64,000 bases of DNA. It comes from an uncultured Eubacterium sp. (GTDB lineage: Bacteria; Bacillota; Clostridia; Oscillospirales; Acutalibacteraceae). A program made the translations under genes and the position numbers. The stretch is taken from the NCBI RefSeq assembly GCF_945980375.1, contig NZ_CAMFQO010000001.1:1-64000 (forward strand), given 5' to 3'. Positions within the stretch are counted from its first letter, which is position 1; each line of letters starts with the position of its first letter. Below, piece after piece: positions 1 to 64,000 of this stretch. The notes beneath the pieces were generated by a model. It was not told where the DNA came from. It saw nothing but the letters and a program-made list of their open reading frames with translations, and searched no databases.

Positions 1-15
1 CTTTTTGTAATCCAT
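1..15 (-). CDS. 5' end of a gene running off the left edge (5 codons)
   Basis: An ATG on the minus strand at 13-15 reads M-D-Y-K-K before the window ends. An AGGAG ribosome binding site lies 8 nt upstream, with a 9-bp inverted repeat (AAGGATAAT/ATTATCCTT, about 33-54) in the leader. A LytTR-type promoter block at 103-149 points toward it. The product cannot be named from five codons. The RBS, spacing and shared promoter block make a real start likely. Confidence 0.45.
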
Positions 16-102
16 ACTCAACACTCCTATAAGGATAATCATCTATTATCCTTTACTTAATAATATAATTTTCCTATTCATAAGTAACATAAAATTCTAA
101 AC

Positions 103-149
103 AAAACAATCAAAAATACAAAATGCAAGAAAATCCTGTCGAAATGCAA
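103..149 (-). promoter_or_regulatory. Candidate LytTR (AgrA-type) binding block, copy A
   Basis: AAATGCAA occurs twice with a 21-bp period (ATG at 123 and 144). This matches the roughly two-turn spacing of direct repeats bound by LytTR regulators such as AgrA. The 47-bp block is about 39/47 identical without gaps to the block at 7058-7104. Read on the minus strand it gives TTTTCTTGCATTTT followed by a TTGATTGTTTT segment, so it probably drives the gene starting at 15. Binding by the local AgrA is inferred. Confidence 0.45.
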
Positions 150-236
150 TTATTTTTAAATGTTTTTTGTGTTTTTTAATCGACTTTTGCTTTATTCTCC
201 GTCATAATTGATTTATCAATATACGGAGGATTTTTT

Positions 237-1148
237 ATGTTTAATTTAGTTGATGAAAAGGACAAATATTTAGTTGCCTGTAAATCCTTGAAAGGTTTAA
301 GTGAATTAACCCTCAAGGCGTACAAGATTGATTTGGAGCAGTTTTGCGACTATATGAGTCAGCGTGACTGCTTTGATAAAAGCGAGCTCAATTCATATAT
401 CAATATGCTTCACAGTCGGTACAAGCCTAAAAGTGCAAAGCGCAAGATTGCCTGTGTTAAAGCGTTTTATCGGTATATGGAAATCGAGGACATTATTGAT
501 TACAACCCATTTCACAAAATCATCATTAAATACAAAGAGCCTATTAAGCTACCGAGAACAATACCTCTTAACTGCATTCAGGATATGCTCACTTATGCGT
601 ATAAACAACATTCTATCGCAGTTACCAAATATCAAAAAGAGGTAACTCTGCGAAACATTGTTGTTATTGAACTGCTGTTCTCAACCGGTATGAGAGTTTC
701 GGAGATATCAAATCTTAAAACTGCAAATATTAATTTAACTGATAACACAATCCGAATATTCGGCAAAGGCTCTAAGGAACGCATTATGTGCATAAGTGAT
801 GATTTGAGCAAGACGATAAGCAATTACCTAACAATTCGTTCGAGCAAAACGGATTACCTTTTGGTAAACAAGTTAGGCAACCGCTTATCTGAGCAGTCTG
901 TACGATATATGGTTAATGATTATACAAATGCTGTTGGCGCACCATTGCACATTACACCGCATATGTTCAGACATACCTTCGCCACCGAGCTACACAACGA
1001 AGATGTGGACATTAGATACATTCAGCAGTTTCTCGGACATAGTTCAATAGCAACTACGCAGATTTATACCCATATCAGCACAAGCAAAACGCGTGAGATA
1101 TTGGAGTCGAAGCATCCGAGAAATAGAATGAATTTGTTCCTTATATAA
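237..1148 (+). CDS. XerC/XerD-like tyrosine recombinase
   Basis: This 303-aa protein has the usual size and two-domain plan of Xer-type recombinases. Residues 1-95 form a SAM-like core-binding domain, and about 105-290 form the catalytic domain. All catalytic residues are visible: Arg153 in TGMRVSE, Lys177 in GKGSKER, His242-x-x-Arg245 in HMFRH, His268 in LGHSS and nucleophile Tyr277 in QIYTH. A GGAGG site precedes the ATG by about 8 nt. It could resolve chromosome dimers, but its place in an AT-rich accessory region, away from housekeeping genes, suggests a mobile-element recombinase. It is oriented away from the minus-strand cluster to its right. Confidence 0.85.
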   Translation: MFNLVDEKDKYLVACKSLKGLSELTLKAYKIDLEQFCDYMSQRDCFDKSELNSYINMLHSRYKPKSAKRKIACVKAFYRYMEIEDIIDYNPFHKIIIKYKEPIKLPRTIPLNCIQDMLTYAYKQHSIAVTKYQKEVTLRNIVVIELLFSTGMRVSEISNLKTANINLTDNTIRIFGKGSKERIMCISDDLSKTISNYLTIRSSKTDYLLVNKLGNRLSEQSVRYMVNDYTNAVGAPLHITPHMFRHTFATELHNEDVDIRYIQQFLGHSSIATTQIYTHISTSKTREILESKHPRNRMNLFLI

Positions 1149-1355
1149 TATAAGTATCAAAAAATGGAAAAAGTAACAGAAAAAGCAGAATTTTTTGTAA
1201 TTGGGTAAAAAATATGAAAGTCTTTACTTTGTGCGAATGAAAAAATATTAATATTAACATAAAATGCATTACGAAAGCAGATAGCACATTTTTACTATTA
1301 TAGCATTTAATTACAAAACGGTCTTAATAACAATAAATGCATATGCACTAATTCA

Positions 1356-1373
1356 CAGGAGCTCAAGCTCCTG
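1356..1373. repeat. Perfect short inverted repeat downstream of the RHS remnant
   Basis: CAGGAGCT, two bases, AGCTCCTG form an 18-bp palindrome just beyond the 3' end of the decayed RHS gene on the minus strand. No strong T-run follows, so a terminator role is uncertain. Confidence 0.35.
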
Positions 1374-1388
1374 TAAATTTGCAACACT

Positions 1389-2150
1389 TCACTTAAAAAC
1401 AACTGGATTAATAATAGGCTTTTTAGAAATAATACTGTCATTCAAATCATCAACGGTATATTTAAAGTCTAAACCATCAGTAGAAATTTTTGTAATAAAA
1501 TTATTATTACAGAAAGAATATGGATTACAATCAAAGACATTTGAATATGTATATACATTTATATTCTTATTTGTGATTTTTCCCAATTCAGGTGAGTAAT
1601 AACTGTTTTTATTAATATACAATTTTGAATAATCGTCATATAAATAGCATTTTGCCAATAACGGATTTAAATGCATAAAACTTTTTTCTTCACCATTGCA
1701 TATTGGGTTTTCTATATCAAAACAAGTCGCATTACCAAGTGCATCATACTCATACATACAAGCTAAGATTCCATTTCCATCAATAATGCCCATAATATTA
1801 CCAACTCCGTCAAATGTATAATGGTATTCCGTTACATTTTTTTCTGAATCTATATAAATAAATCCGTAAGGAATTTCGTTATGGTCTTTGAGAATGTAAA
1901 CATATGACGAATTACTTACATTCTATTGTTGGTTATTATTAACCGAGCAAATATTTTCATTTATAGAAACGAAACTTAGTTTTTCATCATTCCAATAATA
2001 TTTATATGTTAGTTCGTATTGTTGTTTTTTTACTTGTAAAACTATATTAAATAAGTCTTCAAAATCTTCTTCAATAAATGAATAAATATCATTTTTAGGA
2101 ACATTACTATTTAACGTAGCGGTTGTTACACTTATATTAGTTGTAAACAA
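1389..2150 (-). pseudogene. Decayed RHS-repeat protein, C-terminal core remnant split by an amber codon
   Basis: Two minus-strand reading frames, 1389-1793 and 1923-2150, are in the same frame. Between them the translation runs open from 1794 to 1922 and is broken only by TAG at 1923-1925. The joined product contains degenerate RHS-core features: YTFDGVGNIMGIID, MYEYDALGNA, and a weakened form of the usual NPxxYRGYYYDxExGLYYLxxRYYxPxxGRFI block (YLYDDYSKLYINKNSYYSPELGKI), then NPYSFCNNNF. Upstream of the TTG at 2148-2150 the same frame still reads like a hydrophobic leader but has two TGA codons. RHS proteins are normally far longer and end in a toxin or variable tail. Here only the end survives, so a pseudogene is the best call. 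Confidence 0.7.
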
Positions 2151-2306
2151 TAAAGTAAATATTCAGTAAAATACAATTGAAAAAGCAAAAAATCGCCTAA
2201 ATTCTCACACAACATTTATTTGCTATTTATCATAAGAATAGGGGTATATATTTATTACCAATCAAACGATTGCAAACTGTCTCATACTTCCTATCCGTTT
2301 TTATGT

Positions 2307-5300
2307 TTATTTATTTGGATTTGAATAGAGCAAAAAGTTGTTTGCAAATTCCCAATCATCCTCGGTTACTTTTCCGTCTTTGTTAATATCAAAATATTTG
2401 TCATCAATTCCGGTTATTTCGCTGCCTTTTTTGATTTGATCAAACAGCTTTACGTAGTCTTTTGCATTTATATAACCGTCATTAATCCAATCATAACATA
2501 TTAGTCCGATAGGATTTTCAATAATTAATGGCTCATTATTATTTATACTCGTCGTTTGGTTAATATTATAGCCGTAAGGATATTCAAGTTTGTACTGATT
2601 TTCTCCTGATTCTGTTGAAAACAGTACGAAGTATCCTAATTTGTCAGAGGTGCTTTGCACTTCGTCCTTATATACTATGCTTACATCTTCAACAGGATAG
2701 TAGTATTGATATGAATCATCAAGGTCTTCTTTTGCAACAATATTTCCGCAAATAAATGCACCCGGTTTAAAATTAATGTTGTGTTCATTTGCGTAAGTTT
2801 GAGCATAACTGTCAGCAACTCCGGCGATTGTAATATTAGATAAATTTTCGAAAGCGTTATCGGCTATTTCTGTTATATTGCTTGGAATATATATCGCTTG
2901 AAGAGTAGGACACATTTTAAATGTACCTTCGTATATTGTTGAACCGCCTTTTATAATTACAGCTTCTAATTCCGAACAACCATAAAATGTTGAATCATTT
3001 AGATTTTTACCGGATATTGTAACTGTGTTTATCTTACTGCCTGAAAAACTTACTTCATCAAGCATATCACATCCTGAAACATCAATGTTTCCTTTCACTT
3101 CCATAAAATCAAAATGACATTCTAATAGCTTGTATTTACCGGAAGTATTGTCAAATTTCCAACTGACATTTTCCCATTTCCCCGGTGTTGATAAATTCCA
3201 GTCTAAAATTTTATTGTTGTTTCGTTGATTTGCAAAGTTAACAAGTAAGTTGTAATCGCTTTCGTCAAATGCAGAAATGTCTTTTTCAATTATTTGATGT
3301 TTGTATTCCAATATGTAATCGTCTTTAGATTCGATATTTTTTATAATTTCATCTGTGAAAATATTTATGTCTATATGATTATTTTGACATTTAATATTTG
3401 ACAATTTTGAAGAATTTTGCGCGGAATTTATAGGTAAAATTAATGAAGTGATTTCAGAATTTTCACAAACTAAATCTTCAAGCTTTGTTGAATTGGAAAC
3501 ATTTAGTCCTGTTATTTTGGTATTATCACAATACAATGCGGTTAATTCGGTAAATGAACTTAAATCTAAATCTCCTTGAACATCAATATTGCTGATGTCT
3601 ATAGCTGTAATTTTGTATTTTTCACCGTCAAACTCAAAGTAAACATTGTTTTGTACTTTATTAATATCAATGTCGCCGTTATCATTAAGCCAATTTAACT
3701 TTTCATTATTTTGGTTGCATTTTGCAAAACTTTCTAACGCTTGTAATTCGTTTGTGTCAATAACGGCATTTTCTGTTAGCATTTGAGAATTATAATTTAC
3801 ATATGCGTTCTTACTGCTTTGAAGTTCTGTAAACCGATTGTAAAGGTTACCGCCCTCGTGAACATCCAAATAATTATACGGACAACTTATGTGACTCAAT
3901 TTATCGTTATTTTCGATATTCAATGCAAACAATTTATTAAATGAGCAAGATAAGGTTTGAAGCTCTGGATTGTTCGCTAAATTTAGTGTACTTAATGAAC
4001 AACCGTCACAATATAATTCTGTAAGATTTGTACAAGCGCTCAAATCAATTCCGTTTTGTGATAAATCGTTGTATGAACAATTTAGAGAAATAAGTTTTTG
4101 ATTGTTTAATGTAATACCTGTTAAGGAATTTGCATATAAATTTAATTTTTCAAGTTCACTAAATGCAGAACAGTCAAGTTCACCTGTCAGCCATTTGTAT
4201 GTAAAATCAATTGATTTTACATGGCCTTCATCATTCCATTCTATACCGTCCCAAGATTGAGGATTGTCCAAATCCCAACTAAGTTTTTCGTTATTGTCAC
4301 CGCTTGAGGCGAATTGTTTTAATAGCTCTATTTCGTTTTGATTATATTCAATTTGAGTTTCATCATATGTAGCAATGCTTGCTTCGGTGGTTTGATATTG
4401 TACAACGGCTTCTTCATATGAATACGGTTTAAATCTCAATAGTATTTCTTTTAGTGTTTCTGTGCCATTAATTACATACTCATAATTTTTACAGTTATGC
4501 GAATTTGCGATAGTGCCTATATTATTTAGAGCGAAACCAATTAAAGGATATAATTGAGGACATTCTTTCGCTAATTTTATTGCCATTAAAACAGGCATTT
4601 TCTTTATTGCTCTGCTCGATTTGGCAGAAGTTGCACTATGTAAAAATGTAAATAATGAAGTTTTATATTCAATTGTGTTGTTGGTATATTTATCATGATA
4701 ATAAGCTTTTAAATTATCTTTGTAGTAATCTTCAATAGACAGCCATTGAGAAAAAGCAACACTTAATTCATTTTTTATATTACTGTTAAGCGGACCTTGG
4801 TCAATATTAATTCCGAGTAATTTAAGTTCAGCGTCTATATATTCAGAAATATTCAATGTGTAGCACTTGCCGTATTTCCAATAATTCCATCCATTGGTTG
4901 GAGCTGTTAAAGGAACAGTTGGCACAATATCGGTATCAAACCAAAAATTATAAATATTGCCGTATGATTCCATATTATCTATTGTATTGCTTTGTGTTAT
5001 TTTTTCGACATTCGGACAAGCAAAGGTGTAAGCAATGACTTTATTAAATTTTGGAATATTATTAGAAGAGATTGCTTCATTTGTTACATCTGTTGCTTCT
5101 TTTGCATATAAATTTGCAATAGCTGCGCCTCGGCTATGTCCTGTGATAATAAGATTGACATTATCATAATTTTTTAAAAATTTTTTATAATAATTATTTA
5201 TAGCGCTCTTTATTGAATTTTTACCTTTTTCAAAATTGTAATGAACATATTGTTTTTCATCATATGTTTCTCCGGTTATTTCTGTGTTTCCTTGCCATTC

Positions 5301-6059
5301 GTCATAATATGTTCCTCTAATAGAAACAATCATATCGACAGAATTATTTTTTTCATCAATTCTATACATCATTGCAAATGGTGCATTTTCTTTATTAAAA
5401 TCTATTGTTGATTTACTATTTATAAATGTTTCATAATTTTCCACAGAAATAGAACTCAATTTATATTTTTCAGATAACTCGTTAATATTTTTTTCTACTA
5501 TATTGGATTTATCGGAACAATACATTGTGTTTGATAAATCTAAACACATTCTTATATCATGATCGTTATACATTAATTCCGAATTGTAAAAATCATTTTT
5601 TGAACCAAAAAGTTCATATTCACCCATTAATGCAATCAAGCCTTCACCGCCAAAAGTAATATTTGCTTTTCCGCTAAATGGATAAACAGTAATTGTTGCA
5701 TTTGAATTGTATTTAATTCCAAATACCCAAGTTGTTTTAAATTCACAATAGCATTCAAAATAATTTCCAAAATATTTTATTGTTCCCGATACATCATCGT
5801 CAAAATTAACAGCTCCGCTATCATCTTTTACTTGCAAGTGTCCTTCAAAATTTATTTTATTCGTTGAATAAATTTCAAATTTTATTTTGTCATTACTGCT
5901 TTCCCCGTTACTATATTGATATATAATATAGTGATTTTGAACATTTTTTGTATTAGCTTTTACTTGTAATATATTGACTGCAAAATTAGAAAATAATAAA
6001 ACAATAGACAGCGTCAATGATAAAAGTTTAACATTAATATTTGTAAAATGCTTTTTCAT
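2307..6059 (-). CDS. Secreted class 3 lipase-like protein with LRR region and C-terminal dockerin
   Basis: A 1250-aa protein with a good RBS (AAGGAG). Residues 1-35 are a signal peptide. About 225-400 is a lipase class 3 alpha/beta-hydrolase: nucleophile elbow GHSRG with Ser309, then FDTDIVPTVPL, which matches the usual Asp-x-VP segment. Residues about 590-1110 hold several LRR-like blocks, each opening with a W-D-L-D-N-P / L-x-W type segment and short Leu/Asn/Cys repeats, plus a BspA-like LRR_5 stretch. The last 65 residues look like a type I dockerin: loop 1 DWINDGYINAKDY and loop 2 DINKDGKVTEDDW. A dockerin implies attachment to a cohesin scaffold on the cell surface. It lies 83 bp downstream of the 240-aa membrane protein and is probably cotranscribed with it. 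The natural substrate is unknown. Confidence 0.8.
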   Translation of the reverse strand: MKKHFTNINVKLLSLTLSIVLLFSNFAVNILQVKANTKNVQNHYIIYQYSNGESSNDKIKFEIYSTNKINFEGHLQVKDDSGAVNFDDDVSGTIKYFGNYFECYCEFKTTWVFGIKYNSNATITVYPFSGKANITFGGEGLIALMGEYELFGSKNDFYNSELMYNDHDIRMCLDLSNTMYCSDKSNIVEKNINELSEKYKLSSISVENYETFINSKSTIDFNKENAPFAMMYRIDEKNNSVDMIVSIRGTYYDEWQGNTEITGETYDEKQYVHYNFEKGKNSIKSAINNYYKKFLKNYDNVNLIITGHSRGAAIANLYAKEATDVTNEAISSNNIPKFNKVIAYTFACPNVEKITQSNTIDNMESYGNIYNFWFDTDIVPTVPLTAPTNGWNYWKYGKCYTLNISEYIDAELKLLGINIDQGPLNSNIKNELSVAFSQWLSIEDYYKDNLKAYYHDKYTNNTIEYKTSLFTFLHSATSAKSSRAIKKMPVLMAIKLAKECPQLYPLIGFALNNIGTIANSHNCKNYEYVINGTETLKEILLRFKPYSYEEAVVQYQTTEASIATYDETQIEYNQNEIELLKQFASSGDNNEKLSWDLDNPQSWDGIEWNDEGHVKSIDFTYKWLTGELDCSAFSELEKLNLYANSLTGITLNNQKLISLNCSYNDLSQNGIDLSACTNLTELYCDGCSLSTLNLANNPELQTLSCSFNKLFALNIENNDKLSHISCPYNYLDVHEGGNLYNRFTELQSSKNAYVNYNSQMLTENAVIDTNELQALESFAKCNQNNEKLNWLNDNGDIDINKVQNNVYFEFDGEKYKITAIDISNIDVQGDLDLSSFTELTALYCDNTKITGLNVSNSTKLEDLVCENSEITSLILPINSAQNSSKLSNIKCQNNHIDINIFTDEIIKNIESKDDYILEYKHQIIEKDISAFDESDYNLLVNFANQRNNNKILDWNLSTPGKWENVSWKFDNTSGKYKLLECHFDFMEVKGNIDVSGCDMLDEVSFSGSKINTVTISGKNLNDSTFYGCSELEAVIIKGGSTIYEGTFKMCPTLQAIYIPSNITEIADNAFENLSNITIAGVADSYAQTYANEHNINFKPGAFICGNIVAKEDLDDSYQYYYPVEDVSIVYKDEVQSTSDKLGYFVLFSTESGENQYKLEYPYGYNINQTTSINNNEPLIIENPIGLICYDWINDGYINAKDYVKLFDQIKKGSEITGIDDKYFDINKDGKVTEDDWEFANNFLLYSNPNK

Positions 6060-6142
6060 AATTTTTTTCTCCTTCTTTTTGTTATTTGAGTTTTGGCTGT
6101 GTTATTTAATTTGTTTTTTTCTTATTAATAATTATTTCATAG

Positions 6143-6865
6143 TTATTTTTGTAAATAAAATGTATCCCAAACGCTATATACATATTTATTTCGGTTATGT
6201 TTTAGATTTTTGTATAAATAGAACGAAGATAATCTATCGTTTTTTATACCGATTATTTTTAATTCTTTTCTGATAGAATTATCAATAATATCGCATTCGT
6301 TTTCTTGTTTAGAATAGTCATTTCTTTTTATAGATTCATCATAAAACAACGCAAAGTTATTTATTCCTAAATTACCTGAAAAATAATCATATAGAAATGT
6401 TTTGATTTCGTTTTTTGTCAAAACATTATTCTTGTATGATTTTTGAAACCTTATTAATTCATAGCTATCTAATGGAATCCCTACAATTCTTTTATCAACA
6501 TTTTTTTGTAGCCATTCTGTGCACCAATTTTCAATATCCTCTAATTGATAGTCATCATAGAACCTGCCCTTGTCTCTGTTGACAAAAAAGAGTCTGTCGT
6601 TATATTTGTATTCAAATGAAAAATCAACCCATTTCGGTTTCATAAAAAATACTTCATACTCTTCACTTCTCACATGTGATTGGTTGTGATCAACAAGTTC
6701 AAACTTTGTAGGCGACTCTTTGTATTTTAAAGATAAATAAATTTTTGCCTGCGCAGCGACAACAGGATAAGCAAACAGATTTGCAAGAGTCAGCAAAATT
6801 ATCACTAAAAAGATGATTTTTATTGACTTTCTTTTTTTATTGTTTTTGATAGTTTCTTCAGCCAT
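6143..6865 (-). CDS. Unknown single-span membrane protein upstream of the lipase gene
   Basis: This 240-aa protein starts at an ATG with an AAGGAGTG site. A Lys/Arg-rich cytoplasmic N-terminus is followed by one membrane segment at about residues 17-38 (IIFLVIILLTLANLFAYPVV). A polar, aromatic-rich extracellular domain makes up the rest. I do not recognise the family. It is the first gene after the LytTR-type promoter block at 7058-7104 and precedes the lipase-dockerin gene by 83 bp on the same strand, so they likely form one transcript. A role as chaperone, anchor or partner of the lipase would be a guess. Confidence 0.7.
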   Translation of the reverse strand: MAEETIKNNKKRKSIKIIFLVIILLTLANLFAYPVVAAQAKIYLSLKYKESPTKFELVDHNQSHVRSEEYEVFFMKPKWVDFSFEYKYNDRLFFVNRDKGRFYDDYQLEDIENWCTEWLQKNVDKRIVGIPLDSYELIRFQKSYKNNVLTKNEIKTFLYDYFSGNLGINNFALFYDESIKRNDYSKQENECDIIDNSIRKELKIIGIKNDRLSSFYLYKNLKHNRNKYVYSVWDTFYLQK

Positions 6866-7057
6866 GCAATCACTCCTTAAGATTTGTTATCGTTATAACC
6901 ACTGTAATAACTTTCCTTTTTATTCTCCTATACTAGTTAATACCGTATACCAACTGCTCCAATTAATAAATCGACTTATCTCCTTAAAACATAACAATTA
7001 TCACGGATTTTTATTTCATTTACGATTTCAAATTCAATTTAATACTTCGTTATGAAT

Positions 7058-7104
7058 AAAACAATCAATATAAAAAAATGCAAGAAAATAATGTAAAAAT
7101 GCAA
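7058..7104 (-). promoter_or_regulatory. Candidate LytTR (AgrA-type) binding block, copy B
   Basis: Two AAATGCAAGAAAA repeats (ATG at 7078 and 7099) are spaced 21 bp apart and precede the minus-strand gene starting at 6865 by about 190 bp. The block aligns without gaps to 103-149. On the minus strand a possible -10 (TATATT) follows the second repeat. It lies directly next to the agrC operon terminator. Assignment to the local AgrA rests on spacing and proximity. Confidence 0.5.
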
Positions 7105-7107
7105 GAA

Positions 7108-7141
7108 AACGCAGATAGAGTTAAATCTCCATCTGCGTTAA
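7108..7141 (-). terminator. Terminator of the xre-agrA-agrC operon
   Basis: Read on the minus strand, AACGCAGATGGAG pairs with CTCTATCTGCGTT across a short loop, and TTTTCTT follows. It sits just after the agrC stop codon at 7156. Confidence 0.65.
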
Positions 7142-7155
7142 ACATTCTCCACATA

Positions 7156-8442
7156 TTATTCCGGTCTTAAAAAAGCTACTGTTAATGTAAAAACATTTTT
7201 TACACTATCATATTCCCATTCCAAGTCACTATTATATTTTTTTAATGTTTTCAGAACACTTTTTATTCCCATGCCATGCATAGTCTTATTTTGCTTTGTT
7301 GTTTTCAATTCTTTATTATTAGCAACAGGATGAATATCACAACTATTTGATATAATCAAAACATCATAGGTGTTTCTGTGTTCTGTTAAAAGAATAATTA
7401 TCTTTTCTTCTGATTTTTCTACTGCTTCGATAGCATTATCTAAAACATTTCCTAAAATTGTCACCAAATCATAATCATCTATATACTTAAAATTAGCTAA
7501 ATGTAAATCAAACGAAAAATCTATATTTTTAATTTCACATTCAGTCACATATCTACCAATTATAACATCTAATGTATGATTTCCACTATGACAGGTATTG
7601 CTATAAATCTTTAATTGATCTGTCATTGTTCCTATGTATTTTTCAATTTGAGGATTAGTATTTAATGACTTAATCATTGATAAATGTTTTTTTGCATCGT
7701 GAGCATATATTAAAAGGTTCTCATTTTGTTTTTCCAAAATGTCATAATAAGACTTCTCAATTTCTATTTTTTCTATTTCATTTTGAAGTAAATGCAAATC
7801 ATTTTCTCTTTCAAGACTATGTTGATATATTATGAACAGAACGATAATAGATACAAATAACATCATGCTAATAATGGACAAAATAATTTGCAATTGACTT
7901 TGAATAATATATTCTGTCGATATTTTCCAAAATATTAAAAGCGTAGCAACTACAATTAACGGATACATAAACAATCCAATTGGAATCTTAATACCAACTT
8001 TATCTTTTTTTATTACTTTTGCCAATAGTAAACAAGTAAATAAATATAACGATTTACTTATAGCAATATCTATTATTAAAAAATTGATTTTTTCTAAATA
8101 CACATCCGGTTGTGTTTTTGTAACGACCGAAATCAAAAAAATTGTTGCAAATTCTAAAGCTCCGCAAATCACATTTAATATTATCGAATAAAAGATTACT
8201 TTATTCGGTTTAATATTAAAACACATGATTCCAAAAACGGCATATATAATGGTGTTATATATTGCATTAATCCAAACAGTATTGGAAAGCATAATATTTA
8301 CTATTGCACAGCTTTCAAACAATATTGCACCTAATATGATACACTTATATGTTTGACGCTTCTTTTCTCCAATTTGAGTAAAAAAATTATATGTAATTAA
8401 AAATTCTGTAAAACTTATAATTGCAACAATTAAATTATACAT
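7156..8442 (-). CDS. agrC: AgrC-like peptide-sensing histidine kinase (GHKL type)
   Basis: The start at 8440-8442 is chosen because GAGAAGGAGATAAAA immediately precedes it; the open frame extends 10 codons further upstream inside agrA. The 428-aa protein has about six N-terminal membrane spans (residues 1-200), a coiled linker (HSLERENDLHLLQNEIEKIEIEKSYYDIL), a phospho-acceptor segment YAHDAKKHLSMIKSL, and a GHKL ATPase domain with LGNVLDNAIEA (N box) and a GMGIKSVLKTL G-box. Family knowledge: AgrC senses the AgrD-derived cyclic peptide and phosphorylates AgrA. It lies 2 nt after agrA, in the same operon. Confidence 0.85.
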   Translation of the reverse strand: MYNLIVAIISFTEFLITYNFFTQIGEKKRQTYKCIILGAILFESCAIVNIMLSNTVWINAIYNTIIYAVFGIMCFNIKPNKVIFYSIILNVICGALEFATIFLISVVTKTQPDVYLEKINFLIIDIAISKSLYLFTCLLLAKVIKKDKVGIKIPIGLFMYPLIVVATLLIFWKISTEYIIQSQLQIILSIISMMLFVSIIVLFIIYQHSLERENDLHLLQNEIEKIEIEKSYYDILEKQNENLLIYAHDAKKHLSMIKSLNTNPQIEKYIGTMTDQLKIYSNTCHSGNHTLDVIIGRYVTECEIKNIDFSFDLHLANFKYIDDYDLVTILGNVLDNAIEAVEKSEEKIIILLTEHRNTYDVLIISNSCDIHPVANNKELKTTKQNKTMHGMGIKSVLKTLKKYNSDLEWEYDSVKNVFTLTVAFLRPE

Positions 8443-8444
8443 TT

Positions 8445-9146
8445 TTATCTCCTTCTCAAATATTGAAACCAATATTTATGAAAATCCGCCTGTTTTCTTG
8501 ATGCAATAGGAACTCTTATATTCCCTATTAGGTACAATTCCGTGTATGAATATTTTATAATATAATGTAGATTAACTATAAAACTTTTATGTACCAAATA
8601 AAAAAATGTGTTAGGTAACTTATCATTCCAATCCTCTAATTTTTCTTTCAAAATATATTCTTTTGATTGCTTTGTTCTTAAAATAGTTTTTCTATTCTCT
8701 CGTCTAATATAAACAATATCATCAACTAATACTTTTTCTAAACTGCCATTACTTTGTAAAAACACATCAATATATGATTCATCTAAATATTCCATTGCTT
8801 TATCTAAACTTGAATACAATCTTTTCACATCAAAGGGCTTCATAAAAAACCTAAAAATATGTAAATCCATTGCCTCGTCTTGATATTGTTCAAAATTTGT
8901 AACAAAAAACAATATAACATTACTGTTTTGCTTTTTTAATTTCTTCGCTAATTCAATCCCGTCTACATCAGGCATTTGTATGTCTAAAAAAGCTAAATCT
9001 ACAGAAATATTCTTATCAATTAATTCATTTGGTGTCATCGTTATATAATAATTCGCCTTTATGTAATGATTCTTCATATACTCTTGAACATGAATTTTAA
9101 GACTTTCAAGATATTGTTTTTCATCATCACAAATCAAAATATTCAT
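8445..9146 (-). CDS. agrA: AgrA-like response regulator with LytTR DNA-binding domain
   Basis: The 233-aa form starts at the third in-frame ATG (9144-9146), 9 nt after an AGG of the site TTAGGATG; two further ATGs lie upstream at 9150-9155. The receiver domain (residues 1-115) has the acidic pocket DDE and the phospho-acceptor Asp in LAFLDIQMPDVDG. The C-terminal half is a LytTR domain (about 135-230: DDIVYIRRENRKT, VHKSFIVNLHYIIKYS, RVPIASRKQ). LytTR regulators bind direct repeats about 21 bp apart, and two such blocks lie nearby. The last codons supply the agrC ribosome binding site, so the pair is translationally coupled. Confidence 0.88.
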   Translation of the reverse strand: MNILICDDEKQYLESLKIHVQEYMKNHYIKANYYITMTPNELIDKNISVDLAFLDIQMPDVDGIELAKKLKKQNSNVILFFVTNFEQYQDEAMDLHIFRFFMKPFDVKRLYSSLDKAMEYLDESYIDVFLQSNGSLEKVLVDDIVYIRRENRKTILRTKQSKEYILKEKLEDWNDKLPNTFFYLVHKSFIVNLHYIIKYSYTELYLIGNIRVPIASRKQADFHKYWFQYLRRR

Positions 9147-9200
9147 ATACATCATCCTAATAAAAATACTCTTATCAAAAAAACTTTGATAAGAGTAAGT

Positions 9201-9548
9201 CTAACATTTATTTTTATTTTCGTCAATTATTTTAGTTTCATTAATATAAACTTCAATTAATTTATTTATCAATCTAATTTGATTTGGTTGGCATTTTTTT
9301 AGCAATTTAATAGTTTCATTTTCATCTTGAGGAGCAATACTTCCAATTAGATAATAATCGGGTGTTTCCCCTAACACATCACAAATATTCAATAAACATT
9401 TTGTTGTAGGAACATACAATCCTCTTTCAATACTTGATAAATGATTTTTTGATATCCCTATCTTTTCAGATAAAAATTCTTGAGTAAATCCCTTTTCTTT
9501 CCTTTTTTGCATTATTCGAATTCCTAATAATTTTGAATCAACTTCCAT
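9201..9548 (-). CDS. XRE-family helix-turn-helix regulator
   Basis: A 115-aa protein whose first 65 residues form a Cro/C1-type HTH (LGIRIMQKRKEKGFTQEFLSEKIGISKNHLSSIERG). A short helical tail, about residues 78-115, may dimerise. It is the first gene of the minus-strand unit, 54 bp before agrA, and is divergent from agrD. That position suits a regulator of the agrDB/agrAC intergenic region, but no operator could be defined. Confidence 0.8.
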   Translation of the reverse strand: MEVDSKLLGIRIMQKRKEKGFTQEFLSEKIGISKNHLSSIERGLYVPTTKCLLNICDVLGETPDYYLIGSIAPQDENETIKLLKKCQPNQIRLINKLIEVYINETKIIDENKNKC

Positions 9549-9674
9549 AACATCACCACCACTAGAATGCTAACATTTTAACGCTGAGCAGTAAACAAAA
9601 TAGAACAGATATATTCTGTGAAATGATTATTTTTAACGATTTTTATTTATTAGTTAATGTAGAACTGTTAATAC

Positions 9675-9760
9675 TTGCATTTTCGTTATTATTATAAGTA
9701 TTTGTAGTATTTAATTGAAATTTTGCATTTTTAATGCTACTCTTTACTAAAAAGGAGGTA
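9675..9760 (+). promoter_or_regulatory. agrDB promoter region with TTGCATTTT motifs
   Basis: The AT-rich stretch before agrD holds TTGCATTTT at 9675 and 9723, and a related TTGTAGTATT at 9702, exactly 21 bp before the second. This recalls the LytTR-type repeats at 103-149 and 7058-7104, although it is less regular. A strong AAAGGAGG site lies at 9751-9758. Autoactivation by AgrA is inferred. Confidence 0.35.
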
Positions 9761-9765
9761 AAAAT

Positions 9766-9921
9766 ATGCATAAAACAAAACATCATGTAGTGAACATAAT
9801 AAAAAAAGCCGTCGAAAATTCCTGCAAATTAGATGCAAACAGCACTACCTGTTGGGCGGTTTACCAACCTAAAGTACCTACGGCACTCAAAAAATTCAGC
9901 AAGGTAGAAAATGATAAGTAA
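9766..9921 (+). CDS. agrD: AgrD-like cyclic lactone autoinducer prepeptide
   Basis: A 51-aa ORF, too short for routine calling. A perfect AAAGGAGG lies 7 nt before ATG, and its 3' end overlaps agrB by 11 bp. The peptide has a basic amphipathic leader (residues 1-22), then STTCWAVYQPKVPTALKKF. This matches the AgrD plan: a Cys (residue 29), four residues, then a Pro-x-x-Pro recognition segment (QPKVP) and a Lys-rich tail. By analogy with staphylococcal AgrD the mature signal would be a thiolactone closed between Cys29 and about Tyr33 (CWAVY), with a short N-terminal tail. AgrB next door would do the cleavage and cyclisation. Ring boundaries are inferred. Confidence 0.85.
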   Translation: MHKTKHHVVNIIKKAVENSCKLDANSTTCWAVYQPKVPTALKKFSKVENDK

Positions 9922-10507
9922 TTTATCTACTCGCCTTACGGACAAGCTTCTTTCAAAGGGAAGCATTACTGAAGATGAGCGAGAGCTGTATATTTATGGG
10001 TTATTCATGCTTATTTCCCAGTTAATGTATTTAGTTCTCGCTTGTATCTTTGGTTTACTATTTAAATGTTTTATTGAAAGCATAGCTTTCTATGTTGCAT
10101 TTCAATTTATAAGAAGATATGCCGGAGGCTATCACGCAGCAACAGAAACAAGGTGCGAGATATTGTCTACTCTTTCAATAATTGCTTCAATCGGTATAAT
10201 CAAATTGTCAAAGATATATGATTTTAAGACCATATTGTTATTCATAACCTTTATGTCTGTGGTTCTTATTTTCTTTCTTTGTCCACTTGATACACCTGAA
10301 AAGCCACTTTCTGAAAAAGAGTTTAAATATTTTCGTAAAATCTCTTGGATAATTTTGCTGGTGATTTCGTCTATTATTATTGTTTCATATTTTTTCAAAT
10401 TTAATATCCTGTTTACACCATGTTGTGTGAGCCTAATACTTGAAAGCGTATTGCTTATTGCCGGAAAGATAAAGAGAGTGCATCAAGAGAAAAGTGTTAA
10501 AAACTAA
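9911..10507 (+). CDS. agrB: AgrB-like membrane peptidase that processes AgrD
   Basis: A 198-aa integral membrane protein of normal AgrB length. The family signature RRYAGGYHAATETRCE contains the catalytic His75 and Cys82, the same 7-residue spacing as in staphylococcal AgrB. Hydrophobic spans occupy about residues 28-50, 55-68, 85-105, 110-125, 145-165 and 168-185. It is coupled to agrD by overlap, and its end overlaps the next xre gene by 14 bp. Confidence 0.93.
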   Translation: MISNLSTRLTDKLLSKGSITEDERELYIYGLFMLISQLMYLVLACIFGLLFKCFIESIAFYVAFQFIRRYAGGYHAATETRCEILSTLSIIASIGIIKLSKIYDFKTILLFITFMSVVLIFFLCPLDTPEKPLSEKEFKYFRKISWIILLVISSIIIVSYFFKFNILFTPCCVSLILESVLLIAGKIKRVHQEKSVKN

Positions 10508-10880
10508 TCTGTTTGGTGCATTTCTAAAAGAAAAGCGGCAAGAAGCAAGTATATCCTTGCGAGAATTAGCTCACTCTATCGGTGTAGCACATACATATAT
10601 CTTAAATATTGAAAACGGCAGTAAGGCACCTCCCGGTGATATAATGCTGAAAAAGATTGCTAATGCACTTCATTTTGATGCTCAAACAGCAGAGTTATTC
10701 TATGACTTGGCTACTATGTGCAAACAAAATAATGACGGTAAAAATCTGTATATACCAACAGATATATCTGAGTATTTACAGAAAACCGAGTCTGCAAAAT
10801 CAGCAATAAGACAAGCAAATAAGCTGGGATACGGTAACGAATTTTGGATTGAAATAATGAAACAGTTTGAAAACAAATAA
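10494..10880 (+). CDS. XRE-family regulator at the end of the agrDB operon
   Basis: 128 aa from a GTG start overlapping the end of agrB. Residues 7-68 form an HTH (LKEKRQEASISLRELAHSIGVAHTYILNIENG). The C-terminal half is helical and unrecognised. Overlap with agrB places it in the signal-producing operon, so it may tie another regulatory input to quorum sensing. Confidence 0.78.
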   Translation: MLKTNLFGAFLKEKRQEASISLRELAHSIGVAHTYILNIENGSKAPPGDIMLKKIANALHFDAQTAELFYDLATMCKQNNDGKNLYIPTDISEYLQKTESAKSAIRQANKLGYGNEFWIEIMKQFENK

Positions 10881-10908
10881 AATATGTCCCTTTCGGGATA
10901 TATTTTTT
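10881..10908 (+). terminator. Terminator after the agrD-agrB-xre operon
   Basis: ATATGTCCC and GGGATATAT pair over a TTTC tetraloop and are followed by six T residues. It begins immediately after the xre stop codon. A 15-bp palindrome, GGATAACTGTTATCC, follows at 10910-10924. Confidence 0.7.
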
Positions 10909-10958
10909 AGGATAACTGTTATCCAAAGGTAAACACTTACTGCACACTAAATTAAATA

Positions 10959-10996
10959 AAGAGGTCTGACGATTTTTTCGTCAGACCTCTTTTTCT
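10959..10996 (+). terminator. Strong rho-independent terminator
   Basis: GAGGTCTGACGA and TCGTCAGACCTC form a perfect 12-bp stem with a T-rich loop, followed by TTTTTC. It separates the agr unit from the sigma-like gene. Confidence 0.8.
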
Positions 10997-11114
10997 GTTG
11001 TTCTGACGAAAAAACGAAAGAACAACGATGATTAACTTATGGCAACCGTATATAGCTAAATATCCGTAATCTTCGATTTTTGAAAAACTAAAAATCAAAA
11101 ATCGGAGGTTAATA

Positions 11115-11591
11115 ATGAAATTTAATTATTCTTATGAAAAGAAAAAATTTAATGAAGAATGGGAAAAACTTGAAATCGAATACCGCCAAGCCGGTATGAC
11201 TGAAAAGGCTATAATGGAAATAAGAAACTTTGATTGGAATTCATTTAAGCTTCGAAGAACAGAAGCTCTACATACACAAGAATTCCTTGAAGAAAACAAT
11301 GCTCAAGAAATTGGTGATGCAAGTCATGAAATTATGTTGCTACATAAATTCGGCGATAAATTTCTCACCGTTGAAGATGATTTAGATTATCATTCAAGAT
11401 ATTGGTGGATTGAGGAATTAGATACGCCCAATCTTATTTCAAAAATCAAAAGCCTTTCAGACGAAGAATTGGAATTGCTCGATTTAAAAGTTTTTAGAGG
11501 ATTATCATTAAAAGAAATTGCGAATTTCAAGGGCATCCCATATAGGACAATAAAGTATAAATTTGCAAAAATAAAAAAACTTTTAAAATAA
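11115..11591 (+). CDS. Sigma-70 region 4-like protein of a mobile element
   Basis: 158 aa with an ATCGGAGG site 6-7 nt upstream. The C-terminal 45 residues carry a sigma region 4 HTH (SLSDEELELLDLKVFRGLSLKEIANFKGIPYRTIKYKFAKIKKLL). No sigma region 2 is visible, so it is not a complete sigma factor. Similar small proteins are common just before xis and int in Tn916/Tn1549-like elements, and the order here fits that pattern. Confidence 0.7.
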   Translation: MKFNYSYEKKKFNEEWEKLEIEYRQAGMTEKAIMEIRNFDWNSFKLRRTEALHTQEFLEENNAQEIGDASHEIMLLHKFGDKFLTVEDDLDYHSRYWWIEELDTPNLISKIKSLSDEELELLDLKVFRGLSLKEIANFKGIPYRTIKYKFAKIKKLLK

Positions 11592-12081
11592 TTGCCCTTT
11601 TTATTGGTTTTCGCTGCCTACTATACGAGAGGACTTTTTATCTCATTTGAACCTTTATAACTTAATATACCTTATAACAAATACCTTCCCGTTATTGTTT
11701 CTGAAGAACAGGGACAAGCAGCTTAAGTACAGCAGAAAGTAGTTCTTACTTTCTGCTTGTTGACTTTGAACTATTGGTGGTTCCAATAGGTATGCGATGA
11801 CAGATAACGGGTATAATGATACTTCTGTCCAGTCAAAAGTCGAGCGTGATAAAACCGTCGCAACCAAAGAGGGCAGCTCGGAGAGATCCTCGGAGTGGTG
11901 AGATTCCAATGATAAGGCTAACCGGCCTTAGTTTGTTATATGCCCTATGTTGTCAGGGGTGTCGTGGACAAATATGACATTACGCAAAACAACTTTATTA
12001 TTTAGGGTACAGACTTACATTAAACAGATATATCTGTATGCTACAATCAGTCTGTACTCTTTTACATACAGGAGGAATATT
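11592..12081. other. 490-bp gap between the sigma-like gene and mazF
   Basis: No convincing gene is present. An 11-bp hairpin (AGCAGAAAGTA/TACTTTCTGCT) sits at 11731-11757. A 34-codon ORF without an RBS reads 11797-11901 and ends GSSERSSEW. It may be the end of a lost gene, since the whole stretch looks like element junction debris. The last 75 bp hold the nested palindromes listed separately. Confidence 0.4.
12007..12057. promoter_or_regulatory. Nested palindromes upstream of mazF
   Basis: An inner 14-bp palindrome, ACAGATATATCTGT (12024-12037), lies almost concentrically inside an outer inverted repeat, GTACAGACT/AGTCTGTAC (12007-12015 and 12049-12057). The set ends about 25 bp before the mazF start. 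Toxin-antitoxin promoters are usually autoregulated through such sites. The binding protein is unknown because no antitoxin gene is seen. Confidence 0.4.
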
Positions 12082-12441
12082 ATGTCTACAGTAAAACGTG
12101 GAGAAATATATTATGCTGATTTAAGTCCTGCAATCGGTAGCGAACAAGGCGGAATTAGACCGGTAGTAATAGTTCAAAATGATATAGGAAATTATTACAG
12201 TCCAACTACTATAATTGCTCCTATTACAAGCAGGATCAAAACGATTATGCCAACTCATGTTTTAATAGATAACCCGTGCTTAAATAAAAAATCAATTATA
12301 CTTCTTGAACAGATAAGGATCATTGACAAGTCCAGACTTCGTGAATATTTAGGAGTACTTAAAGAAGATGAATTAAATGAAGTAAACAAAGCAATGGAAA
12401 TAAGCTTGGATGTTGGATCAAAGAAAGGTGAATTACTATGA
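12082..12441 (+). CDS. mazF: MazF/PemK-type endoribonuclease toxin
   Basis: The start at 12082 is chosen for its CAGGAGG site; the open frame extends upstream without support. The 119-aa product matches the MazF/PemK fold throughout: VKRGEIYYADLSPAIGSEQGG with the catalytic Arg region, IRPVVIVQND, TTIIAPITS, and the late IRIIDKSRL segment. MazF enzymes cut mRNA at short motifs. No antitoxin gene of the MazE/AbrB or RHH type lies upstream, where it usually would. The downstream gene overlaps by 4 bp (ATGA) and encodes an excisionase-like protein instead. Confidence 0.88.
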   Translation: MSTVKRGEIYYADLSPAIGSEQGGIRPVVIVQNDIGNYYSPTTIIAPITSRIKTIMPTHVLIDNPCLNKKSIILLEQIRIIDKSRLREYLGVLKEDELNEVNKAMEISLDVGSKKGELL

Positions 12442-12638
12442 AATATAATTCTTATGAAGATATGCCTATGTTTTTATCAATAAAAGATGTTTCTGAAACC
12501 GTAGGATTGTCTATTTCGAGAATATATGATATAGCCAATACGGATAAGACCTTTCCATGTGTTATTTTAGGAAGAAGAAAAGTTGTACCAAGAGATGAGT
12601 TTAAGGATTGGATAAAAACAAGCTCAAAGGGCTTTTAG
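12438..12638 (+). CDS. xis: Excisionase-like small HTH protein
   Basis: 66 aa and translationally coupled to mazF. MerR/Xis-type winged HTH: MFLSIKDVSETVGLSISRIYDIANTDKTFPCVILGRRKVVPRDEFKDWI. Such proteins direct excision by the adjacent integrase, here 81 bp downstream. A role as MazF antitoxin cannot be excluded, because it occupies the partner position. Confidence 0.75.
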   Translation: MKYNSYEDMPMFLSIKDVSETVGLSISRIYDIANTDKTFPCVILGRRKVVPRDEFKDWIKTSSKGF

Positions 12639-12719
12639 TGGTCGTAACCAATAACACATATTTAGCTGGATATTCAAAGCGAAGTGTGATATTGTTTGTG
12701 TTGCAAAGGAGATGAGATT

Positions 12720-13922
12720 ATGGCTAAAAGAGCTAAAGGAACAGGAACTTTACGAAAACGAACAGATGGAAGATGGGAAGGTCGAATATATCTTGGCAAA
12801 GATGAAAACGGAAAAAACAAATATAAAACCGTTACAAGTTTAAAAAAGACCGAGTGTCAAAAGAAACTCGACAAACTCATAGAAGAAAAGGAAAAGAGCG
12901 TCAACATACAAGCTTGTCGATATACCGATTGCCAAAACCCTACTCTTGAGGAATGGAATAGCATTTGGATTGAAAATTACTGCAAAGGATATTTAAAACC
13001 AAAAACAGTATCGGGATACGAATCTATCATAAAGTGTTATATAAATCCGTATATTGGAAAATACCGTCTCAGTGATCTAACAAAACTTATTTGTCAGCAA
13101 TATATAATGGATATATATGAAAATGGAAGAGTAAATGCTAAAAGACCAAGTGATATAGCTGACGGATTAAGCTCAAGAACAGTAAAATCAATAAAGATAG
13201 TTTTGCACGCTTCCCTGCAGAAGGCAGTAGATGAGGATATAATATACAAAAACCCTGCCAATAAACTCAACTTGCCAAAAGACAGAGAAAAAGGGATGCA
13301 AACACTAACAAAAGAAGAAAGCAACCGTTTACTTGAAGAAGCCTTCAATAGCGGTTGCTTTGAATTTTATTATCTTGAATTAACTACAGGAATGAGGCTC
13401 GGCGAAATACTTGCATTGGAATGGACTGATTTGGATACCAAAAACCGAACCTTAAAAATAAATAAACAAGTACAACGAATAAATGGTATATTACAGTCTG
13501 AAACACCTAAAACAAAAGAGTCAATAAGAACAATTGCAATAAGTAAAGATTGTGCAAAATCACTTGAAAGGCTGAAAGAAACACAAGCAAGAGGTACTAA
13601 ACTTATGTTTCCTTCACAGGAAACAGGAACTTACAGAGATCAAAATGCAGTAACAAGGAAATTTAAAAGAATGCTCAAACGAGCAAATCTTCCGAATATT
13701 AGATTTCACGACTTAAGACATACCTGTGCAACAATTGCTCTTGAAGAGGGAGTGGACATTAAAGCTTTATCAAGTATGCTTGGTCATGCGGACTGTGCCT
13801 TCACAATGAATACTTATGTCCATGCAACAAAAAAGATAAAAACAACCGCAGCCGACAAAATGGAGTCGGCCTTTGAAATAGGATTTGAATCAGTGATGAA
13901 TGCTCAAACATACCTTAAGTAA
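12720..13922 (+). CDS. int: Tn916-type tyrosine integrase
   Basis: 400 aa from the ATG that follows AAAGGAGATGAG; an upstream TTG in frame is less likely. Residues 1-60 are an arm-binding beta domain (GTGTLRKRTDGRWEGRIYLG). About 74-185 is the SAM-like core-binding domain and 195-380 is catalytic: Arg226 in TTGMRLGE, a Lys at about 264-266 in TPKTKES, His330-x-x-Arg333 in HDLRH, His356 in LGHAD and Tyr366 in NTYVH. It lies about 285 bp from a tRNA-Arg gene, as expected for an element inserted at a tRNA. Confidence 0.92.
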   Translation: MAKRAKGTGTLRKRTDGRWEGRIYLGKDENGKNKYKTVTSLKKTECQKKLDKLIEEKEKSVNIQACRYTDCQNPTLEEWNSIWIENYCKGYLKPKTVSGYESIIKCYINPYIGKYRLSDLTKLICQQYIMDIYENGRVNAKRPSDIADGLSSRTVKSIKIVLHASLQKAVDEDIIYKNPANKLNLPKDREKGMQTLTKEESNRLLEEAFNSGCFEFYYLELTTGMRLGEILALEWTDLDTKNRTLKINKQVQRINGILQSETPKTKESIRTIAISKDCAKSLERLKETQARGTKLMFPSQETGTYRDQNAVTRKFKRMLKRANLPNIRFHDLRHTCATIALEEGVDIKALSSMLGHADCAFTMNTYVHATKKIKTTAADKMESAFEIGFESVMNAQTYLK

Positions 13923-13982
13923 ATATAATAGTTAAAAATGCCGTTGCCATTTGTGTAACGGCTATTTCTCTACATTAAAAAT

Positions 13983-14130
13983 AAGTGGTCAAATTGTGGT
14001 CAAGTGATATTGAAATGTAGAAATATGCATAAATTACAATTTTTATGCATTTTTTGTTGGGTATAACTTATACCATTAATATAACAAAGAAAAAGTTCTG
14101 TTTAGTGGTCGTTTTTGCAGATAAGTGGTC
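13983..14130. repeat. Clustered AGTGGTC repeats, candidate integrase arm sites
   Basis: GTGGTC appears at 13983-13990, 13995-14002 (as TTGTGGTC), 14104-14110 and 14123-14130. TTTAGTGGTCGT is shared exactly with a copy at the end of xis (about 12634-12645), on the other side of int. Short direct repeats flanking int are typical arm-type binding sites for Tn916-like integrases. Confidence 0.45.
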
Positions 14131-14152
14131 ATCGATTCAAACAATAATTGCA

Positions 14153-14199
14153 TAAAAAGAAATCCTTGAAAGCGCCTATTATAAAGGCTTTCAAGGATT
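14153..14199 (-). terminator. Terminator of the tRNA-Arg gene
   Basis: ATCCTTGAAAGC and GCTTTCAAGGAT form a 12-bp stem. On the minus strand it is followed by TTTCTTTTT and begins 7 nt after the tRNA 3' end. Confidence 0.75.
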
Positions 14200-14205
14200 T
14201 AATAT

Positions 14206-14282
14206 TGGCACGCTGTGGGGGACTCGAACCCTCGACCTACTGGTTCGTAGCCAGTCACTCTATCCAACTGAGCTAACAGCGC
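14206..14282 (-). tRNA. tRNA-Arg (anticodon ACG)
   Basis: The minus strand gives a full cloverleaf: acceptor GCGCTGT paired with ACAGCGT (one G-U), D arm TAGCTCAGTTGGATAGAG, anticodon arm ACTGG-CTACGAA-CCAGT with anticodon ACG, T arm GAGGG-TTCGAGT-CCCCC, and an encoded CCA (14206-14208). The 3' end faces the integrase gene. Confidence 0.95.
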
Positions 14283-14332
14283 TAATGAACTATTAAATTG
14301 TAATTTATGCACTGTATGCAAAACCGACTGTT

Positions 14333-14374
14333 TGGTTCGTAGCCAGTCACTCTATCCAGCTGAGCTACCAGCGC
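14333..14374 (-). repeat. Truncated second copy of tRNA-Arg (5' part only)
   Basis: The 42 bp from the acceptor 5' strand to the end of the anticodon loop match the intact tRNA at 40/42 positions, then identity stops within the anticodon stem 3' side. The acceptor strand reads GCGCTGG instead of GCGCTGT. No T arm follows, so it is not a functional tRNA. This is the expected trace of integrase crossover at the anticodon loop. Confidence 0.8.
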
Positions 14375-14469
14375 ATATGCAAGTACTTTTCACTTGCTGA
14401 AATACTATAACACAATGCACAACAAAATGCAAGTGTTTTTTTGCAAAATAAACAATTATTTATAAACAA

Positions 14470-14928
14470 CTATTTTTTGCTTTGTTCATTAACAAATGCT
14501 TCTAACAAATCTGCAGAAATCTTTACAAGCTCTGAGCAGGGACGCTTTTTATAATAAGCGTTTGTGCGTGCTTCAGGCTGAGGAGAATCAAACCCCTGTC
14601 TATCTAAACCGAGAAGCTCCCTACATACAACGGATCCGTTAATCTGCTTAAACTCCCCTGCCACCTGTTGAATCACAGCATACAAATCAGCCTTTGCCTT
14701 GGAGTCCTTGGGATCCGAGCTGCCATACAGGGCTGACATAACAAAAGCAGCACCGCTGACTGTACCGCAGACCTCCCTCATTCTGCCGATACCTCCGCCG
14801 AATCCACCGGTAAGGCGAGCGACAGTGTCGCCGTCAAGTTCCATCTCATCGGCAAAAGCAAGAGCCACAGCCTGCGCACAGTTGTATCCGTTTTCAAAAT
14901 AATTTTTTGCAACATCGCCCTTTGTCAT
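14470..14928 (-). CDS. C_GCAxxG_C_C family redox-type protein
   Basis: 152 aa, normal for the family. The naming motif is visible: Cys17 in GYNCAQAV, then GGFGGGIGRMREVCGTVSGA with Cys54, Cys102 in VVCREL and Cys131 in RPCSEL. Members are thought to be redox or metal-binding proteins, but the reaction is not established. It is minus strand and 3 bp downstream of the zinc-ribbon gene, so the two are likely cotranscribed. Confidence 0.85.
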   Translation of the reverse strand: MTKGDVAKNYFENGYNCAQAVALAFADEMELDGDTVARLTGGFGGGIGRMREVCGTVSGAAFVMSALYGSSDPKDSKAKADLYAVIQQVAGEFKQINGSVVCRELLGLDRQGFDSPQPEARTNAYYKKRPCSELVKISADLLEAFVNEQSKK

Positions 14929-14931
14929 AAA

Positions 14932-15633
14932 TTACTCCTCATCCACATAATCGGTGACATCGGAATAATCGGTGAACACAGCCTCTAAATCGGTATTGCT
15001 TTTTACGGAAAAGCTATACACCTCGTTTGATGAAACACGCTTTCCGTTTTTATACCATCCGTCAAAAACAAAGCCGTCATCAGCCCTTGCAATAACTGTG
15101 CATTTTTCACCCTTTGCATACACACCGTCGCCCTCAACCTCGCCGCCTTGACTACAGCTTACGGTAACATTATACTCAACAACAGTGGTAGACTTGGTTG
15201 TTGATTCGGTAGTGGTTTGGGTGGTGGTTTGGGTTGTGGTTGTAGTTGTAGGAGCAGTTGTTGACGGAGCCTCAGTGGTTGTAACAATAGGCACAGATGT
15301 ATCCTCAACATCGTTTTTGCTCTTTGAATTGGAAATAAGCACAGCCGCAAGAACACCTACAACAACAGCAAGAACAACAGCAAGGATTACTATAACGGCA
15401 ATGGTCTTTTCCTTTTGCTTTTGCTTTTCGTCTTTTTCGGTATTTGTACGACTTGTATGAGCAGGTTGTGCTGTGCCTCTTGAAGAGCCTGCAACAGCAG
15501 GAACAACCTTTGTTTTACCCATTTCGTCCTCGGCTAACGCATCATTGTCGTCCTCGTCATACAAAGGTGATCCGCAGTTTTGACATATATAAAGATTATC
15601 TTCATTTTCGCTTCCGCAGTTTTTACATCTCAT
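14932..15633 (-). CDS. Zinc-ribbon membrane protein with Thr-rich linker and InlB-type repeat
   Basis: The 233-aa form starts at ATG 15631-15633 behind GGAGGT. Residues 1-25 form a zinc ribbon (MRCKNCGSENEDNLYICQNC, two CxxC pairs). A charged segment follows, a membrane span at about 78-100 (IAVIVILAVVLAVVVGVLAAV), a long Thr-rich linker at about 115-148, then a C-terminal beta domain of the InlB B-repeat/divergent-repeat class (GDGVYAKGEKCTVIARADDGFVFDGWYKNGKRV). The topology is a cytoplasmic zinc ribbon with an external beta domain. Function unknown. Confidence 0.78.
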   Translation of the reverse strand: MRCKNCGSENEDNLYICQNCGSPLYDEDDNDALAEDEMGKTKVVPAVAGSSRGTAQPAHTSRTNTEKDEKQKQKEKTIAVIVILAVVLAVVVGVLAAVLISNSKSKNDVEDTSVPIVTTTEAPSTTAPTTTTTTQTTTQTTTESTTKSTTVVEYNVTVSCSQGGEVEGDGVYAKGEKCTVIARADDGFVFDGWYKNGKRVSSNEVYSFSVKSNTDLEAVFTDYSDVTDYVDEE

Positions 15634-15826
15634 AACACATACCTCCGCATTTTTAATGATTATAACACATAGGATTGTAATAAACAATATTTTTGTATTA
15701 AAAATCTGTGACAATTTGAACAAATTTTGATTTACCTATTGACTTTTATTGCATTTTGTAATAAATTTATGGTGTAAATGTTTTCTAAAAAACCGAAAGC
15801 AGAATAAGGAAAGGGGATTCCCACAA

Positions 15827-16807
15827 ATGAAGAAACTTATCAAAAGAGTTACAGCTTTGGCATTGGCAGGTGCACTTGTTGCTTCCCTTGCCGGATGTGC
15901 AAAGATTAACTATGTAACAAACGGAACAATTACCGCTATTCAAGAGGTTAAGTCGGGCGAATGGAAGAACACCGGTAACGAAGACGGCGCTGCAGAGGAA
16001 TATGTTGATACCTCTGTACTTGAAACTCCATTTGCTGCAGGTACATACGGCGGAGTTGAGTTTAAGGACCTTAACGATGTTGCTAACTACTACGTAGAGG
16101 CTTACAACTACACAAAGACTCTTACCGCACAGTACAAGGATCAGGACGGCAACACAAAGACCTTCTACAAGCTTTTAGGCTCTGAGGACCTTCAGGTTGG
16201 CGACGTTATGATTGACGGCAAGGCTAACAGCACGATCAACAGCCTTGTTCCAGGCATTGTAGGACCTATGTTTGATGCTAACGTTTGGGGTCTTGTTCCA
16301 TGTAACAGCAGAGAGCCTGAGTGGGATAACAACCTTGAGGATTCAACAAGAAGGGCTGATGCAGATTACAGAACATCGGCATTTACAGGCGAGGACATCC
16401 TTGATGCAAACGTTGTTGACAACGGTGACGGAACAATCACATTGACAATTCAGCCAAAGCAAGAGGAGCTTGCTTTCAGAGGTCAGGGCCCACAGGGTTC
16501 ATTCTTTGAGGTACTTGGCGACATTTCAGGTGCTGTTGCAGGCATCACCGTGCTTTCATTCACAGAGGGTGACGCAAACGACAACGTTAAGGTATTTTAC
16601 AGAAACGGTACAGGTGTTGTTACCATCGACACAAAGACAAAGGAAATCATTTCTGCAAAGTACACAATGCTTGTTGATGTTAACGTAACTCACGCATCTA
16701 TCGCAATCATTAAGGATAAGAGCGCATCGGTTAAGATTACTTACACAAACGAGTATCCTGCATCTGATGAATACCTTAAAGAAAGAAGAGGCATTGTAAG
16801 ACTCTAA
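15827..16807 (+). CDS. Predicted lipoprotein of unknown function
   Basis: 326 aa from the ATG at 15827, preceded by a purine-rich AAGGAAAGGGG site; the open frame extends 26 codons upstream without support. Residues 1-23 are a lipoprotein signal, MKKLIKRVTALALAGALVAS followed by LAGC. The mature part is acidic, with no recognised catalytic motif. It includes a segment DANVVDNGDGTITLTIQPK and a late sheet-like region SAKYTMLVDVNVTHASIAIIKDKSASVKITY. It is divergent from the zinc-ribbon gene and followed by a strong terminator at 16842. Confidence 0.75.
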   Translation: MKKLIKRVTALALAGALVASLAGCAKINYVTNGTITAIQEVKSGEWKNTGNEDGAAEEYVDTSVLETPFAAGTYGGVEFKDLNDVANYYVEAYNYTKTLTAQYKDQDGNTKTFYKLLGSEDLQVGDVMIDGKANSTINSLVPGIVGPMFDANVWGLVPCNSREPEWDNNLEDSTRRADADYRTSAFTGEDILDANVVDNGDGTITLTIQPKQEELAFRGQGPQGSFFEVLGDISGAVAGITVLSFTEGDANDNVKVFYRNGTGVVTIDTKTKEIISAKYTMLVDVNVTHASIAIIKDKSASVKITYTNEYPASDEYLKERRGIVRL

Positions 16808-16841
16808 TTAAGAGCAAGCCTCACAAAATATCAAACAAGTA

Positions 16842-16868
16842 AAGGCTACGGTTTTCCGTAGCCTTTTT
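16842..16868 (+). terminator. Terminator after the lipoprotein gene (left copy)
   Basis: AAGGCTACGG and CCGTAGCCTT pair across TTTT and are followed by a T-run. The same 28-nt sequence occurs again, without change, at 17143-17170 on the far side of the structured repeat. Confidence 0.85.
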
Positions 16869-17142
16869 GCGTGTCGAAAAAGTCAAATTATAAATTTCGA
16901 CACGCTGATAGACTGTTGAGAAATGGAGCTGAATTTCGCATTTTGTGAGGGAAGATGTACGAGGGTACCTCGACCGAGCAAAAGGCGAAAAACGCCAAAA
17001 GCGGCTTAGATTCGATGTCTAAGCCGCTTTTACAATCCCTCCGAGTGCGATAAATCGCACCCACCTCCCTTTACACAAGAGAGGCTCAAATAGGTTTGTT
17101 TTATTTATATGGCGTGTTTCAGCCCACTTTATCGACAGTCTG
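16869..17142. repeat. Structured dispersed repeat, copy 1
   Basis: About 273 bp without coding potential. In order: hairpin GCGTGTCGAAA/TTTCGACACGC (16869-16905); AGACTGTTGA (16910) matched by TCGACAGTCT at the right end (17132-17141); small hairpin GGCG/CGCC; 14-bp hairpin at 16997-17031 with loop TTCGATG; 6-bp hairpin GTGCGA/TCGCAC (17045-17060); and GGCGTGTTTCAGCCCACTTTATCGACAGTCT-like right end (17111-17141). Its counterpart is 57662-57930. Stems at the two central hairpins differ between copies but stay paired. Confidence 0.8.
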
Positions 17143-17169
17143 AAGGCTACGGTTTTCCGTAGCCTTTTT
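17143..17169 (+). terminator. Terminator, exact right-hand duplicate
   Basis: Identical to the hairpin at 16842-16868. It lies 13 bp from the stop codon of the convergent MATE gene. Confidence 0.8.
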
Positions 17170-17182
17170 GTTATGTCGTGAT

Positions 17183-18580
17183 TTATTTGTTGTTGCCTTT
17201 AACAAGCTTTTTAACCGTAGATGAAAACATTATTACACTGAGCACTATACAGCATACATCTGCAATTGGCTGTGCCCAGATTATACCGTCAAGACCGCAC
17301 ACCTTATTCATAATGAACAGCATCGGCAGGAAAACAAGTCCCTGTCTGCCTGCTGCAAGGATGAGCGATTGTACTCCCTTGCCCATCCCTTGAAATGCAA
17401 AGTTAATAATAAACATTACACCGAGAAAGGTTCCCGGAGTCATAAGTGCAGTAATCATTTTTACTCCGGCATCAATTACTGCCTCATCGGCAATAAACAT
17501 ACCGATTACATTTCGTCTGAACAATATATAGAAAGCCGTTACGCTTGCTCCGATAATCATATTGCACATCATACCGAAGCGAATACTCTTTTTCATTCTG
17601 TCAAAATTCCTTGAGCCAAAGCAGTAGCCGATAAGTGGCTGAATGCCCTGTGCAAGACCGATTTGAAGCATAACAACAAGCAGATTTGCCTTCATTGCAA
17701 CGCCCATTGCGGCAACCGCATTGTCGCCGTACTTAACAAGAAAGATGTTAACAACAATATTTGAAAGCGACATCAGCAGATTATTCAGCGCCGCAGGAAA
17801 TCCAACATTAATTACACCCTTTGGTATTCCGTCCCCCAGCGAATACCTTTTGGGAGTAATAGACAAAATTGATTTACCCCTCATAAAATAAATCAGAAAA
17901 TATACAACGGAAACTATGTTACCTAATACAGTTGCGATAGCGGCACCCTTTACTCCCAATCCAAATCCGATAGGAAGATTGATACCGAACAGCTTGTCAC
18001 CTGATGAAAGGATGAAAATAGGATCAAGAACTATATTTACAATTTGACCTATGACCATACCAATCATAGAGTCCTTTGCCGCACCCTCACCACGAACAAG
18101 ATTGCACACAACAATGCTTGTTACAACGAATGGTGCACCAAGCGACACCCAAAATAGATAATCACAGGCAAAATCTATTGTATAATCGCTTGCTCCGATC
18201 AAATACAGCACAGGTCGCCTAAACGCTATAAACAGTACGGCAAGTACTACTGACGCGGCAATTCCCGTATAAATGCAAAACGAAGAAATTGACTTAATCT
18301 TTTCCCTTTTACCCTCACCGAGTGAACGGCTGATAAATGCACATCCGCCCACACCGAACAAATTGCCCAGGGCAAGACAAAACAGGAAAACAGGCATAGC
18401 TACCGATACAGCGGCAACCTGATTTTTATCACCCGTCTGCCCCACAAAGAAGGTGTCTGCAAGGTTGTAAATAATGTTAATAAGCATACCAAGCATACTC
18501 GGCAGTGCAAGTGTTGCCACCGCCTTAGGCACCTTATACTCAGTAAATACCAAGGTGTTATCTTTTTTTACTTTTGCCAT
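17183..18580 (-). CDS. MATE family multidrug/Na+ antiporter
   Basis: 465 aa with 12 predicted membrane spans in two six-helix halves, the usual MATE size. Typical sequence is seen near the N-terminus (KVPKAVATLALPSMLGMLINIIYNLADTFFVGQTG), in the G-x-G rich loop GVGGCAFISRSLGEG, and in the second half (GFPAALNNLLMSLSNIVVNIFL and GLAQGIQPLIGYCFGSRN). It is the gene following rsmA by 2 bp on the same strand. MATE proteins export cationic compounds using ion gradients. The substrate cannot be told. Confidence 0.92.
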   Translation of the reverse strand: MAKVKKDNTLVFTEYKVPKAVATLALPSMLGMLINIIYNLADTFFVGQTGDKNQVAAVSVAMPVFLFCLALGNLFGVGGCAFISRSLGEGKREKIKSISSFCIYTGIAASVVLAVLFIAFRRPVLYLIGASDYTIDFACDYLFWVSLGAPFVVTSIVVCNLVRGEGAAKDSMIGMVIGQIVNIVLDPIFILSSGDKLFGINLPIGFGLGVKGAAIATVLGNIVSVVYFLIYFMRGKSILSITPKRYSLGDGIPKGVINVGFPAALNNLLMSLSNIVVNIFLVKYGDNAVAAMGVAMKANLLVVMLQIGLAQGIQPLIGYCFGSRNFDRMKKSIRFGMMCNMIIGASVTAFYILFRRNVIGMFIADEAVIDAGVKMITALMTPGTFLGVMFIINFAFQGMGKGVQSLILAAGRQGLVFLPMLFIMNKVCGLDGIIWAQPIADVCCIVLSVIMFSSTVKKLVKGNNK

Positions 18581-18582
18581 AA

Positions 18583-19440
18583 CTAAAACAGTAAATCAGC
18601 TAAATTTACGTAATCCTCCATTCTTAAATTCTCGGCTCTGACATTTGGCTCTATACCGAGCTGTGAAAGAGCATTTGTAATATCTGCCTTTGATTTGCCA
18701 AGCGAATTTGCAAGCGAATTAACAAGTGTTTTTCTTCTCTGTGCAAAGGCGTATTTAACGAGAGTGAAAAGCTGCTTTTCATTTTTTACATCAAATTCGG
18801 GCTTTTCTCTGACTGCAATCCTAATAACACTTGAATCGACCTTGGGGCTTGGCATAAAGCAATCTCTGCCGACATTAAACAAAATCTCTGCCTTGCCGTA
18901 ATAGTTGACGGCAAAGGTTACGGCACCTGCTTCTCTTGAGCCAAGCTCGGCACACAGCCTCTCGGCCGCCTCCTGCTGAACCATAACCTCAATTTCGGTT
19001 ATTGCAAGCTTACCTTCAAGCAAGGTCATAATTACGGGAGAGGTTATGTAATACGGCAGATTTGCACAAACCTTAACCTCCTTAAAGCCTGAAAGCTTTT
19101 GGGCAATAATGCCGTGCAAATCAAGCTTCATCACATCCCCCTTAACAAGCTCGAAGTTGTCGTAATCCGCCAAAGTCTTTTCCAAAACGGGATAAAGACG
19201 CTCATCAAGCTCAATGGAAACGACCTTGCCTGCCCTTTTGCAAAGCTCCTTTGTAAGAACTCCTACACCCGGACCGACCTCAAGAACTCCTGTTGACTCA
19301 TCAACATTCAGCATATCCGCCATTGCGGGACAGACAGTGTCATCAATTATAAAGTTTTGCCCCAATGCCTTTGAAAAGTTAAAGCCATGAGCAGATAAAA
19401 TTTTCTTTACCGTATTGTAATCACACAAATTGTAATCCAT
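18583..19440 (-). CDS. rsmA: 16S rRNA dimethyladenosine transferase (KsgA)
   Basis: 285 aa, normal length. SAM-binding region: FSKALGQNFIIDD, then EVGPGVGVLTKELC, and the catalytic motif NLPYYITSP. The enzyme dimethylates two adjacent adenosines near the 3' end of 16S rRNA during ribosome maturation. Convergent genes are absent. It is transcribed with the MATE gene downstream. Confidence 0.95.
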   Translation of the reverse strand: MDYNLCDYNTVKKILSAHGFNFSKALGQNFIIDDTVCPAMADMLNVDESTGVLEVGPGVGVLTKELCKRAGKVVSIELDERLYPVLEKTLADYDNFELVKGDVMKLDLHGIIAQKLSGFKEVKVCANLPYYITSPVIMTLLEGKLAITEIEVMVQQEAAERLCAELGSREAGAVTFAVNYYGKAEILFNVGRDCFMPSPKVDSSVIRIAVREKPEFDVKNEKQLFTLVKYAFAQRRKTLVNSLANSLGKSKADITNALSQLGIEPNVRAENLRMEDYVNLADLLF

Positions 19441-19522
19441 ATCTGTCCTCCCTCAAATGTTGCTATATTTTAACACATTGTACTATTTATATCAATAGCA
19501 ATCCTTTACCAAAAAATGTGTA

Positions 19523-19584
19523 TTGACATTATATTTTTTTGTGCTATAATACATTTAGCCGACTAAATATTAGCCGACTAAATA
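19523..19584 (+). promoter_or_regulatory. Promoter and tandem MarR operator
   Basis: Consensus -35 TTGACA (19523-19528) and -10 TATAAT (19545-19550) are spaced 16 bp. Right after them TTAGCCGACTAAATA occurs twice in tandem (19555-19569 and 19570-19584). Each unit is nearly palindromic (TTAG-6-CTAA style), as for MarR operators. The site covers the transcription start, so the MarR protein encoded next should repress its own operon. Confidence 0.75.
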
Positions 19585-19603
19585 AAATTTGAGGGTATGA
19601 AAA

Positions 19604-20077
19604 TTGGACAATAAACGGCTACCTTGTCCACCGCCTCCACCTAAAGGACAAATCGCTCCGCGAGTGGGAATGGTGGCAAGATTGGAAAGAATAAACTTTA
19701 ACAGGGCTGTTGCAGAGGAAGGATTATTTGCAGGCCAGCATAAAATAATTATGTTCCTGAAATTCCAAGGCTCTGCAACAATCGGCGAAATAGCAAAGGA
19801 AACCGGAACAAAACCGTCCACCATATCGGTAAGTGTAAAGAGGATGGAAAAGGCAGGCTTTGTAAAAAGAAGACAAAGCAAGGCAGACGGCAGAATTACC
19901 GAAATCCTGCTGACTGCGAAAGGTCAGGCTGTACCTGAAAACATCCATCACAAAATGGAAGCAGAAGAAAAAATGCTCACAAACGGATTAACCGAGGACG
20001 AGATAAACATCCTGTCGGATTTACTTGACAAGATTATTGAAAATTTCAACGCAAAGGAGGGTGAGGATGATGCTTAA
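19604..20077 (+). CDS. MarR-family transcriptional regulator
   Basis: 157 aa from a TTG start; a GAGGG site lies about 8 nt before it. Winged HTH: LFAGQHKIIMFLKFQGSATIGEIAKETGTKPSTISVSVKRMEKAGFVKRRQSKADGR, with the DxR wing. The first 25 residues are Pro-rich. It is first in an operon with two ABC exporter genes, a common arrangement in which the regulator releases DNA on binding a compound exported by the pump. Confidence 0.9.
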   Translation: MDNKRLPCPPPPPKGQIAPRVGMVARLERINFNRAVAEEGLFAGQHKIIMFLKFQGSATIGEIAKETGTKPSTISVSVKRMEKAGFVKRRQSKADGRITEILLTAKGQAVPENIHHKMEAEEKMLTNGLTEDEINILSDLLDKIIENFNAKEGEDDA

Positions 20078-21809
20078 AAAACTGACTAAATACCTTAAAG
20101 GCTTGGGATGGCTATGCCTTGCCAGCGCCTTGGGTATGATAGTTGAGGCAATATGCGAGCTTGCTCTTCCGTCAATCGCAAACAAGGTGTACGAAATGGT
20201 GCGAACAGCGGGTGGCGATGAGGCACAGTTAAAATTCACTATCGCAAAAATCGGAATAATTATGCTGTTTTTGGCTATTATCGGATTGCTCGGAGGCTTA
20301 ACAACAATGAAAACCTCATCTGTTGTCAGCCAAAGGTTTTCGTACAGAATCAGAAAGGCTATGTACGAAAGGATTGCATCATTTTCCTTTAAGAACATTG
20401 ACACATTTTCTACATCATCACTTACAACAAGAATGACAAACGATGTTACAATGCTTCAAAACACCTTGATGATGGTGCTTCGAATTTTGGTTAGGGCCCC
20501 TGCCCTGCTCATTGTATCGGCAGTATTTGCCTTTTCCATTAATCCAAAGCTATCTGCAATATTGCTCGTGCTTTTGCCGATTATGGTTGCTATCGTTTTG
20601 GTAATACTGAAATTCGGATTTCCGATGTTCCGAAAATTACAGAAAAAAATTGACAATATAAACAGAGTTGTTCAGGAAAACCTTATAGGAATAAGAGTGG
20701 TAAAGGCTTATGTTCGAGAGGACAGAGAAAAGAACAAATTCCACGATGCATCCGATGAGCTTGCAAGGCAGGGTGCAAAGGCGTCGGGGCTTATTGTTAC
20801 AATTATGCCGATTATGATGCTCTTAATGAATTTTGTAATTATCTACATTTATTATAAAGGTTCAATGGACGCAAGCAAGGGCTTGATGGATGTAGGTGAA
20901 ATTTCCGTTTTGGCAAACTACATCATTCAGGTATTGATGAACATTATGATGGTTTCTATGCTTTTTCTTCAGCTTACAAGAGCAAAGGCGTGCGGGGACA
21001 GAGTTGTGGAGGTTTTGGATACCGAGGTTGATATTGTCAATCCCAAAAATCCGTACATTCCTCAAAGCCCAATGGGAGAAATTGAATTTAAGAATGTAAG
21101 CTTCGGTTATAACGAAGGTATGGATATTCTTACCGACATAAGCTTTAAGGCAAAGGCCGGAAGCATAGTAGGAATTATAGGCTCAACAGGTTGTGGTAAA
21201 TCAAGTCTTGTTAACCTTATCCCTCGCTTATACGATGTAACCGACGGTGAGCTTTTGATTGACGGAATTAACGTTAAGGATTACGATTTGGAAGCATTGC
21301 GTGATATTATCGGCGTTGTTTTGCAAAAGAATGTTTTGTTCACCGGTACAATCAAGGACAACATCAAATGGGGCAACCCCGATGCAACAGACGAGGAAAT
21401 TATCAACGCCTGCAAGGCGGCACAGGCTCACGAATTTATTATGAGCCAGCCTGACGGATATGATACTGTTCTTGCACAGGGAGGACTGAATTTGTCGGGC
21501 GGTCAAAAGCAAAGGCTTTGTATTGCAAGAGCAATTCTTAAACAGCCTAAAATTCTTATACTTGACGACTCAACCTCTGCAGTTGATACAGCAACAGAGG
21601 CAAAGATAAGAGAATGCTTTTACAACGAGCTGAAAGACACTACCGTATTAATCATCGCACAGAGAATTTCGTCCGTTGCAAATGCAGATATGATAATTGT
21701 GCTTGATGACGGTAAAATCGACAGCATAGGCACACACGATGAATTGCTTAAATCAAGCGAGATTTATCAGGAAATCAACGCAACACAACAGAAAGGAGTG
21801 ATGGAATAA
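20067..21809 (+). CDS. ABC exporter half-transporter, subunit 1
   Basis: 580 aa from ATG 20067 (AAAGGAGGGTG site), overlapping marR by 11 bp. Residues 1-310 are a six-span type I exporter domain and about 340-575 the ATPase: Walker A GSTGCGKSS, Q-loop VVLQKNVLF, signature LSGGQKQR, Walker B ILILDDSTSAVD. The residue after Walker B is Asp instead of the usual catalytic Glu (DDSTS), which often marks the degenerate site of heterodimeric exporters such as BmrCD. It would pair with the next gene. Confidence 0.93.
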   Translation: MMLKKLTKYLKGLGWLCLASALGMIVEAICELALPSIANKVYEMVRTAGGDEAQLKFTIAKIGIIMLFLAIIGLLGGLTTMKTSSVVSQRFSYRIRKAMYERIASFSFKNIDTFSTSSLTTRMTNDVTMLQNTLMMVLRILVRAPALLIVSAVFAFSINPKLSAILLVLLPIMVAIVLVILKFGFPMFRKLQKKIDNINRVVQENLIGIRVVKAYVREDREKNKFHDASDELARQGAKASGLIVTIMPIMMLLMNFVIIYIYYKGSMDASKGLMDVGEISVLANYIIQVLMNIMMVSMLFLQLTRAKACGDRVVEVLDTEVDIVNPKNPYIPQSPMGEIEFKNVSFGYNEGMDILTDISFKAKAGSIVGIIGSTGCGKSSLVNLIPRLYDVTDGELLIDGINVKDYDLEALRDIIGVVLQKNVLFTGTIKDNIKWGNPDATDEEIINACKAAQAHEFIMSQPDGYDTVLAQGGLNLSGGQKQRLCIARAILKQPKILILDDSTSAVDTATEAKIRECFYNELKDTTVLIIAQRISSVANADMIIVLDDGKIDSIGTHDELLKSSEIYQEINATQQKGVME

Positions 21810-23659
21810 TGCCGGGACCGCACGGAAAAGGTATGCCGGGCCAAAAGCCAAAGGACGCAAAAGCAACCTTTAAGCGTATTCTGTCATTTGTAGGAAGAAG
21901 TAAATCGTTGCTTTTTGTTGTGTTTTTTGCACTGATTATGGCTACTGTTTGTCAAATGGCGGCGTCATATTGGCTAAAGCCCATTTTGGACGACGTTGCA
22001 AAGTCTATTGCAGACAACAACTTTGCAACCGTGGGAGTAAAGCAACTGATTAAAAATCTTGTTATTGTTTCATCATTTTATATCGGTACATCATTATTTT
22101 CATTTATCCAGGCAAGGATAATGGTAAAAATTGCATATAAAACATCAAACATAATCAGGAAAGACCTGTTTGACCATCTGCAAACCCTGCCGCTTAAGTA
22201 TTTTGACAGTCAAACTCACGGCGAAATTATGAGCCGTTTTACAAACGATGTTGACAACATTCAGATGATGCTTGAGCAATCAATCACACAGCTTGTATCG
22301 TCGGTGTTCAGCTTTGCAGGAATTATAATTATGATGATAGTGCTTGAATGGAGATTATTCCTTGTTGCACTGATTTTCCTTGTAATTATGATTATAAACT
22401 CCGCAAACATTGCAAAGCATACAAAAAAATACTTTAAGGCACAGCAAAAGGCTCTTGGTGAAATGAACGGCAACATTGAAGAAACCATTGAAGGTATGAA
22501 GGTTGTCAAGGTGTTTAACCATGAGGAAATTGCCAAAAAGGATTTTGACAAGCTTAACGAAGGCTTTAGACAGGTTGCAACAAAGGCAAACTATTACAGC
22601 GGAATTATGGGTCCATGCTCAACGGGAATAAACAACGCCTCCTACGCAAGCGTTACCCTTGCGGGTGCATTTCTTGTTCTAACAAGAGGCTTAAGTATAG
22701 GCTCGTTCTTCACCTTCTTGGGATATTCAAAGCAGTTCACCCAGCCAATCAATCAGATAATGAACCAAATGAACAACGTTTTTTCTGCTCTTGCAGGCGC
22801 AGAAAGAGTGTTTAGCGTTATGGATATGGAAAGCGAGATTGACGACGGAACGGTTACTCTTGAGGAAGTATCCACTCCAAACGGCAAGGAATGGTTTTGG
22901 ATTGACGGTGACAAAAGAATTGCTGTTAAGGGTGAGGTTGTGTTTGACAACGTAACCTTTGGATATGTAGACGAAAAGATTGTTTTGCATAACATAGACC
23001 TGTACGCAAAGCAAGCTCAAAAAATTGCATTTGTAGGCTCAACGGGTGCAGGCAAAACAACCATCACAAACCTTATCACTCGCTTTTATGATATTCAGGA
23101 CGGTACCATAACCTACGACGGAATTGATATTAAGCGCATCAAAAAAGCAGATTTGCGTCGTTCATTGGCTATGGTTTTGCAGGACACTCACCTGTTTACA
23201 GGTACAATTATGGACAATATTCGCTACGGCAGACTTGAAGCAACCGACGAAGAATGTATAGAGGCATCGAAGCTTGCAAGTGCACACTCGTTCATAAAGC
23301 ATTTGCCCGACGGCTACAACACCGTTATAACATCCGACGGTGCCAATTTGAGCCAAGGTCAAAGACAGCTGTTATCCATTGCAAGAGCTGCGGTTGCCAA
23401 TCCCCCTGTTATGATTTTGGACGAAGCAACATCTTCAATTGATACAAGAACGGAGGCTCATATTGAGCACGGTATGGACAGACTTATGGTGGGTAGAACG
23501 GTATTTGTTATTGCCCACAGGCTGTCAACTGTTCGCAATTCAAATGCAATAATGGTGCTTGAAAACGGCAAAATCATTGAGCGCGGTGACCACGATGACC
23601 TGCTTAAACTCAAGGGCAGATATTATGAATTATGCACAGGCAAGGCACAGCTTTCATAA
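21809..23659 (+). CDS. ABC exporter half-transporter, subunit 2
   Basis: 616 aa, starting at the ATG that overlaps the previous stop by 1 nt. Exporter membrane domain at about 25-330; ATPase at about 365-610 with Walker A GSTGAGKTT, signature LSQGQRQ (Gln replaces the usual second Gly) and Walker B MILDEATSSID with the catalytic Glu. With the Asp variant in its partner, this fits a heterodimeric exporter having one full catalytic site. The N-terminus MPGPHGKGMPGQKPKD is Gly/Pro-rich. Confidence 0.93.
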   Translation: MPGPHGKGMPGQKPKDAKATFKRILSFVGRSKSLLFVVFFALIMATVCQMAASYWLKPILDDVAKSIADNNFATVGVKQLIKNLVIVSSFYIGTSLFSFIQARIMVKIAYKTSNIIRKDLFDHLQTLPLKYFDSQTHGEIMSRFTNDVDNIQMMLEQSITQLVSSVFSFAGIIIMMIVLEWRLFLVALIFLVIMIINSANIAKHTKKYFKAQQKALGEMNGNIEETIEGMKVVKVFNHEEIAKKDFDKLNEGFRQVATKANYYSGIMGPCSTGINNASYASVTLAGAFLVLTRGLSIGSFFTFLGYSKQFTQPINQIMNQMNNVFSALAGAERVFSVMDMESEIDDGTVTLEEVSTPNGKEWFWIDGDKRIAVKGEVVFDNVTFGYVDEKIVLHNIDLYAKQAQKIAFVGSTGAGKTTITNLITRFYDIQDGTITYDGIDIKRIKKADLRRSLAMVLQDTHLFTGTIMDNIRYGRLEATDEECIEASKLASAHSFIKHLPDGYNTVITSDGANLSQGQRQLLSIARAAVANPPVMILDEATSSIDTRTEAHIEHGMDRLMVGRTVFVIAHRLSTVRNSNAIMVLENGKIIERGDHDDLLKLKGRYYELCTGKAQLS

Positions 23660-23685
23660 AATATCTGTGTATTATTAAAAAACTC

Positions 23686-23714
23686 TTTACAAACGGTAGG
23701 TGTTGTGTTATAAT
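23686..23714 (+). promoter_or_regulatory. Promoter of the cell-wall protein gene
   Basis: TTTACA (23686-23691) and TATAAT (23709-23714) are spaced 17 bp and lie about 50 bp before the start codon at 23766. Confidence 0.6.
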
Positions 23715-23765
23715 CTACTTGATTAATAGCAAATAAACTAATTACTGTTTTTAGAGGTGTTATTT

Positions 23766-24287
23766 ATGAAAAAACTTATTTCAATTGCTTTGTCGGTAAT
23801 TATGCTGATTTCTGTGGGAGCAGTTAGTGCTATCCCTGCAATGGCAGGCGTTTCCAGCCCGGGTCAGTCAGAGGTTACAACAAAGCCTTTATCAGAGAGA
23901 GAGCCTGTTATCATTACGGTTAACTCAAGCAAATCAAAAAAGGTTAGCTATACAAAGGACAACTTCAAGTACACCTTCGTATATTCAGGCGACGGCGAGG
24001 TTCTTGGTTGGGAGTTCCCGGGCATGACTGAAACAACAGATTATAAAATTCTTTCTATGTCTTCAGACAAGACAGAGGTTGTTATTGAGCTTACAGACTC
24101 CGGCAAGAACAAGCAGGTTAAGGCTAACGCACTTGTTAAAAATGCAGCTTCCGGAACAGAAGAGGAAGAGATTGACGATGACGACAACAGCGGCACATCA
24201 CCGGCAACAGGTGCAGCAATGGCAGGCATCGCAATTGCAGGTGCAGGTGTTGCAATGCTCGCAGTATCAAAGAGAAAGAACGATTGA
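23766..24287 (+). CDS. Secreted protein with SPATG cell-wall sorting signal
   Basis: 173 aa from ATG 23766 behind TTAGAGGTG. Signal peptide at residues 1-27 (ending PAMA-G). A small beta-rich domain follows, then an acidic linker (EEEEIDDDDNSG). The C-terminus carries a sorting signal: SPATG at 145-149, a hydrophobic stretch (AAMAGIAIAGAGVAMLAV) and a basic tail SKRKND. SPATG is an LPXTG-type variant. The neighbouring sortase is the obvious candidate to anchor it. The function of the displayed domain is unknown. Confidence 0.78.
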   Translation: MKKLISIALSVIMLISVGAVSAIPAMAGVSSPGQSEVTTKPLSEREPVIITVNSSKSKKVSYTKDNFKYTFVYSGDGEVLGWEFPGMTETTDYKILSMSSDKTEVVIELTDSGKNKQVKANALVKNAASGTEEEEIDDDDNSGTSPATGAAMAGIAIAGAGVAMLAVSKRKND

Positions 24288-24300
24288 TTCTAAACTAATA

Positions 24301-24332
24301 AAAGACCTGTAACTCGGTTATAGGTCTTTTTT
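24301..24332 (+). terminator. Terminator between the surface protein and sortase genes
   Basis: AAAGACCT pairs with AGGTCTTT around an inner TAAC/GTTA stem and is followed by six T residues. It should limit sortase transcription relative to its probable substrate. Confidence 0.7.
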
Positions 24333-24356
24333 ATTATCATAGGGTGACGAATATAT

Positions 24357-25130
24357 ATGGAAAACAAAAAATCAAAAAAGCTGTTTATAATTTTAGCTAT
24401 TGTGCTTATCATTGTCGGGGTGGGGATTACTGCGTATCAGTTAATTTCATCAAAGCAGGCAAGCGACAGGGATTCCAACCTTACAAGCACAGTATCCACT
24501 TCAACAACTGCGCAGCAATCCGAATCAAAGCCACAGAACAAAATAGACTTTGATTCATTACAAAAGCAAAACGACGAGATATACGCATGGATTAAGGTGC
24601 CAGGAACAAAGGTAAACTATCCCATTGTACAAAGCAGGCAGTCGGATAATTTTTACCTAAAGCACAACGCAACCGACAAGGGCTATTCCTCAAGCGGTGC
24701 GGTATTTACCCAAAGCATGAACAAAAAGGATTTTACCGACAGAGTAACCCTTATCTATGGTCACAACGGCTACGGTGACACATATTTTACAACCCTGCAT
24801 CGCTTTGAGAAAAAAGAATTCTTTGACGAGCACGACAAGATTGTAATATATACACCGACGCAAAAGCTGACATACAAAATTGTATCTGCGTTTAAGTATG
24901 ACGACAGGCACATAATGAACAGCTTTGACTTTAATGACGACCAAATATACGCAGAATTTATAGAAATGATACAAAATCCAAAATCTGCTAACAAAAATGT
25001 AACAAATACTCTTGACAGAGAGATAACAATAGACGATAATATAATAGTGCTTTCCACCTGCTTTACAGGGCAGAAAAGCAACAGATATTTAGTATGCGGA
25101 GTATTAATCAGTAATGAGGAAACAAATTGA
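24357..25130 (+). CDS. srtB: Class B sortase
   Basis: 257 aa with an N-terminal membrane anchor (residues 9-30) and a Ser/Thr-rich linker. The sortase domain at about 65-250 includes the class B style PIVQSRQSDNFYLKHN and GAVFTQSMNKKDF. The catalytic triad is visible: His136 in YGHNGYG, Cys235 in VLSTC and Arg243 in SNRYLV. Sortases cleave a sorting motif and link the protein to peptidoglycan. The gene for a probable SPATG substrate is immediately upstream. Confidence 0.92.
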   Translation: MENKKSKKLFIILAIVLIIVGVGITAYQLISSKQASDRDSNLTSTVSTSTTAQQSESKPQNKIDFDSLQKQNDEIYAWIKVPGTKVNYPIVQSRQSDNFYLKHNATDKGYSSSGAVFTQSMNKKDFTDRVTLIYGHNGYGDTYFTTLHRFEKKEFFDEHDKIVIYTPTQKLTYKIVSAFKYDDRHIMNSFDFNDDQIYAEFIEMIQNPKSANKNVTNTLDREITIDDNIIVLSTCFTGQKSNRYLVCGVLISNEETN

Positions 25131-26436
25131 TCCACGCTTGAACTCAAACGACAGCGAGGAGCTTTTATTCGGCACGGGTGATGAACCTAAAAAGGAACAG
25201 CCACCGACAGTAAACCTGAAGCAACAGTCAAACGAGCTTAACACAGACATAAAAGAAATAATTGAGTGTGATCCGAGTGAGCATCAGCATCATCACCACC
25301 ATCATCACTCAAGCGGTGAGCATCACCACCATCACTCAAGTGGCGAGCATCATCACTCACATAGTTCATCAGGTCACAGCAGTCATCATCACAGCCATCA
25401 CAAGCATAAACACAGAAAGAGAAAAAAAATGAACAAGGGCTTAAAAATATTTCTGTCAATTCTTTTGATAATTGCGCTTTTGATTTCGGCAACAGGCGGA
25501 GTTTATGCATACCTAAAGGCACAGGGCAAAACAGATTTAACCTCTGCGGTAATCAACGACAATCAGCACGACGAAATAATAACCTACAACGGTCACAAAT
25601 ATGCGTTTAACGAAAATGTAATTTCCATTGCCTTTATGGGAGTTGACCAAAGAAATTTGCTAAACAAGGATAATGCAGAGTTTGTGGGATGTGCCGATGC
25701 AGATGTTGTTGTTGCTGTTGACACAAGCGACGGAACCGTTAAGGTTATCAACATTCCTCGTGACACAATGGTAGACATTGATGTTTACAACGACACAGGT
25801 GTGTTCCTAAGCACAGAGCGAGTTCAGCTTTGCCTGGCATATGCTTACGGCGACGGCAAGAAAAAGAGCTGTGAAAATGTTACAAAGGCAATAAGCAGAA
25901 TACTGTACAACGTGCCTATAAACAAGTACCTTGCCCTTGACCTTGAGGGTGTTGCCCCTATCAATGACGCTATCGGCGGAGTCACGGTTACTGCAACATA
26001 CAGCATTCCCGACAAAGGAATAATTGAAGGACAAACCGTTACCCTAAAGGGTGATATGGCAGAGGCTTATGTCAGAACACGTGATTGGGATTACCTTGAA
26101 GCATCACTTAACAGATCCGACAGAATTGTTCAGTATGTAAAAGCATTTGCCGCCCAGCTTATCCCTGCTGTAAAAAAGGATTTCGGTGTTATCACAGACC
26201 TTTACAACACGGCAGCAAAATACAGCCAAACAAACATTACCCTAAACAATGCAACATACCTTGCATCGTATGTTCTGTCGCAGGGTATAGAATCCTTTGA
26301 TGTTTACACAATCAAGGGAACAATGACAGAATCAAAAACCTCTCCTTATCCCGATAATGTAATTGCAGAATTTACTCCTGATGAGGAAAGCGTTATGGAA
26401 GCAGTGCTGAACACATATTACACACAGCTTGATTAA
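25114..26436 (+). CDS. LytR-CpsA-Psr family protein with His-rich cytoplasmic tail
   Basis: 440 aa, overlapping the sortase gene by 17 bp. The N-terminal 107 residues are cytoplasmic and contain a striking His/Ser-rich tract (residues 57-100, with runs of up to seven His), then a basic KRKKMNK and a membrane span at about 108-132. The LCP domain follows: ISIAFMGVDQR, VINIPRDTMVDID, AYAYGDGKKKSCENVTKAISRIL, VAPINDAIGGVTV and YVRTRDWDYLEASLNRSDR. LCP proteins transfer polymers from lipid carriers to peptidoglycan. The His tract is not part of the family core and could bind metal. Confidence 0.9.
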   Translation: MRKQIDPRLNSNDSEELLFGTGDEPKKEQPPTVNLKQQSNELNTDIKEIIECDPSEHQHHHHHHHSSGEHHHHHSSGEHHHSHSSSGHSSHHHSHHKHKHRKRKKMNKGLKIFLSILLIIALLISATGGVYAYLKAQGKTDLTSAVINDNQHDEIITYNGHKYAFNENVISIAFMGVDQRNLLNKDNAEFVGCADADVVVAVDTSDGTVKVINIPRDTMVDIDVYNDTGVFLSTERVQLCLAYAYGDGKKKSCENVTKAISRILYNVPINKYLALDLEGVAPINDAIGGVTVTATYSIPDKGIIEGQTVTLKGDMAEAYVRTRDWDYLEASLNRSDRIVQYVKAFAAQLIPAVKKDFGVITDLYNTAAKYSQTNITLNNATYLASYVLSQGIESFDVYTIKGTMTESKTSPYPDNVIAEFTPDEESVMEAVLNTYYTQLD

Positions 26437-26450
26437 AAAAGCATAGCGTA

Positions 26451-26482
26451 AACCCCGGTTGGATAAAACCAACCGGGGTTAA
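26451..26482. terminator. Convergent terminator between lcp and alr
   Basis: AACCCCGGTT and AACCGGGGTT form a 10-bp stem with a 10-nt loop, followed by AATTTTTT on the plus strand. It lies between two convergent genes. Confidence 0.8.
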
Positions 26483-26486
26483 TTTT

Positions 26487-27638
26487 TTAATACAGATAAT
26501 TTACAACCTTTACTATTTCTCCGTTTTTGTAATACACTCTCGGCACTCTGCGGGCAACACGACAAGGAAGCTCATAATTAAACGAATGAGCGCTGTTTGA
26601 TACCTCCTCCATAGAGAGACAGGCATCACCGTCACGACCTACAAGGGTTACGGTCGAATTCAGGTCAACTCCCTTAACATCGGTAACATCAACCATAAAC
26701 TGATCCATACAAACTCTGCCGACAATATTTGCATACTGTCCGTTAATAATTACCCTGCCTTTGTTTGAAAGACAACGGGGGTAGCCGTCAGCATATCCGA
26801 CGGGGATTGTGGCAATTACTCTCGGCTCGGTTGTTTTGTATGTTCCTCCGTAAGAGATTTCCCTGCCCGGCTCAAGGGTTTTTATATGAGTAATATGTGT
26901 TAGCCACGACATAACCGGCTTGATGTCAAGAAGTGACTTGTCAACCTCCTCGCTCGGATACAATCCGTAAAGGATAATGCCCATACGGCACATATCAAAA
27001 TACTCATCAAAGTTCATTATTCCTGCGCTGTTGTTAAGGTGCTTAACAGGAATATTCACTCCCCTATCCTCAAGCATTTTTACAAATGCCTTGTACTTTT
27101 CTCTCTGTGCCTTCGCCTTGGTTAAATCCGCCTCATCAGCCGTTGCAAAGTGAGAAAACAGACCCTCGACCTCTATGTTTGGCAACAATGTAATTTCTTT
27201 GCACACATCGGCGCTTTGCTCGTTAACCTGAAACCCGATACGGCTCATACCTGTATCAATACAAAAATGAAACGGTACCGTTTTGCCTTGGCGCACTGCC
27301 TCGTTGGAAAGAGCAACAGCAGACTCCATAGAAAAGATAGGTATGCGAACATCGTATTTTACAACCAAATCATACACATTGGAATCAACATATCCCAAAA
27401 TCAAGACAGGAGCTTTTACTCCTGCTTTTTTTAATTCTACTGCCTCTTCAATACAGGCTACGCCAAAGAAATCACATTTTTCATCAAGCAAATGTGCAAG
27501 CTCTACGGCGCCGTGGCCGTATGCATCCGCCTTAATAACACCCAAAAGTTTGCAATCATCGGGAAGCTTTGCCCTAACATTGCTGCAATTGTACTCTACT
27601 GCGTCTAAATCAATCCTTGCCTGTGTCCTAAAATACAT
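26487..27638 (-). CDS. alr: Alanine racemase
   Basis: 383 aa, normal length. PLP-lysine motif VIKADAYGHG near residue 38, the catalytic Tyr region REISYGGTYKT, and VGRVCMDQFMVDVT. It interconverts L- and D-alanine. It overlaps pxpA by 1 nt and is the last gene of a seven-gene operon with D-amino-acid transaminase, D-glutamate cyclase and 5-oxoprolinase genes. This suggests a catabolic role besides cell wall supply. Confidence 0.95.
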   Translation of the reverse strand: MYFRTQARIDLDAVEYNCSNVRAKLPDDCKLLGVIKADAYGHGAVELAHLLDEKCDFFGVACIEEAVELKKAGVKAPVLILGYVDSNVYDLVVKYDVRIPIFSMESAVALSNEAVRQGKTVPFHFCIDTGMSRIGFQVNEQSADVCKEITLLPNIEVEGLFSHFATADEADLTKAKAQREKYKAFVKMLEDRGVNIPVKHLNNSAGIMNFDEYFDMCRMGIILYGLYPSEEVDKSLLDIKPVMSWLTHITHIKTLEPGREISYGGTYKTTEPRVIATIPVGYADGYPRCLSNKGRVIINGQYANIVGRVCMDQFMVDVTDVKGVDLNSTVTLVGRDGDACLSMEEVSNSAHSFNYELPCRVARRVPRVYYKNGEIVKVVNYLY

Positions 27639-28393
27639 TAGCCAATCACCTCTGAAAGTTCAGCAGTCTTTATTTCGTTTTCTGCAAATGCTTTATTAAG
27701 TGCTCTTACAAAATCAAGAGCCTTTTCGCCGTCGCCGTGCACGCAAACGCTATGTGCCTCAATGGGAACATCCTCGCCCGTATAGGCAGTAACCCTGCCC
27801 TCCTTAATCATACGAACAACACGGCTGATTGCCTCCTGCTCATCAGTAATCATTGCACCTTCAAGTGACCTTGCACGAAGTGAGCCGTCGGACTCGTATG
27901 CTCTGTCGGCAAACACCTCGCTTGCATATTTTATGCCAACCTGCTTGGCTGCTTCAATCATTTTTGAGCCGGAAAGAGCCAGCAAAATAAGCGAGTCATC
28001 AAAATCCTTAACAGCATTGGCAATGGCAAGCGCCAAATCAAAATCCTTGCCTGCCATATTGTACATTGCTCCGTGAGGCTTTACATGCTGAAGCCTTGCA
28101 CCCTTCGCCTTTGCAAAGGCAGACAAGGCACCAAGCTGACAAAGTGTAATGTTATAAACCTCATCAGGAGTTAAGCTCATATTTGTTCTGCCGAAATTTT
28201 CTTTATCCGGATAGCCGGGATGGGCACCAAAGACAACATTGCTTTGTCTGCAAAGCTCAACGGTTTTGCACATAATGTTGCTGTCTCCTGCGTGAAATCC
28301 GCAGGCTATATTGGCAGAGGTAATAAGAGGGATAATTGCAGAATCAAAGCCTGCACCCTCGCCTAAATCCGAATTTAAATCTACTAAATACAT
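27638..28393 (-). CDS. pxpA: 5-oxoprolinase subunit A (LamB/YcsF family)
   Basis: 251 aa from ATG 28391-28393 behind TAGGAGC; an upstream extension in frame enters the MITE-like element and is rejected. Family signature at the start: MYLVDLNSDLGEGAG, ANIACGFHAGDSNIM, FGAHPGYPDKENFGR and VKPHGAMYN. PxpA works with PxpB and PxpC in ATP-dependent opening of 5-oxoproline to glutamate. It is separated from pxpBC by a DUF1445 gene and the inserted repeat. Confidence 0.93.
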   Translation of the reverse strand: MYLVDLNSDLGEGAGFDSAIIPLITSANIACGFHAGDSNIMCKTVELCRQSNVVFGAHPGYPDKENFGRTNMSLTPDEVYNITLCQLGALSAFAKAKGARLQHVKPHGAMYNMAGKDFDLALAIANAVKDFDDSLILLALSGSKMIEAAKQVGIKYASEVFADRAYESDGSLRARSLEGAMITDEQEAISRVVRMIKEGRVTAYTGEDVPIEAHSVCVHGDGEKALDFVRALNKAFAENEIKTAELSEVIG

Positions 28394-28403
28394 TTTTGCT
28401 CCT

Positions 28404-28681
28404 AGGGTAACGGTAATAATTCGAACCACGGTTTATCGTGGCAGATATTGCCCTTACTTTTTGTTAAAATACTCGTTAATCCGAAAGGATTAACTGCGTT
28501 TTTGCCTCGATTAAGACCAAATCTGCACACGATAAACTGCAAAGCATCAAAAATGCTTGGAGTAAAGATGAGATTTGGCATCTTGAGATGGCAGCCTTGC
28601 TGACGCAAGGCAACAGCGAAAGCGACAAATATCGCTTTAATACTGCATTTTTTGACGGGTTCGGATTATCACCGTTACCCT
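28404..28681. mobile_element. MITE-like element with 24-bp terminal inverted repeats
   Basis: The ends 28404-28427 (AGGGTAACGGTAATAATTCG plus AACC) and 28658-28681 are inverted repeats matching at 22/24 positions. The 278-bp interior has no gene and contains further partial inverted repeats (GGTTTATCGTGG and CACGATAAAC). It fills the whole space between the DUF1445 and pxpA genes, 10 bp before the pxpA start codon. No transposase is present. Confidence 0.65.
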
Positions 28682-28682
28682 A

Positions 28683-29468
28683 TCAATACTTTAACGAAGA
28701 ATTCTTTACATCGGTAATGAACATATGCCCCGGTGCATGAGTGATTGCAATAGGCGGCTTTGTTTGCATAACGGCATTTTGCGGTGTAACTCCGCAAGGC
28801 CAAAACACAGGAACCTCGCCGTCGTTAATAGTTACGCTGTCGCCGTAATCGGGCTTTGTTACATCTTTAATTCCGATAGCCTCGGGGTTGCCGATTTGAA
28901 TAGGTGCGCCGTGAACTCTCGGCATTGCCGCCGTTACATTAACTGCCTTTACAACCAAATCATTTGGTATGGGGCGCATGGAAACAACCATATTACCGTG
29001 GAATGTGCCCGCACTCTCAAGCTCAATATTTGTGTTGAACATGGGAACATTTACATTTTCTTCTATATGACGAACAGGAACATCTGCCTCCAACAGCTCC
29101 GCCTCGAAGGAAAAGCTGCATCCGATAAGAAAATACACAAAATCGTCCTGCCAATATTGCGAAATATCAGTAACCTCTTTTTCAAGCACGCCGTTTTTCC
29201 AAATGCGATATTTTGGAAAATCGGTACAAACATCGCCCTTACTTGCCATTGCTTTTATTTCCCTCGAGCCGACATCGCCCACCTCTAAAATAGGGCACGG
29301 CTTTGGGTTGCGCATACAAAACAACAAAAAATCAAAGGCATATTCCTTTGGCAAAATGCAGAGATTTGCCTGTGCATAGCCTGCACACATACCCGATGTT
29401 TGATAATCTATCTTTCCCTCGCGAATTAAATCCTTAACCTGCTGAGGATGCATATTTGTATAATCCAT
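28683..29468 (-). CDS. DUF1445 (YcsI-type) putative hydro-lyase / D-glutamate cyclase N-domain
   Basis: 261 aa, full length for the DUF1445 family: TSGMCAGYAQANLCILP, CMRNPKPCPILEVGD, a central FVYFLIGCSFSFEAEL, RHIEENVNVPMFNTN, GNMVVSMRP and the C-terminal VPVFWPCGVTPQNA / ITHAPGHMFITD. The human D-glutamate cyclase DGLUCY joins a DUF1445 domain to a DUF4392 domain; both occur here as separate genes of one operon. It sits between pxpC and pxpA. The bacterial enzyme reaction is inferred from this domain link. Confidence 0.85.
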   Translation of the reverse strand: MDYTNMHPQQVKDLIREGKIDYQTSGMCAGYAQANLCILPKEYAFDFLLFCMRNPKPCPILEVGDVGSREIKAMASKGDVCTDFPKYRIWKNGVLEKEVTDISQYWQDDFVYFLIGCSFSFEAELLEADVPVRHIEENVNVPMFNTNIELESAGTFHGNMVVSMRPIPNDLVVKAVNVTAAMPRVHGAPIQIGNPEAIGIKDVTKPDYGDSVTINDGEVPVFWPCGVTPQNAVMQTKPPIAITHAPGHMFITDVKNSSLKY

Positions 29469-29478
29469 ATGTTATCAC

Positions 29479-30408
29479 CTAAAACATATATAAATTTTCA
29501 AAAAATCTTTTTTGCTTTTTAACTTCTCTTTCTGCCACGTCAATGCCGACAGCCTTAAAATGTATTTTGCTGTTTGGCCTTGCCTGAGCAACAAGAGGCA
29601 AATCCACGCTGATAACAGTTGCAATCTTTGCATAACCGCCTGTTGTTTGATGGTCTGCCATAAGGATAATAGGCTCGCCCGAATTAGGCACCTGAACAGA
29701 GCCAAGCACAATACCGTCCGATATTATATCCATACCCGATTTTGATTGCAACGGCTTACCCGAAAGCCTAACGCCCATTCTGTCTGCCTGCGGGGTTACG
29801 GTGTATTCCTGCGACAAAAACAACCTTATATCATCTGCGGTGAACATCTTGTCCTGCGGACCTAAAACCACACGAAGCTGAATATTATCCTCATAGCTGT
29901 TTTCTGCTATCTGCCATTTTTCAATATCATCAAGAGGAAAGCTGCCGCTTCCGATTTGAAGGATATCCCCTGCCTTGAGCCTTCTGCCCTGATAACCGCC
30001 CAGTGAAAACTTTAGATCGGTTGAGGCACTGCCCATTACATATTCACCCACTATACCTCCGCTTACGGCAAGATATGAGCGCATACCGTTTTTGACACTA
30101 CCCATAGTCAACACATCACCGTTAGAAGCCTTATATGCCTTATTTGTGCGAATGGGATTGTCATTAAGCTTTGATGAAAAATCGGCTCCCGACAGGCAAA
30201 AGATACAATCCTTATTAAATTTTGCAGTTATGCCCATAACGGTTATTTCCAGCACAGGTGCGTCGTCACAATTTCCGCAAAGACGGTTGGCAACGGTCAT
30301 ACTGTACCTATCCATAGCACCGTTCTGGGTAAATCCGTTTTTCATTACCCCGACTCTGCCGTAATCCTGAACGGTTGTCAGCATACCGGGATTAATTATT
30401 TCTATCAT
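29479..30408 (-). CDS. pxpC: 5-oxoprolinase subunit C (biotin-dependent carboxyltransferase-like, KipA family)
   Basis: 309 aa. Family features: N-terminal MIEIINPGMLTTVQDYGRVG, GAMDRYSMTVANRLCGN, SGADFSSKLND and the late SGKPL ... IISDGIVLGSVQVPNSGEPIILMADHQTTGGY. Together with PxpB it forms the 5-oxoprolinase catalytic part. Overlaps pxpB by 4 bp. Confidence 0.93.
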   Translation of the reverse strand: MIEIINPGMLTTVQDYGRVGVMKNGFTQNGAMDRYSMTVANRLCGNCDDAPVLEITVMGITAKFNKDCIFCLSGADFSSKLNDNPIRTNKAYKASNGDVLTMGSVKNGMRSYLAVSGGIVGEYVMGSASTDLKFSLGGYQGRRLKAGDILQIGSGSFPLDDIEKWQIAENSYEDNIQLRVVLGPQDKMFTADDIRLFLSQEYTVTPQADRMGVRLSGKPLQSKSGMDIISDGIVLGSVQVPNSGEPIILMADHQTTGGYAKIATVISVDLPLVAQARPNSKIHFKAVGIDVAEREVKKQKRFFENLYMF

Positions 30409-31124
30409 ATCTTTATCCTATTTACCTCATATGTGCCGTCTTCTACCTGCTTTTCAATAAGCTTGTATTCATCAAGAGAAACAGGCACAAATCTTACATA
30501 ATCTCCTGAATTGTAAAGAATAGGATTTTCGCGTCGTTTATCATAAACCCTTACAGGTGTTTTGCCTATCAGCTGCCATCCACCCGGAGAAGCTACGGGA
30601 TAAATGCCCGTTTGCTCACCGCCTATACCGACAGCACCTGCAAAAATTTCTGCACGGGGAGATTGCAGACGAGGGGTGGCAATGCTTTCATCCATTCCGC
30701 CGAGATATGCAAATCCGGGCAAAAAGCCAAGCATATAAATCAAATAATCCCTGCCGCTGTGACGGGCAACAACCTCGTCCCTTGAAAGCCCTGTATGCTC
30801 ACAAACATTTTGCATATCGGGTGCAAAGCAATCATCATAGCAAACCGGAATTTCGTACAGTGTTGCCGATTTTTGCCCTGATGTGTTCAGGCTCTTTAAC
30901 ACATAAGAGAGCCTGTGCCTAAGCTGCTTTGATGACACAACCGTGCAATCGTACAAAACGGTCAGCGAGCGAAAGGTCGGAATACACTCGGTAACACCCT
31001 TTATGCCAAGGCGTTCAATTTCTTCGCACAGGGCGGTAACGCAGTTGTTAACCTCTACACTTATTTCATTTTTGAACTCAACGGTAACTGCTCCGTCACC
31101 GTTTTGTAAAAATGAATAAATCAT
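30405..31124 (-). CDS. pxpB: 5-oxoprolinase subunit B (KipI / allophanate hydrolase subunit 1 family)
   Basis: 239 aa. Diagnostic segments: RSLTVLYDC, EIPVCYDDCFAPDMQNVCEHTGLSRDEVVARH, YLIYMLGFLPGFAYLGGMDESIATPR and VGIGGEQTGIYPVASPGGWQLIGKTP. Overlaps both neighbours by 4 bp, showing tight coupling with the DUF4392 gene and pxpC. Confidence 0.94.
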   Translation of the reverse strand: MIYSFLQNGDGAVTVEFKNEISVEVNNCVTALCEEIERLGIKGVTECIPTFRSLTVLYDCTVVSSKQLRHRLSYVLKSLNTSGQKSATLYEIPVCYDDCFAPDMQNVCEHTGLSRDEVVARHSGRDYLIYMLGFLPGFAYLGGMDESIATPRLQSPRAEIFAGAVGIGGEQTGIYPVASPGGWQLIGKTPVRVYDKRRENPILYNSGDYVRFVPVSLDEYKLIEKQVEDGTYEVNRIKI

Positions 31125-32182
31125 CTGTCAAAAAATCCTTTTTTCAATGTGTTTTCAAACCAAGCCGATGTTTTTTCCTCAACGGTTGGCGGATATTCAA
31201 TAAGACCCCTCATAAGCGAAAGCATAGGCAATACAATATTCTTGCCTATTCCGTCAATATAAGGTCTCGCCTCGCCGTACATATCAAGCATACCTGCCTC
31301 GGCAGCCGCGTCCATAGCCGCAGACTGTTCGTCGTTGGTGTGCAAAAGACCTGCATCGCCAAGCAAAAATGCTGTGCATGCCATAAGAGCATTCATACCC
31401 CAATCGCTGACGGTAGCTGTGATGATATTGTCTGCCGCCGTTTCTGCCAAAATGCCAAAGCCTGTGCCTGCCTTACAGCCACCCTCCTCTGCATATGGGA
31501 TATATTTTCTTATATGCTCCTCGATAGTACCCATTCCAAGCTCATTACCAAGGTCACCGATAGAAAGATTGTAAACACCCTGCTTTTGACATTCCCTAAA
31601 CAGAACATCATACTTTGCCTCAACATCGGTGGTATTTACTCCGACGGCATTGTGATAATAGCCATTCTTGTTTCTGCCCGGTGCCTCATTGGATATAATA
31701 GCACACGGAAGGCCGTGCGACAAAATCTCTGCCGTTTGCTCCTGCTCCTTTTTGCTGTCCTTTGTAAAAGGCACAATGCAAACAGTGTTTTCGGGAATAT
31801 TGTCTATATCGTATGTAACATCAAACCCAAGAGCCTTGCTCATAGCCTTGATAGATTTTTCGCATTGGTCGGGCACAATCATAACAGGCTTTGCACCAAA
31901 TGCTCTCATAATAAACCGTGCAAAAACGGTTGATGAAATAATGCCGTCTGTTTCTGCCTCGTTCCACGGAAGAAGGATAAAGCCGGTTAGGATAAACACC
32001 TTCTCACCCTTCTTTATATTTTTAACCAAGCCCTCGGCACCGTTCAAAGTTAACGGCTTGCCGGTGTATTTTAATGCACCGTCATACAGAATTCTGCAAA
32101 CTCCGTAGCCCCTTGGGTCCATATTCATCAGCCAATCAAGATTATATCCTATATTAAGCCTTGTTAATTCTTCCCTATTCAT
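31121..32182 (-). CDS. DUF4392 protein, D-glutamate cyclase C-domain homologue
   Basis: 353 aa. I recognise the DUF4392 pattern: GEKVFILTGF, ETDGIISSTVFARFIMRAFGAKPVMIVPDQ, PCAIISNEAPGRNKNGYYHNAVGVNTTDVEAKYD, and YNLSIGDLGNELGMGTIEEHI. In human DGLUCY this domain is fused to DUF1445 and the enzyme converts D-glutamate to 5-oxo-D-proline. Here the gene lies between the D-amino-acid transaminase and pxpB, overlapping each by a few bases, which agrees with supplying 5-oxoproline to PxpABC. Confidence 0.82.
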   Translation of the reverse strand: MNREELTRLNIGYNLDWLMNMDPRGYGVCRILYDGALKYTGKPLTLNGAEGLVKNIKKGEKVFILTGFILLPWNEAETDGIISSTVFARFIMRAFGAKPVMIVPDQCEKSIKAMSKALGFDVTYDIDNIPENTVCIVPFTKDSKKEQEQTAEILSHGLPCAIISNEAPGRNKNGYYHNAVGVNTTDVEAKYDVLFRECQKQGVYNLSIGDLGNELGMGTIEEHIRKYIPYAEEGGCKAGTGFGILAETAADNIITATVSDWGMNALMACTAFLLGDAGLLHTNDEQSAAMDAAAEAGMLDMYGEARPYIDGIGKNIVLPMLSLMRGLIEYPPTVEEKTSAWFENTLKKGFFDR

Positions 32183-33024
32183 TATGCCTTACATTGCTCC
32201 TCAAAATCCTTAACCAAAGCATCCTGAATAGTCTTTAACATCTCCGGTGCCTTGCCACCTACTGCCTTGCCGTCTACTGTTTTTACAGGGATACAGAACG
32301 AGCCTGTTGAGTGAACAACAACCTCATCGGCAGCCATAAGCTCATCAAGAGTGTATTCTCTTTCCTCAACGCCGAAGCCAAGCTTCTTTGCAAAGGCGAG
32401 CAAACGAATTCTTGCAGTACCGGGAAGAATCTTATCATCAAGCGGATGAGTAATAACCTTGCCGTCCTTAAAGATTGATACATTTGAGTGAGCGCACTCT
32501 GTTACAATATCACCTCTGTGGAAAATAGCCTCCTGACAGCCCGCCTTATCCGCTGCTGTTGCCGCAAGACAGGATGGGATAAGGTTGAGTGTTTTGCAGT
32601 TGCAATATAGAAATCTCTTGTCTTCATAAGTAATAACGTCGATAGGCTTGTAGGTATCGGCAACAGGAGAAGGGGTAAGTGTAATCCACAAATTACCCTG
32701 CATATCGTCGGAATAGATATGACCTCTTAATCCGTTACCTCTTGTAACCTGCATATAAACAAACTGGTCACCGTCGTCAACCTTAAGTACAAGCTCCCTC
32801 AAAAGCTTTTCAAGCTCGTCACGCTCCATAGGAATATTCATACCCAAAAGCCTTGCGGAATTATAAAATCTTGTGAGGTGAGCATCCATATCAAACACAA
32901 CGTGATTGTGTGCATAGGTTGCATCATAAACACCGTCACCAAACCAACAAACTCTGTCGAGCATTGGGATTTGCATTTTTTCGATTTCGTCGTATTTTCC
33001 GTTGTAGTAGCCAAGATTTTTCAT
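32182..33024 (-). CDS. dat: D-amino-acid transaminase (fold type IV PLP enzyme)
   Basis: 280 aa. Fold IV aminotransferase signature: YYNGKY, MLDRVCWFGDGVYDATYA, then the PLP-lysine region CKTLNLIPSCLAATAADKAGCQEAIF and ECAHSNVSIFKDGKVITHPLDDKILPGTAR. D-amino-acid transaminases move the amino group between D-Ala and 2-oxoglutarate to give D-Glu. Branched-chain or aminodeoxychorismate relatives share the fold; the operon with alr and D-glutamate cyclase favours the D-specific enzyme. AAGGAGAG lies 6 nt before the start. Confidence 0.85.
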   Translation of the reverse strand: MKNLGYYNGKYDEIEKMQIPMLDRVCWFGDGVYDATYAHNHVVFDMDAHLTRFYNSARLLGMNIPMERDELEKLLRELVLKVDDGDQFVYMQVTRGNGLRGHIYSDDMQGNLWITLTPSPVADTYKPIDVITYEDKRFLYCNCKTLNLIPSCLAATAADKAGCQEAIFHRGDIVTECAHSNVSIFKDGKVITHPLDDKILPGTARIRLLAFAKKLGFGVEEREYTLDELMAADEVVVHSTGSFCIPVKTVDGKAVGGKAPEMLKTIQDALVKDFEEQCKA

Positions 33025-33046
33025 AAACTCTCTCCTTAAATCTGCA

Positions 33047-33093
33047 TAAAAAATGGCAGGAAATCTCCGACTGTGCGGAGACCTCCTTGCCTC
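33047..33093 (-). terminator. Terminator between the thiamine importer and dat operons
   Basis: On the minus strand GGCAAGGAGGTCTCCG pairs imperfectly with CGGAGATTTCCTGCC over a CACAGT loop and is followed by ATTTTTT. It ends the ABC importer transcript or acts as an attenuator ahead of dat. Confidence 0.6.
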
Positions 33094-33181
33094 ACATCTT
33101 CCATATTAATACTTTAAGAAACAAAAGTAAATACTTATTTTTAATTTTTATAAAAATATTTCACTTTATAAACAAAGTTGA

Positions 33182-33919
33182 TTACAGCAGATGCAGAATC
33201 TCAACAATTTTGCGTTTATAGCTTAGGAATTCATCCGTCAAATTGAAATCCGCAGTTCTTGGCTTGGGTGAATCAATTACAATCTCGTTTTCTATCACTC
33301 CGTCGGCGAGAATATACACTCTGTCCGACAGCAAAATTGCCTCGTCAATATCGTGGGTGATAAAAACGGTTGACAAATCAATCTCTCTCATAACCTCAAG
33401 ATACCACTTGTGAATCATGGATTTTGTAATGGTGTCAAGTGCGCTGAACGGCTCGTCAAGCAGAGCAACACCGTTTGATGACAAATATGTACGCAAAAGT
33501 GCCGCACGCTGACGCATTCCGCCCGAAAGCTGTGACGGATACATATATTGAGTTGAGTCTATGCCAAAGGTTTTGAACAAGGGCTCTGCCTTTTGCCTTG
33601 CCTCCTTTTTGCTCATACCGTTAATGATAAGAGGAAGTGCAACATTGTCAATAACCCTCCTGTAAGGCAAAAGCAAATCCTTTTGAAGCATATAGCTAAC
33701 CTTACCCGGCTTGCCTGTGATGTCCTGTGAATTAAGGTACACCTTGCCCTTGTCGGGTGAATAAATACCCGACAGAACGTTAAAAAGTGTTGTTTTTCCG
33801 CACCCACTCAAGCCGAGTAGGCTGACAATCTCTCCCTTATTAAGAGTAAGGGAAGCCCCCCTTAAAACGTCGACATCGCCAAAGCTTTTATAAACATTTT
33901 CTGCTCTTAAAACTTCCAT
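33182..33919 (-). CDS. thiZ: ABC importer ATPase of a thiamine-precursor system (ThiZ-like)
   Basis: 245 aa. Walker A GLSGCGKTT, Q-loop YMLQKDLLLPYRRVIDNV, signature LSGGMRQRAALLRTYL, Walker B ALLDEPFSALD, H-loop FITHDIDEA. The MLQKDLLLPYR segment is typical of the nitrate/sulfonate/taurine/pyrimidine-precursor ABC group. It is the last gene of the operon behind the TPP riboswitch. Assignment to thiamine precursors rests on that riboswitch. Confidence 0.88.
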   Translation of the reverse strand: MEVLRAENVYKSFGDVDVLRGASLTLNKGEIVSLLGLSGCGKTTLFNVLSGIYSPDKGKVYLNSQDITGKPGKVSYMLQKDLLLPYRRVIDNVALPLIINGMSKKEARQKAEPLFKTFGIDSTQYMYPSQLSGGMRQRAALLRTYLSSNGVALLDEPFSALDTITKSMIHKWYLEVMREIDLSTVFITHDIDEAILLSDRVYILADGVIENEIVIDSPKPRTADFNLTDEFLSYKRKIVEILHLL

Positions 33920-33922
33920 ATA

Positions 33923-34945
33923 TTATGCCAAATAATCATTTGTAAAGCCTGTGTTTTCAGGCAGCTTTTCATCAATAATCTTTTCGTCGGCAACCCAGTT
34001 GTAAAATGCATTCCATCTTGCAGGATCGATATATCCCCACTTTGGTGCGTCTGCAACATATTGGTCTGCCATCCACTTTTGGCTTGCCTTAACAAGCTCC
34101 TCACAGCCGTCGAGTGCGCCTGTGTCATCGCTGTCGATAAGAATTTGTGCAGCCTCATCAGGATTTGAAACAGCATATTCGTAGCCCTTTTGAGTTGCAG
34201 CAAGGAAAGCCTTGACTGTTTCGGGGTCATCCTTAATAAGCTGATTGTTTGCAACCAAAACCGGTGAATAATAGTCGAACACAGGGTTCAAATCCTTGAA
34301 GAAGAAGGTGTCAACCTCGATGTTGTTAACCTCTGCGTTGATTCCGCCCCAGCCGTAGTAAATCCAAATAGCGTGGTTTGGATTTGCGTTTACATCCTGA
34401 GCCTCGTCTGTAGGAACATCCGGGATTTGCTCAACCTTTGAGAAATCACCGCCGTCAGCCTCTACAACGCTTTTCATCATAGCAAGCTCAATAGGAGATT
34501 GCCATGTGAGGTACTGCTTGCCCTCAAGGCCCTTTGGAGTGTCCATACCTGCACCCTTCTTTGATACGATACAGGATGTGTTGTGCTGAAGCAATGCGGC
34601 AACCGCTGTAACCTCCATCGGAGTTTCGGATGTAAATGCAGGCAAAAGTAAATCCTGATAGCCTACTGCAAACTGTACCTGACCCGATGAGCAGGCAGCA
34701 ATAGCGTCACCCTCAGGTGGCTGAACAATTTTTACGTTAAGGCCTGCATCGGCATAATATCCGTTTGCAAGTGCTACATAAAGACCTGTGTGATTTGTAT
34801 TTGGTGTCCAGTCAAGTGACACGATAATTTCCTTTGCCTCATCGGCAGGCTTATTTTCATCATTACTGCTCTTTGCACAGGATACAAGGCTGAAGGTAAG
34901 AACCAAAGCCAAAACGAGTGCTAAAATCTTTGAATACTTTTTCAT
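33923..34945 (-). CDS. thiY: NMT1/THI5-like substrate-binding lipoprotein (ThiY-like)
   Basis: 340 aa from ATG 34943-34945 behind AAAGGAGTC. Lipoprotein signal MKKYSKILALVLALVLTFSL then VSC. The mature part starts with the family motif IIVSLDWTPNTNHTGLYVALANGYYADAGLNV. It continues with AACSSGQVQFAVGYQDLLLPAF and a late PDEAAQILIDSDD segment. Members bind hydroxymethylpyrimidine-type thiamine precursors or similar compounds. It starts 2 nt after the permease stop codon. Confidence 0.9.
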   Translation of the reverse strand: MKKYSKILALVLALVLTFSLVSCAKSSNDENKPADEAKEIIVSLDWTPNTNHTGLYVALANGYYADAGLNVKIVQPPEGDAIAACSSGQVQFAVGYQDLLLPAFTSETPMEVTAVAALLQHNTSCIVSKKGAGMDTPKGLEGKQYLTWQSPIELAMMKSVVEADGGDFSKVEQIPDVPTDEAQDVNANPNHAIWIYYGWGGINAEVNNIEVDTFFFKDLNPVFDYYSPVLVANNQLIKDDPETVKAFLAATQKGYEYAVSNPDEAAQILIDSDDTGALDGCEELVKASQKWMADQYVADAPKWGYIDPARWNAFYNWVADEKIIDEKLPENTGFTNDYLA

Positions 34946-34946
34946 A

Positions 34947-35729
34947 TTATTTGACTCCTTTAATTTCTTTTTTATGTACCCAAGGCATAGCAGCCCTTTC
35001 AAGCAAAACAACTATACCCATAAGCACAAGACTTATTGCCGAAATAAAAAGAATTACGGCAAACATTTTGTCAAAGGCATATGCCTTTTTTACCCTTGTC
35101 ATATAAACGCCGAGCCCCTCAAATCCGCCAAGCCATTCCGAAACAACCGCACCGACAACTGCATATGCAGCAGAAACGCGAAGTCCGGAAAAGAAAGAGG
35201 CAGTTGCATTAGGAAGCTTTACGTACCTAAATATTTGAAGCCTGCCTGCGCCCATAGAGCGCATAAGATTTACGGCGTCGGGGTCAACATTTTCAAAGCC
35301 GTTGAGCAACCCTATTGCTATCGGAAAAAAGGTGGTAATAACAACCAACGTGATTTTGGGTGCCATACCAAAGCCCATCCAAAGCACAAGCAACGGAGCA
35401 ATGGCTATGGTAGGGATTGTTTGAGTTACAACCAAAACGGGATAAATTGCCTTATAAAGTATTGCAAATCTATCCATAAGAGCCGCAACTACAAACGCAA
35501 TAACAATGCCGATAGCAAGTCCGTAAACCGTTTCCTGCAGGGTTACGGACGCCTGCTTCATCATTATGGAAAAATTGTCAACAAACGCCCTTACAACATC
35601 CACCGGTGAGGGCAGCATATATGCAGGCACAAGCTCCATATTGCAGGCAAAAAGCCACAGCAAAAATATGACGATTATTGCACCGATCGGTGCCGTTTTA
35701 TTGGTGATGCTTTGCAACCTTTTTGTCAA
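34947..35729 (-). CDS. thiX: ABC importer permease of the thiamine-precursor system (ThiX-like)
   Basis: 260 aa from a TTG start (35727-35729) with GAGGT 9 nt upstream, inside the end of the preceding gene. Six membrane spans and the permease EAA loop region (GFENVDPDAVNLMRSMGAGRLQIFRYVKLPNATASFFSGLRVSAAYAVVGAVVSEWLG). Overlap with the thiamine-binding gene suggests translational coupling. Confidence 0.88.
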   Translation of the reverse strand: MTKRLQSITNKTAPIGAIIVIFLLWLFACNMELVPAYMLPSPVDVVRAFVDNFSIMMKQASVTLQETVYGLAIGIVIAFVVAALMDRFAILYKAIYPVLVVTQTIPTIAIAPLLVLWMGFGMAPKITLVVITTFFPIAIGLLNGFENVDPDAVNLMRSMGAGRLQIFRYVKLPNATASFFSGLRVSAAYAVVGAVVSEWLGGFEGLGVYMTRVKKAYAFDKMFAVILFISAISLVLMGIVVLLERAAMPWVHKKEIKGVK

Positions 35730-35997
35730 TTGTCAATACCTCACCTTCAGGATTATACACTATCTTTACGTACGCGCTTACACTTGGGGCTCCTGCCTTG
35801 ATTGCTACCTTTTGGCAGTTAGCAACAATTTCCATAAGCTCGTCGTAGCTTTCGCCCTCGATAGTTGTTTCAAACGGACCGACATAACAGTTGAGCCCTG
35901 TTGACTTAATGTAGGCAATAACCTCATCAACAATACGGATGAGCTCGTCCTCATTCGGTACACTTGGTAAAACCTGAATCGCAACACTTGCTTTCAT
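35698..35997 (-). CDS. MTH1187/YkoF-family thiamine-binding protein
   Basis: 99 aa, the normal length of a single-domain MTH1187 (DUF77) protein: MKASVAIQVLPSVP at the start, GLNCYVGPFETTIEGESYDELMEIVANCQ, and VSAYVKIVY. Relatives bind thiamine or its pyrimidine part in the cytoplasm. First gene after the TPP riboswitch, which supports that ligand. Confidence 0.87.
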   Translation of the reverse strand: MKASVAIQVLPSVPNEDELIRIVDEVIAYIKSTGLNCYVGPFETTIEGESYDELMEIVANCQKVAIKAGAPSVSAYVKIVYNPEGEVLTIDKKVAKHHQ

Positions 35998-36034
35998 AAT
36001 TTACTCTCCCTTTCTTAAAATTCTTGATAAGTCA

Positions 36035-36064
36035 AGAAAAAAGCACCGACATAAAATCGGTGCT
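36035..36064 (-). terminator. Riboswitch-controlled terminator
   Basis: Minus strand AGCACCGA pairs with TCGGTGCT and is followed by six T residues, directly downstream of the TPP aptamer and before the thiamine-binding gene. TPP binding should favour it. Confidence 0.85.
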
Positions 36065-36077
36065 GAAAATTTTTATA

Positions 36078-36166
36078 TCTCGTCTTCCTACGCTCGCATT
36101 ACCGAACAGGTTAGAAGGGTATAATCTCAGCCAAGATTGAATAATCAATCAGCACCCCTGACTTAT
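36078..36166 (-). ncRNA. TPP (THI-box) riboswitch
   Basis: The minus strand shows the conserved thi elements in order: GTCAGGGGTGC, GGCTGAGATTATACCC, AACCTGTTCGGTAATGCGAG and CGTAGGAAGAC. GTC/GAC close the P1 stem. The terminator at 36035-36064 is the expression platform. It controls the MTH1187-thiXYZ operon. Confidence 0.93.
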
Positions 36167-36203
36167 TAAGTTGAATGTATAATACCACTATTCAATCCAT
36201 ATG

Positions 36204-37595
36204 TCAATGGAGTTGCGGAATAAATGCAGTTGCAATGCCGAAATAAACCAAAAGCGATACAGCATCAACTATTGTTGTAATAAAGGGAGACGACATAACC
36301 GCAGGGTCAAAGCCAACCTTCTTTGCAAGCATCGGCAGTGAACATCCGATAAACTTTGCAAACACAATTTCTATAACAAGGGTTGTGCATATTGCAAGGT
36401 CAACCATAAATGTGATTTCATCGTTATGGAACATAGTTTTATCAACGATCCAAATCTTTGCAAAGTTGACAACGGCAAGAGCGCTGCCGCACATAAGCCC
36501 CACTCTGATTTCCTTCCAGATAACCTTAAAGTAATCCTTAAAGGTTACCTCGCCCAAGCTCATTGCACGAATAACCGTTACACTTGCCTGACCGCCGGAA
36601 TTTCCGCCTGTATCCATAAGCATTGGAATGAAAGCCGTAAGAATAGTCAGCGAGGAAAGCTTGTCCTCAAAGCCCGTAATGATTGAGCCGGTAAACGTGG
36701 CGGAAATCATAAGGAGCAAAAGCCATGGAAAACGGGATTTCCATGTTTCAAGAACAGATGTTTTAAGATATGTTTTTTCCGTCGGGAGCATAGCGTTCAT
36801 CTTTTGGAGGTCTTCTGTGTTCTCCTCCTGGATAACGTCGATAGCATCGTCGACGGTGATGATGCCGACAAGCCTGCTTTCCATATCAACAACAGGCAAA
36901 GCAAGGAAATTATACTTGTCAAACAGTTGAGTAGCAAGCTCCTGGTCATCAAGGGTGTTGAGCGATATGGTGTTAGTCTCCATAAAATCGCCTATAACAT
37001 CCTCATAATCGTGGAGCAAAAGTTCCTTTACGGTTGTAACACCGATAAGCTTTCGGGAGCTGTCACAGACATAGCATGTGTAAATTGTTTCCTTATCAAC
37101 ACCGGTACGTCTTATTCTTTTGAACGCATCCTCAACCGTCATATCCTTTTTGAGATCTACAAACTCCGGTGTCATAATGGAACCGGCAGAGTCCTCTGGA
37201 TACTTAAGAAGAGCATTGATAGACTCTCTCATTTCGCTGTCGGCATTTTTAAGAATTCTCTTAACTACCGTAGCAGGCATTTCCTCAACAACGTCTACGG
37301 CGTCGTCAATATAAAGCTCATCAAGGACCTCCTTAAGCTCGGTATCCGAAAATGCGTGAATAAGGGATTCCTGAGTGTCGCTGTCAAGCTCAACAAAGGT
37401 TTCGGCGGCCTCCTCCTTGGCTAACAGCCTAAACAAAAGCAATCGCTGACTCGGTGTAACCTCATCAAGCACACTCGCAATATCAGCCGGATTCATTTGC
37501 GAAAGCAAGCCCTTTAGAGTTGAAAACTCTTTTTTTTCGTACAATGATTGGATTTTCTCAATAATCTCCTCCTGAGTGAGTTCAAGAATATCCAT
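36204..37595 (-). CDS. mgtE: MgtE-type magnesium transporter
   Basis: 463 aa from ATG 37593-37595; the seven-codon upstream TTG extension lacks a better site. N-terminal MgtE_N superhelical domain (residues 1-125), tandem CBS domains (about 130-255: SIMTPEFVDLKKDMTVEDAFKRIRRTG, LVGIITVDDAIDVI) and a C-terminal five-span channel domain with MLMDTGGNSGGQASVTVIRAMSLGE, the family hallmark. The N and CBS domains gate the channel by sensing cytoplasmic Mg2+. Confidence 0.95.
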   Translation of the reverse strand: MDILELTQEEIIEKIQSLYEKKEFSTLKGLLSQMNPADIASVLDEVTPSQRLLLFRLLAKEEAAETFVELDSDTQESLIHAFSDTELKEVLDELYIDDAVDVVEEMPATVVKRILKNADSEMRESINALLKYPEDSAGSIMTPEFVDLKKDMTVEDAFKRIRRTGVDKETIYTCYVCDSSRKLIGVTTVKELLLHDYEDVIGDFMETNTISLNTLDDQELATQLFDKYNFLALPVVDMESRLVGIITVDDAIDVIQEENTEDLQKMNAMLPTEKTYLKTSVLETWKSRFPWLLLLMISATFTGSIITGFEDKLSSLTILTAFIPMLMDTGGNSGGQASVTVIRAMSLGEVTFKDYFKVIWKEIRVGLMCGSALAVVNFAKIWIVDKTMFHNDEITFMVDLAICTTLVIEIVFAKFIGCSLPMLAKKVGFDPAVMSSPFITTIVDAVSLLVYFGIATAFIPQLH

Positions 37596-37625
37596 ATTAA
37601 TCACCGCCTTTACCAAATGTTGTTA

Positions 37626-38504
37626 TTATTTCCCGTCGAGCTCTTCCTCCTCGGTTGAATCAAAGAACTCGACCTCGTCGTCATCCTGTGCCTTAACAGC
37701 AACTCGCTTTAATATTGCAATGCCGATTGCCAGCACAATTATTCCGCCCAAGGCACAGCATACAATAACCCTAAATTCAGGTGAATAATGAAAAACCTCA
37801 CCCTTAATCAGCTCCTCGTAGGTACTGTTATGAAGCGCCTCCTGAAGCTCCTTTGAGGTAAGCTCGAGCCTTTTAACCTCAAAGCTGTATACCTTTACCG
37901 TTGAATCGGATGCAATAACGGTTGCATCAATCACGGGATTTTGCTCGGTTGTCATTTTTATTGAGTGAGGAATATCGCAGGTTGCGCCCAAATCCTCGGG
38001 CACAGCGGTAAGCCTCAGCTCTGTCAAATCACTCGGAATGTAAAGCTGATAGGTTGTCAGCTCATTATTCAAATCGGGATAAACATAACCAAGCTCGCAA
38101 TCAAGCTGCATAAGATTATTATTTGAGCTTCGCTTTATTTCAAAATTCTCATACTCAAATTCAAAAAAGTAATTAGCAGACAGAGTATCGTTTTTAACCT
38201 CTACATTAATACCGTTTTCTCCGTCAACCTTATTATATGTCACAAAAATCTCCGCACCCTTTGATACCTCATAATTTTTCAATGTTGGGGTTGGTGCGCC
38301 GTTTTCCACAATCAATTCGTAGTAAAATTCGGTTGGCAAAAATTCTCCGTCAAGCCTCGCATTATTAAACTCGATTGATTGCAGTGTTGGTGCGTTAATT
38401 GTTTTGGTCTGTGGCTTCTTTTCCTGCTTTGCAAAAGCATTAAACGGAAGAAGCAATGCGAGCATTAAGCAGGAACAGACAAAAGCCTTGGCAGTTTTTT
38501 TCAT
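37626..38504 (-). CDS. Secreted, C-terminally membrane-anchored protein with cadherin-like beta-sandwich domain
   Basis: 292 aa from ATG 38502-38504 behind AGGAGAAAC. Signal peptide at residues 1-25. A cadherin-like beta-sandwich type segment follows (TLQSIEFNNARLDGEFLPTEFYYELIVENGAPTPTLKNYEVSKGAEIFVTYN), a second beta region, a membrane span at about 243-262 (VIVCCALGGIIVLAIGIAIL) and an acidic cytoplasmic tail (DDDEVEFFDSTEEEELDGK). Cotranscribed after the DUF4015 gene. Function unknown, probably envelope-related. Confidence 0.7.
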   Translation of the reverse strand: MKKTAKAFVCSCLMLALLLPFNAFAKQEKKPQTKTINAPTLQSIEFNNARLDGEFLPTEFYYELIVENGAPTPTLKNYEVSKGAEIFVTYNKVDGENGINVEVKNDTLSANYFFEFEYENFEIKRSSNNNLMQLDCELGYVYPDLNNELTTYQLYIPSDLTELRLTAVPEDLGATCDIPHSIKMTTEQNPVIDATVIASDSTVKVYSFEVKRLELTSKELQEALHNSTYEELIKGEVFHYSPEFRVIVCCALGGIIVLAIGIAILKRVAVKAQDDDEVEFFDSTEEEELDGK

Positions 38505-38521
38505 AGTTTCTCCTTTGAAAA

Positions 38522-39613
38522 TCATTGTGCAACAAAATACCTTGATACACCTGCGTTGGCAAGATGACTGCAAACACGCGCGGTATCAAGCTTGGTTGAT
38601 ACACGGTAAACCTGATTGTCATTTATCTTTTCAAATTCCTTAATTTGACTGTCTATTGCAGAGTTGGTAATTTTTCCGCTTTCGGCATCCATTCCGCTGA
38701 CAGAGGCTTTAACCTCGCTTAACAGCTTAACCTGTGAATCAAGGTCATTGAGCAATTTTTTTGACAAAGACTCAAAGCCGTCGTCATATTTTTCGGCTAC
38801 ATCGTCAGGCAGGTCGTATCCGTAAAGAATGAAAACCTGAACTCCGTAGCCCTTAAGCTCGCGGATAATATCCAAAATATAGTTATAAGCCTGTGGACTG
38901 TTTGGGTTTAGATAGCTGTTACCGTCGCTGTCCTTATACGGCTTTTGATTTTTCAAAACAGCATAGCTGTTATCCTGTGCAGGAAGGACATTATCCTTAT
39001 AACAGCAAATTCTTGCAACAGGCATAATGTCATTTGATATAAGCTGTTTTATTGATCCCTCTGTGTCGCTGCCCACATTACTTATTGCACCAAAGGTGTC
39101 AATGGTAGCAAGCGATGATGAATAGCCTATCGTTCCATCCTCTCGCTTTGCATCAAACACAATGCTGTTGCACTCAAGGCTATGTGCATCATTTATAACA
39201 GAGGCAAGCATAGTTGAATTGTCAAGGCTTATTGACTGTGCCGTTACGGCAGACATTTCGATGTTCATCTGTGCAATTACATTGCCCTGCGATGATCCAT
39301 TTTGAATAAGCATCTCGGCAGGCTTTGCCTGTCTTATCATATGAATATCCATTACCGTATATCCGCAAAACAACAAAGCCACGGTGAGCACGCAGGCAAG
39401 CGAAGCCTTAATTGCCTTTATTCTGTTTTCTTTTTTACGCTTTGCTTTATACTGCCTTGCGCGTCGCTCGTCGCTGTACTTATTTGAACCGGCACCGTCC
39501 TCGTTATACTTATCTGCAAAATCAATAGGCCTGCCCTTTGGCTCCTCGGTCCAACGCTCGTTGCGATGCTCATTAGTATAAAACCTATGCTGTTTGTCTT
39601 GCTTTTTTCTCAT
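38522..39613 (-). CDS. DUF4015 putative glycoside hydrolase-like membrane protein
   Basis: 363 aa with a basic N-terminal cytoplasmic part, a membrane span at about residues 68-88 and an external domain. The external domain resembles the DUF4015 TIM-barrel family: LDNSTMLASVINDAHSLECNSIVFDAKREDGTIGYSS, IKQLISNDIMPVARICCYKDNVLPAQ and YLNPNSPQAYNYILDIIRELKGYGVQVFILYGYDLP. The usual DYVRFP-like end of these proteins is not obvious (YGYDLP occurs instead), so catalytic competence is uncertain. It starts 5 bp after rpe ends. Confidence 0.68.
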   Translation of the reverse strand: MRKKQDKQHRFYTNEHRNERWTEEPKGRPIDFADKYNEDGAGSNKYSDERRARQYKAKRKKENRIKAIKASLACVLTVALLFCGYTVMDIHMIRQAKPAEMLIQNGSSQGNVIAQMNIEMSAVTAQSISLDNSTMLASVINDAHSLECNSIVFDAKREDGTIGYSSSLATIDTFGAISNVGSDTEGSIKQLISNDIMPVARICCYKDNVLPAQDNSYAVLKNQKPYKDSDGNSYLNPNSPQAYNYILDIIRELKGYGVQVFILYGYDLPDDVAEKYDDGFESLSKKLLNDLDSQVKLLSEVKASVSGMDAESGKITNSAIDSQIKEFEKINDNQVYRVSTKLDTARVCSHLANAGVSRYFVAQ

Positions 39614-39618
39614 AAGTC

Positions 39619-40272
39619 CTACTGTGCGTCAGCCGCATTTTGCTTAAGCAGTGCGATTGTTTGTGCCGGGTTTTCGCTTTTGAATACGGCAGAGCCGGCA
39701 ACAAAAACATTTGCTCCTGCCCTTGACGCAATTTTAATTGTTTCGGGATTAATTCCGCCGTCAACCTCAATGTCAATATCAGGATTGATTTTGCGTATTG
39801 CCTCAATTTTAGGCATTGTTGATTCCATAAAGCTTTGACCGCCGAAGCCGGGCTCAACAGTCATAACAAGCACCATTGAAAGCTTGTCCAAATACTTAAC
39901 AACATCATCAACGGGTGTTGCAGGCTTGATAGCCAAGGCAGGCTTTTTGCCAAGTGAAATAATCTTATCAACGGTTTTTTCAACATCACTGTCACACTCT
40001 GTGTGAAAACAGATAATGTCCGCACCTGCATTTGCAAAATCCTCAACATAATCAAGAGGATTGCTGATCATCAAATGCACATCAAAGGGAACGTTGCACA
40101 CCTTTTTTATGGAGGCAACAACAGGTGCACCGATAGAAATGTTAGGTACAAAATGGCCGTCCATTACATCAACATGAATAAGATCAGAGGTTGATATTCT
40201 GTCAAGCTCCGATTGAAGATTTGCATAATCACTCGCCAAAATTGACGGAGAAATTTTTATATTATTATTCAT
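39619..40272 (-). CDS. rpe: Ribulose-phosphate 3-epimerase
   Basis: 217 aa from ATG 40270-40272 (GGAG 11 nt upstream). TIM-barrel motifs: ISPSILASDYANL, DLIHVDVMDGHFVPNISIGAPVV, DVHLMISNP, MVLVMTVEPGFGGQSFM and EVDGGINPETI. Converts ribulose-5-P to xylulose-5-P in the pentose phosphate pathway. In many Firmicutes rpe sits beside rsgA and thiN, but here it leads an operon with two envelope-type genes. Confidence 0.95.
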   Translation of the reverse strand: MNNNIKISPSILASDYANLQSELDRISTSDLIHVDVMDGHFVPNISIGAPVVASIKKVCNVPFDVHLMISNPLDYVEDFANAGADIICFHTECDSDVEKTVDKIISLGKKPALAIKPATPVDDVVKYLDKLSMVLVMTVEPGFGGQSFMESTMPKIEAIRKINPDIDIEVDGGINPETIKIASRAGANVFVAGSAVFKSENPAQTIALLKQNAADAQ

Positions 40273-40325
40273 AGGTAACACTACTCCACTATTATAATTC
40301 TACTTATTATAGCATTATAAATATA

Positions 40326-40354
40326 AAAAGTCCAGCAAATGCCGGACTTTTTTC
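40326..40354. terminator. Terminator after the GH36 gene
   Basis: AAAAGTCC and GGACTTTT pair over about ten bases with T-runs on both strands. It lies just past the stop codon of the minus-strand GH36 gene. Confidence 0.7.
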
Positions 40355-40357
40355 TTT

Positions 40358-42004
40358 TTATTCGCTGTAAATTGAGCCGTCGGTAACACAGAAGCCGAGT
40401 GTATGCGCCTCGCCGTTTTGAACATAATCAATAAACAGCTTGTCATTAGTTTCATTTATTGCAACAATGTGAGCGTCATCGGTCAAGGTGTCGTTAAATA
40501 TTGCGAGCTGTTCATCGTCATAATCATCAACATTATCACTGACAAACAGTACCTCACCGAAAAGCTTAATAAACTTTGCAAGCACTCTTTGCTGCTGTGG
40601 GGTAAAATGAATATTGGTTTTTCTGAGCAAAAACACATCGGGGTCACACAAAAAAGCTCTTTTGTTAAGGCATCTGCGATACACACTGTTGTGTATTGCG
40701 TTTGGTGTGGAAACGTCCTCTCTGTGCATATTTTTTCTGATTAAGCTATGCTTCCAGCCGAGTGACATATCTGCACCGATACGCATATATTCCACCTTGC
40801 CGAAGCACGGCATTTGCTGAACGCCGCAGCCTAAAATTTGCTTATCACCCACGCACTCACGCAAAAAATCTATTGACTCATACGCAAGCTGTCCCCTTGT
40901 TTTATTGTGCATTGGAACTACCGCAGTTGCATAAAGAAAATCAAGCTTTACCAAATCAAAGCCCCATTGATTAAGTACAACATCAAACACGCCCTTGATA
41001 TAATCCCTTGCCTGCTGATTATCTATATCAAGCGGATAAAAGCCACCCCAATTTGCACCGACGATAACGGGCTTACCTTTTTTATTTTTAACAAGCCAAT
41101 CGGGATGCTCTTCGGCAATTTTTGATCCTCTTTGAGCACCGAACGGAGCAAGCCATATGCCTGCCTTAAGCCCTTTTTCGTGGATTTTGTCGGCGACAGG
41201 CTTCATACCGTTTGGAAATTTTTTCTTGTCTATTGAAAGCCAATCACCCACAGCCGTTTGGTATCCGTCATCAATCTGAAAGGTGTTTACCAAATCCGAC
41301 CTTTTACCGATAGCCTCAAGGTCACGAAGAATAATATCCTCACTGATATTTTGATAATAATTGTACCACGATGTGTAGCCTTTGATTTTTCTGTCGGTTA
41401 AAGGCTTTATGTTCATTGCATCAAAATATCTGTCAAAAACAGCGTCATACTCGCCATTGTCAAAATACAAATCAAGGAGCTCATAAGGCTCGTTGATAGT
41501 AATACCCTCAACATCCTTTGAATATCTCAATGTATTTTTATTCATATCGGCGTAAATAATTGTATATCCCGTTCTGTCATTGAGCGAGCCGAAAAGGTCA
41601 ATACTTTTTCCGTCGCGTACGTATGCAAAAGATATTGAGTGGAAAACGCCGTATTCCTTTGGCTGATCAACAAAGGTGTAGTCGCCGACAAGATTAATAC
41701 CAAATGGACTTTTTCCGAAAATGCCCCTTCCTATCAATCCCTCGTCGGCCATCATTTCGCCTTTGGCAAATTCCTTGGTGTCCGTCCACGACTGAAATCC
41801 GTTGGCAAAAAACCTCTTATCACCCGAGAAATCGTATGCTCTTTCCAAATAAAAGGAAATGTCGCTTATGGCTTTCTTGGGAATAACCGTTAGCTTTAGC
41901 CCATTTGCATTTTGCTGTAAATCAAATGCCACATCATCATTTTGGCAGTCAACGGTCTTTTTTTGATTGTCTGCCTTGTATGTAAAACTAAGCCTGTAAT
42001 TCAT
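40358..42004 (-). CDS. Alpha-galactosidase-type glycoside hydrolase, GH36-like
   Basis: 548 aa, shorter than classical 700-aa GH36 enzymes. N-terminal beta domain to about residue 200. The catalytic barrel has GYTSWYNYYQNISEDIILRDL, FQIDDGYQTAVGDW, KAGIWLAPFGAQRGS, the nucleophile Asp in DLVKLDFLYA and the probable acid/base Asp in MRIGADMSLGW. No signal peptide, so cytoplasmic. It would release alpha-galactosyl residues from imported oligosaccharides. Exact specificity is not set by sequence alone. Confidence 0.87.
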   Translation of the reverse strand: MNYRLSFTYKADNQKKTVDCQNDDVAFDLQQNANGLKLTVIPKKAISDISFYLERAYDFSGDKRFFANGFQSWTDTKEFAKGEMMADEGLIGRGIFGKSPFGINLVGDYTFVDQPKEYGVFHSISFAYVRDGKSIDLFGSLNDRTGYTIIYADMNKNTLRYSKDVEGITINEPYELLDLYFDNGEYDAVFDRYFDAMNIKPLTDRKIKGYTSWYNYYQNISEDIILRDLEAIGKRSDLVNTFQIDDGYQTAVGDWLSIDKKKFPNGMKPVADKIHEKGLKAGIWLAPFGAQRGSKIAEEHPDWLVKNKKGKPVIVGANWGGFYPLDIDNQQARDYIKGVFDVVLNQWGFDLVKLDFLYATAVVPMHNKTRGQLAYESIDFLRECVGDKQILGCGVQQMPCFGKVEYMRIGADMSLGWKHSLIRKNMHREDVSTPNAIHNSVYRRCLNKRAFLCDPDVFLLRKTNIHFTPQQQRVLAKFIKLFGEVLFVSDNVDDYDDEQLAIFNDTLTDDAHIVAINETNDKLFIDYVQNGEAHTLGFCVTDGSIYSE

Positions 42005-42081
42005 ATGGTAACCTCATAATAAAAATATAGTAACAGATCAAATCTGCTACTATATTATCATAGCTGTAATTTCTTTTCAAG

Positions 42082-42840
42082 TTAGAACTTTTCAAGCGAG
42101 CTTGCAAGGAATGCCTTTGTTTTTTCGCTTTTAGGATTATCGTAAATCTGCTGCGGTGTGCCGATTTCCTCAACAACACCGTCCGCCATAAACATTATCC
42201 TGTCCGATACATTTTTTGCAAATTCCATTTCGTGAGTAACAACAATCATGGTGCTGCCCTCATCCTTTAGGTTTTTGATAACTCGCAGCACCTCGCCGGT
42301 AAGCTCAGGATCGAGAGCCGATGTAGGCTCATCAAAGCACAAAATGTCCGGATTGAGCATAAGCGCTCTTGCAATAGCAACCCTCTGCTTCTGTCCGCCC
42401 GAAAGCTGACACGGGTAGTAATCTATTTTATCCGACAACCCTACTCTTGCAACAATCTCTCTTGCCTGTTTTTCAAGCGCCTCTTTGCCTGCAAGATTCA
42501 TCAATGAAGGGGCAAGCGTAAGATTTTTAAGCACGCTGTACTGCGGAAAAAGATTGAAATCCTGAAAGACAAGTCCAAAATGCATACGCTTTTGCCTTAG
42601 CGCCTTATCCTTGATTTTTTTGTCCTTTTCACCGTCATATATCACTTCGCCGTTTACCGAAATTATACCATTGTCGGCAAATTCCAAAAAGTTTATGCAA
42701 CGCAAAAGTGTTGTTTTGCCCGAGCCCGACGAGCCGATTACAGAGAGTACCTCGCCTTTTTCAAGCTCGAAATCAATACCCTTGAGAACCTCTGTTTTTC
42801 CAAAGGATTTTTTTATTCCCTTTACCTCTAACAAAGCCAA
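42082..42840 (-). CDS. Polar amino acid ABC importer, ATPase (system 1)
   Basis: 252 aa. Walker [11 protein letters not shown]-loop [22 protein letters not shown], signature [15 protein letters not shown], Walker [16 protein letters not shown]-loop IVVTHEM. The QxFNLFP...TLAP pattern is typical of the GlnQ/HisP family. Third gene of a binding protein-permease-ATPase operon, 12 bp after the permease. Confidence 0.93.
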
Positions 42841-42852
42841 AGCAATCCCTCC

Positions 42853-43497
42853 TTACGCCTCAAAATAGCTCATCTTTTTCTCTGCCCAATGGAAAACGAG
42901 AGTAAGTATTCCGCAAAAGGCAAGATAGAATACGGCAGTGTAGAACAACGGCCATATAAGGCCTGCCGATTTGATAAAGCTTTGTCCCATAAAGATTATC
43001 TCGTACACCGCAATAATTCTTGCAAGCGATGTATCCTTAACCAATGTAATGATTTCATTGCTCATAGGAGGAACAATTCTTTTGATAACCTGAAGAAGAG
43101 TAACCTTAAAGAAGATTTGGCTTTTGCTCATACCAAGCACCAAGCCTGCCTCCTTCTGTCCCTTTGGTATGGACTCGATACCTCCGCGATAAATCTCGCA
43201 AAAATAGCAGGAATAGTTGATTACAAAGGCAACTATAACCGCGTTAAACCGTTCCATCAAATCCCAATTAAATATTAATCCCGGGCCGAAATATACGATA
43301 ATCAGCTGAAGCATAAGTGGCGTTCCTCTGATAATCCATATAAACACCTTTGTTATAAGCTTTAACGGCTTAAACTTTGACATAGAGAAAAAGCTGAGCA
43401 CAAGCCCCAACGGTAATGAAAACACAAGGGTTAATGCAAAAATCTTGAGTGTTTCCGCAAAGCCTTTAAGTAATTCAAGTGTAACTGTCCAAAACAT
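42853..43497 (-). CDS. Polar amino acid ABC importer, permease (system 1)
   Basis: 214 aa from ATG 43495-43497 behind TTAGGAGA; the open frame reaches 11 codons further. HisM/GlnP-family features: ELLKGFAETLKIFALTLVFSLPLG, IIRGTPLMLQLIIVYFG and the EAA loop IYRGGIESIPKGQKEAGLVLGMSKSQIFFKVTLLQVIKRIVPPMSNEII. Five membrane spans. Confidence 0.92.
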   Translation of the reverse strand: MFWTVTLELLKGFAETLKIFALTLVFSLPLGLVLSFFSMSKFKPLKLITKVFIWIIRGTPLMLQLIIVYFGPGLIFNWDLMERFNAVIVAFVINYSCYFCEIYRGGIESIPKGQKEAGLVLGMSKSQIFFKVTLLQVIKRIVPPMSNEIITLVKDTSLARIIAVYEIIFMGQSFIKSAGLIWPLFYTAVFYLAFCGILTLVFHWAEKKMSYFEA

Positions 43498-43596
43498 AAA
43501 AAATATTCTCCTAACAAGAACCTTAAACACACTACAAGGCAGCCGCCGAAATCAGCGACTGCCTGAGCAATAATTTAGTTTAGTTATTATGCAAAA

Positions 43597-44391
43597 TTAT
43601 GCAAGCTGTACATTGTACTTTTCGGCAAGCTTTTGCATTGTGCCGTCTGCCTTGAGCTCTTCAAGGCAAGAATTAACAATATCGGTCATATCACTTTCCT
43701 TGCGGAAGCTGATACCATACTGCTCGTCAACAAGTACAACAGATGCTGCAAGGTCTGCATAATCCGTGCCCTCGCCTGTCATTGCGGCAGCCATTGTTGA
43801 GTCGATAATGCAAGCGTCTGTTGAGCCTGAAGCAACCTCCAAAAGTGCATCTGACTGTGCGTTAACAGCTGTTGCGTTTAAGCCGTTATCCTCTGCCGCA
43901 CCTTGACCTGCAGAGCCGTTTTCTACTGCAAATGTAAGGTCCTTAAGGTCATCCACTGTCTTGAGCTTACCTGCAAGCTCTGCCTTTGTAACAACGATTT
44001 GCTGATTCATTGCATAAGCATTTGTTACAGATGAATTGTTCTTTACCTCGTCTGTAATTGTCATACCGTTCCAGATGCAATCAATGGAGCCTGTTTGAAG
44101 CTCAAGGAACTTGTTGTCCCAATCGATTTCTACAAACTCTGCCTTAACGCCAAGCTTTTCGGCAACAATATTTGCAAGGTCTGCATCAAAGCCAATCCAA
44201 TTACCGTTTTCGTCCTTGTAATCCATAGGAGCAAAATCTGTAATACCTACTACAAGCTTACCTGATTGAAGAATCTTTTCGGAATCGGGATGCGACCGCT
44301 TGTCACCGCCGTTGCCTGAGCATGCGGCAAAGCTAAAGCATACAGTGAGTACAGCCAAAACGACTGCGAGAACTTTTTTAATTGTTTTCAT
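43597..44391 (-). CDS. Polar amino acid-binding lipoprotein (system 1)
   Basis: 264 aa, lipoprotein signal ending FSFAACSG. SBP family 3 features: LVVGITDFAPMDYKDENGNWIGFDADLANIVAEKLGVKAEFVEIDWDNKFLELQTGSIDCIWNGMTIT. The binding-site Arg that usually follows in the FR/SF motif is recognisable late (YGISFRKES). Specificity unknown. It is first of its operon and divergent from the second importer. Confidence 0.92.
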   Translation of the reverse strand: MKTIKKVLAVVLAVLTVCFSFAACSGNGGDKRSHPDSEKILQSGKLVVGITDFAPMDYKDENGNWIGFDADLANIVAEKLGVKAEFVEIDWDNKFLELQTGSIDCIWNGMTITDEVKNNSSVTNAYAMNQQIVVTKAELAGKLKTVDDLKDLTFAVENGSAGQGAAEDNGLNATAVNAQSDALLEVASGSTDACIIDSTMAAAMTGEGTDYADLAASVVLVDEQYGISFRKESDMTDIVNSCLEELKADGTMQKLAEKYNVQLA

Positions 44392-44493
44392 AACTTCTAC
44401 CTCATATTTTTATTTTTTGTGATGGCTTCATTATACTTTATTTCTTTAGTGTTGTAAAGTGTTAATTTGATAAAATGCCGAATTTGTGAAATT

Positions 44494-44554
44494 TGCATAA
44501 ATATCATTTGAATATTAATGAATAATATGTGTATCAAAATTGTATAAATATGCA
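44494..44554. promoter_or_regulatory. Candidate ARG-box-like sites between two divergent amino acid importers
   Basis: TGCATAAATATCAT (44494-44507), TTGAATATTAATGAATAA (about 44508-44526) and TGTATAAATATGCA (44541-44554) resemble ArgR boxes (TGAATAWWWATTCA type), set in the 247-bp divergent intergenic region. Shared control of both importers by ArgR is inferred. No argR gene is in the window. Confidence 0.35.
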
Positions 44555-44638
44555 ATTAAAGTATAACTATTGCAAAAGCATTTGCGTTGTGCTATTGTGA
44601 ATACACTAAAAATGTATAAAAATAAAGGAGAAATTATT

Positions 44639-45409
44639 ATGAAAAAATTTTTAGCGGTTCTCCTTGCGGCAGTAATGATTTGCATTAGCTTTGTTGCATG
44701 CTCAAGCGAGACAAAAACAGACGAAACAGGTAATGACACACAGCAGGCTACATTGACAATGGCTACAAACGCAGAATTCCCTCCTTACGAATACAAAGAG
44801 GGCGACAAGGTTGTAGGTATTGACGCAGAGATTGCACAGGCTATCGCAGACGAGCTTGGAATGAAGCTTGAAATCGTCGACACAAAGTTTGACGCTATCA
44901 TCCCGGGTGTACAAAGCGGCAAGTACGATATGGGTATGGCAGGTATGACTGTTACTCCTGAAAGAGAGCAGAGCGTATCATTCTCTAACTCATACGCAAC
45001 AGGTATTCAGTCAATCATCGTTAAGGAAGGCAGCGACATCAAGTCTGTTGACGACCTTTCATCAGAGACAAAGATTGGTGTTCAGCTTGGTACAACAGGT
45101 GATATTTATGCATCAGACGATTTCGGTGCAGAGGCTGTAGCACAGTACGACAAGGGTGCAGACGCAGTTCAGGCTCTTATCGCAGGCAAGGTTGACTGTG
45201 TAATCATCGACAACGAGCCGGCAAAGGCATTTGTTGCAGCAAACACAGGTCTTACAATTCTTGAAACATCATACGCTGAAGAGGACTATGCTATCTGCTT
45301 TGCAAAGGATAACACAGAGCTTCAGACAAAGGTTAATGATGCACTTAAGAAGCTTATCGACAACGGTACAGTAAAGACTATTGTTGACAAGTACATTTCT
45401 GCTGAGTAA
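44639..45409 (+). CDS. Polar amino acid-binding lipoprotein (system 2)
   Basis: 256 aa from ATG 44639 behind AAAGGAG; the open frame extends 23 codons upstream. Lipobox FVACSS. SBP family 3: LTMATNAEFPPYEYKEGDKVVGIDAEIAQAIADELGMKLEIVDTKFDAIIPGVQSGKYDMGMAGMTVTPEREQSVSFSNSY. A mid-protein KIGVQLGTTGDIYA and YAICFAKDN complete the fold. The codon use is strongly biased, as in highly expressed genes. Confidence 0.93.
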   Translation: MKKFLAVLLAAVMICISFVACSSETKTDETGNDTQQATLTMATNAEFPPYEYKEGDKVVGIDAEIAQAIADELGMKLEIVDTKFDAIIPGVQSGKYDMGMAGMTVTPEREQSVSFSNSYATGIQSIIVKEGSDIKSVDDLSSETKIGVQLGTTGDIYASDDFGAEAVAQYDKGADAVQALIAGKVDCVIIDNEPAKAFVAANTGLTILETSYAEEDYAICFAKDNTELQTKVNDALKKLIDNGTVKTIVDKYISAE

Positions 45410-45429
45410 TTAAGCAGCAGCTAAACTTT

Positions 45430-45460
45430 AAGGGCGAACTCAGGGTTCGCCTTTAATTTT
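45430..45460 (+). terminator. Intercistronic hairpin after the binding-protein gene
   Basis: AAGGGCGAAC pairs with GTTCGCCTTT (one G-U) and is followed by AATTTT. Such hairpins commonly keep binding-protein mRNA in excess of the permease and ATPase part. Confidence 0.65.
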
Positions 45461-45472
45461 GGAGATACAGAT

Positions 45473-46240
45473 ATGTTAAATATTTATGATACATTTTTGA
45501 TGAAGGCCCCTGCCTTTATTGAAAACTTCAAAAGTCAATTTGACCTCAACTTTATACAAAAGGACAGATGGAAATATATGCTGGAGGGATTGGGCAACAC
45601 CCTGAAAATCACATTGGTTTCAGCCCTTATCGGTATTGTTATCGGTGTTGTTATTGCGGCAATCCGCTCCTCGTACGACAAAAATGAGGAAACCCTTAAG
45701 CTTCGTGGCGGTATCAGCTACCACATTATGAAGCTGCTAAACGGCATTTGCAAAATCTACCTGACAATAATCAGGGGAACACCTGTTGTTGTTCAGCTTC
45801 TTATAACATACTTTATTATTTTTGCATCTTCATCAAACGGTGTTGCGGTTGCTATCTTTGCATTTGGTATCAACAGCGGTGCTTATGTTGCAGAAATATT
45901 CAGAGGCGGAATTATGTCCATTGATGAGGGACAGTTTGAGGCAGGCCGTTCAATAGGATTTAACTACATCCAAACAATGCGCTACATAATTCTTCCGCAG
46001 ATGTTCAAGGCTGTATTGCCTACCCTGCTTAATGAGTTTATCGCATTGCTTAAGGAAACATCGGTTGCCGGATATGTTGCCGTTACGGATTTAACAAAAG
46101 CAGGCTCAAGCATTTCGGCATCAACATATTCCTATTATATGCCTCTTTTGACGGTTGCATTAATTTATCTTGTAATCGTAATGCTTCTAACAAAGCTTGT
46201 GGGTATACTTGAAAGGAGGCTTCGTAAAAATGAGCGATAA
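45473..46240 (+). CDS. Polar amino acid ABC importer, permease (system 2)
   Basis: 255 aa behind TTGGAGAT. Residues 30-250 are the membrane domain: [48 protein letters not shown] and EAA loop [61 protein letters not shown]. The ATPase gene overlaps its end by 11 bp. Confidence 0.93.
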
Positions 46241-46973
46241 TGCTTTGATTACCGTAAACGGTGTAAAAAAGCACTACCTTGGTGGTGCGGTTAAGGCTCT
46301 TGACGGAGTTGACCTTGAAATAGACAAGGGCGAGGTTGTTGTTATTATCGGTCCGTCAGGCTCCGGTAAATCAACAATGCTTCGAAGCCTTAACCTTTTG
46401 GAGATACCTACCGAAGGTCATATCATTTTTGACGGCGAGGATTTAACAAATCCAAAGCTCAACATCAATCGTCACAGGCAGAAAATGGGTATGGTATTCC
46501 AGCACTTTAACCTTTTCCCTAATATGACAATTCTTCGCAATATGACTATTGCACCGATAAAGCTCCTCAAAAAAACTCCGCAGGAGGCAGAGCAAAAGGC
46601 ACTCGAGCTTCTTGACGCAGTTGGTCTTAAGGACAGAGCAGACTCTTATCCAAGCCAGCTGTCAGGCGGTCAAAAGCAAAGGGTTGCAATTGTTCGTGCT
46701 CTTTGTATGGAGCCGGAGGTTATGCTTTTTGACGAGCCTACATCGGCTCTTGATCCCGAAATGGTCGGTGAGGTTTTACAGGTTATGCAGCAGCTTGCAA
46801 ACGACGGAATGACAATGGTTATTGTTACTCACGAAATGGGCTTTGCAAAGGAGGTTGCATCAAGGGTAATCTTTATGGACGAGGGCAGAATTTTGGAGCA
46901 GGGCACCCCTGACGAAATCTTTAATCATCCAAAGGATCAAAGGCTTGTTGATTTTCTTTCGAAGGTTTTATAG
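46230..46973 (+). CDS. Polar amino acid ABC importer, ATPase (system 2)
   Basis: 247 aa from ATG 46230 (AAAGGAGGC inside the permease gene). Walker [11 protein letters not shown]-loop [22 protein letters not shown], signature [15 protein letters not shown], Walker [16 protein letters not shown]-loop [13 protein letters not shown]. GlnQ/HisP family. Confidence 0.94.
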
Positions 46974-46991
46974 CCCTAAATATTAATCATT

Positions 46992-47027
46992 AAACGGTAT
47001 TTTGATGACAAAATGCCGTTTTTTTGT
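46992..47027 (+). terminator. Terminator of amino acid importer system 2
   Basis: AAACGGTATTTTG and CAAAATGCCGTTT pair with one G-T mismatch position and are followed by seven T residues. Confidence 0.8.
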
Positions 47028-47143
47028 TTGTTAAAAATGCAGAAATTAAGGGTAAAAGTTTGGTAATATTTTCGTTAGGTTTTTGTTAAGTTTCACCGCT
47101 ATATATGTTATTATTAAATAGAGACAATTTTAGGAGGGAAAAA

Positions 47144-48928
47144 ATGTCTAACAACGGTTCTAAGGTAAAGGGGTTATTTACCGAAATAAAAACCCATTGG
47201 AAAACTCCTGCCAAGGGCAAATATGTTCCGTACAGGGAATATTTGGACATCTTGTTCGGTGTAGGTGCAAACTATGCCGGTAACAAAACATTGGAGTACA
47301 TAAGCTTTGCCGCAGGCTGCTATTTGATGATGTATCATTACAAGCTGCCTTATTTGACCTATGCTATCATTACGCTCATCAATATGCCGCTCAATTACAT
47401 TTGGGTGCTTATCGGATGGGTAATCAATGACAATCTTGGCTTTTTGCCAAAGAAAACGGAGCGAAATTTTAACATACTGTATCTGTTTTTAACTGTCGCC
47501 GGGCTTGGATTAATCTTTGGCGATTTTTCTGCATTTTTACCGGAGACAAACAAGGTGGTTGCCTACCTCAACGGACTTGAAGGAATTACCGCCGCTTCGG
47601 CAATAAAGATATTCGGTACACATATTTTGTGGAACGGCTGGGCAGGAGCGCGTAACATCTTTTGGCGCAAAAAGCTTGTTCCTAAATTCGGCAGATACAA
47701 GTACAGCCTTTATTGCGATGTAATACCAAAAACAATTATGGTATGGCTCATCGGCTGGCTTCCGTTCTATTCAACAATCACCGATATTTCAACAAGGGTT
47801 TGGGTTGCAAATCTTTTGTTCTCTATATACAATCTGTTTACATTTAACAACAACCTTGAAACCTGTACTCAAAACATCAGCCCAAATATGCGTGAGCGAA
47901 TCTTTGTTAGGTCGTATCCTATCAAGCTATCTCACCTTTTCCAATCAATATTGGCAATTATCCTCCCTGCAATCATCGACAAATGCCCTAACGACTGGGC
48001 AGACATTGCCGTGTTCAAATGGATAATCCCTGTTACATTTACCGTTTTTGCCGTGCTGACAATGGTATTTGCAGGCAAGATAAAAGAAAGAATACCGCAA
48101 CCGCCTCTTGAAAAGAAGGTTAAAATAAACTTCTGGGACGGTATGTTCGGCGTTTTGAGGAACAAATACAGGTGGATTCAAACAATTGTCGGTCTTCTTG
48201 ACTCGCTTGGCAACGGTATGCTTGCGTTTACTACAATACTGTACCTGTATACCTTTAGATTAACCGGTCTGACTTACAGCCTTATAGTTGCGTTGGTAAG
48301 CTTTGCAGGAACTCCGCCGGATTTGTTCACCCCGTACTTTATAAAGAGGTTTTCATACAAGCAGGTTATGATATTCTATCAGCTGTCGCGTGCTGTATGC
48401 TACAGCGTTATTGTTTGCTGTTACCTGTTCTGCGGAGAAAACCTTATCCTTTGCGGTACGCTGTCGGTTATTATGCTGTTTATCACAGAGATGTTCCAAA
48501 CAGTGCCGAAATCCATAAATCACGATATGGACATCCGTGTTAACGACTACCAAATGTACCTGTCGGGCGAAAGGCTTGAAAGCTTTGCAGGCGTATTCGG
48601 TTGGTTTACCGGACCTATAACATCTTTTGTAGGCCTTATAATTCCTCTGCTTTTGCTTAAATTTGGATTTAACACAAACTGGGATGTACTGTTCATTGAT
48701 TCATCAAGAACAAAAATTATCGTTGTTCCTATCATCATTGACATTATAGGATACCTGTTGATGACGATACCGTTCATCTTTTGGGATTACACAGACGACA
48801 AGCAAAGCAAGGTTATGGAGGTTTTGCGCAAGCGTGAAGAGGTAACCCGCAAGGCATACAACGAGGAGCACGGAATAAAAGCCGATGCCGTTGAGGAAGA
48901 AAAGGAATTGGAGGAGGTTGTATCATGA
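47144..48928 (+). CDS. Major facilitator superfamily transporter, unknown substrate
   Basis: 594 aa from ATG 47144 behind TTAGGAGGG. About 12 membrane spans in an MFS/GPH-like pattern, including YAGNKTLEYISFAAGCYLMMYHYKLP early and the second-half start FWDGMFGVLRNKYRWIQTIVGLLDSLGNGMLAFTTILYLYTF. A charged cytoplasmic tail ends in EEEKELEEVV. It is longer than a typical 450-aa MFS protein. Coupled by a 4-bp overlap to the LRR protein gene. Substrate cannot be inferred. Confidence 0.78.
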   Translation: MSNNGSKVKGLFTEIKTHWKTPAKGKYVPYREYLDILFGVGANYAGNKTLEYISFAAGCYLMMYHYKLPYLTYAIITLINMPLNYIWVLIGWVINDNLGFLPKKTERNFNILYLFLTVAGLGLIFGDFSAFLPETNKVVAYLNGLEGITAASAIKIFGTHILWNGWAGARNIFWRKKLVPKFGRYKYSLYCDVIPKTIMVWLIGWLPFYSTITDISTRVWVANLLFSIYNLFTFNNNLETCTQNISPNMRERIFVRSYPIKLSHLFQSILAIILPAIIDKCPNDWADIAVFKWIIPVTFTVFAVLTMVFAGKIKERIPQPPLEKKVKINFWDGMFGVLRNKYRWIQTIVGLLDSLGNGMLAFTTILYLYTFRLTGLTYSLIVALVSFAGTPPDLFTPYFIKRFSYKQVMIFYQLSRAVCYSVIVCCYLFCGENLILCGTLSVIMLFITEMFQTVPKSINHDMDIRVNDYQMYLSGERLESFAGVFGWFTGPITSFVGLIIPLLLLKFGFNTNWDVLFIDSSRTKIIVVPIIIDIIGYLLMTIPFIFWDYTDDKQSKVMEVLRKREEVTRKAYNEEHGIKADAVEEEKELEEVVS

Positions 48929-50544
48929 GCAAAAAGAAAAAGCAAAAGCAAAATGACGACTTCCTTGCACAAGAGGCATTGGAAAATCAGGCAACAGCAC
49001 AGGATTACACACTTGATATTCCCGACGATCAAATTTGGGATTATCAAATTGAAGGGCTGCAAAAGCCCCACATAAACAAGCCGTACGAAAATGCAAGGAT
49101 AAAAAAGACTGTGTTTGTCATTGTTCTTTTGATTGCGATATTTGCGGCAATGTTCTTTTCCGTTAAGGCTGTGCACAGCGATTTGTACAAATACAAGGAG
49201 CTGCCCGACGGCACATATGAGCTTGTAAGATTTTCAAACACCGGCAGCATCACCGACCTTACAATCGACTATGTTGTAGACCTTAAAACAGGCGAAAAGG
49301 ATTTGTCAAAGCCTATTACATCTATTCACGAATACGCCTTTAACGGTGATGAAACCCTGCACAACATTACTTTTGGCAAGGATGTTAAGTACATAGACAG
49401 CAAGGCAATTTACAGCTGCTGGTATGTGCGCAATGTTTGGATAGATGACGAAAATCCGTACTACTGCGACATTGACGGTGTTGTGTACAACAAGGATGTT
49501 ACCGAGGCGGTATTCTATCCTAATTACCACGATTTACAGTTGATGATTGAAAACGGATATGCTACCGAGGAGGTTGACAAAAACGGCAACCGCAAATTTA
49601 TATCAAAGGTTACCGACGAGAACGGCAAGCATGTTGACGAAAAGGGCAACAATCTTGTTGAAAGGATTTGGGGCACAAACAAGCTATACGACGAGCAGTT
49701 CTATCAAACCTACAACAGAACATGCCGAACATATGTTATTCCGTCTACCGTTACAAAAATAAACGAGCTTGCATTTGCATACAGCAATATTGTTGACCTG
49801 TACATTCCTGAGGGTGTAACAAAAATGGACAATATGGCAGTATTTAAGAATACTGTGCTCACAAACATTTTTACCTACACAACCGATACTCCTATTACAG
49901 ACACAACATACAAGGCAATTGACAGTATGAAAACCATCTATTCATCACTACCTCAAAGCCTTGAATATATCGGCTCCGACTGTCTGTATTATACAAGGGC
50001 GCTCAACTATATGTACATACCTAAAAATGTAAAGACAATTAAGCACCACGCATTTTGGGACGCAGTATATAAGGAGGAAAAGGAGCTAAGAGGCATCACC
50101 TACTTTGACGTAGAGGCCGATGAGGAAAGCTTTAATGCAAACGTTACCACAGGTGACCAATGGCGTCCTCAGTACGACTATATGGCATTCAAAAAATCCG
50201 TACCGGTAAACTACGGTGTGGCAGAAAGAAAATCGCTTTACAGCGACAATGTTCACCGTCAGTATTATTGGACAGTGCAATGGGCAATAAACAATCTGCC
50301 CGATGATGTCAAAAAGGATATGGCATATTTAGTTAAGGATTTGGATAACGACTCCACCCCTGAATTAATCCTGAAGAATTACAAGGGTGAGGGCGACAAA
50401 ATCCTTACGATGAAGCAAAACTATCTTGCAGATTACGAGGGCGAGGCAGATTATGAGGGTGACACATTCAGTGCCCTTGACGACAATTCACAGCTTGATT
50501 CAATCTACGACATAACAAAAACAGATAACGTAAATTATCAGTAA
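48925..50544 (+). CDS. Single-span membrane protein with BspA-like LRR_5 repeats
   Basis: 539 aa. Cytoplasmic KKKKQKQ start, a membrane span at about residues 57-76 (TVFVIVLLIAIFAAMFFSVKAV), then extracellular LRR_5 units: ITSIHEYAFNGDETLHNITFGKDVKYIDSKAIYSCWYVRNVWIDDEN, TKINELAFAYSNIVDLYIPEGVTKMDNMAVFKNTVLTNI and SLEYIGSDCLYYTRALNYMYIPKNVKTIKHHAFWDAVY. The C-terminus has a DLDNDSTPELILKNY segment like a calcium-binding EF/FG-GAP-type loop. The overlap with the MFS gene suggests a joint function. Confidence 0.75.
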   Translation: MSKKKKQKQNDDFLAQEALENQATAQDYTLDIPDDQIWDYQIEGLQKPHINKPYENARIKKTVFVIVLLIAIFAAMFFSVKAVHSDLYKYKELPDGTYELVRFSNTGSITDLTIDYVVDLKTGEKDLSKPITSIHEYAFNGDETLHNITFGKDVKYIDSKAIYSCWYVRNVWIDDENPYYCDIDGVVYNKDVTEAVFYPNYHDLQLMIENGYATEEVDKNGNRKFISKVTDENGKHVDEKGNNLVERIWGTNKLYDEQFYQTYNRTCRTYVIPSTVTKINELAFAYSNIVDLYIPEGVTKMDNMAVFKNTVLTNIFTYTTDTPITDTTYKAIDSMKTIYSSLPQSLEYIGSDCLYYTRALNYMYIPKNVKTIKHHAFWDAVYKEEKELRGITYFDVEADEESFNANVTTGDQWRPQYDYMAFKKSVPVNYGVAERKSLYSDNVHRQYYWTVQWAINNLPDDVKKDMAYLVKDLDNDSTPELILKNYKGEGDKILTMKQNYLADYEGEADYEGDTFSALDDNSQLDSIYDITKTDNVNYQ

Positions 50545-50551
50545 CTGAAAC

Positions 50552-50587
50552 AAAAACACCTTGGATTAAAAAAGTCCAAGGTGTTTT
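50552..50587 (+). terminator. Terminator between convergent LRR and htrA genes
   Basis: AAAACACCTTGGA and TCCAAGGTGTTTT form a 13-bp stem ending in TTTTGC. It serves the LRR gene and possibly, in reverse, htrA. Confidence 0.75.
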
Positions 50588-50607
50588 GCTTTGCTATATT
50601 AGAATTT

Positions 50608-52065
50608 TTAACCCTTGCTTTCGATAAGCTTGCACTTAACATCAAAGGTTTTAATTCTGTTGTTTTCTATTCTTGCGATTGTAAGGGTAATTGTATCACC
50701 GGGTGATGATTTGCTCAAAACATTTGTAAGAACATCTGTTGATGTCATTGTTTTACCGTTAACGGCAACAATCATATCATACTCACGGACATCCTTGTTT
50801 TTCAAATCCGAGTCTTCATCAATCTCGCCGATAATCATTGCACCCTGTGCATCCTTATAGCCCTCCTGCTCCAATGCTGCAAGAATTGCAGATGCGTTTG
50901 ATGCATTTGTAATGTTGTTGTACTTTATGCCAAGCTTCGCTCTGCCCTCAACATAGCCGTTCTTTTTAAGGCTGTTAGCAGTCTTTACGGCTGTGTTGCT
51001 CGGTACGGAAAAGCCCATGCCCTCATAATCGGTTGAAGCAATCTTTGATGAATTAATGCCGATTACCTGACCCTTCATATTAAACAACGCACCGCCTGAA
51101 TTACCGGGATTGATTGCGGCATCGGTTTGGATACACTCGTTGTTATATCCGATTGATGATGAAACAGGACGGTCAAGGGCAGACACAATACCGGTTGTTA
51201 CGCTATTCATAAACTTACTGCCGCCCGGACATCCGATAACAACAACCTGCTCGCCAACAACAATACTGCTACTGTCGGCAAACTCTGCAACCTTGAGTCC
51301 CGTCGCACTGATTGAAAGAACGCCTATATCGGTTTGACTGTCGTAGCCAACCATTTTTGCATCATAGGTTTTGCCATCATTTGTTGTAACCTTAAACTCT
51401 GAAGCGTCTGCGATAACGTGAGCAGCAGTCATAATGTATGTTGTGCCGTTGCTCTCGCTCATTATAACGCCTGAGCCCTCGCCCGAAAGGACAGGCTCCG
51501 ATGAATTTGAGTCCTGACCTGAGCCGAAGCTGTAAAAATAATCATAAGCTGTTTGATTGGAATATACAGAAATCAAAACGCAGGAATCAATCGACTTTTT
51601 AACAACACCTGCAACAGTAAGATTTCCGTTTTCGTCCTCGGTTGCAACATCATTGCCCTTATCGCTGATAACTGCATCGCCCTTATCGGTGGATTCCTGA
51701 GAGCTTTGCGAAGAATTGTCCTTGCTGTTGCTGTCAATATTTCCGCCGATAGCTGCCGCCATTCCGAAAATAGATACAACCACAACAACAATAGCAACTA
51801 CGATAACCACCTTAAGCGATTTGTTTTTTGGCTTTTTGGGTGGCTTTGGCATAGGATTTACCGGTTGCTGATACATAGGCGGTGTGTAATATGTGCCTGT
51901 GCTTTTATTGTTGGTAGGTCTGTAATACTGCTGATTTTGCTGTTGACCGTAAACATTTTGCGGATTTTGCTGAGGCGGTGTTTGCCTCGGCGGAGCATAA
52001 TGATACTCCCCGTTAGGCGAGCTGCCCGAGCTATTTACATTTTGATTGTTATTATATTCGTCCAT
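50608..52065 (-). CDS. htrA: HtrA/DegP-type membrane-anchored serine protease with PDZ domain
   Basis: 485 aa. The N-terminal 80 residues are Asn/Gln/Pro-rich and cytoplasmic, followed by a membrane span (about 85-107). Trypsin-like domain: His in TAAHVI, Asp in QTDIGVL, Ser in NPGNSGGAL. The C-terminal PDZ domain has DMIVAVNGKTMTSTDVLTNVLSKSSPGDTITLTI. It degrades or refolds damaged exported proteins. Last gene of an operon with a two-component system, 12 bp downstream of the kinase. Confidence 0.94.
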   Translation of the reverse strand: MDEYNNNQNVNSSGSSPNGEYHYAPPRQTPPQQNPQNVYGQQQNQQYYRPTNNKSTGTYYTPPMYQQPVNPMPKPPKKPKNKSLKVVIVVAIVVVVVSIFGMAAAIGGNIDSNSKDNSSQSSQESTDKGDAVISDKGNDVATEDENGNLTVAGVVKKSIDSCVLISVYSNQTAYDYFYSFGSGQDSNSSEPVLSGEGSGVIMSESNGTTYIMTAAHVIADASEFKVTTNDGKTYDAKMVGYDSQTDIGVLSISATGLKVAEFADSSSIVVGEQVVVIGCPGGSKFMNSVTTGIVSALDRPVSSSIGYNNECIQTDAAINPGNSGGALFNMKGQVIGINSSKIASTDYEGMGFSVPSNTAVKTANSLKKNGYVEGRAKLGIKYNNITNASNASAILAALEQEGYKDAQGAMIIGEIDEDSDLKNKDVREYDMIVAVNGKTMTSTDVLTNVLSKSSPGDTITLTIARIENNRIKTFDVKCKLIESKG

Positions 52066-52077
52066 AACAAATCTCCT

Positions 52078-53574
52078 TTAATTTGATTTAGGCAGGGTGA
52101 ACACAAATTCTGCCTCCGACTTACTGTCAGACCTTGCAAAAATTCTGCCACCGTGCATTTCAACCATAGTTTTTACAATATATAAGCCAAGACCTGCACC
52201 CTTTGCATCAAGCGAACGCGATTTGTCCACCTTATAAAACCTTTCAAACACTCTTGAAAGCTCTGACGCATCGATGCCGTCACCGCTGTTCTTTATACTA
52301 ACCTGAATACTGTCGCCAATGTCCGAAACGTTAATTTGAATATATCCGTTATCGTTTGTAAACTTAACCGCATTATCAAACAGGTTGTATATAACCTGAT
52401 ATATCATATCGGTGTCGGCAACAATGTGGTGAGGCTCTAAATCCTCAAGACCTCTGATTTCAATATTCTTCTTTTCTATTTTTTGCTCAAAGGTCAAAAG
52501 AATATGTATAATTTGGTCAGAAAGATTGTAAGACTTTGGTTTCATTTGGAAATCGCCCGACTCAATCTTGCTCATATTAAGCATTGCTACTACAAGACGG
52601 GACAGACGCCTAACCTCGTCAGACACAATCTTCAAATAATATTCTTCCTTGTCCTTGGGAATAGTGCCGTCAAGTATTCCGTCAATAAAGCCTGCAATAG
52701 ATGTCATTGGAGTTTTAAGCTCGTGCGAAACATTGGCAACGAACGAACGCCTTGAGCTTTCAAGCTTGTCAAGTGCGTCTGCCATATCGTTAAAGGCATA
52801 TCCCAAATCGGCAAGCTCATCATTGGTGTTAACGTTTACTCTGTATGAAAAATCACCCATAGCAAAGCGCTTTGCTGCGGCACTCATTTGCTGAAGCGGT
52901 GTTACCATACGCTTTGTAAGGCTCCAAATAAGTATGCTTGCAACGGCAAGGCACAGCACGCTGATAATAAGGAATGACCTGATTACAAGCGAAACAACAC
53001 CCTGTGTGCCTGTCGGTGTTACGGCAAAAACCGAGCCTATAATTTTGTTATTATCGGATAAACTGTAAGCATCAAACGATGATTTTATTGCTGTACCTAC
53101 AACATAATACGACTCGCCGTTTATTATAGCCTTACTGACAGAAGCCCCCTCGTACACTCGCTGAAGCTGCTTGTCACCGATTACAAAATGTTTGTGATTG
53201 TTGCACACCATATTGCCCGTAACAAAGCCCTTTAAGCCTATTTGATCCTTGCACATAATTACGCTGCCACCGGCATCGCAAACAAAAACATCCGCATCAA
53301 TACAGCCTGACACCATAGACAAATTTTCGCATATTGCCTCTTTGTCAGACGAATACTGGCTGTTCATATTATTGACAATCATATTTTGCGATATTGTCTT
53401 TGCAAGAGTTTTTACATTTTCGCTCAAAAGGTCTGTCTTTTCGCTAAGCGAATAGGCATTTACTATCGTTATAAGCACCGAGCCCATAACAATAAGGGTT
53501 ATGGAAAAAACCGCAACAAAAAGCAAATAATATTTTGTAAAAAGGTTTTGCCTTTTTCCTTTTTTTAATGCCAT
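52078..53574 (-). CDS. Sensor histidine kinase (HAMP-HisKA-HATPase)
   Basis: 498 aa. Two membrane spans (about 14-36 and 200-222) bracket an extracellular sensor domain. HAMP follows, then HisKA with the phospho-acceptor His in SFVANVSHELKTPMTSIAG and the ATPase with N box YNLFDNAVKFTND and GAGLGLYIVKTMVEMHGG. Paired with the response regulator 9 bp upstream and htrA downstream, suggesting an envelope-stress sensor. Confidence 0.93.
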   Translation of the reverse strand: MALKKGKRQNLFTKYYLLFVAVFSITLIVMGSVLITIVNAYSLSEKTDLLSENVKTLAKTISQNMIVNNMNSQYSSDKEAICENLSMVSGCIDADVFVCDAGGSVIMCKDQIGLKGFVTGNMVCNNHKHFVIGDKQLQRVYEGASVSKAIINGESYYVVGTAIKSSFDAYSLSDNNKIIGSVFAVTPTGTQGVVSLVIRSFLIISVLCLAVASILIWSLTKRMVTPLQQMSAAAKRFAMGDFSYRVNVNTNDELADLGYAFNDMADALDKLESSRRSFVANVSHELKTPMTSIAGFIDGILDGTIPKDKEEYYLKIVSDEVRRLSRLVVAMLNMSKIESGDFQMKPKSYNLSDQIIHILLTFEQKIEKKNIEIRGLEDLEPHHIVADTDMIYQVIYNLFDNAVKFTNDNGYIQINVSDIGDSIQVSIKNSGDGIDASELSRVFERFYKVDKSRSLDAKGAGLGLYIVKTMVEMHGGRIFARSDSKSEAEFVFTLPKSN

Positions 53575-53583
53575 AGCAGTTTA

Positions 53584-54279
53584 TTAATCCTTTGTTTCAA
53601 ATTTGTAGCCTACGCCCCATACGGTCTTTAAGCACCATTTGTCAGATACGCCCTCAAGCTTTTCACGAAGTCTTTTAACATGAACATCAACCGTACGTGA
53701 ATCACCGTAATAATCAAAGCCCCATACCTCGTCAAGAAGCTGATCTCTTGTATAAACTCTGTTAGGGTTTGAAGCAAAGTGATAAATAAGCTCAAGCTCT
53801 TTAGGCGGAGTGTCAACTGCAACACCCTTAACCTTCATTTCGTAATTTGTAATATTAATTTCAAGGTTGTCGTAAATTACGGTTTTCTTTTCGTTTTCGG
53901 TGCTTTCGCCCTCGCCGTTTGTTCTGCGCAAGACAGCCTTTACTCTCGCCATAACCTCCTTGGCGTCAAACGGCTTTACTACATAGTCGTCGGCACCGAG
54001 CTCAAGGCCGAGAACCTTATCAAAGGTTTCGCCCTTTGCAGTAAGCATAATGATTGGAGCAGAAGAAATCTTCCTGATTTCTCTGCATACCTGCCATCCG
54101 TCCTTTTTGGGAAGCATTATATCAAGAAGCACCAAATCCGGAGTTTTGTTTTGGAAGGTATCAACAGCCTCCTGTCCGTCATTTGCCGTGAACACCATAT
54201 AGCCTTCGTTTTCAAGATAAAGCTTTAAGAGCTCACATATATTCAAATCGTCATCTACCACAAGAATTTTGTTTGCCAT
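53584..54279 (-). CDS. OmpR/PhoB-family response regulator
   Basis: 231 aa. Receiver domain: DDDLN acidic pair, phospho-acceptor Asp in LVLLDIMLPKKDG, Lys in DYVVKPFD. Winged HTH at about 130-228: PPKELELIYHFASNPNRVYTRDQLLDEVWGFDYYGDSRTVDVHVKRLREKL. First gene of the rr-hk-htrA operon. Confidence 0.95.
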   Translation of the reverse strand: MANKILVVDDDLNICELLKLYLENEGYMVFTANDGQEAVDTFQNKTPDLVLLDIMLPKKDGWQVCREIRKISSAPIIMLTAKGETFDKVLGLELGADDYVVKPFDAKEVMARVKAVLRRTNGEGESTENEKKTVIYDNLEINITNYEMKVKGVAVDTPPKELELIYHFASNPNRVYTRDQLLDEVWGFDYYGDSRTVDVHVKRLREKLEGVSDKWCLKTVWGVGYKFETKD

Positions 54280-54402
54280 AATCTTTCTCCTTTCAATTAT
54301 GTTTGTAGTTATAATAACAAACGATTTTGTTCACAATTTGTATTTTGAGTAAACAAAAAGTTAAAATTTTTAACATTTAATTAATTCATATTTATCAAAT
54401 TT

Positions 54403-55638
54403 TTACCATTCTATGCCTCGTTTTTCACAGCCCTCAACATAATCGATAAACTGACGGGCACACCTCGGAGAGCGTCCTCCTCTTCTTCTTGCCCACTGCT
54501 CTGCACCAAACAGCAGCTTTTCGGTATCGCAGGCAAGTCCTCTGTCAAGAGCAATCTTTTCAACAATATCTTCAAAATCCTTTTTGTCGGGATTAATAAA
54601 GGTAACGGACAATCCGAATCTGTCGGACAGAGAAAGCTCCTCCTGTAATGTATCCGAACGGTTTACATCGTTTTCTCTGTCGGAAAAATTCTCTTTGATA
54701 AGGTGCCGTCTGTTAGATGTTGCATAAATAAGGGTGTTGCCCTGTCTGCCTGACAGAGAGCCCTCAAGCGCTGCCTTTAATTCTCCAAAGGAATCATCGT
54801 GATTGTCAAAGCTCAAATCGTCAATGAAAATAATAAACTTCATAGGGCTGCCGGCAATTCGCTCTCTGATCATAGTAAGGTCGTTAATATCGCCCTTTGA
54901 TATTTCTATCATACGAAGGCCTTGATTTTTGTATTCATTAAGAATTGCATGAACGGTTGAGCTTTTGCCTGTGCCTCTGTCACCGTACAGCAAAACGTTG
55001 TTTGCCGGCAGGTCCGAAAGAAAAGCAACCGTATTATCAACAACCTTGCTTCGCTGGACCTCGTAGTTTTTCAAATCGGTTAAGCGAATCGGGTCAATAG
55101 CGGTTATCGGAACAAATTCCTCATTCCTCCAGGTGAATGCAACAAACTTTGCAAACATTCCGTATCCGTTTGTTTTGTGAAAGCTTTTAAGCTCCTCAAT
55201 CTGCTCTGCCCAATTCTCCTTTAGAGGAAGCATCGCTCTGCCGTTGGAATTCCACATCGGCATTGTTTGCAGAATTTGAGAAATGTCGCTGTCCTCCTCT
55301 GCCCTGTAAATATCCTGTGCAGAAATCGATGCAATAGCCTCAAGCTTTTGCAAATCCGACTTAACACCATCAATTATTGCAGGGTCAAGCTCATCACATT
55401 TACCGGCGGCGGCAGCCTTTGTAAAAACATTATCATCGGTCAATATTAGCTTTGACACATAATGTCTAAAGGAATGATGCGAGGAAATCAAATTAAAAAA
55501 TCTGCTTTGCTTGATAAGTACAGCCTCGCTGTCAAGCGAATTAAGCAAATCATAAAGAGCTCCTATTATCTCGTCCTGCTTAAAATCATATACGCAAAGC
55601 GACTCAATGTAATACCTGATTTTTACCGCCTTGTTCAT
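54403..55638 (-). CDS. DUF815 AAA-type ATPase
   Basis: 411 aa. Central AAA module: Walker A LYGDRGTGKSST near residue 223, Walker B FIIFIDDLSFD, sensor 1 TLIYATSNRRHL and Arg-rich C-terminus RRRGGRSPRCARQFIDY. The N-terminal 160 residues are helical. DUF815 proteins are widespread and of uncertain role. It is divergent from the GntR gene. Confidence 0.88.
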   Translation of the reverse strand: MNKAVKIRYYIESLCVYDFKQDEIIGALYDLLNSLDSEAVLIKQSRFFNLISSHHSFRHYVSKLILTDDNVFTKAAAAGKCDELDPAIIDGVKSDLQKLEAIASISAQDIYRAEEDSDISQILQTMPMWNSNGRAMLPLKENWAEQIEELKSFHKTNGYGMFAKFVAFTWRNEEFVPITAIDPIRLTDLKNYEVQRSKVVDNTVAFLSDLPANNVLLYGDRGTGKSSTVHAILNEYKNQGLRMIEISKGDINDLTMIRERIAGSPMKFIIFIDDLSFDNHDDSFGELKAALEGSLSGRQGNTLIYATSNRRHLIKENFSDRENDVNRSDTLQEELSLSDRFGLSVTFINPDKKDFEDIVEKIALDRGLACDTEKLLFGAEQWARRRGGRSPRCARQFIDYVEGCEKRGIEW

Positions 55639-55727
55639 TACATCACCTTCTATGCAATTATATAATTAATTACATTGTATATCATTTGTTCATAATTTAC
55701 AAGAGCAATGTAAAAATATTTTTTGTG

Positions 55728-55776
55728 GTATGATGTCCGACAACATATTGACTTGTATGATGTTTTATGGTATTAT
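55728..55776 (+). promoter_or_regulatory. gntR promoter with GTATGATGT operators
   Basis: GTATGATGTC (55728-55737) and GTATGATGTT (55755-55764). The second lies inside the 17-bp spacer between -35 TTGACT (55748-55753) and -10 TATTAT (55771-55776). The same 10-mer, inverted, lies in the ilvC promoter. Autorepression is inferred. Confidence 0.6.
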
Positions 55777-55797
55777 CATAAAAAAGGAGTGAGAGCT

Positions 55798-56454
55798 ATG
55801 GCAGACACGAACAAGCTATCGGATATTACCGCAGGCAAAATACGCTCTATGATAGAAAACGAGCACAGGTTTTCTGTGGGTGACAAGCTGCCTAACGAAA
55901 ATGATTTTGCATCAGAGCTTGGCATAAGCAGGTCAACCCTCAGAGAAGCCATTAGGATTTTAACATTAAGCGGAGTGCTTGAAATCCGGAGAGGAAAAGG
56001 CACTTATGTTACGGCAAACACCACCATTGAGGGCACCGACCTCGGTGAAATAAGCAGCGGACTTGACGACCTGTTTGAAATGAGATTAATGTTTGAGCCG
56101 GACTGCGCATACTTTGCCGCACAGCGTGCAACAGACGAGGAAATCGCCATAATCTGCAAATACGGTGAGGCTGTTGAAGCAAAGATTAAATCAGGCGAGG
56201 ACAGAACATACGAGGAGCAAAAATTTCACGAAAGCATTGCAAACGCAACTCACAATGCCTTCGTCAGTCAGTTTATGCCAATCATTTTTAACGCAATAAA
56301 AAAGGGCGTTCTTGTTATGCAAAAGGATGAAATTGTCAGCAAGGACAACCTAAACGACGACAGGCTGATTATGGACTTTTTGAAGGCTCGCAATGCAGAG
56401 GGTGCAAGGACGGCAATGAGGCTGCACATCCTTCATGCAATGGAGGGTTTGTAA
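55798..56454 (+). CDS. GntR/FadR-subfamily (FCD) transcriptional regulator
   Basis: 218 aa from ATG 55798 behind AAAAAGGAGTG. Winged HTH: FSVGDKLPNENDFASELGISRSTLREAIRILTLSGVLEIRRGKGTYV. C-terminal FCD ligand domain (about 85-215) with metal-binding His positions in KFHESIANATHN and RLHILHAMEG. Sits directly upstream of ilvC with shared operator sequences, so it probably senses a branched-chain pathway acid. That role is inferred. Confidence 0.88.
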   Translation: MADTNKLSDITAGKIRSMIENEHRFSVGDKLPNENDFASELGISRSTLREAIRILTLSGVLEIRRGKGTYVTANTTIEGTDLGEISSGLDDLFEMRLMFEPDCAYFAAQRATDEEIAIICKYGEAVEAKIKSGEDRTYEEQKFHESIANATHNAFVSQFMPIIFNAIKKGVLVMQKDEIVSKDNLNDDRLIMDFLKARNAEGARTAMRLHILHAMEGL

Positions 56455-56472
56455 AAAAATACAAAATACCTA

Positions 56473-57610
<1,138 letters not shown>

Positions 57611-57632
57611 TAAATTACCCCTAAATGATTTA

Positions 57633-57661
57633 ACGGCACAGTATCTTTACTGTGCCGTTTA
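57633..57661 (+). terminator. ilvC terminator (left copy)
   Basis: ACGGCACAGT and ACTGTGCCGT pair over ATCTTT... and a short T-run follows. The same stem recurs at 57931 with a different loop, on the far side of the structured repeat. Confidence 0.75.
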
Positions 57662-57930
57662 GCGTGTCGAAAAAGTTAAATTATAAATTTCGACACGCTG
57701 GTAGACTGTTGAGAAATGGAGCTGAATTTCGCATTCTTGCGAGTGGGAGCTGTACGATGGTACTGCCCCCGAGCAAAAGGCGAAAAACGCCAAAAACAGA
57801 TTGAACTCGATGTTCAATCTGTTTTTATATCCCCTCAGTCACCTGCGGTGACAGCTCCCCTTTATTGCATAAAAGGGGCGCCAAATATATCTTCTTTTGG
57901 CGTGTTTCAGCCCACTTTATCGACAGTCTG
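57662..57930. repeat. Structured dispersed repeat, copy 2
   Basis: Collinear with 16869-17142. The first hairpin (GCGTGTCGAAA/TTTCGACACGC) and the ends (AGACTGTTGAGAAATGGAGC and TTTATCGACAGTCTG) are nearly identical. The 14-bp hairpin (57792-57826, loop CTCGATG) and 6-bp hairpin (GTCACC/GGTGAC, 57838-57852) use different stem sequences from copy 1 but keep pairing. A CCCCTTT/AAAGGGG stem follows. No coding potential. Confidence 0.8.
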
Positions 57931-57960
57931 ACGGCACAGTCAATGGACTGTGCCGTTTTA
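57931..57960 (+). terminator. Right-hand duplicate of the ilvC terminator stem
   Basis: ACGGCACAGT and ACTGTGCCGT pair with a CAATGG loop, followed by TTTTAT. The arms are identical to those at 57633; only the loop differs. Confidence 0.75.
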
Positions 57961-58021
57961 TAATTTGATGCAATAAAATAAGCTCTCTGCCTACATTCAG
58001 GAAGAGAGCTTTACTGTTATT

Positions 58022-59272
58022 CTATTCTGTTCTAAGTGCTTCGATAGGACTTAACTGTGCTGCCTTTCTTGCCGGATAAATACCGAAGAACAAGCCTACA
58101 CCTGATGAGAACAGGAGTGCAAGAAGTATCAGCCAAATGCTTATCTTTGGCGTTATATCAATAATAGCACACGCGCCAAACGCACCGACGACGCCAAGGA
58201 CGACGCCTATAAATCCGCCTATCAGGCAAAGGATTATCGATTCGGTTAGGAATTGCATTGTAATAACCCTTGTTTTTGCGCCGAGAGATTTACGAATACC
58301 TATTTCCCTTGTACGCTCTGTTACCGACACAAGCATAATGTTCATTACACCGATACCGCCAACAATAAGAGAAATTGCACCTACACCGGCAATGAAGATT
58401 GTAAGAACCTTCATAATAATATCCACAATTTCAATGTATGTTGCCATATTTTGAGCAGTATACATTCCGTTTTCATAATTACCGTGAACAGCCTTGAGAT
58501 AGTTTACCGTTGCATTACCTACGGCGTCATAATCCTTGCCCTCCTCTGCAATTACAAAAACACTGGAGAGGTTGGCACTTGCACCTGTAATTTGAGTAAG
58601 AGTGGTACAAGGCATAAACAATGCAATAACAGGCTTGTCAGAGCCGTTTTGGAACATCTGTCCGATATTTCCGCCACCGCCGAGAGAGTTTGCCATTGCG
58701 TCAATATTTGCAACACCGCAAACCTTAATCTTCATAGATTTACCCGATGATGACACGGTTATGCTTTGACCTGTTGCATCCTCATATCCAAATACATTTC
58801 TCGCTGATTCAATACCCATAACAGCGCACGGAGCATTTGCAGCATATTCCTCGTCTGTAAAAAATCGTCCGTATTCACAGGTATTTGTCATTGCAAACTG
58901 AACATCACTGTTTACGCCAACCATCATTACGGTTGCCTCTGTTGCAGTTGCATCAATTGTAGCATTACCAAAGCCCATTAGCATTGGCGAGCAACGTTCA
59001 ACACCCGACACCTTGGTTTTGATATTATCAACATCGTCAAGTGTAATATAGTCGTTATCAGTTGCCTGTGTTGCATCGACTGACACAAGCACCGCATTTG
59101 AGCCCATATCCTCAATAAGTCCAACGATATAGTCACGCACGCCGGTACCTGCACCGACTATCATAATAACAGAGGTGATACCGATAATAATTCCAAGCAT
59201 GGTAAGAACGGAACGCAGCCAGTTTGCTTTTATACACTTTACAGCGATTTTTAAGCTTTCTGTAAAATTCAC
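58022..59272 (-). CDS. MacB/FtsX-family ABC transporter permease
   Basis: 416 aa, normal length. N-terminal membrane span (about 20-42: LRSVLTMLGIIIGITSVIMIVGAG), MacB periplasmic-type core domain to about 285, then three spans with the FtsX motif GVMNIMLVSVTERTREIGIRKSLGAKTRVI. It pairs with the adaptor gene 12 bp upstream. The ATPase normally encoded with these proteins is not adjacent in the window. Confidence 0.9.
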   Translation of the reverse strand: MNFTESLKIAVKCIKANWLRSVLTMLGIIIGITSVIMIVGAGTGVRDYIVGLIEDMGSNAVLVSVDATQATDNDYITLDDVDNIKTKVSGVERCSPMLMGFGNATIDATATEATVMMVGVNSDVQFAMTNTCEYGRFFTDEEYAANAPCAVMGIESARNVFGYEDATGQSITVSSSGKSMKIKVCGVANIDAMANSLGGGGNIGQMFQNGSDKPVIALFMPCTTLTQITGASANLSSVFVIAEEGKDYDAVGNATVNYLKAVHGNYENGMYTAQNMATYIEIVDIIMKVLTIFIAGVGAISLIVGGIGVMNIMLVSVTERTREIGIRKSLGAKTRVITMQFLTESIILCLIGGFIGVVLGVVGAFGACAIIDITPKISIWLILLALLFSSGVGLFFGIYPARKAAQLSPIEALRTE

Positions 59273-59284
59273 CTATATTACCTC

Positions 59285-61318
59285 TTATTTAATTTTATTT
59301 GTCACAACTCTTACCTTGAAGGTTTCTTCCTCATAATCGGTTTGAGGTGTAGCGACAATTTGCTGACCCACCGTCAAGCCTGATACAATCTCGTATGAGG
59401 TATCGGAGGTTGCGCCTGTTTGAATCTGTGTCTTTGTAACAGTTTCTTCCTCAGGGTCATAAACGTAAACGAATGTACCCTGCTTTTCAAGAACAATAGA
59501 TTCAATAGGAACTGCCGGAACGTTGTTGAATGTACCTGTAACGATTTCTACATCGGCATCAAAGCCTACAATAATGTTTTCGTCAGGGTGGTCAACTATA
59601 ATTTTACACTCAACACCTGCACCTGAATTTGTAAGTGATGACAAACCACTGATGCCTGCCATAGAGCCTACAGAATCAAGCATTGAAGTTTCAGAGCCTC
59701 CTGTTGCAGTTGGAGCAATAGATGCTACAAGACCGTCATATGTACCGTATGCAGTTTTAACGGTTGCGGTCATGCCCTCCTTAACCTTGTGAACATCATA
59801 TTCACCAAGAGAAATTGTAACAACTCTTGTATTCATATTTTCAAGGGTTATACCTGTTTGAAGAGCAGTTGTCTGTGCACCGGAGGTAATATCACAGGTT
59901 GTAATAACGCCATTGAATTCTGCCTTCCAACCATCTGCAAGCTCGTCTCTTGCGTCCCTAACGGTTTCGTACGCATTTTTCGCAGCATTTGTTGCCTGTC
60001 TTTGAGCATTTACTGTTGAAGCAGACGCAGTAACGGTGTACACCTCTCTTTGAGCATAAAGAGCAGCAAGTTGAATTTGAGCAAATGCCTTGATGAATCC
60101 GTCCGACTCTGCAATGCCTTTGCCGACCTTTTTCCAATCAACAGACTTAACAGCGGCTTCTATCATCTGTACTGCCGCACCGCTGTCAATAAATTCTATC
60201 ATACCCTGCTTGAACGCCTCGGTTACAGCCTTGCCGACAGCCTCCGCAATCTTATCTGCGCTGAGGTTGCCCACTGATATTTCGTACATAATTACATTGG
60301 CAACAATAGTAATCGTGTTTGTTAAAGAATCAACATCTTTTGCGATTTGGCTAAGGTCGTTTGCCAAGCCTGTTAAAAGAACTACGATTTGCTTTGAAGC
60401 TTCACCGAGATCCTTAAGTGAATCAAATACAGGTTGAAGCTGTTCAAGGGCTACCTCGAGCTTTGCCTCCGATTCATTAAAGCCTGCCTCGCGTTTTGCA
60501 CCGCACACTGTACACGGTGTGTTCAACGCACTTGATTCAAAATTATGTACTTCCTTTAATACATAATGACACTTTGAACATTTATAGGTGTGCACACTGT
60601 TATCAAGCTTTTTAGGATTTTCATAAAGGTGTGATTCCTGAACCATTGCACCACACTTTTGGCAGGTTGCATAGTGATACGAAATACCGCTTTGACTATA
60701 TGGTCCGCCGGGTACATGGTTGCATTTTTCTGTTACTGTGGTTGTGGTTGTAGTGGTTGTAAAAATGCCTCCCGAATTACTTGTTGTAGAGGTTGTGGTT
60801 GGAGCAGTTGTGGTTTGCTTCTTTGTGGTTTTTGTGGTGGAGGCCTTCTTTTTCTCTTCCTTTTCTATTTTCTTCAAGGTTTTTTCTGCCTTGGCTATAC
60901 TTGAATTAATACTTTTAAGTTGCTTTGCCGCCTCTGCCTGATGTTGAACTGCCTCTTGATAAGAAGCATTGGAGCTTGTATATGCGGCATTGAGGCTTGC
61001 AACCTGCTGGTCAAGAGCACTTGTATCAAATGATGCAAGCAAATCTCCCTTCTTTACCTCATCGCCTACCTCGACATAAACCTTTTTTACCGTAGCAACA
61101 GAGCCGGGCTTGTATTCCTTTTTTACACCGGAGCTAACCTTACCTGTTGAAGAAACGGTTTGAACAATATTGTCGGTAGAAATGGTGTAAAGTGTTACAT
61201 CAGTCCTCTTTCCCCTGCTTCCGATAACAATACCTGTTACGGCAATAGCTACTACGAGTATTACAGCAATTACTGCAGAAACAATTTTTTTGGTTTTACT
61301 CTTTTTTACAGTCGCCAT
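59285..61318 (-). CDS. Membrane-fusion (HlyD/MacA-type) adaptor with a Cys-rich insert
   Basis: 677 aa, much longer than the usual 350-450. Membrane anchor at residues 13-33, lipoyl half (KEYKPGSVATVKKVYVEVGDEVKKGDLLASFDTS, about 68-100), first coiled-coil arm (about 101-158). An insert at about 158-280 follows: Thr-rich linkers, then C199 and three CxxC pairs at 219/222, 247/250 and 269/272. The second helical arm is very long (about 283-445), then the second lipoyl half (FNGVITTCDITSGAQT) and beta barrel. It works with the downstream MacB-like permease. The insert suggests a zinc-ribbon-like fold outside the membrane. Confidence 0.82.
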   Translation of the reverse strand: MATVKKSKTKKIVSAVIAVILVVAIAVTGIVIGSRGKRTDVTLYTISTDNIVQTVSSTGKVSSGVKKEYKPGSVATVKKVYVEVGDEVKKGDLLASFDTSALDQQVASLNAAYTSSNASYQEAVQHQAEAAKQLKSINSSIAKAEKTLKKIEKEEKKKASTTKTTKKQTTTAPTTTSTTSNSGGIFTTTTTTTTVTEKCNHVPGGPYSQSGISYHYATCQKCGAMVQESHLYENPKKLDNSVHTYKCSKCHYVLKEVHNFESSALNTPCTVCGAKREAGFNESEAKLEVALEQLQPVFDSLKDLGEASKQIVVLLTGLANDLSQIAKDVDSLTNTITIVANVIMYEISVGNLSADKIAEAVGKAVTEAFKQGMIEFIDSGAAVQMIEAAVKSVDWKKVGKGIAESDGFIKAFAQIQLAALYAQREVYTVTASASTVNAQRQATNAAKNAYETVRDARDELADGWKAEFNGVITTCDITSGAQTTALQTGITLENMNTRVVTISLGEYDVHKVKEGMTATVKTAYGTYDGLVASIAPTATGGSETSMLDSVGSMAGISGLSSLTNSGAGVECKIIVDHPDENIIVGFDADVEIVTGTFNNVPAVPIESIVLEKQGTFVYVYDPEEETVTKTQIQTGATSDTSYEIVSGLTVGQQIVATPQTDYEEETFKVRVVTNKIK

Positions 61319-61464
61319 AATCTAACCCCCCAAAATTAATTTGATACAAAAATGAGCGCACTGATACAGCTCATATTATTATTTCCAAATTAAGTATATT
61401 TCCATTTTGTATAATTGTCAATAACAAATTGTATTTTTTGTCAAAATTGATAAATTGTTCATAA

Positions 61465-62742
61465 TTAGTTCAAGGCTTTCAAAGCTTTTTTGCCAATATC
61501 TTTTCTGTAATGAGCACCGTCAAACTTGATTTTTTCAACGCCTGCGTATGATTTTTCAAGTGCTTCCTGCAGGCTGTCGCCAAGAGCAGTAACACCCAAC
61601 ACTCTGCCGCCTGCGGTAACAAGCTTATCACCATCGAGCCTTGTGCCTGCGTGATATACGGTAACACCGTCAAGCTGACCTTCGGTTAAGCCTGTAATCT
61701 CTATCCCCTTTGGGTATGATTTTGGATAACCGCCCGAAGCCATAATAACGCATGAGCAGGCTCTGTCATCCCATTCGATATCCAAATCGGCAAGTGTTTC
61801 ATCATTAATTGCCTCAAATATATCAACAATATCTGTCTTAAGTCTCGGAAGAACTACCTGTGTTTCAGGGTCACCGAAGCGACAGTTGTATTCAATTACC
61901 TTTGGACCCTTAGGAGTAATCATCAAGCCAAAATACAGGCAACCCTTAAAGGTTCTGCCCTCGCTGTTCATCGCCTCAATGGTAGGGACAAAAATCTTTT
62001 CCATACATTCCTCGGCAACAGCGTCTGTATAATACGGGTTTGGAGAAACCGTACCCATACCGCCTGTATTAAGTCCCTTATCACCGTCAAGAGCACGCTT
62101 ATGGTCCATAGATGTAACCATAGGCTTTACGCACTTACCGTCGGTAAAGGCAAGAACGGAAACCTCCGGGCCTGTGAGAAATTCCTCAACAACAACATTG
62201 TTACCGGAGTCGCCGAAAATTTTATCCTCCATAATTTCCTTAACACCCGCAATAGCCTCGTCAAGCGTTTCGGGAATAATAACGCCCTTACCGAGAGCAA
62301 GACCGTCAGCCTTGATAACGGTAGGAAATTCATTCTTTTCCTTAATATAATCAATTACATCGGCAGGGTTGTTAAACACCTTGTATTCGGCAGTAGGGAT
62401 ATTATACTTTTCCATAAGATCCTTGGAAAACACCTTTGAGCCCTCAATAATTGCCGCATTTGCTCTCGGACCGAAGGTTGCAAAGCCTGCATCGTTGAGC
62501 GCATCTACCATACCGAGCACCAACGGGTCGTCAGGAGCAACCACAACAAAGTCTGCCTTGATTTCTCTTGCAAGATTTACAACGCCGTCGATATCCGTTG
62601 CACCTATATTAAAGCACTCTGCATCATATGAAATACCGCCGTTACCCGGACAGCATGCAATATAATCTACCTTTTCGGACTGCTTGATTTTCTTAATCAA
62701 AGCATGCTCTCTTCCGCCCGATCCTACTACCAATACTCTCAT
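61465..62742 (-). CDS. purD: Phosphoribosylamine-glycine ligase
   Basis: 425 aa, full length. N-terminal VLVVGSGGREHALIKKIKQS, ATP-grasp core with VIKADGLALGKGVIIPETLDEA, NTGGMGTVSPNPYYT and the metal-binding VIEYNCRFGDPETQVVLPRL. It makes GAR from phosphoribosylamine and glycine in purine synthesis. Last of the visible purN-purO-like-purD run. Confidence 0.97.
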   Translation of the reverse strand: MRVLVVGSGGREHALIKKIKQSEKVDYIACCPGNGGISYDAECFNIGATDIDGVVNLAREIKADFVVVAPDDPLVLGMVDALNDAGFATFGPRANAAIIEGSKVFSKDLMEKYNIPTAEYKVFNNPADVIDYIKEKNEFPTVIKADGLALGKGVIIPETLDEAIAGVKEIMEDKIFGDSGNNVVVEEFLTGPEVSVLAFTDGKCVKPMVTSMDHKRALDGDKGLNTGGMGTVSPNPYYTDAVAEECMEKIFVPTIEAMNSEGRTFKGCLYFGLMITPKGPKVIEYNCRFGDPETQVVLPRLKTDIVDIFEAINDETLADLDIEWDDRACSCVIMASGGYPKSYPKGIEITGLTEGQLDGVTVYHAGTRLDGDKLVTAGGRVLGVTALGDSLQEALEKSYAGVEKIKFDGAHYRKDIGKKALKALN

Positions 62743-62764
62743 AACGTCCTCCGTATACGAATAA

Positions 62765-63469
62765 TTAATTGTTCTTGTTTATAATTCTTGTTTCTTCCTC
62801 GCCTGTTGCAAGGTCAATATATCTTGTAAAAAGCGAAACCTTGTTGTCATCATTCAGATTTTCCCAAATCATAGAGGTGAATTCGTCAATACTCTCGTTG
62901 CCGATAGCAACAGGAGTGGGCTCACCCTCAAATGAAGGAATAGGATTGCCGTCGCACTTGTAGGTGTGAATAAAGTGGCCGAGCCCTGCCCTTGCGGGAT
63001 ATTCAAAGAAATATCTTACGCACTGCGGCTCACCGTTATTTGATTTGAGAATTGACATATTGTAATCGCCGTTTGCCGCAACCACACCGGAAATTCTCGG
63101 AGTGTAGTTTGGCTCATCAGGCTCAAATTCACGAGTTCTCAGTGCTTCAATATAAGTCTTGCCCTGTGCAAGAAAATCGTAAATTGTATCTGTTTGGTCG
63201 CCGTTTGTTACGATAGTTGTATCGTCAAGCTTTAGAACAGGGTTATAAATAATGAGGCTCGGGTCCTCCATTTTGCTTTCATCAAATGCCTTTGTTCGAA
63301 TACCGCCCCTGTCATTAACCTCAAATATTCTGTTACGGGAATTAACCGAACGGCCCATAATAAAATATGCAATAACAGCTTTTTTGCCATCGGCAGTTTT
63401 ACCCAAAACTATTCCGCGGCCGGGGTATGTATTTGTGTTAAGCTCGGTTGCTAAAGACTCTGTTTTCAT
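62765..63469 (-). CDS. IMP cyclohydrolase, PurO-like
   Basis: 234 aa from ATG 63467-63469 behind GAGGTG. Segments match the archaeal-type IMP cyclohydrolase family (Ntn-hydrolase-like fold): YPGRGIVLGKTADGKKAVIAYFIMGRSVNSRNRIF, DPSLIIYNPV, TNGDQTDTIYDFL and PRISGVV. It closes FAICAR to IMP. Most bacteria use the PurH C/N fusion instead. It lies between purN and purD, 8 bp from purN, which supports a purine role. Confidence 0.85.
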   Translation of the reverse strand: MKTESLATELNTNTYPGRGIVLGKTADGKKAVIAYFIMGRSVNSRNRIFEVNDRGGIRTKAFDESKMEDPSLIIYNPVLKLDDTTIVTNGDQTDTIYDFLAQGKTYIEALRTREFEPDEPNYTPRISGVVAANGDYNMSILKSNNGEPQCVRYFFEYPARAGLGHFIHTYKCDGNPIPSFEGEPTPVAIGNESIDEFTSMIWENLNDDNKVSLFTRYIDLATGEEETRIINKNN

Positions 63470-63477
63470 ATTACACC

Positions 63478-64000
63478 TCAAATAATCTCTGTTTTATTTC
63501 CGTTAATTTTTATTCTGCCCTCGCAAAACAGCGAAACGGCTTTTGGTAAAATTTCCCATTCTGCCTGACGCATAACACGGTATTGAAGGATGTCCTCATT
63601 ATCGCCCTGCTCTACGGGAACGGCCTTTTGCAGAATAATAGCACCGCCGTCTGTGATTTCGTTTACAAAATGAGCAGTTGCACCCGTAACCTTTACACCG
63701 CTGTTAAGCACCGCAGTATGCACCCTTTTGCCGTAAAATCCGTCACCGCAAAACAAAGGGATAAGGCTCGGATGAATATTAATAATTCTGTTTTTATATT
63801 CGTTAATCAAATCCTCACCGAGGATTGACAAAAAGCCTGCAAGAACAATAAGGTCAATGTTTCTGCCCTCAAGTGCATCAAGCACTGCCCTGTCGTACTC
63901 TGCCTTACTGCCATAAGCCTTACGGCTGACAACGGTGCTTTCTATGCCCGCTTTTTTTGCTCTTTCAAGAGCATATGCTCCCTCGTTTGATGCAAGCACA
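63478..64000 (-). CDS. purN: Phosphoribosylglycinamide formyltransferase, N-terminus cut by window edge
   Basis: The visible part is about 173 codons and lacks the N-terminal nucleotide-binding strand. Present: VLASNEGAYALERAKKAGI, DLIVLAGFLSILG, the catalytic INIHPSLIPLFCGDGFYG (Asn-His region) and VTGATAHFVNEITDGGAIILQ with the catalytic Asp. It transfers formyl from 10-formyl-THF to GAR. Confidence 0.95.
   Translation of the reverse strand, partial: VLASNEGAYALERAKKAGIESTVVSRKAYGSKAEYDRAVLDALEGRNIDLIVLAGFLSILGEDLINEYKNRIINIHPSLIPLFCGDGFYGKRVHTAVLNSGVKVTGATAHFVNEITDGGAIILQKAVPVEQGDNEDILQYRVMRQAEWEILPKAVSLFCEGRIKINGNKTEII

Follow-up and report, generated by a model that had tools for sequence, protein, structure and literature searches.

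The window, that is, the whole 64,000-nucleotide stretch analysed here, carries two copies of a structured repeat on the + strand, each lying between terminator hairpins. The features of the two copies are as follows.

16842..16866, + strand: left terminator hairpin of copy 1, AAGGCTACGG TTTT CCGTAGCCTTT, 25 bp, identical to the right hairpin.
16867..17142, + strand: putative MITE, copy 1; the canonical ends are CAG...CTG, and the left CAG is TTG in this copy.
16869..16905, + strand: P1, the 5' hairpin, which holds the left terminal inverted repeat GCGTGTCGAAAAAG.
16911..16919, + strand: 5' strand of the closing stem P2; its partner is 17132-17140, in the right terminal inverted repeat.
16934..16990, + strand: P3 arm, with a conserved GTAC-NNNN-GTAC hairpin at the tip.
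16992..16996, + strand: 5' strand of P4 (ACGCC); its partner is GGCGT at 17111-17115.
16997..17031, + strand: P5, an internal terminator-like hairpin made up of an A-run, a freely varying stem, a loop that is mostly TTCGAT, and a T-run.
17032..17110, + strand: module D, swappable; the copy-2 version is in part also a stand-alone dispersed repeat found in other genera.
17132..17140, + strand: 3' strand of P2, within the right terminal inverted repeat CTTTATCGACAGTCTG.
17143..17167, + strand: right terminator hairpin of copy 1, a duplicate of the left one, with a T-run after it.
57633..57659, + strand: left terminator hairpin of copy 2, stem ACGGCACAGT/ACTGTGCCGT, loop ATCTTT.
57660..57930, + strand: putative MITE, copy 2.
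57792..57826, + strand: internal hairpin of copy 2.
57931..57957, + strand: right terminator hairpin of copy 2, stem as on the left, loop CAATGG; it scores better against the left hairpin when inverted.

Copy 1 is thus flanked on each side by AAGGCTACGGTTTTCCGTAGCCTTT, and copy 2 by two hairpins that share one stem. Rfam also identified a pemK RNA motif at 11813-11912 of the window (+ strand, 72.8 bits) and a TPP riboswitch at 36068-36169 (- strand, 57.4 bits).

A sequence-only reading of this DNA had placed a unit of about 270 bp at 16869-17142 and 57662-57930, and BLAST recovered both copies, at 16869-17143 and 57662-57931. The 14-bp stems that it saw varying between the copies (AAAAGCGGCTTAGA/TCTAAGCCGCTTTT versus AAAAACAGATTGAA/TTCAATCTGTTTTT) do pair perfectly in each, around the loop YTCGATG. 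The repeat is likewise present within its wider span of 16842-17170, but two identical terminator hairpins inside that span, at 16842-16866 and 17143-17167, had been overlooked. As for a 6-bp stem, the pairing stands (GTGCGA/TCGCAC and GTCACC/GGTGAC) but its reading as covariation does not, because the stem belongs to the swapped module D, which is found alone in other genera, so that the two window copies differ here by module replacement. The near absence of covariation in module D by RNAalifold leads to the same assignment of the stem. A part of module D in copy 2, CCCCTCAGTCACCTGCGGTGACAGCTCCCCTT (57830-57860 of the window), occurs by itself, whole or mostly and apart from the remainder of the element, in numerous genomes of other genera of the family. 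Judged from this distribution, it is a dispersed repeat in its own right that the element has taken up as a module.

The host genome (1.77 Mb in 53 contigs) gave 61 BLAST matches to copy 1. In eighteen of these, the palindromic internal stem was matched on the reverse strand, and some others are contig ends or fragments of a single copy. Since such matches inflate the count, we estimate that the genome carries about 30-40 copies; the core covariance model found 30 matches. Across the genus, BLAST found matches (E <= 0.001), a part of them short, in 69 of 80 genomes, and the further copies remain paired in their variable stems, so both the existence of more copies in the genus and the persistence of pairing, on which the sequence-only reading had staked its claim, were borne out. 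The repeat is not a chance resemblance. It is short, present in many copies and without a transposase gene, as is expected of a MITE.

The element runs from CAG to CTG, and its ends are 16-bp imperfect inverted repeats. In the host-genome flanks and in 40 stretches from related genomes, most full copies show the same layout of an A-run, a hairpin, the element, the same hairpin again and a T-run. We compared the flanks of 84 unique copies, obtained from 116 readings by dropping 31 opposite-strand or uncertain ones and one duplicate. All 84 have both ends and 50 bp of flank and fall within a detection window of 235-320 bp, so longer forms of the element would escape this set. A 548-bp copy outside it (L117) has a 41-bp repeat with few differences.

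The left and right flanks of the same copy resembled each other (local score of at least 13) in 65 of the 84 copies, whereas only 20 of 6972 mismatched pairs did. The repeats adjoin both element ends in 63 of the 65 matching pairs and are exact, loops included, in 28. Their length follows the span of the hairpin (r=0.94, n=60, the subset with a scored left hairpin). In 48 of the 84 copies the duplication lies in exact CAG/CTG register and measures 18-36 bp, with a T before CAG and an A after CTG in 41 of these 48. The target site duplication that is typical of MITEs is therefore present in 65 copies and anchored in 48. The end-to-end self-complementarity of the 48 anchored duplications averages 0.78, compared with 0.21-0.30 at shifts of 1-6; since any palindrome scores lower when slid, this control demonstrates only the symmetry of the cut about the dyad.

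The remaining 19 of the 84 copies fell below the threshold for flank duplication. Two of them (L055 and L095) have flanks that match when read inverted, and by eye five (L003, L078, L087, L091, and L093) have a left hairpin that differs from the right one, for which recombination between copies is our guess. In L016 and L067 the left and right stems are related but altered, L048 (genome G061) has a 10-bp duplication at a site without a hairpin, and the others show little or no flank similarity. In the whole set, eight pairs score better inverted (L031, L051, L053, L055, L066, L074, L076, and L095), and in these the loop seems to be flipped while the stem is unchanged.

Sites without the element, a check that the sequence-only reading had proposed, were found at one locus in two related species (G061 and G059). 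The joined flanks of copy 2 run unbroken there over positions 1-1174 of 1178 at 82-83% identity, with one terminator behind ilvC whose stem is ACGGCTCGGAAA or ACGGCTTGGAAA. This evidence is a single locus, between species whose terminator stems differ. At the same gene, G041 carries the element within its own, different ilvC terminator, G063 carries it in the opposite orientation, and G001 retains a shortened remnant. Element copies thus lie at the ilvC terminators of several species of the genus and in both orientations (window 57633-57957, L164, L165, L166, L171, and L174), which implies at least two, probably three, separate insertion events. Nested insertions were seen as well: in L012 a copy is inserted into the internal hairpin of another copy, and that hairpin is found on both sides, while in L024 such a hairpin is seen on the right side only.

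These observations also bear on whether the flanking hairpins could be two terminators selected independently, or homogenised by gene conversion, around an old resident spacer. The loops do change fast, some left and right loops differ or are inverted, and some copies have a different hairpin on each side, as that explanation would predict. It is nevertheless already contradicted by the 28 exact duplicates with their loops, by the single terminator at the uninterrupted site in two species, by the nested insertion in L012, and by insertion sequences that show the same pattern, and we regard it as highly improbable.

The insertion sequences in question were located through their transposases. 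The PF13751 profile (DDE_Tnp_1_6) matched in 9 of 80 genus genomes and had no match in the host genome (0 of 1). Three of three scanned proteins (L153, L155, and L156) matched the NCBIfam IS1182 model (NF033551) with 402-411 bits at a cut-off of 270, as well as PF13751, PF05598, and PF01609; L154 matches PF13751. By eye, seven of ten PF13751 loci have a MITE-like end beside a hairpin, some with two or three mismatches to the pattern. Of the rest, L153, although IS1182 by its protein, showed neither such an end nor a hairpin within the examined stretch, L160 has the end and no hairpin, and in L162 an end beside a hairpin was not seen. The only two loci with both ends in view, L154 and L156, have exact hairpin duplications of 24 and 26 bp. 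Each MITE end is identical to the nearest insertion sequence end at 15 of 16 positions, so the two share their terminal inverted repeats, as MITEs and their partners do; beyond the ends, no similarity is visible between the MITE interior and the insertion sequences. The transposase frame of L156 (469-2070) extends beyond the right end of the insertion sequence into the duplicated hairpin.

End-like sites were also searched in five genomes, and many lie at contig ends in G033 and G018, where they read TCAGCCTGTMGAAAAAG or TCAGCTTGTCGAAAAAG next to hairpins. To judge from these sequences, this is probably a sign of a longer repeat that was collapsed in assembly. In G033, four exact pairs of 25-31 bp occur among 12 contig-end flanks, with about 53 bases per repeat and the body out of view. 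In G018, the bases inside the contig-end repeat encode KMMVKRRELNRGQIEMVDVDS, similar by eye to the beginning of the L156 transposase. PF13751 had no match in either genome. Six further end-like sites of the host proved to be remnants or to match coding sequence by chance, and a transposase gene was not seen beside them (ORFs were listed for one stretch, and the others were read near the end). Collapsed assembly may also hide some insertion sequence copies and with them a resident transposase of the host. The presence of PF13751 in 9 of 80 genus genomes, against 69 of 80 for the MITE, is a point against these insertion sequences as its partner.

Some of these features could also suggest a retroelement or SINE-like route, with an RNA copied from a nick next to the terminator; terminators are used by group IIC introns as well. 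Terminator targeting, a structured body and 5'-truncated copies would all fit. We consider this the least probable of the alternatives, and barely credible, because both ends share the terminal inverted repeats of IS1182 elements and because the truncations seemingly occur mostly at recurrent points near P1 rather than at random. Identity as a group II intron, including a group IIC intron, was not supported, as Rfam gave no group II intron match in the 64,000-nt window.

The copies, the ends, the duplicated hairpins and the uninterrupted site together support a non-autonomous mobile element, one of the possibilities raised by the sequence-only reading. Its proposal of movement as single-stranded DNA or RNA was not supported in that form, since the ends shared with IS1182 elements and the duplicated target favour a DDE transposase acting on DNA. 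On the same evidence, with the uninterrupted site, the repeat is very probably a MITE of about 260-290 bp, moved in trans, most likely by IS1182-family (DDE) transposases that recognise hairpins.

In the mechanism that we propose, the transposase would be guided to its target by a hairpin in the DNA, not by sequence, and would bind the 16-bp ends CAGCGTGTCGAAAAAG and CAGACTGTCGATAAAG. An intrinsic terminator in hairpin or cruciform form would then receive these ends at both of its 5' feet, and fill-in of both single-stranded hairpins after joining would duplicate the entire hairpin. A site of the form A-run, hairpin, T-run would become A-run, hairpin, MITE, hairpin, T-run. With the A-run left and the T-run right of the insertion, the left hairpin should stop leftward transcription and the right hairpin rightward transcription, and transcripts would gain a structured tail of 275 nt. 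The fold would most likely serve harmless insertion in transcripts, or the presentation of the ends. The inferred parts of this scheme are mobilisation in trans, the attack on the 5' feet, continued termination and the role of the fold. The inverted hairpins are unexpected from plain fill-in and are a point against this explanation, which is otherwise our best.

We next describe the fold of the element body. An alignment of 341 columns was made from 29 elements less than 88% alike; one of the 30 representatives (L079) was left out for a run of N. It supports a nested structure of 70 pairs with the P1 hairpin, the P2 stem closed with the right end, a three-way split into P3 and P4, and the terminator-like P5. 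Over the 29 elements, 95.3% of the cells are paired, compared with 37.8-43.8% when the structure is slid. Changes on both sides occur in 36 of the 70 pairs, a number that none of 500 shuffles reached, though the shuffles ignore relatedness. The covariation score is 0.301, against at most 0.074 for slid versions, and again 0 of 500 shuffles were as high. All 12 pairs of P5 have changed on both sides, around a loop that is mostly TTCGAT or TTCAAT. These values support the earlier claim that selection acts on single-strand folding, and the core pairing is kept by selection, probably at the level of the element.

A pseudoknot in the core was considered and rejected, as the minimum free energy structure is nested and a nesting check confirmed this. 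Folding energy was likewise rejected as a guide to the strand, because each of the two strands gives a good fold (z -9.2 and -10.9). Neither window copy matched an Rfam family above its gathering score, the best sub-threshold match being RsaE with 25.2 bits against 79 (copy 2), and membership of a known Rfam family was rejected for both. G.T cells outnumber A.C cells on the + strand by 68 to 20 over all helices and by 35 to 18 without P2, an excess that amounts to a mere lean to the + strand since related sequences are not independent and the structure was partly fitted on that strand.

The gene context was read from mechanically called ORFs. Of 63 copies, 57 have an ORF called on both sides, and these contexts are convergent in 28, tandem in 28 and divergent in one; in 56 of the 57 the element follows the end of at least one ORF. 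This context agrees with the proposed mechanism. Neither a sense nor a lagging-strand bias was found, the tandem contexts comprising 10 in sense (++) and 18 in antisense (--). Eleven host-genome copies begin inside the element. Six of them (L018, L019, L020, L021, L032, and L034), which are without the 5' hairpin and the left terminator, stand in sense behind an upstream + frame that is open over 552-990 nt and has its stop 1-20 nt before the first matched base. L044, at a contig start, is a candidate for the opposite truncation. From this arrangement, the 5' truncation may be directional, with the core kept as a 3' UTR. L022, L024, and L044 form a longer subfamily with an extra module of about 100 bp in the P3 arm.

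Searched over the host family, the core model matched in 44 of 398 genomes; these matches, whose E-values are approximate, cover 19 of 135 genera. Thirty of these loci were obtained and the last 24 listed (L302-L325) were examined. Under a strict rule, seven of the 24, from seven genera, share the ends of the element and have an anchored duplication of the hairpin. Three loci (L306, L311, and L319) have the ends and a hairpin duplication by eye, which with the strict seven makes nine genera; the genus of L302 is not independent, since L081, one of the 29 model elements, comes from the same genome. The pattern of ends and duplication was not found in scans of the other 14 loci. Among named records, at least 102 stretches carry the 3' end pattern, and most of the 80 listed, which include Clostridium sp. 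CAG:217, are MAGs from uncultured Clostridia of the gut; a few matches outside lack the core. One viral contig (L295, from IMG/VR) matches the 3' end pattern exactly and, on this match, may be a prophage that carries the element.

The fold, the context and the distribution have to be weighed together when asking why the structure is kept. The element could primarily be a functional structured RNA, either a 3'-UTR element or a small RNA, that spreads by means of IS1182 ends and whose fold is kept, by the host or by the element, for its role as RNA. The strong covariation, the largely conserved loop, the conserved unpaired stretches, the G.T excess, the occurrence of the core model in 19 genera and the six copies fused in sense behind a gene all speak for such a role. 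However, the tandem contexts are no less often antisense than sense, the T-run of P5 could terminate + transcripts before the 3' half, the z-scores are alike on both strands, and there is no Rfam relative; by eye, no promoter conserved across copies was noticed in P1, the 5' hairpin. A primary RNA function therefore seems to us possible but rather unlikely.

Alternatively, the fold could be needed as DNA, where an excised or lagging single strand would set both ends in the neighbouring duplexes P1 and P2 for a transposase with a preference for hairpins. When the + strand folds, each end does supply one side of a duplex, these two duplexes lie next to each other, and the transposase group has hairpin targets. 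In column pair 10/47, moreover, the left end is divided 15 to 14 between A-T and C-G, with the partner changing along. Against this, an orientation bias toward the lagging strand is lacking (10 ++ versus 18 --, assuming that genes are mostly co-oriented with replication), a comparable body was not seen in the insertion sequences, and DDE enzymes normally move double-stranded DNA. We consider a DNA role for the fold unlikely, and less probable than the RNA role. As set out above, a MITE moved by IS1182-type transposases, whose fold most likely serves its harmless insertion in transcripts or presents its ends, is the reading that we prefer.

Among known systems, the closest are members of the IS1182 family. 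IS1272, the best studied of them, and TnSha1 delete or replace hairpin targets, according to passages of the two reports concerned (Furi et al. 2016 PMC4923244; Wan et al. 2017 PMC5678879). They and the present element have in common an IS1182-family transposase, 16-bp ends, and hairpin targets without a sequence consensus, several of them terminators, with insertions behind genes. They differ in that, as those passages describe it, IS1272 cuts or replaces the hairpin and produces no target duplication, whereas the whole hairpin is duplicated both at the MITE and at the IS1182 elements with near-identical ends; replacement of the stem-loop as by IS1272 was therefore rejected for the MITE. The published model has the stem-loop removed when a DDE transposase joins the ends at the 3' feet of a cruciform, as with IS1272, and offers an attack on the 5' feet (pathway b), which would duplicate it, as a possibility (PMC5678879). 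Our data fit this 5'-feet attack. ISCbo5, an IS1182-family element of Clostridium botulinum group III and C. novyi, resembles the MITE in its insertion at terminator hairpins behind genes: in the relevant passages, all of its sites but one are hairpins at gene ends, probably stopping transcription, and a 'surrounding hairpin' is mentioned (PMC3098183). ISCbo5 is, unlike the MITE, autonomous, and those passages contain no explicit hairpin duplication and no MITE.

A search of open-access papers, within the parts of them that were available, found no IS1182-type MITE and no documented duplication of a whole hairpin. The EFAR repeats of Enterococcus are short palindromic sequences behind stop codons that act as two-way terminators, and we know of neither hairpin duplication nor IS1182 ends in them. 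The BOX, RUP, and SPRITE repeats of Streptococcus pneumoniae are modular and structured and are mobilised by other families of insertion sequences; their sequences differ from those described here, and to our knowledge none of them duplicates a whole hairpin. They do resemble the present element as clustered intergenic repeats that are inserted into one another, with SPRITE being terminator-like, as far as the passages at hand describe them (PMC10969869).

We tentatively put forward, at less than even odds and as a broader hypothesis, that structure-directed transposition has a branch in which the hairpin is duplicated. In it, the IS1182 transposases found in gut Clostridia would act on a terminator in cruciform form and join at both 5' feet, so that the hairpin sets the length of the duplication, and the occasional inverted hairpins would be left over from an intermediate with hairpin ends. 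The body of the MITE would be a selfish folded RNA or single strand that covaries and is found with these ends in at least nine genera.

Dozens of natural insertions fit the hairpin-duplicating outcome, which is merely a possibility in the IS1272 model, and the reading of DNA shape by a DDE transposase could be tested by ordinary plasmid assays. The family itself is structured, has no credible counterpart in Rfam and was matched by the core model in 19 of the 135 sampled genera of the host family; it cautions that covariation in a bacterial repeat does not necessarily indicate a free-standing RNA gene. For the host, the proposed mechanism would explain how a mobile element can spread harmlessly through a small genome, as the terminator that it splits is duplicated and termination can work both ways.
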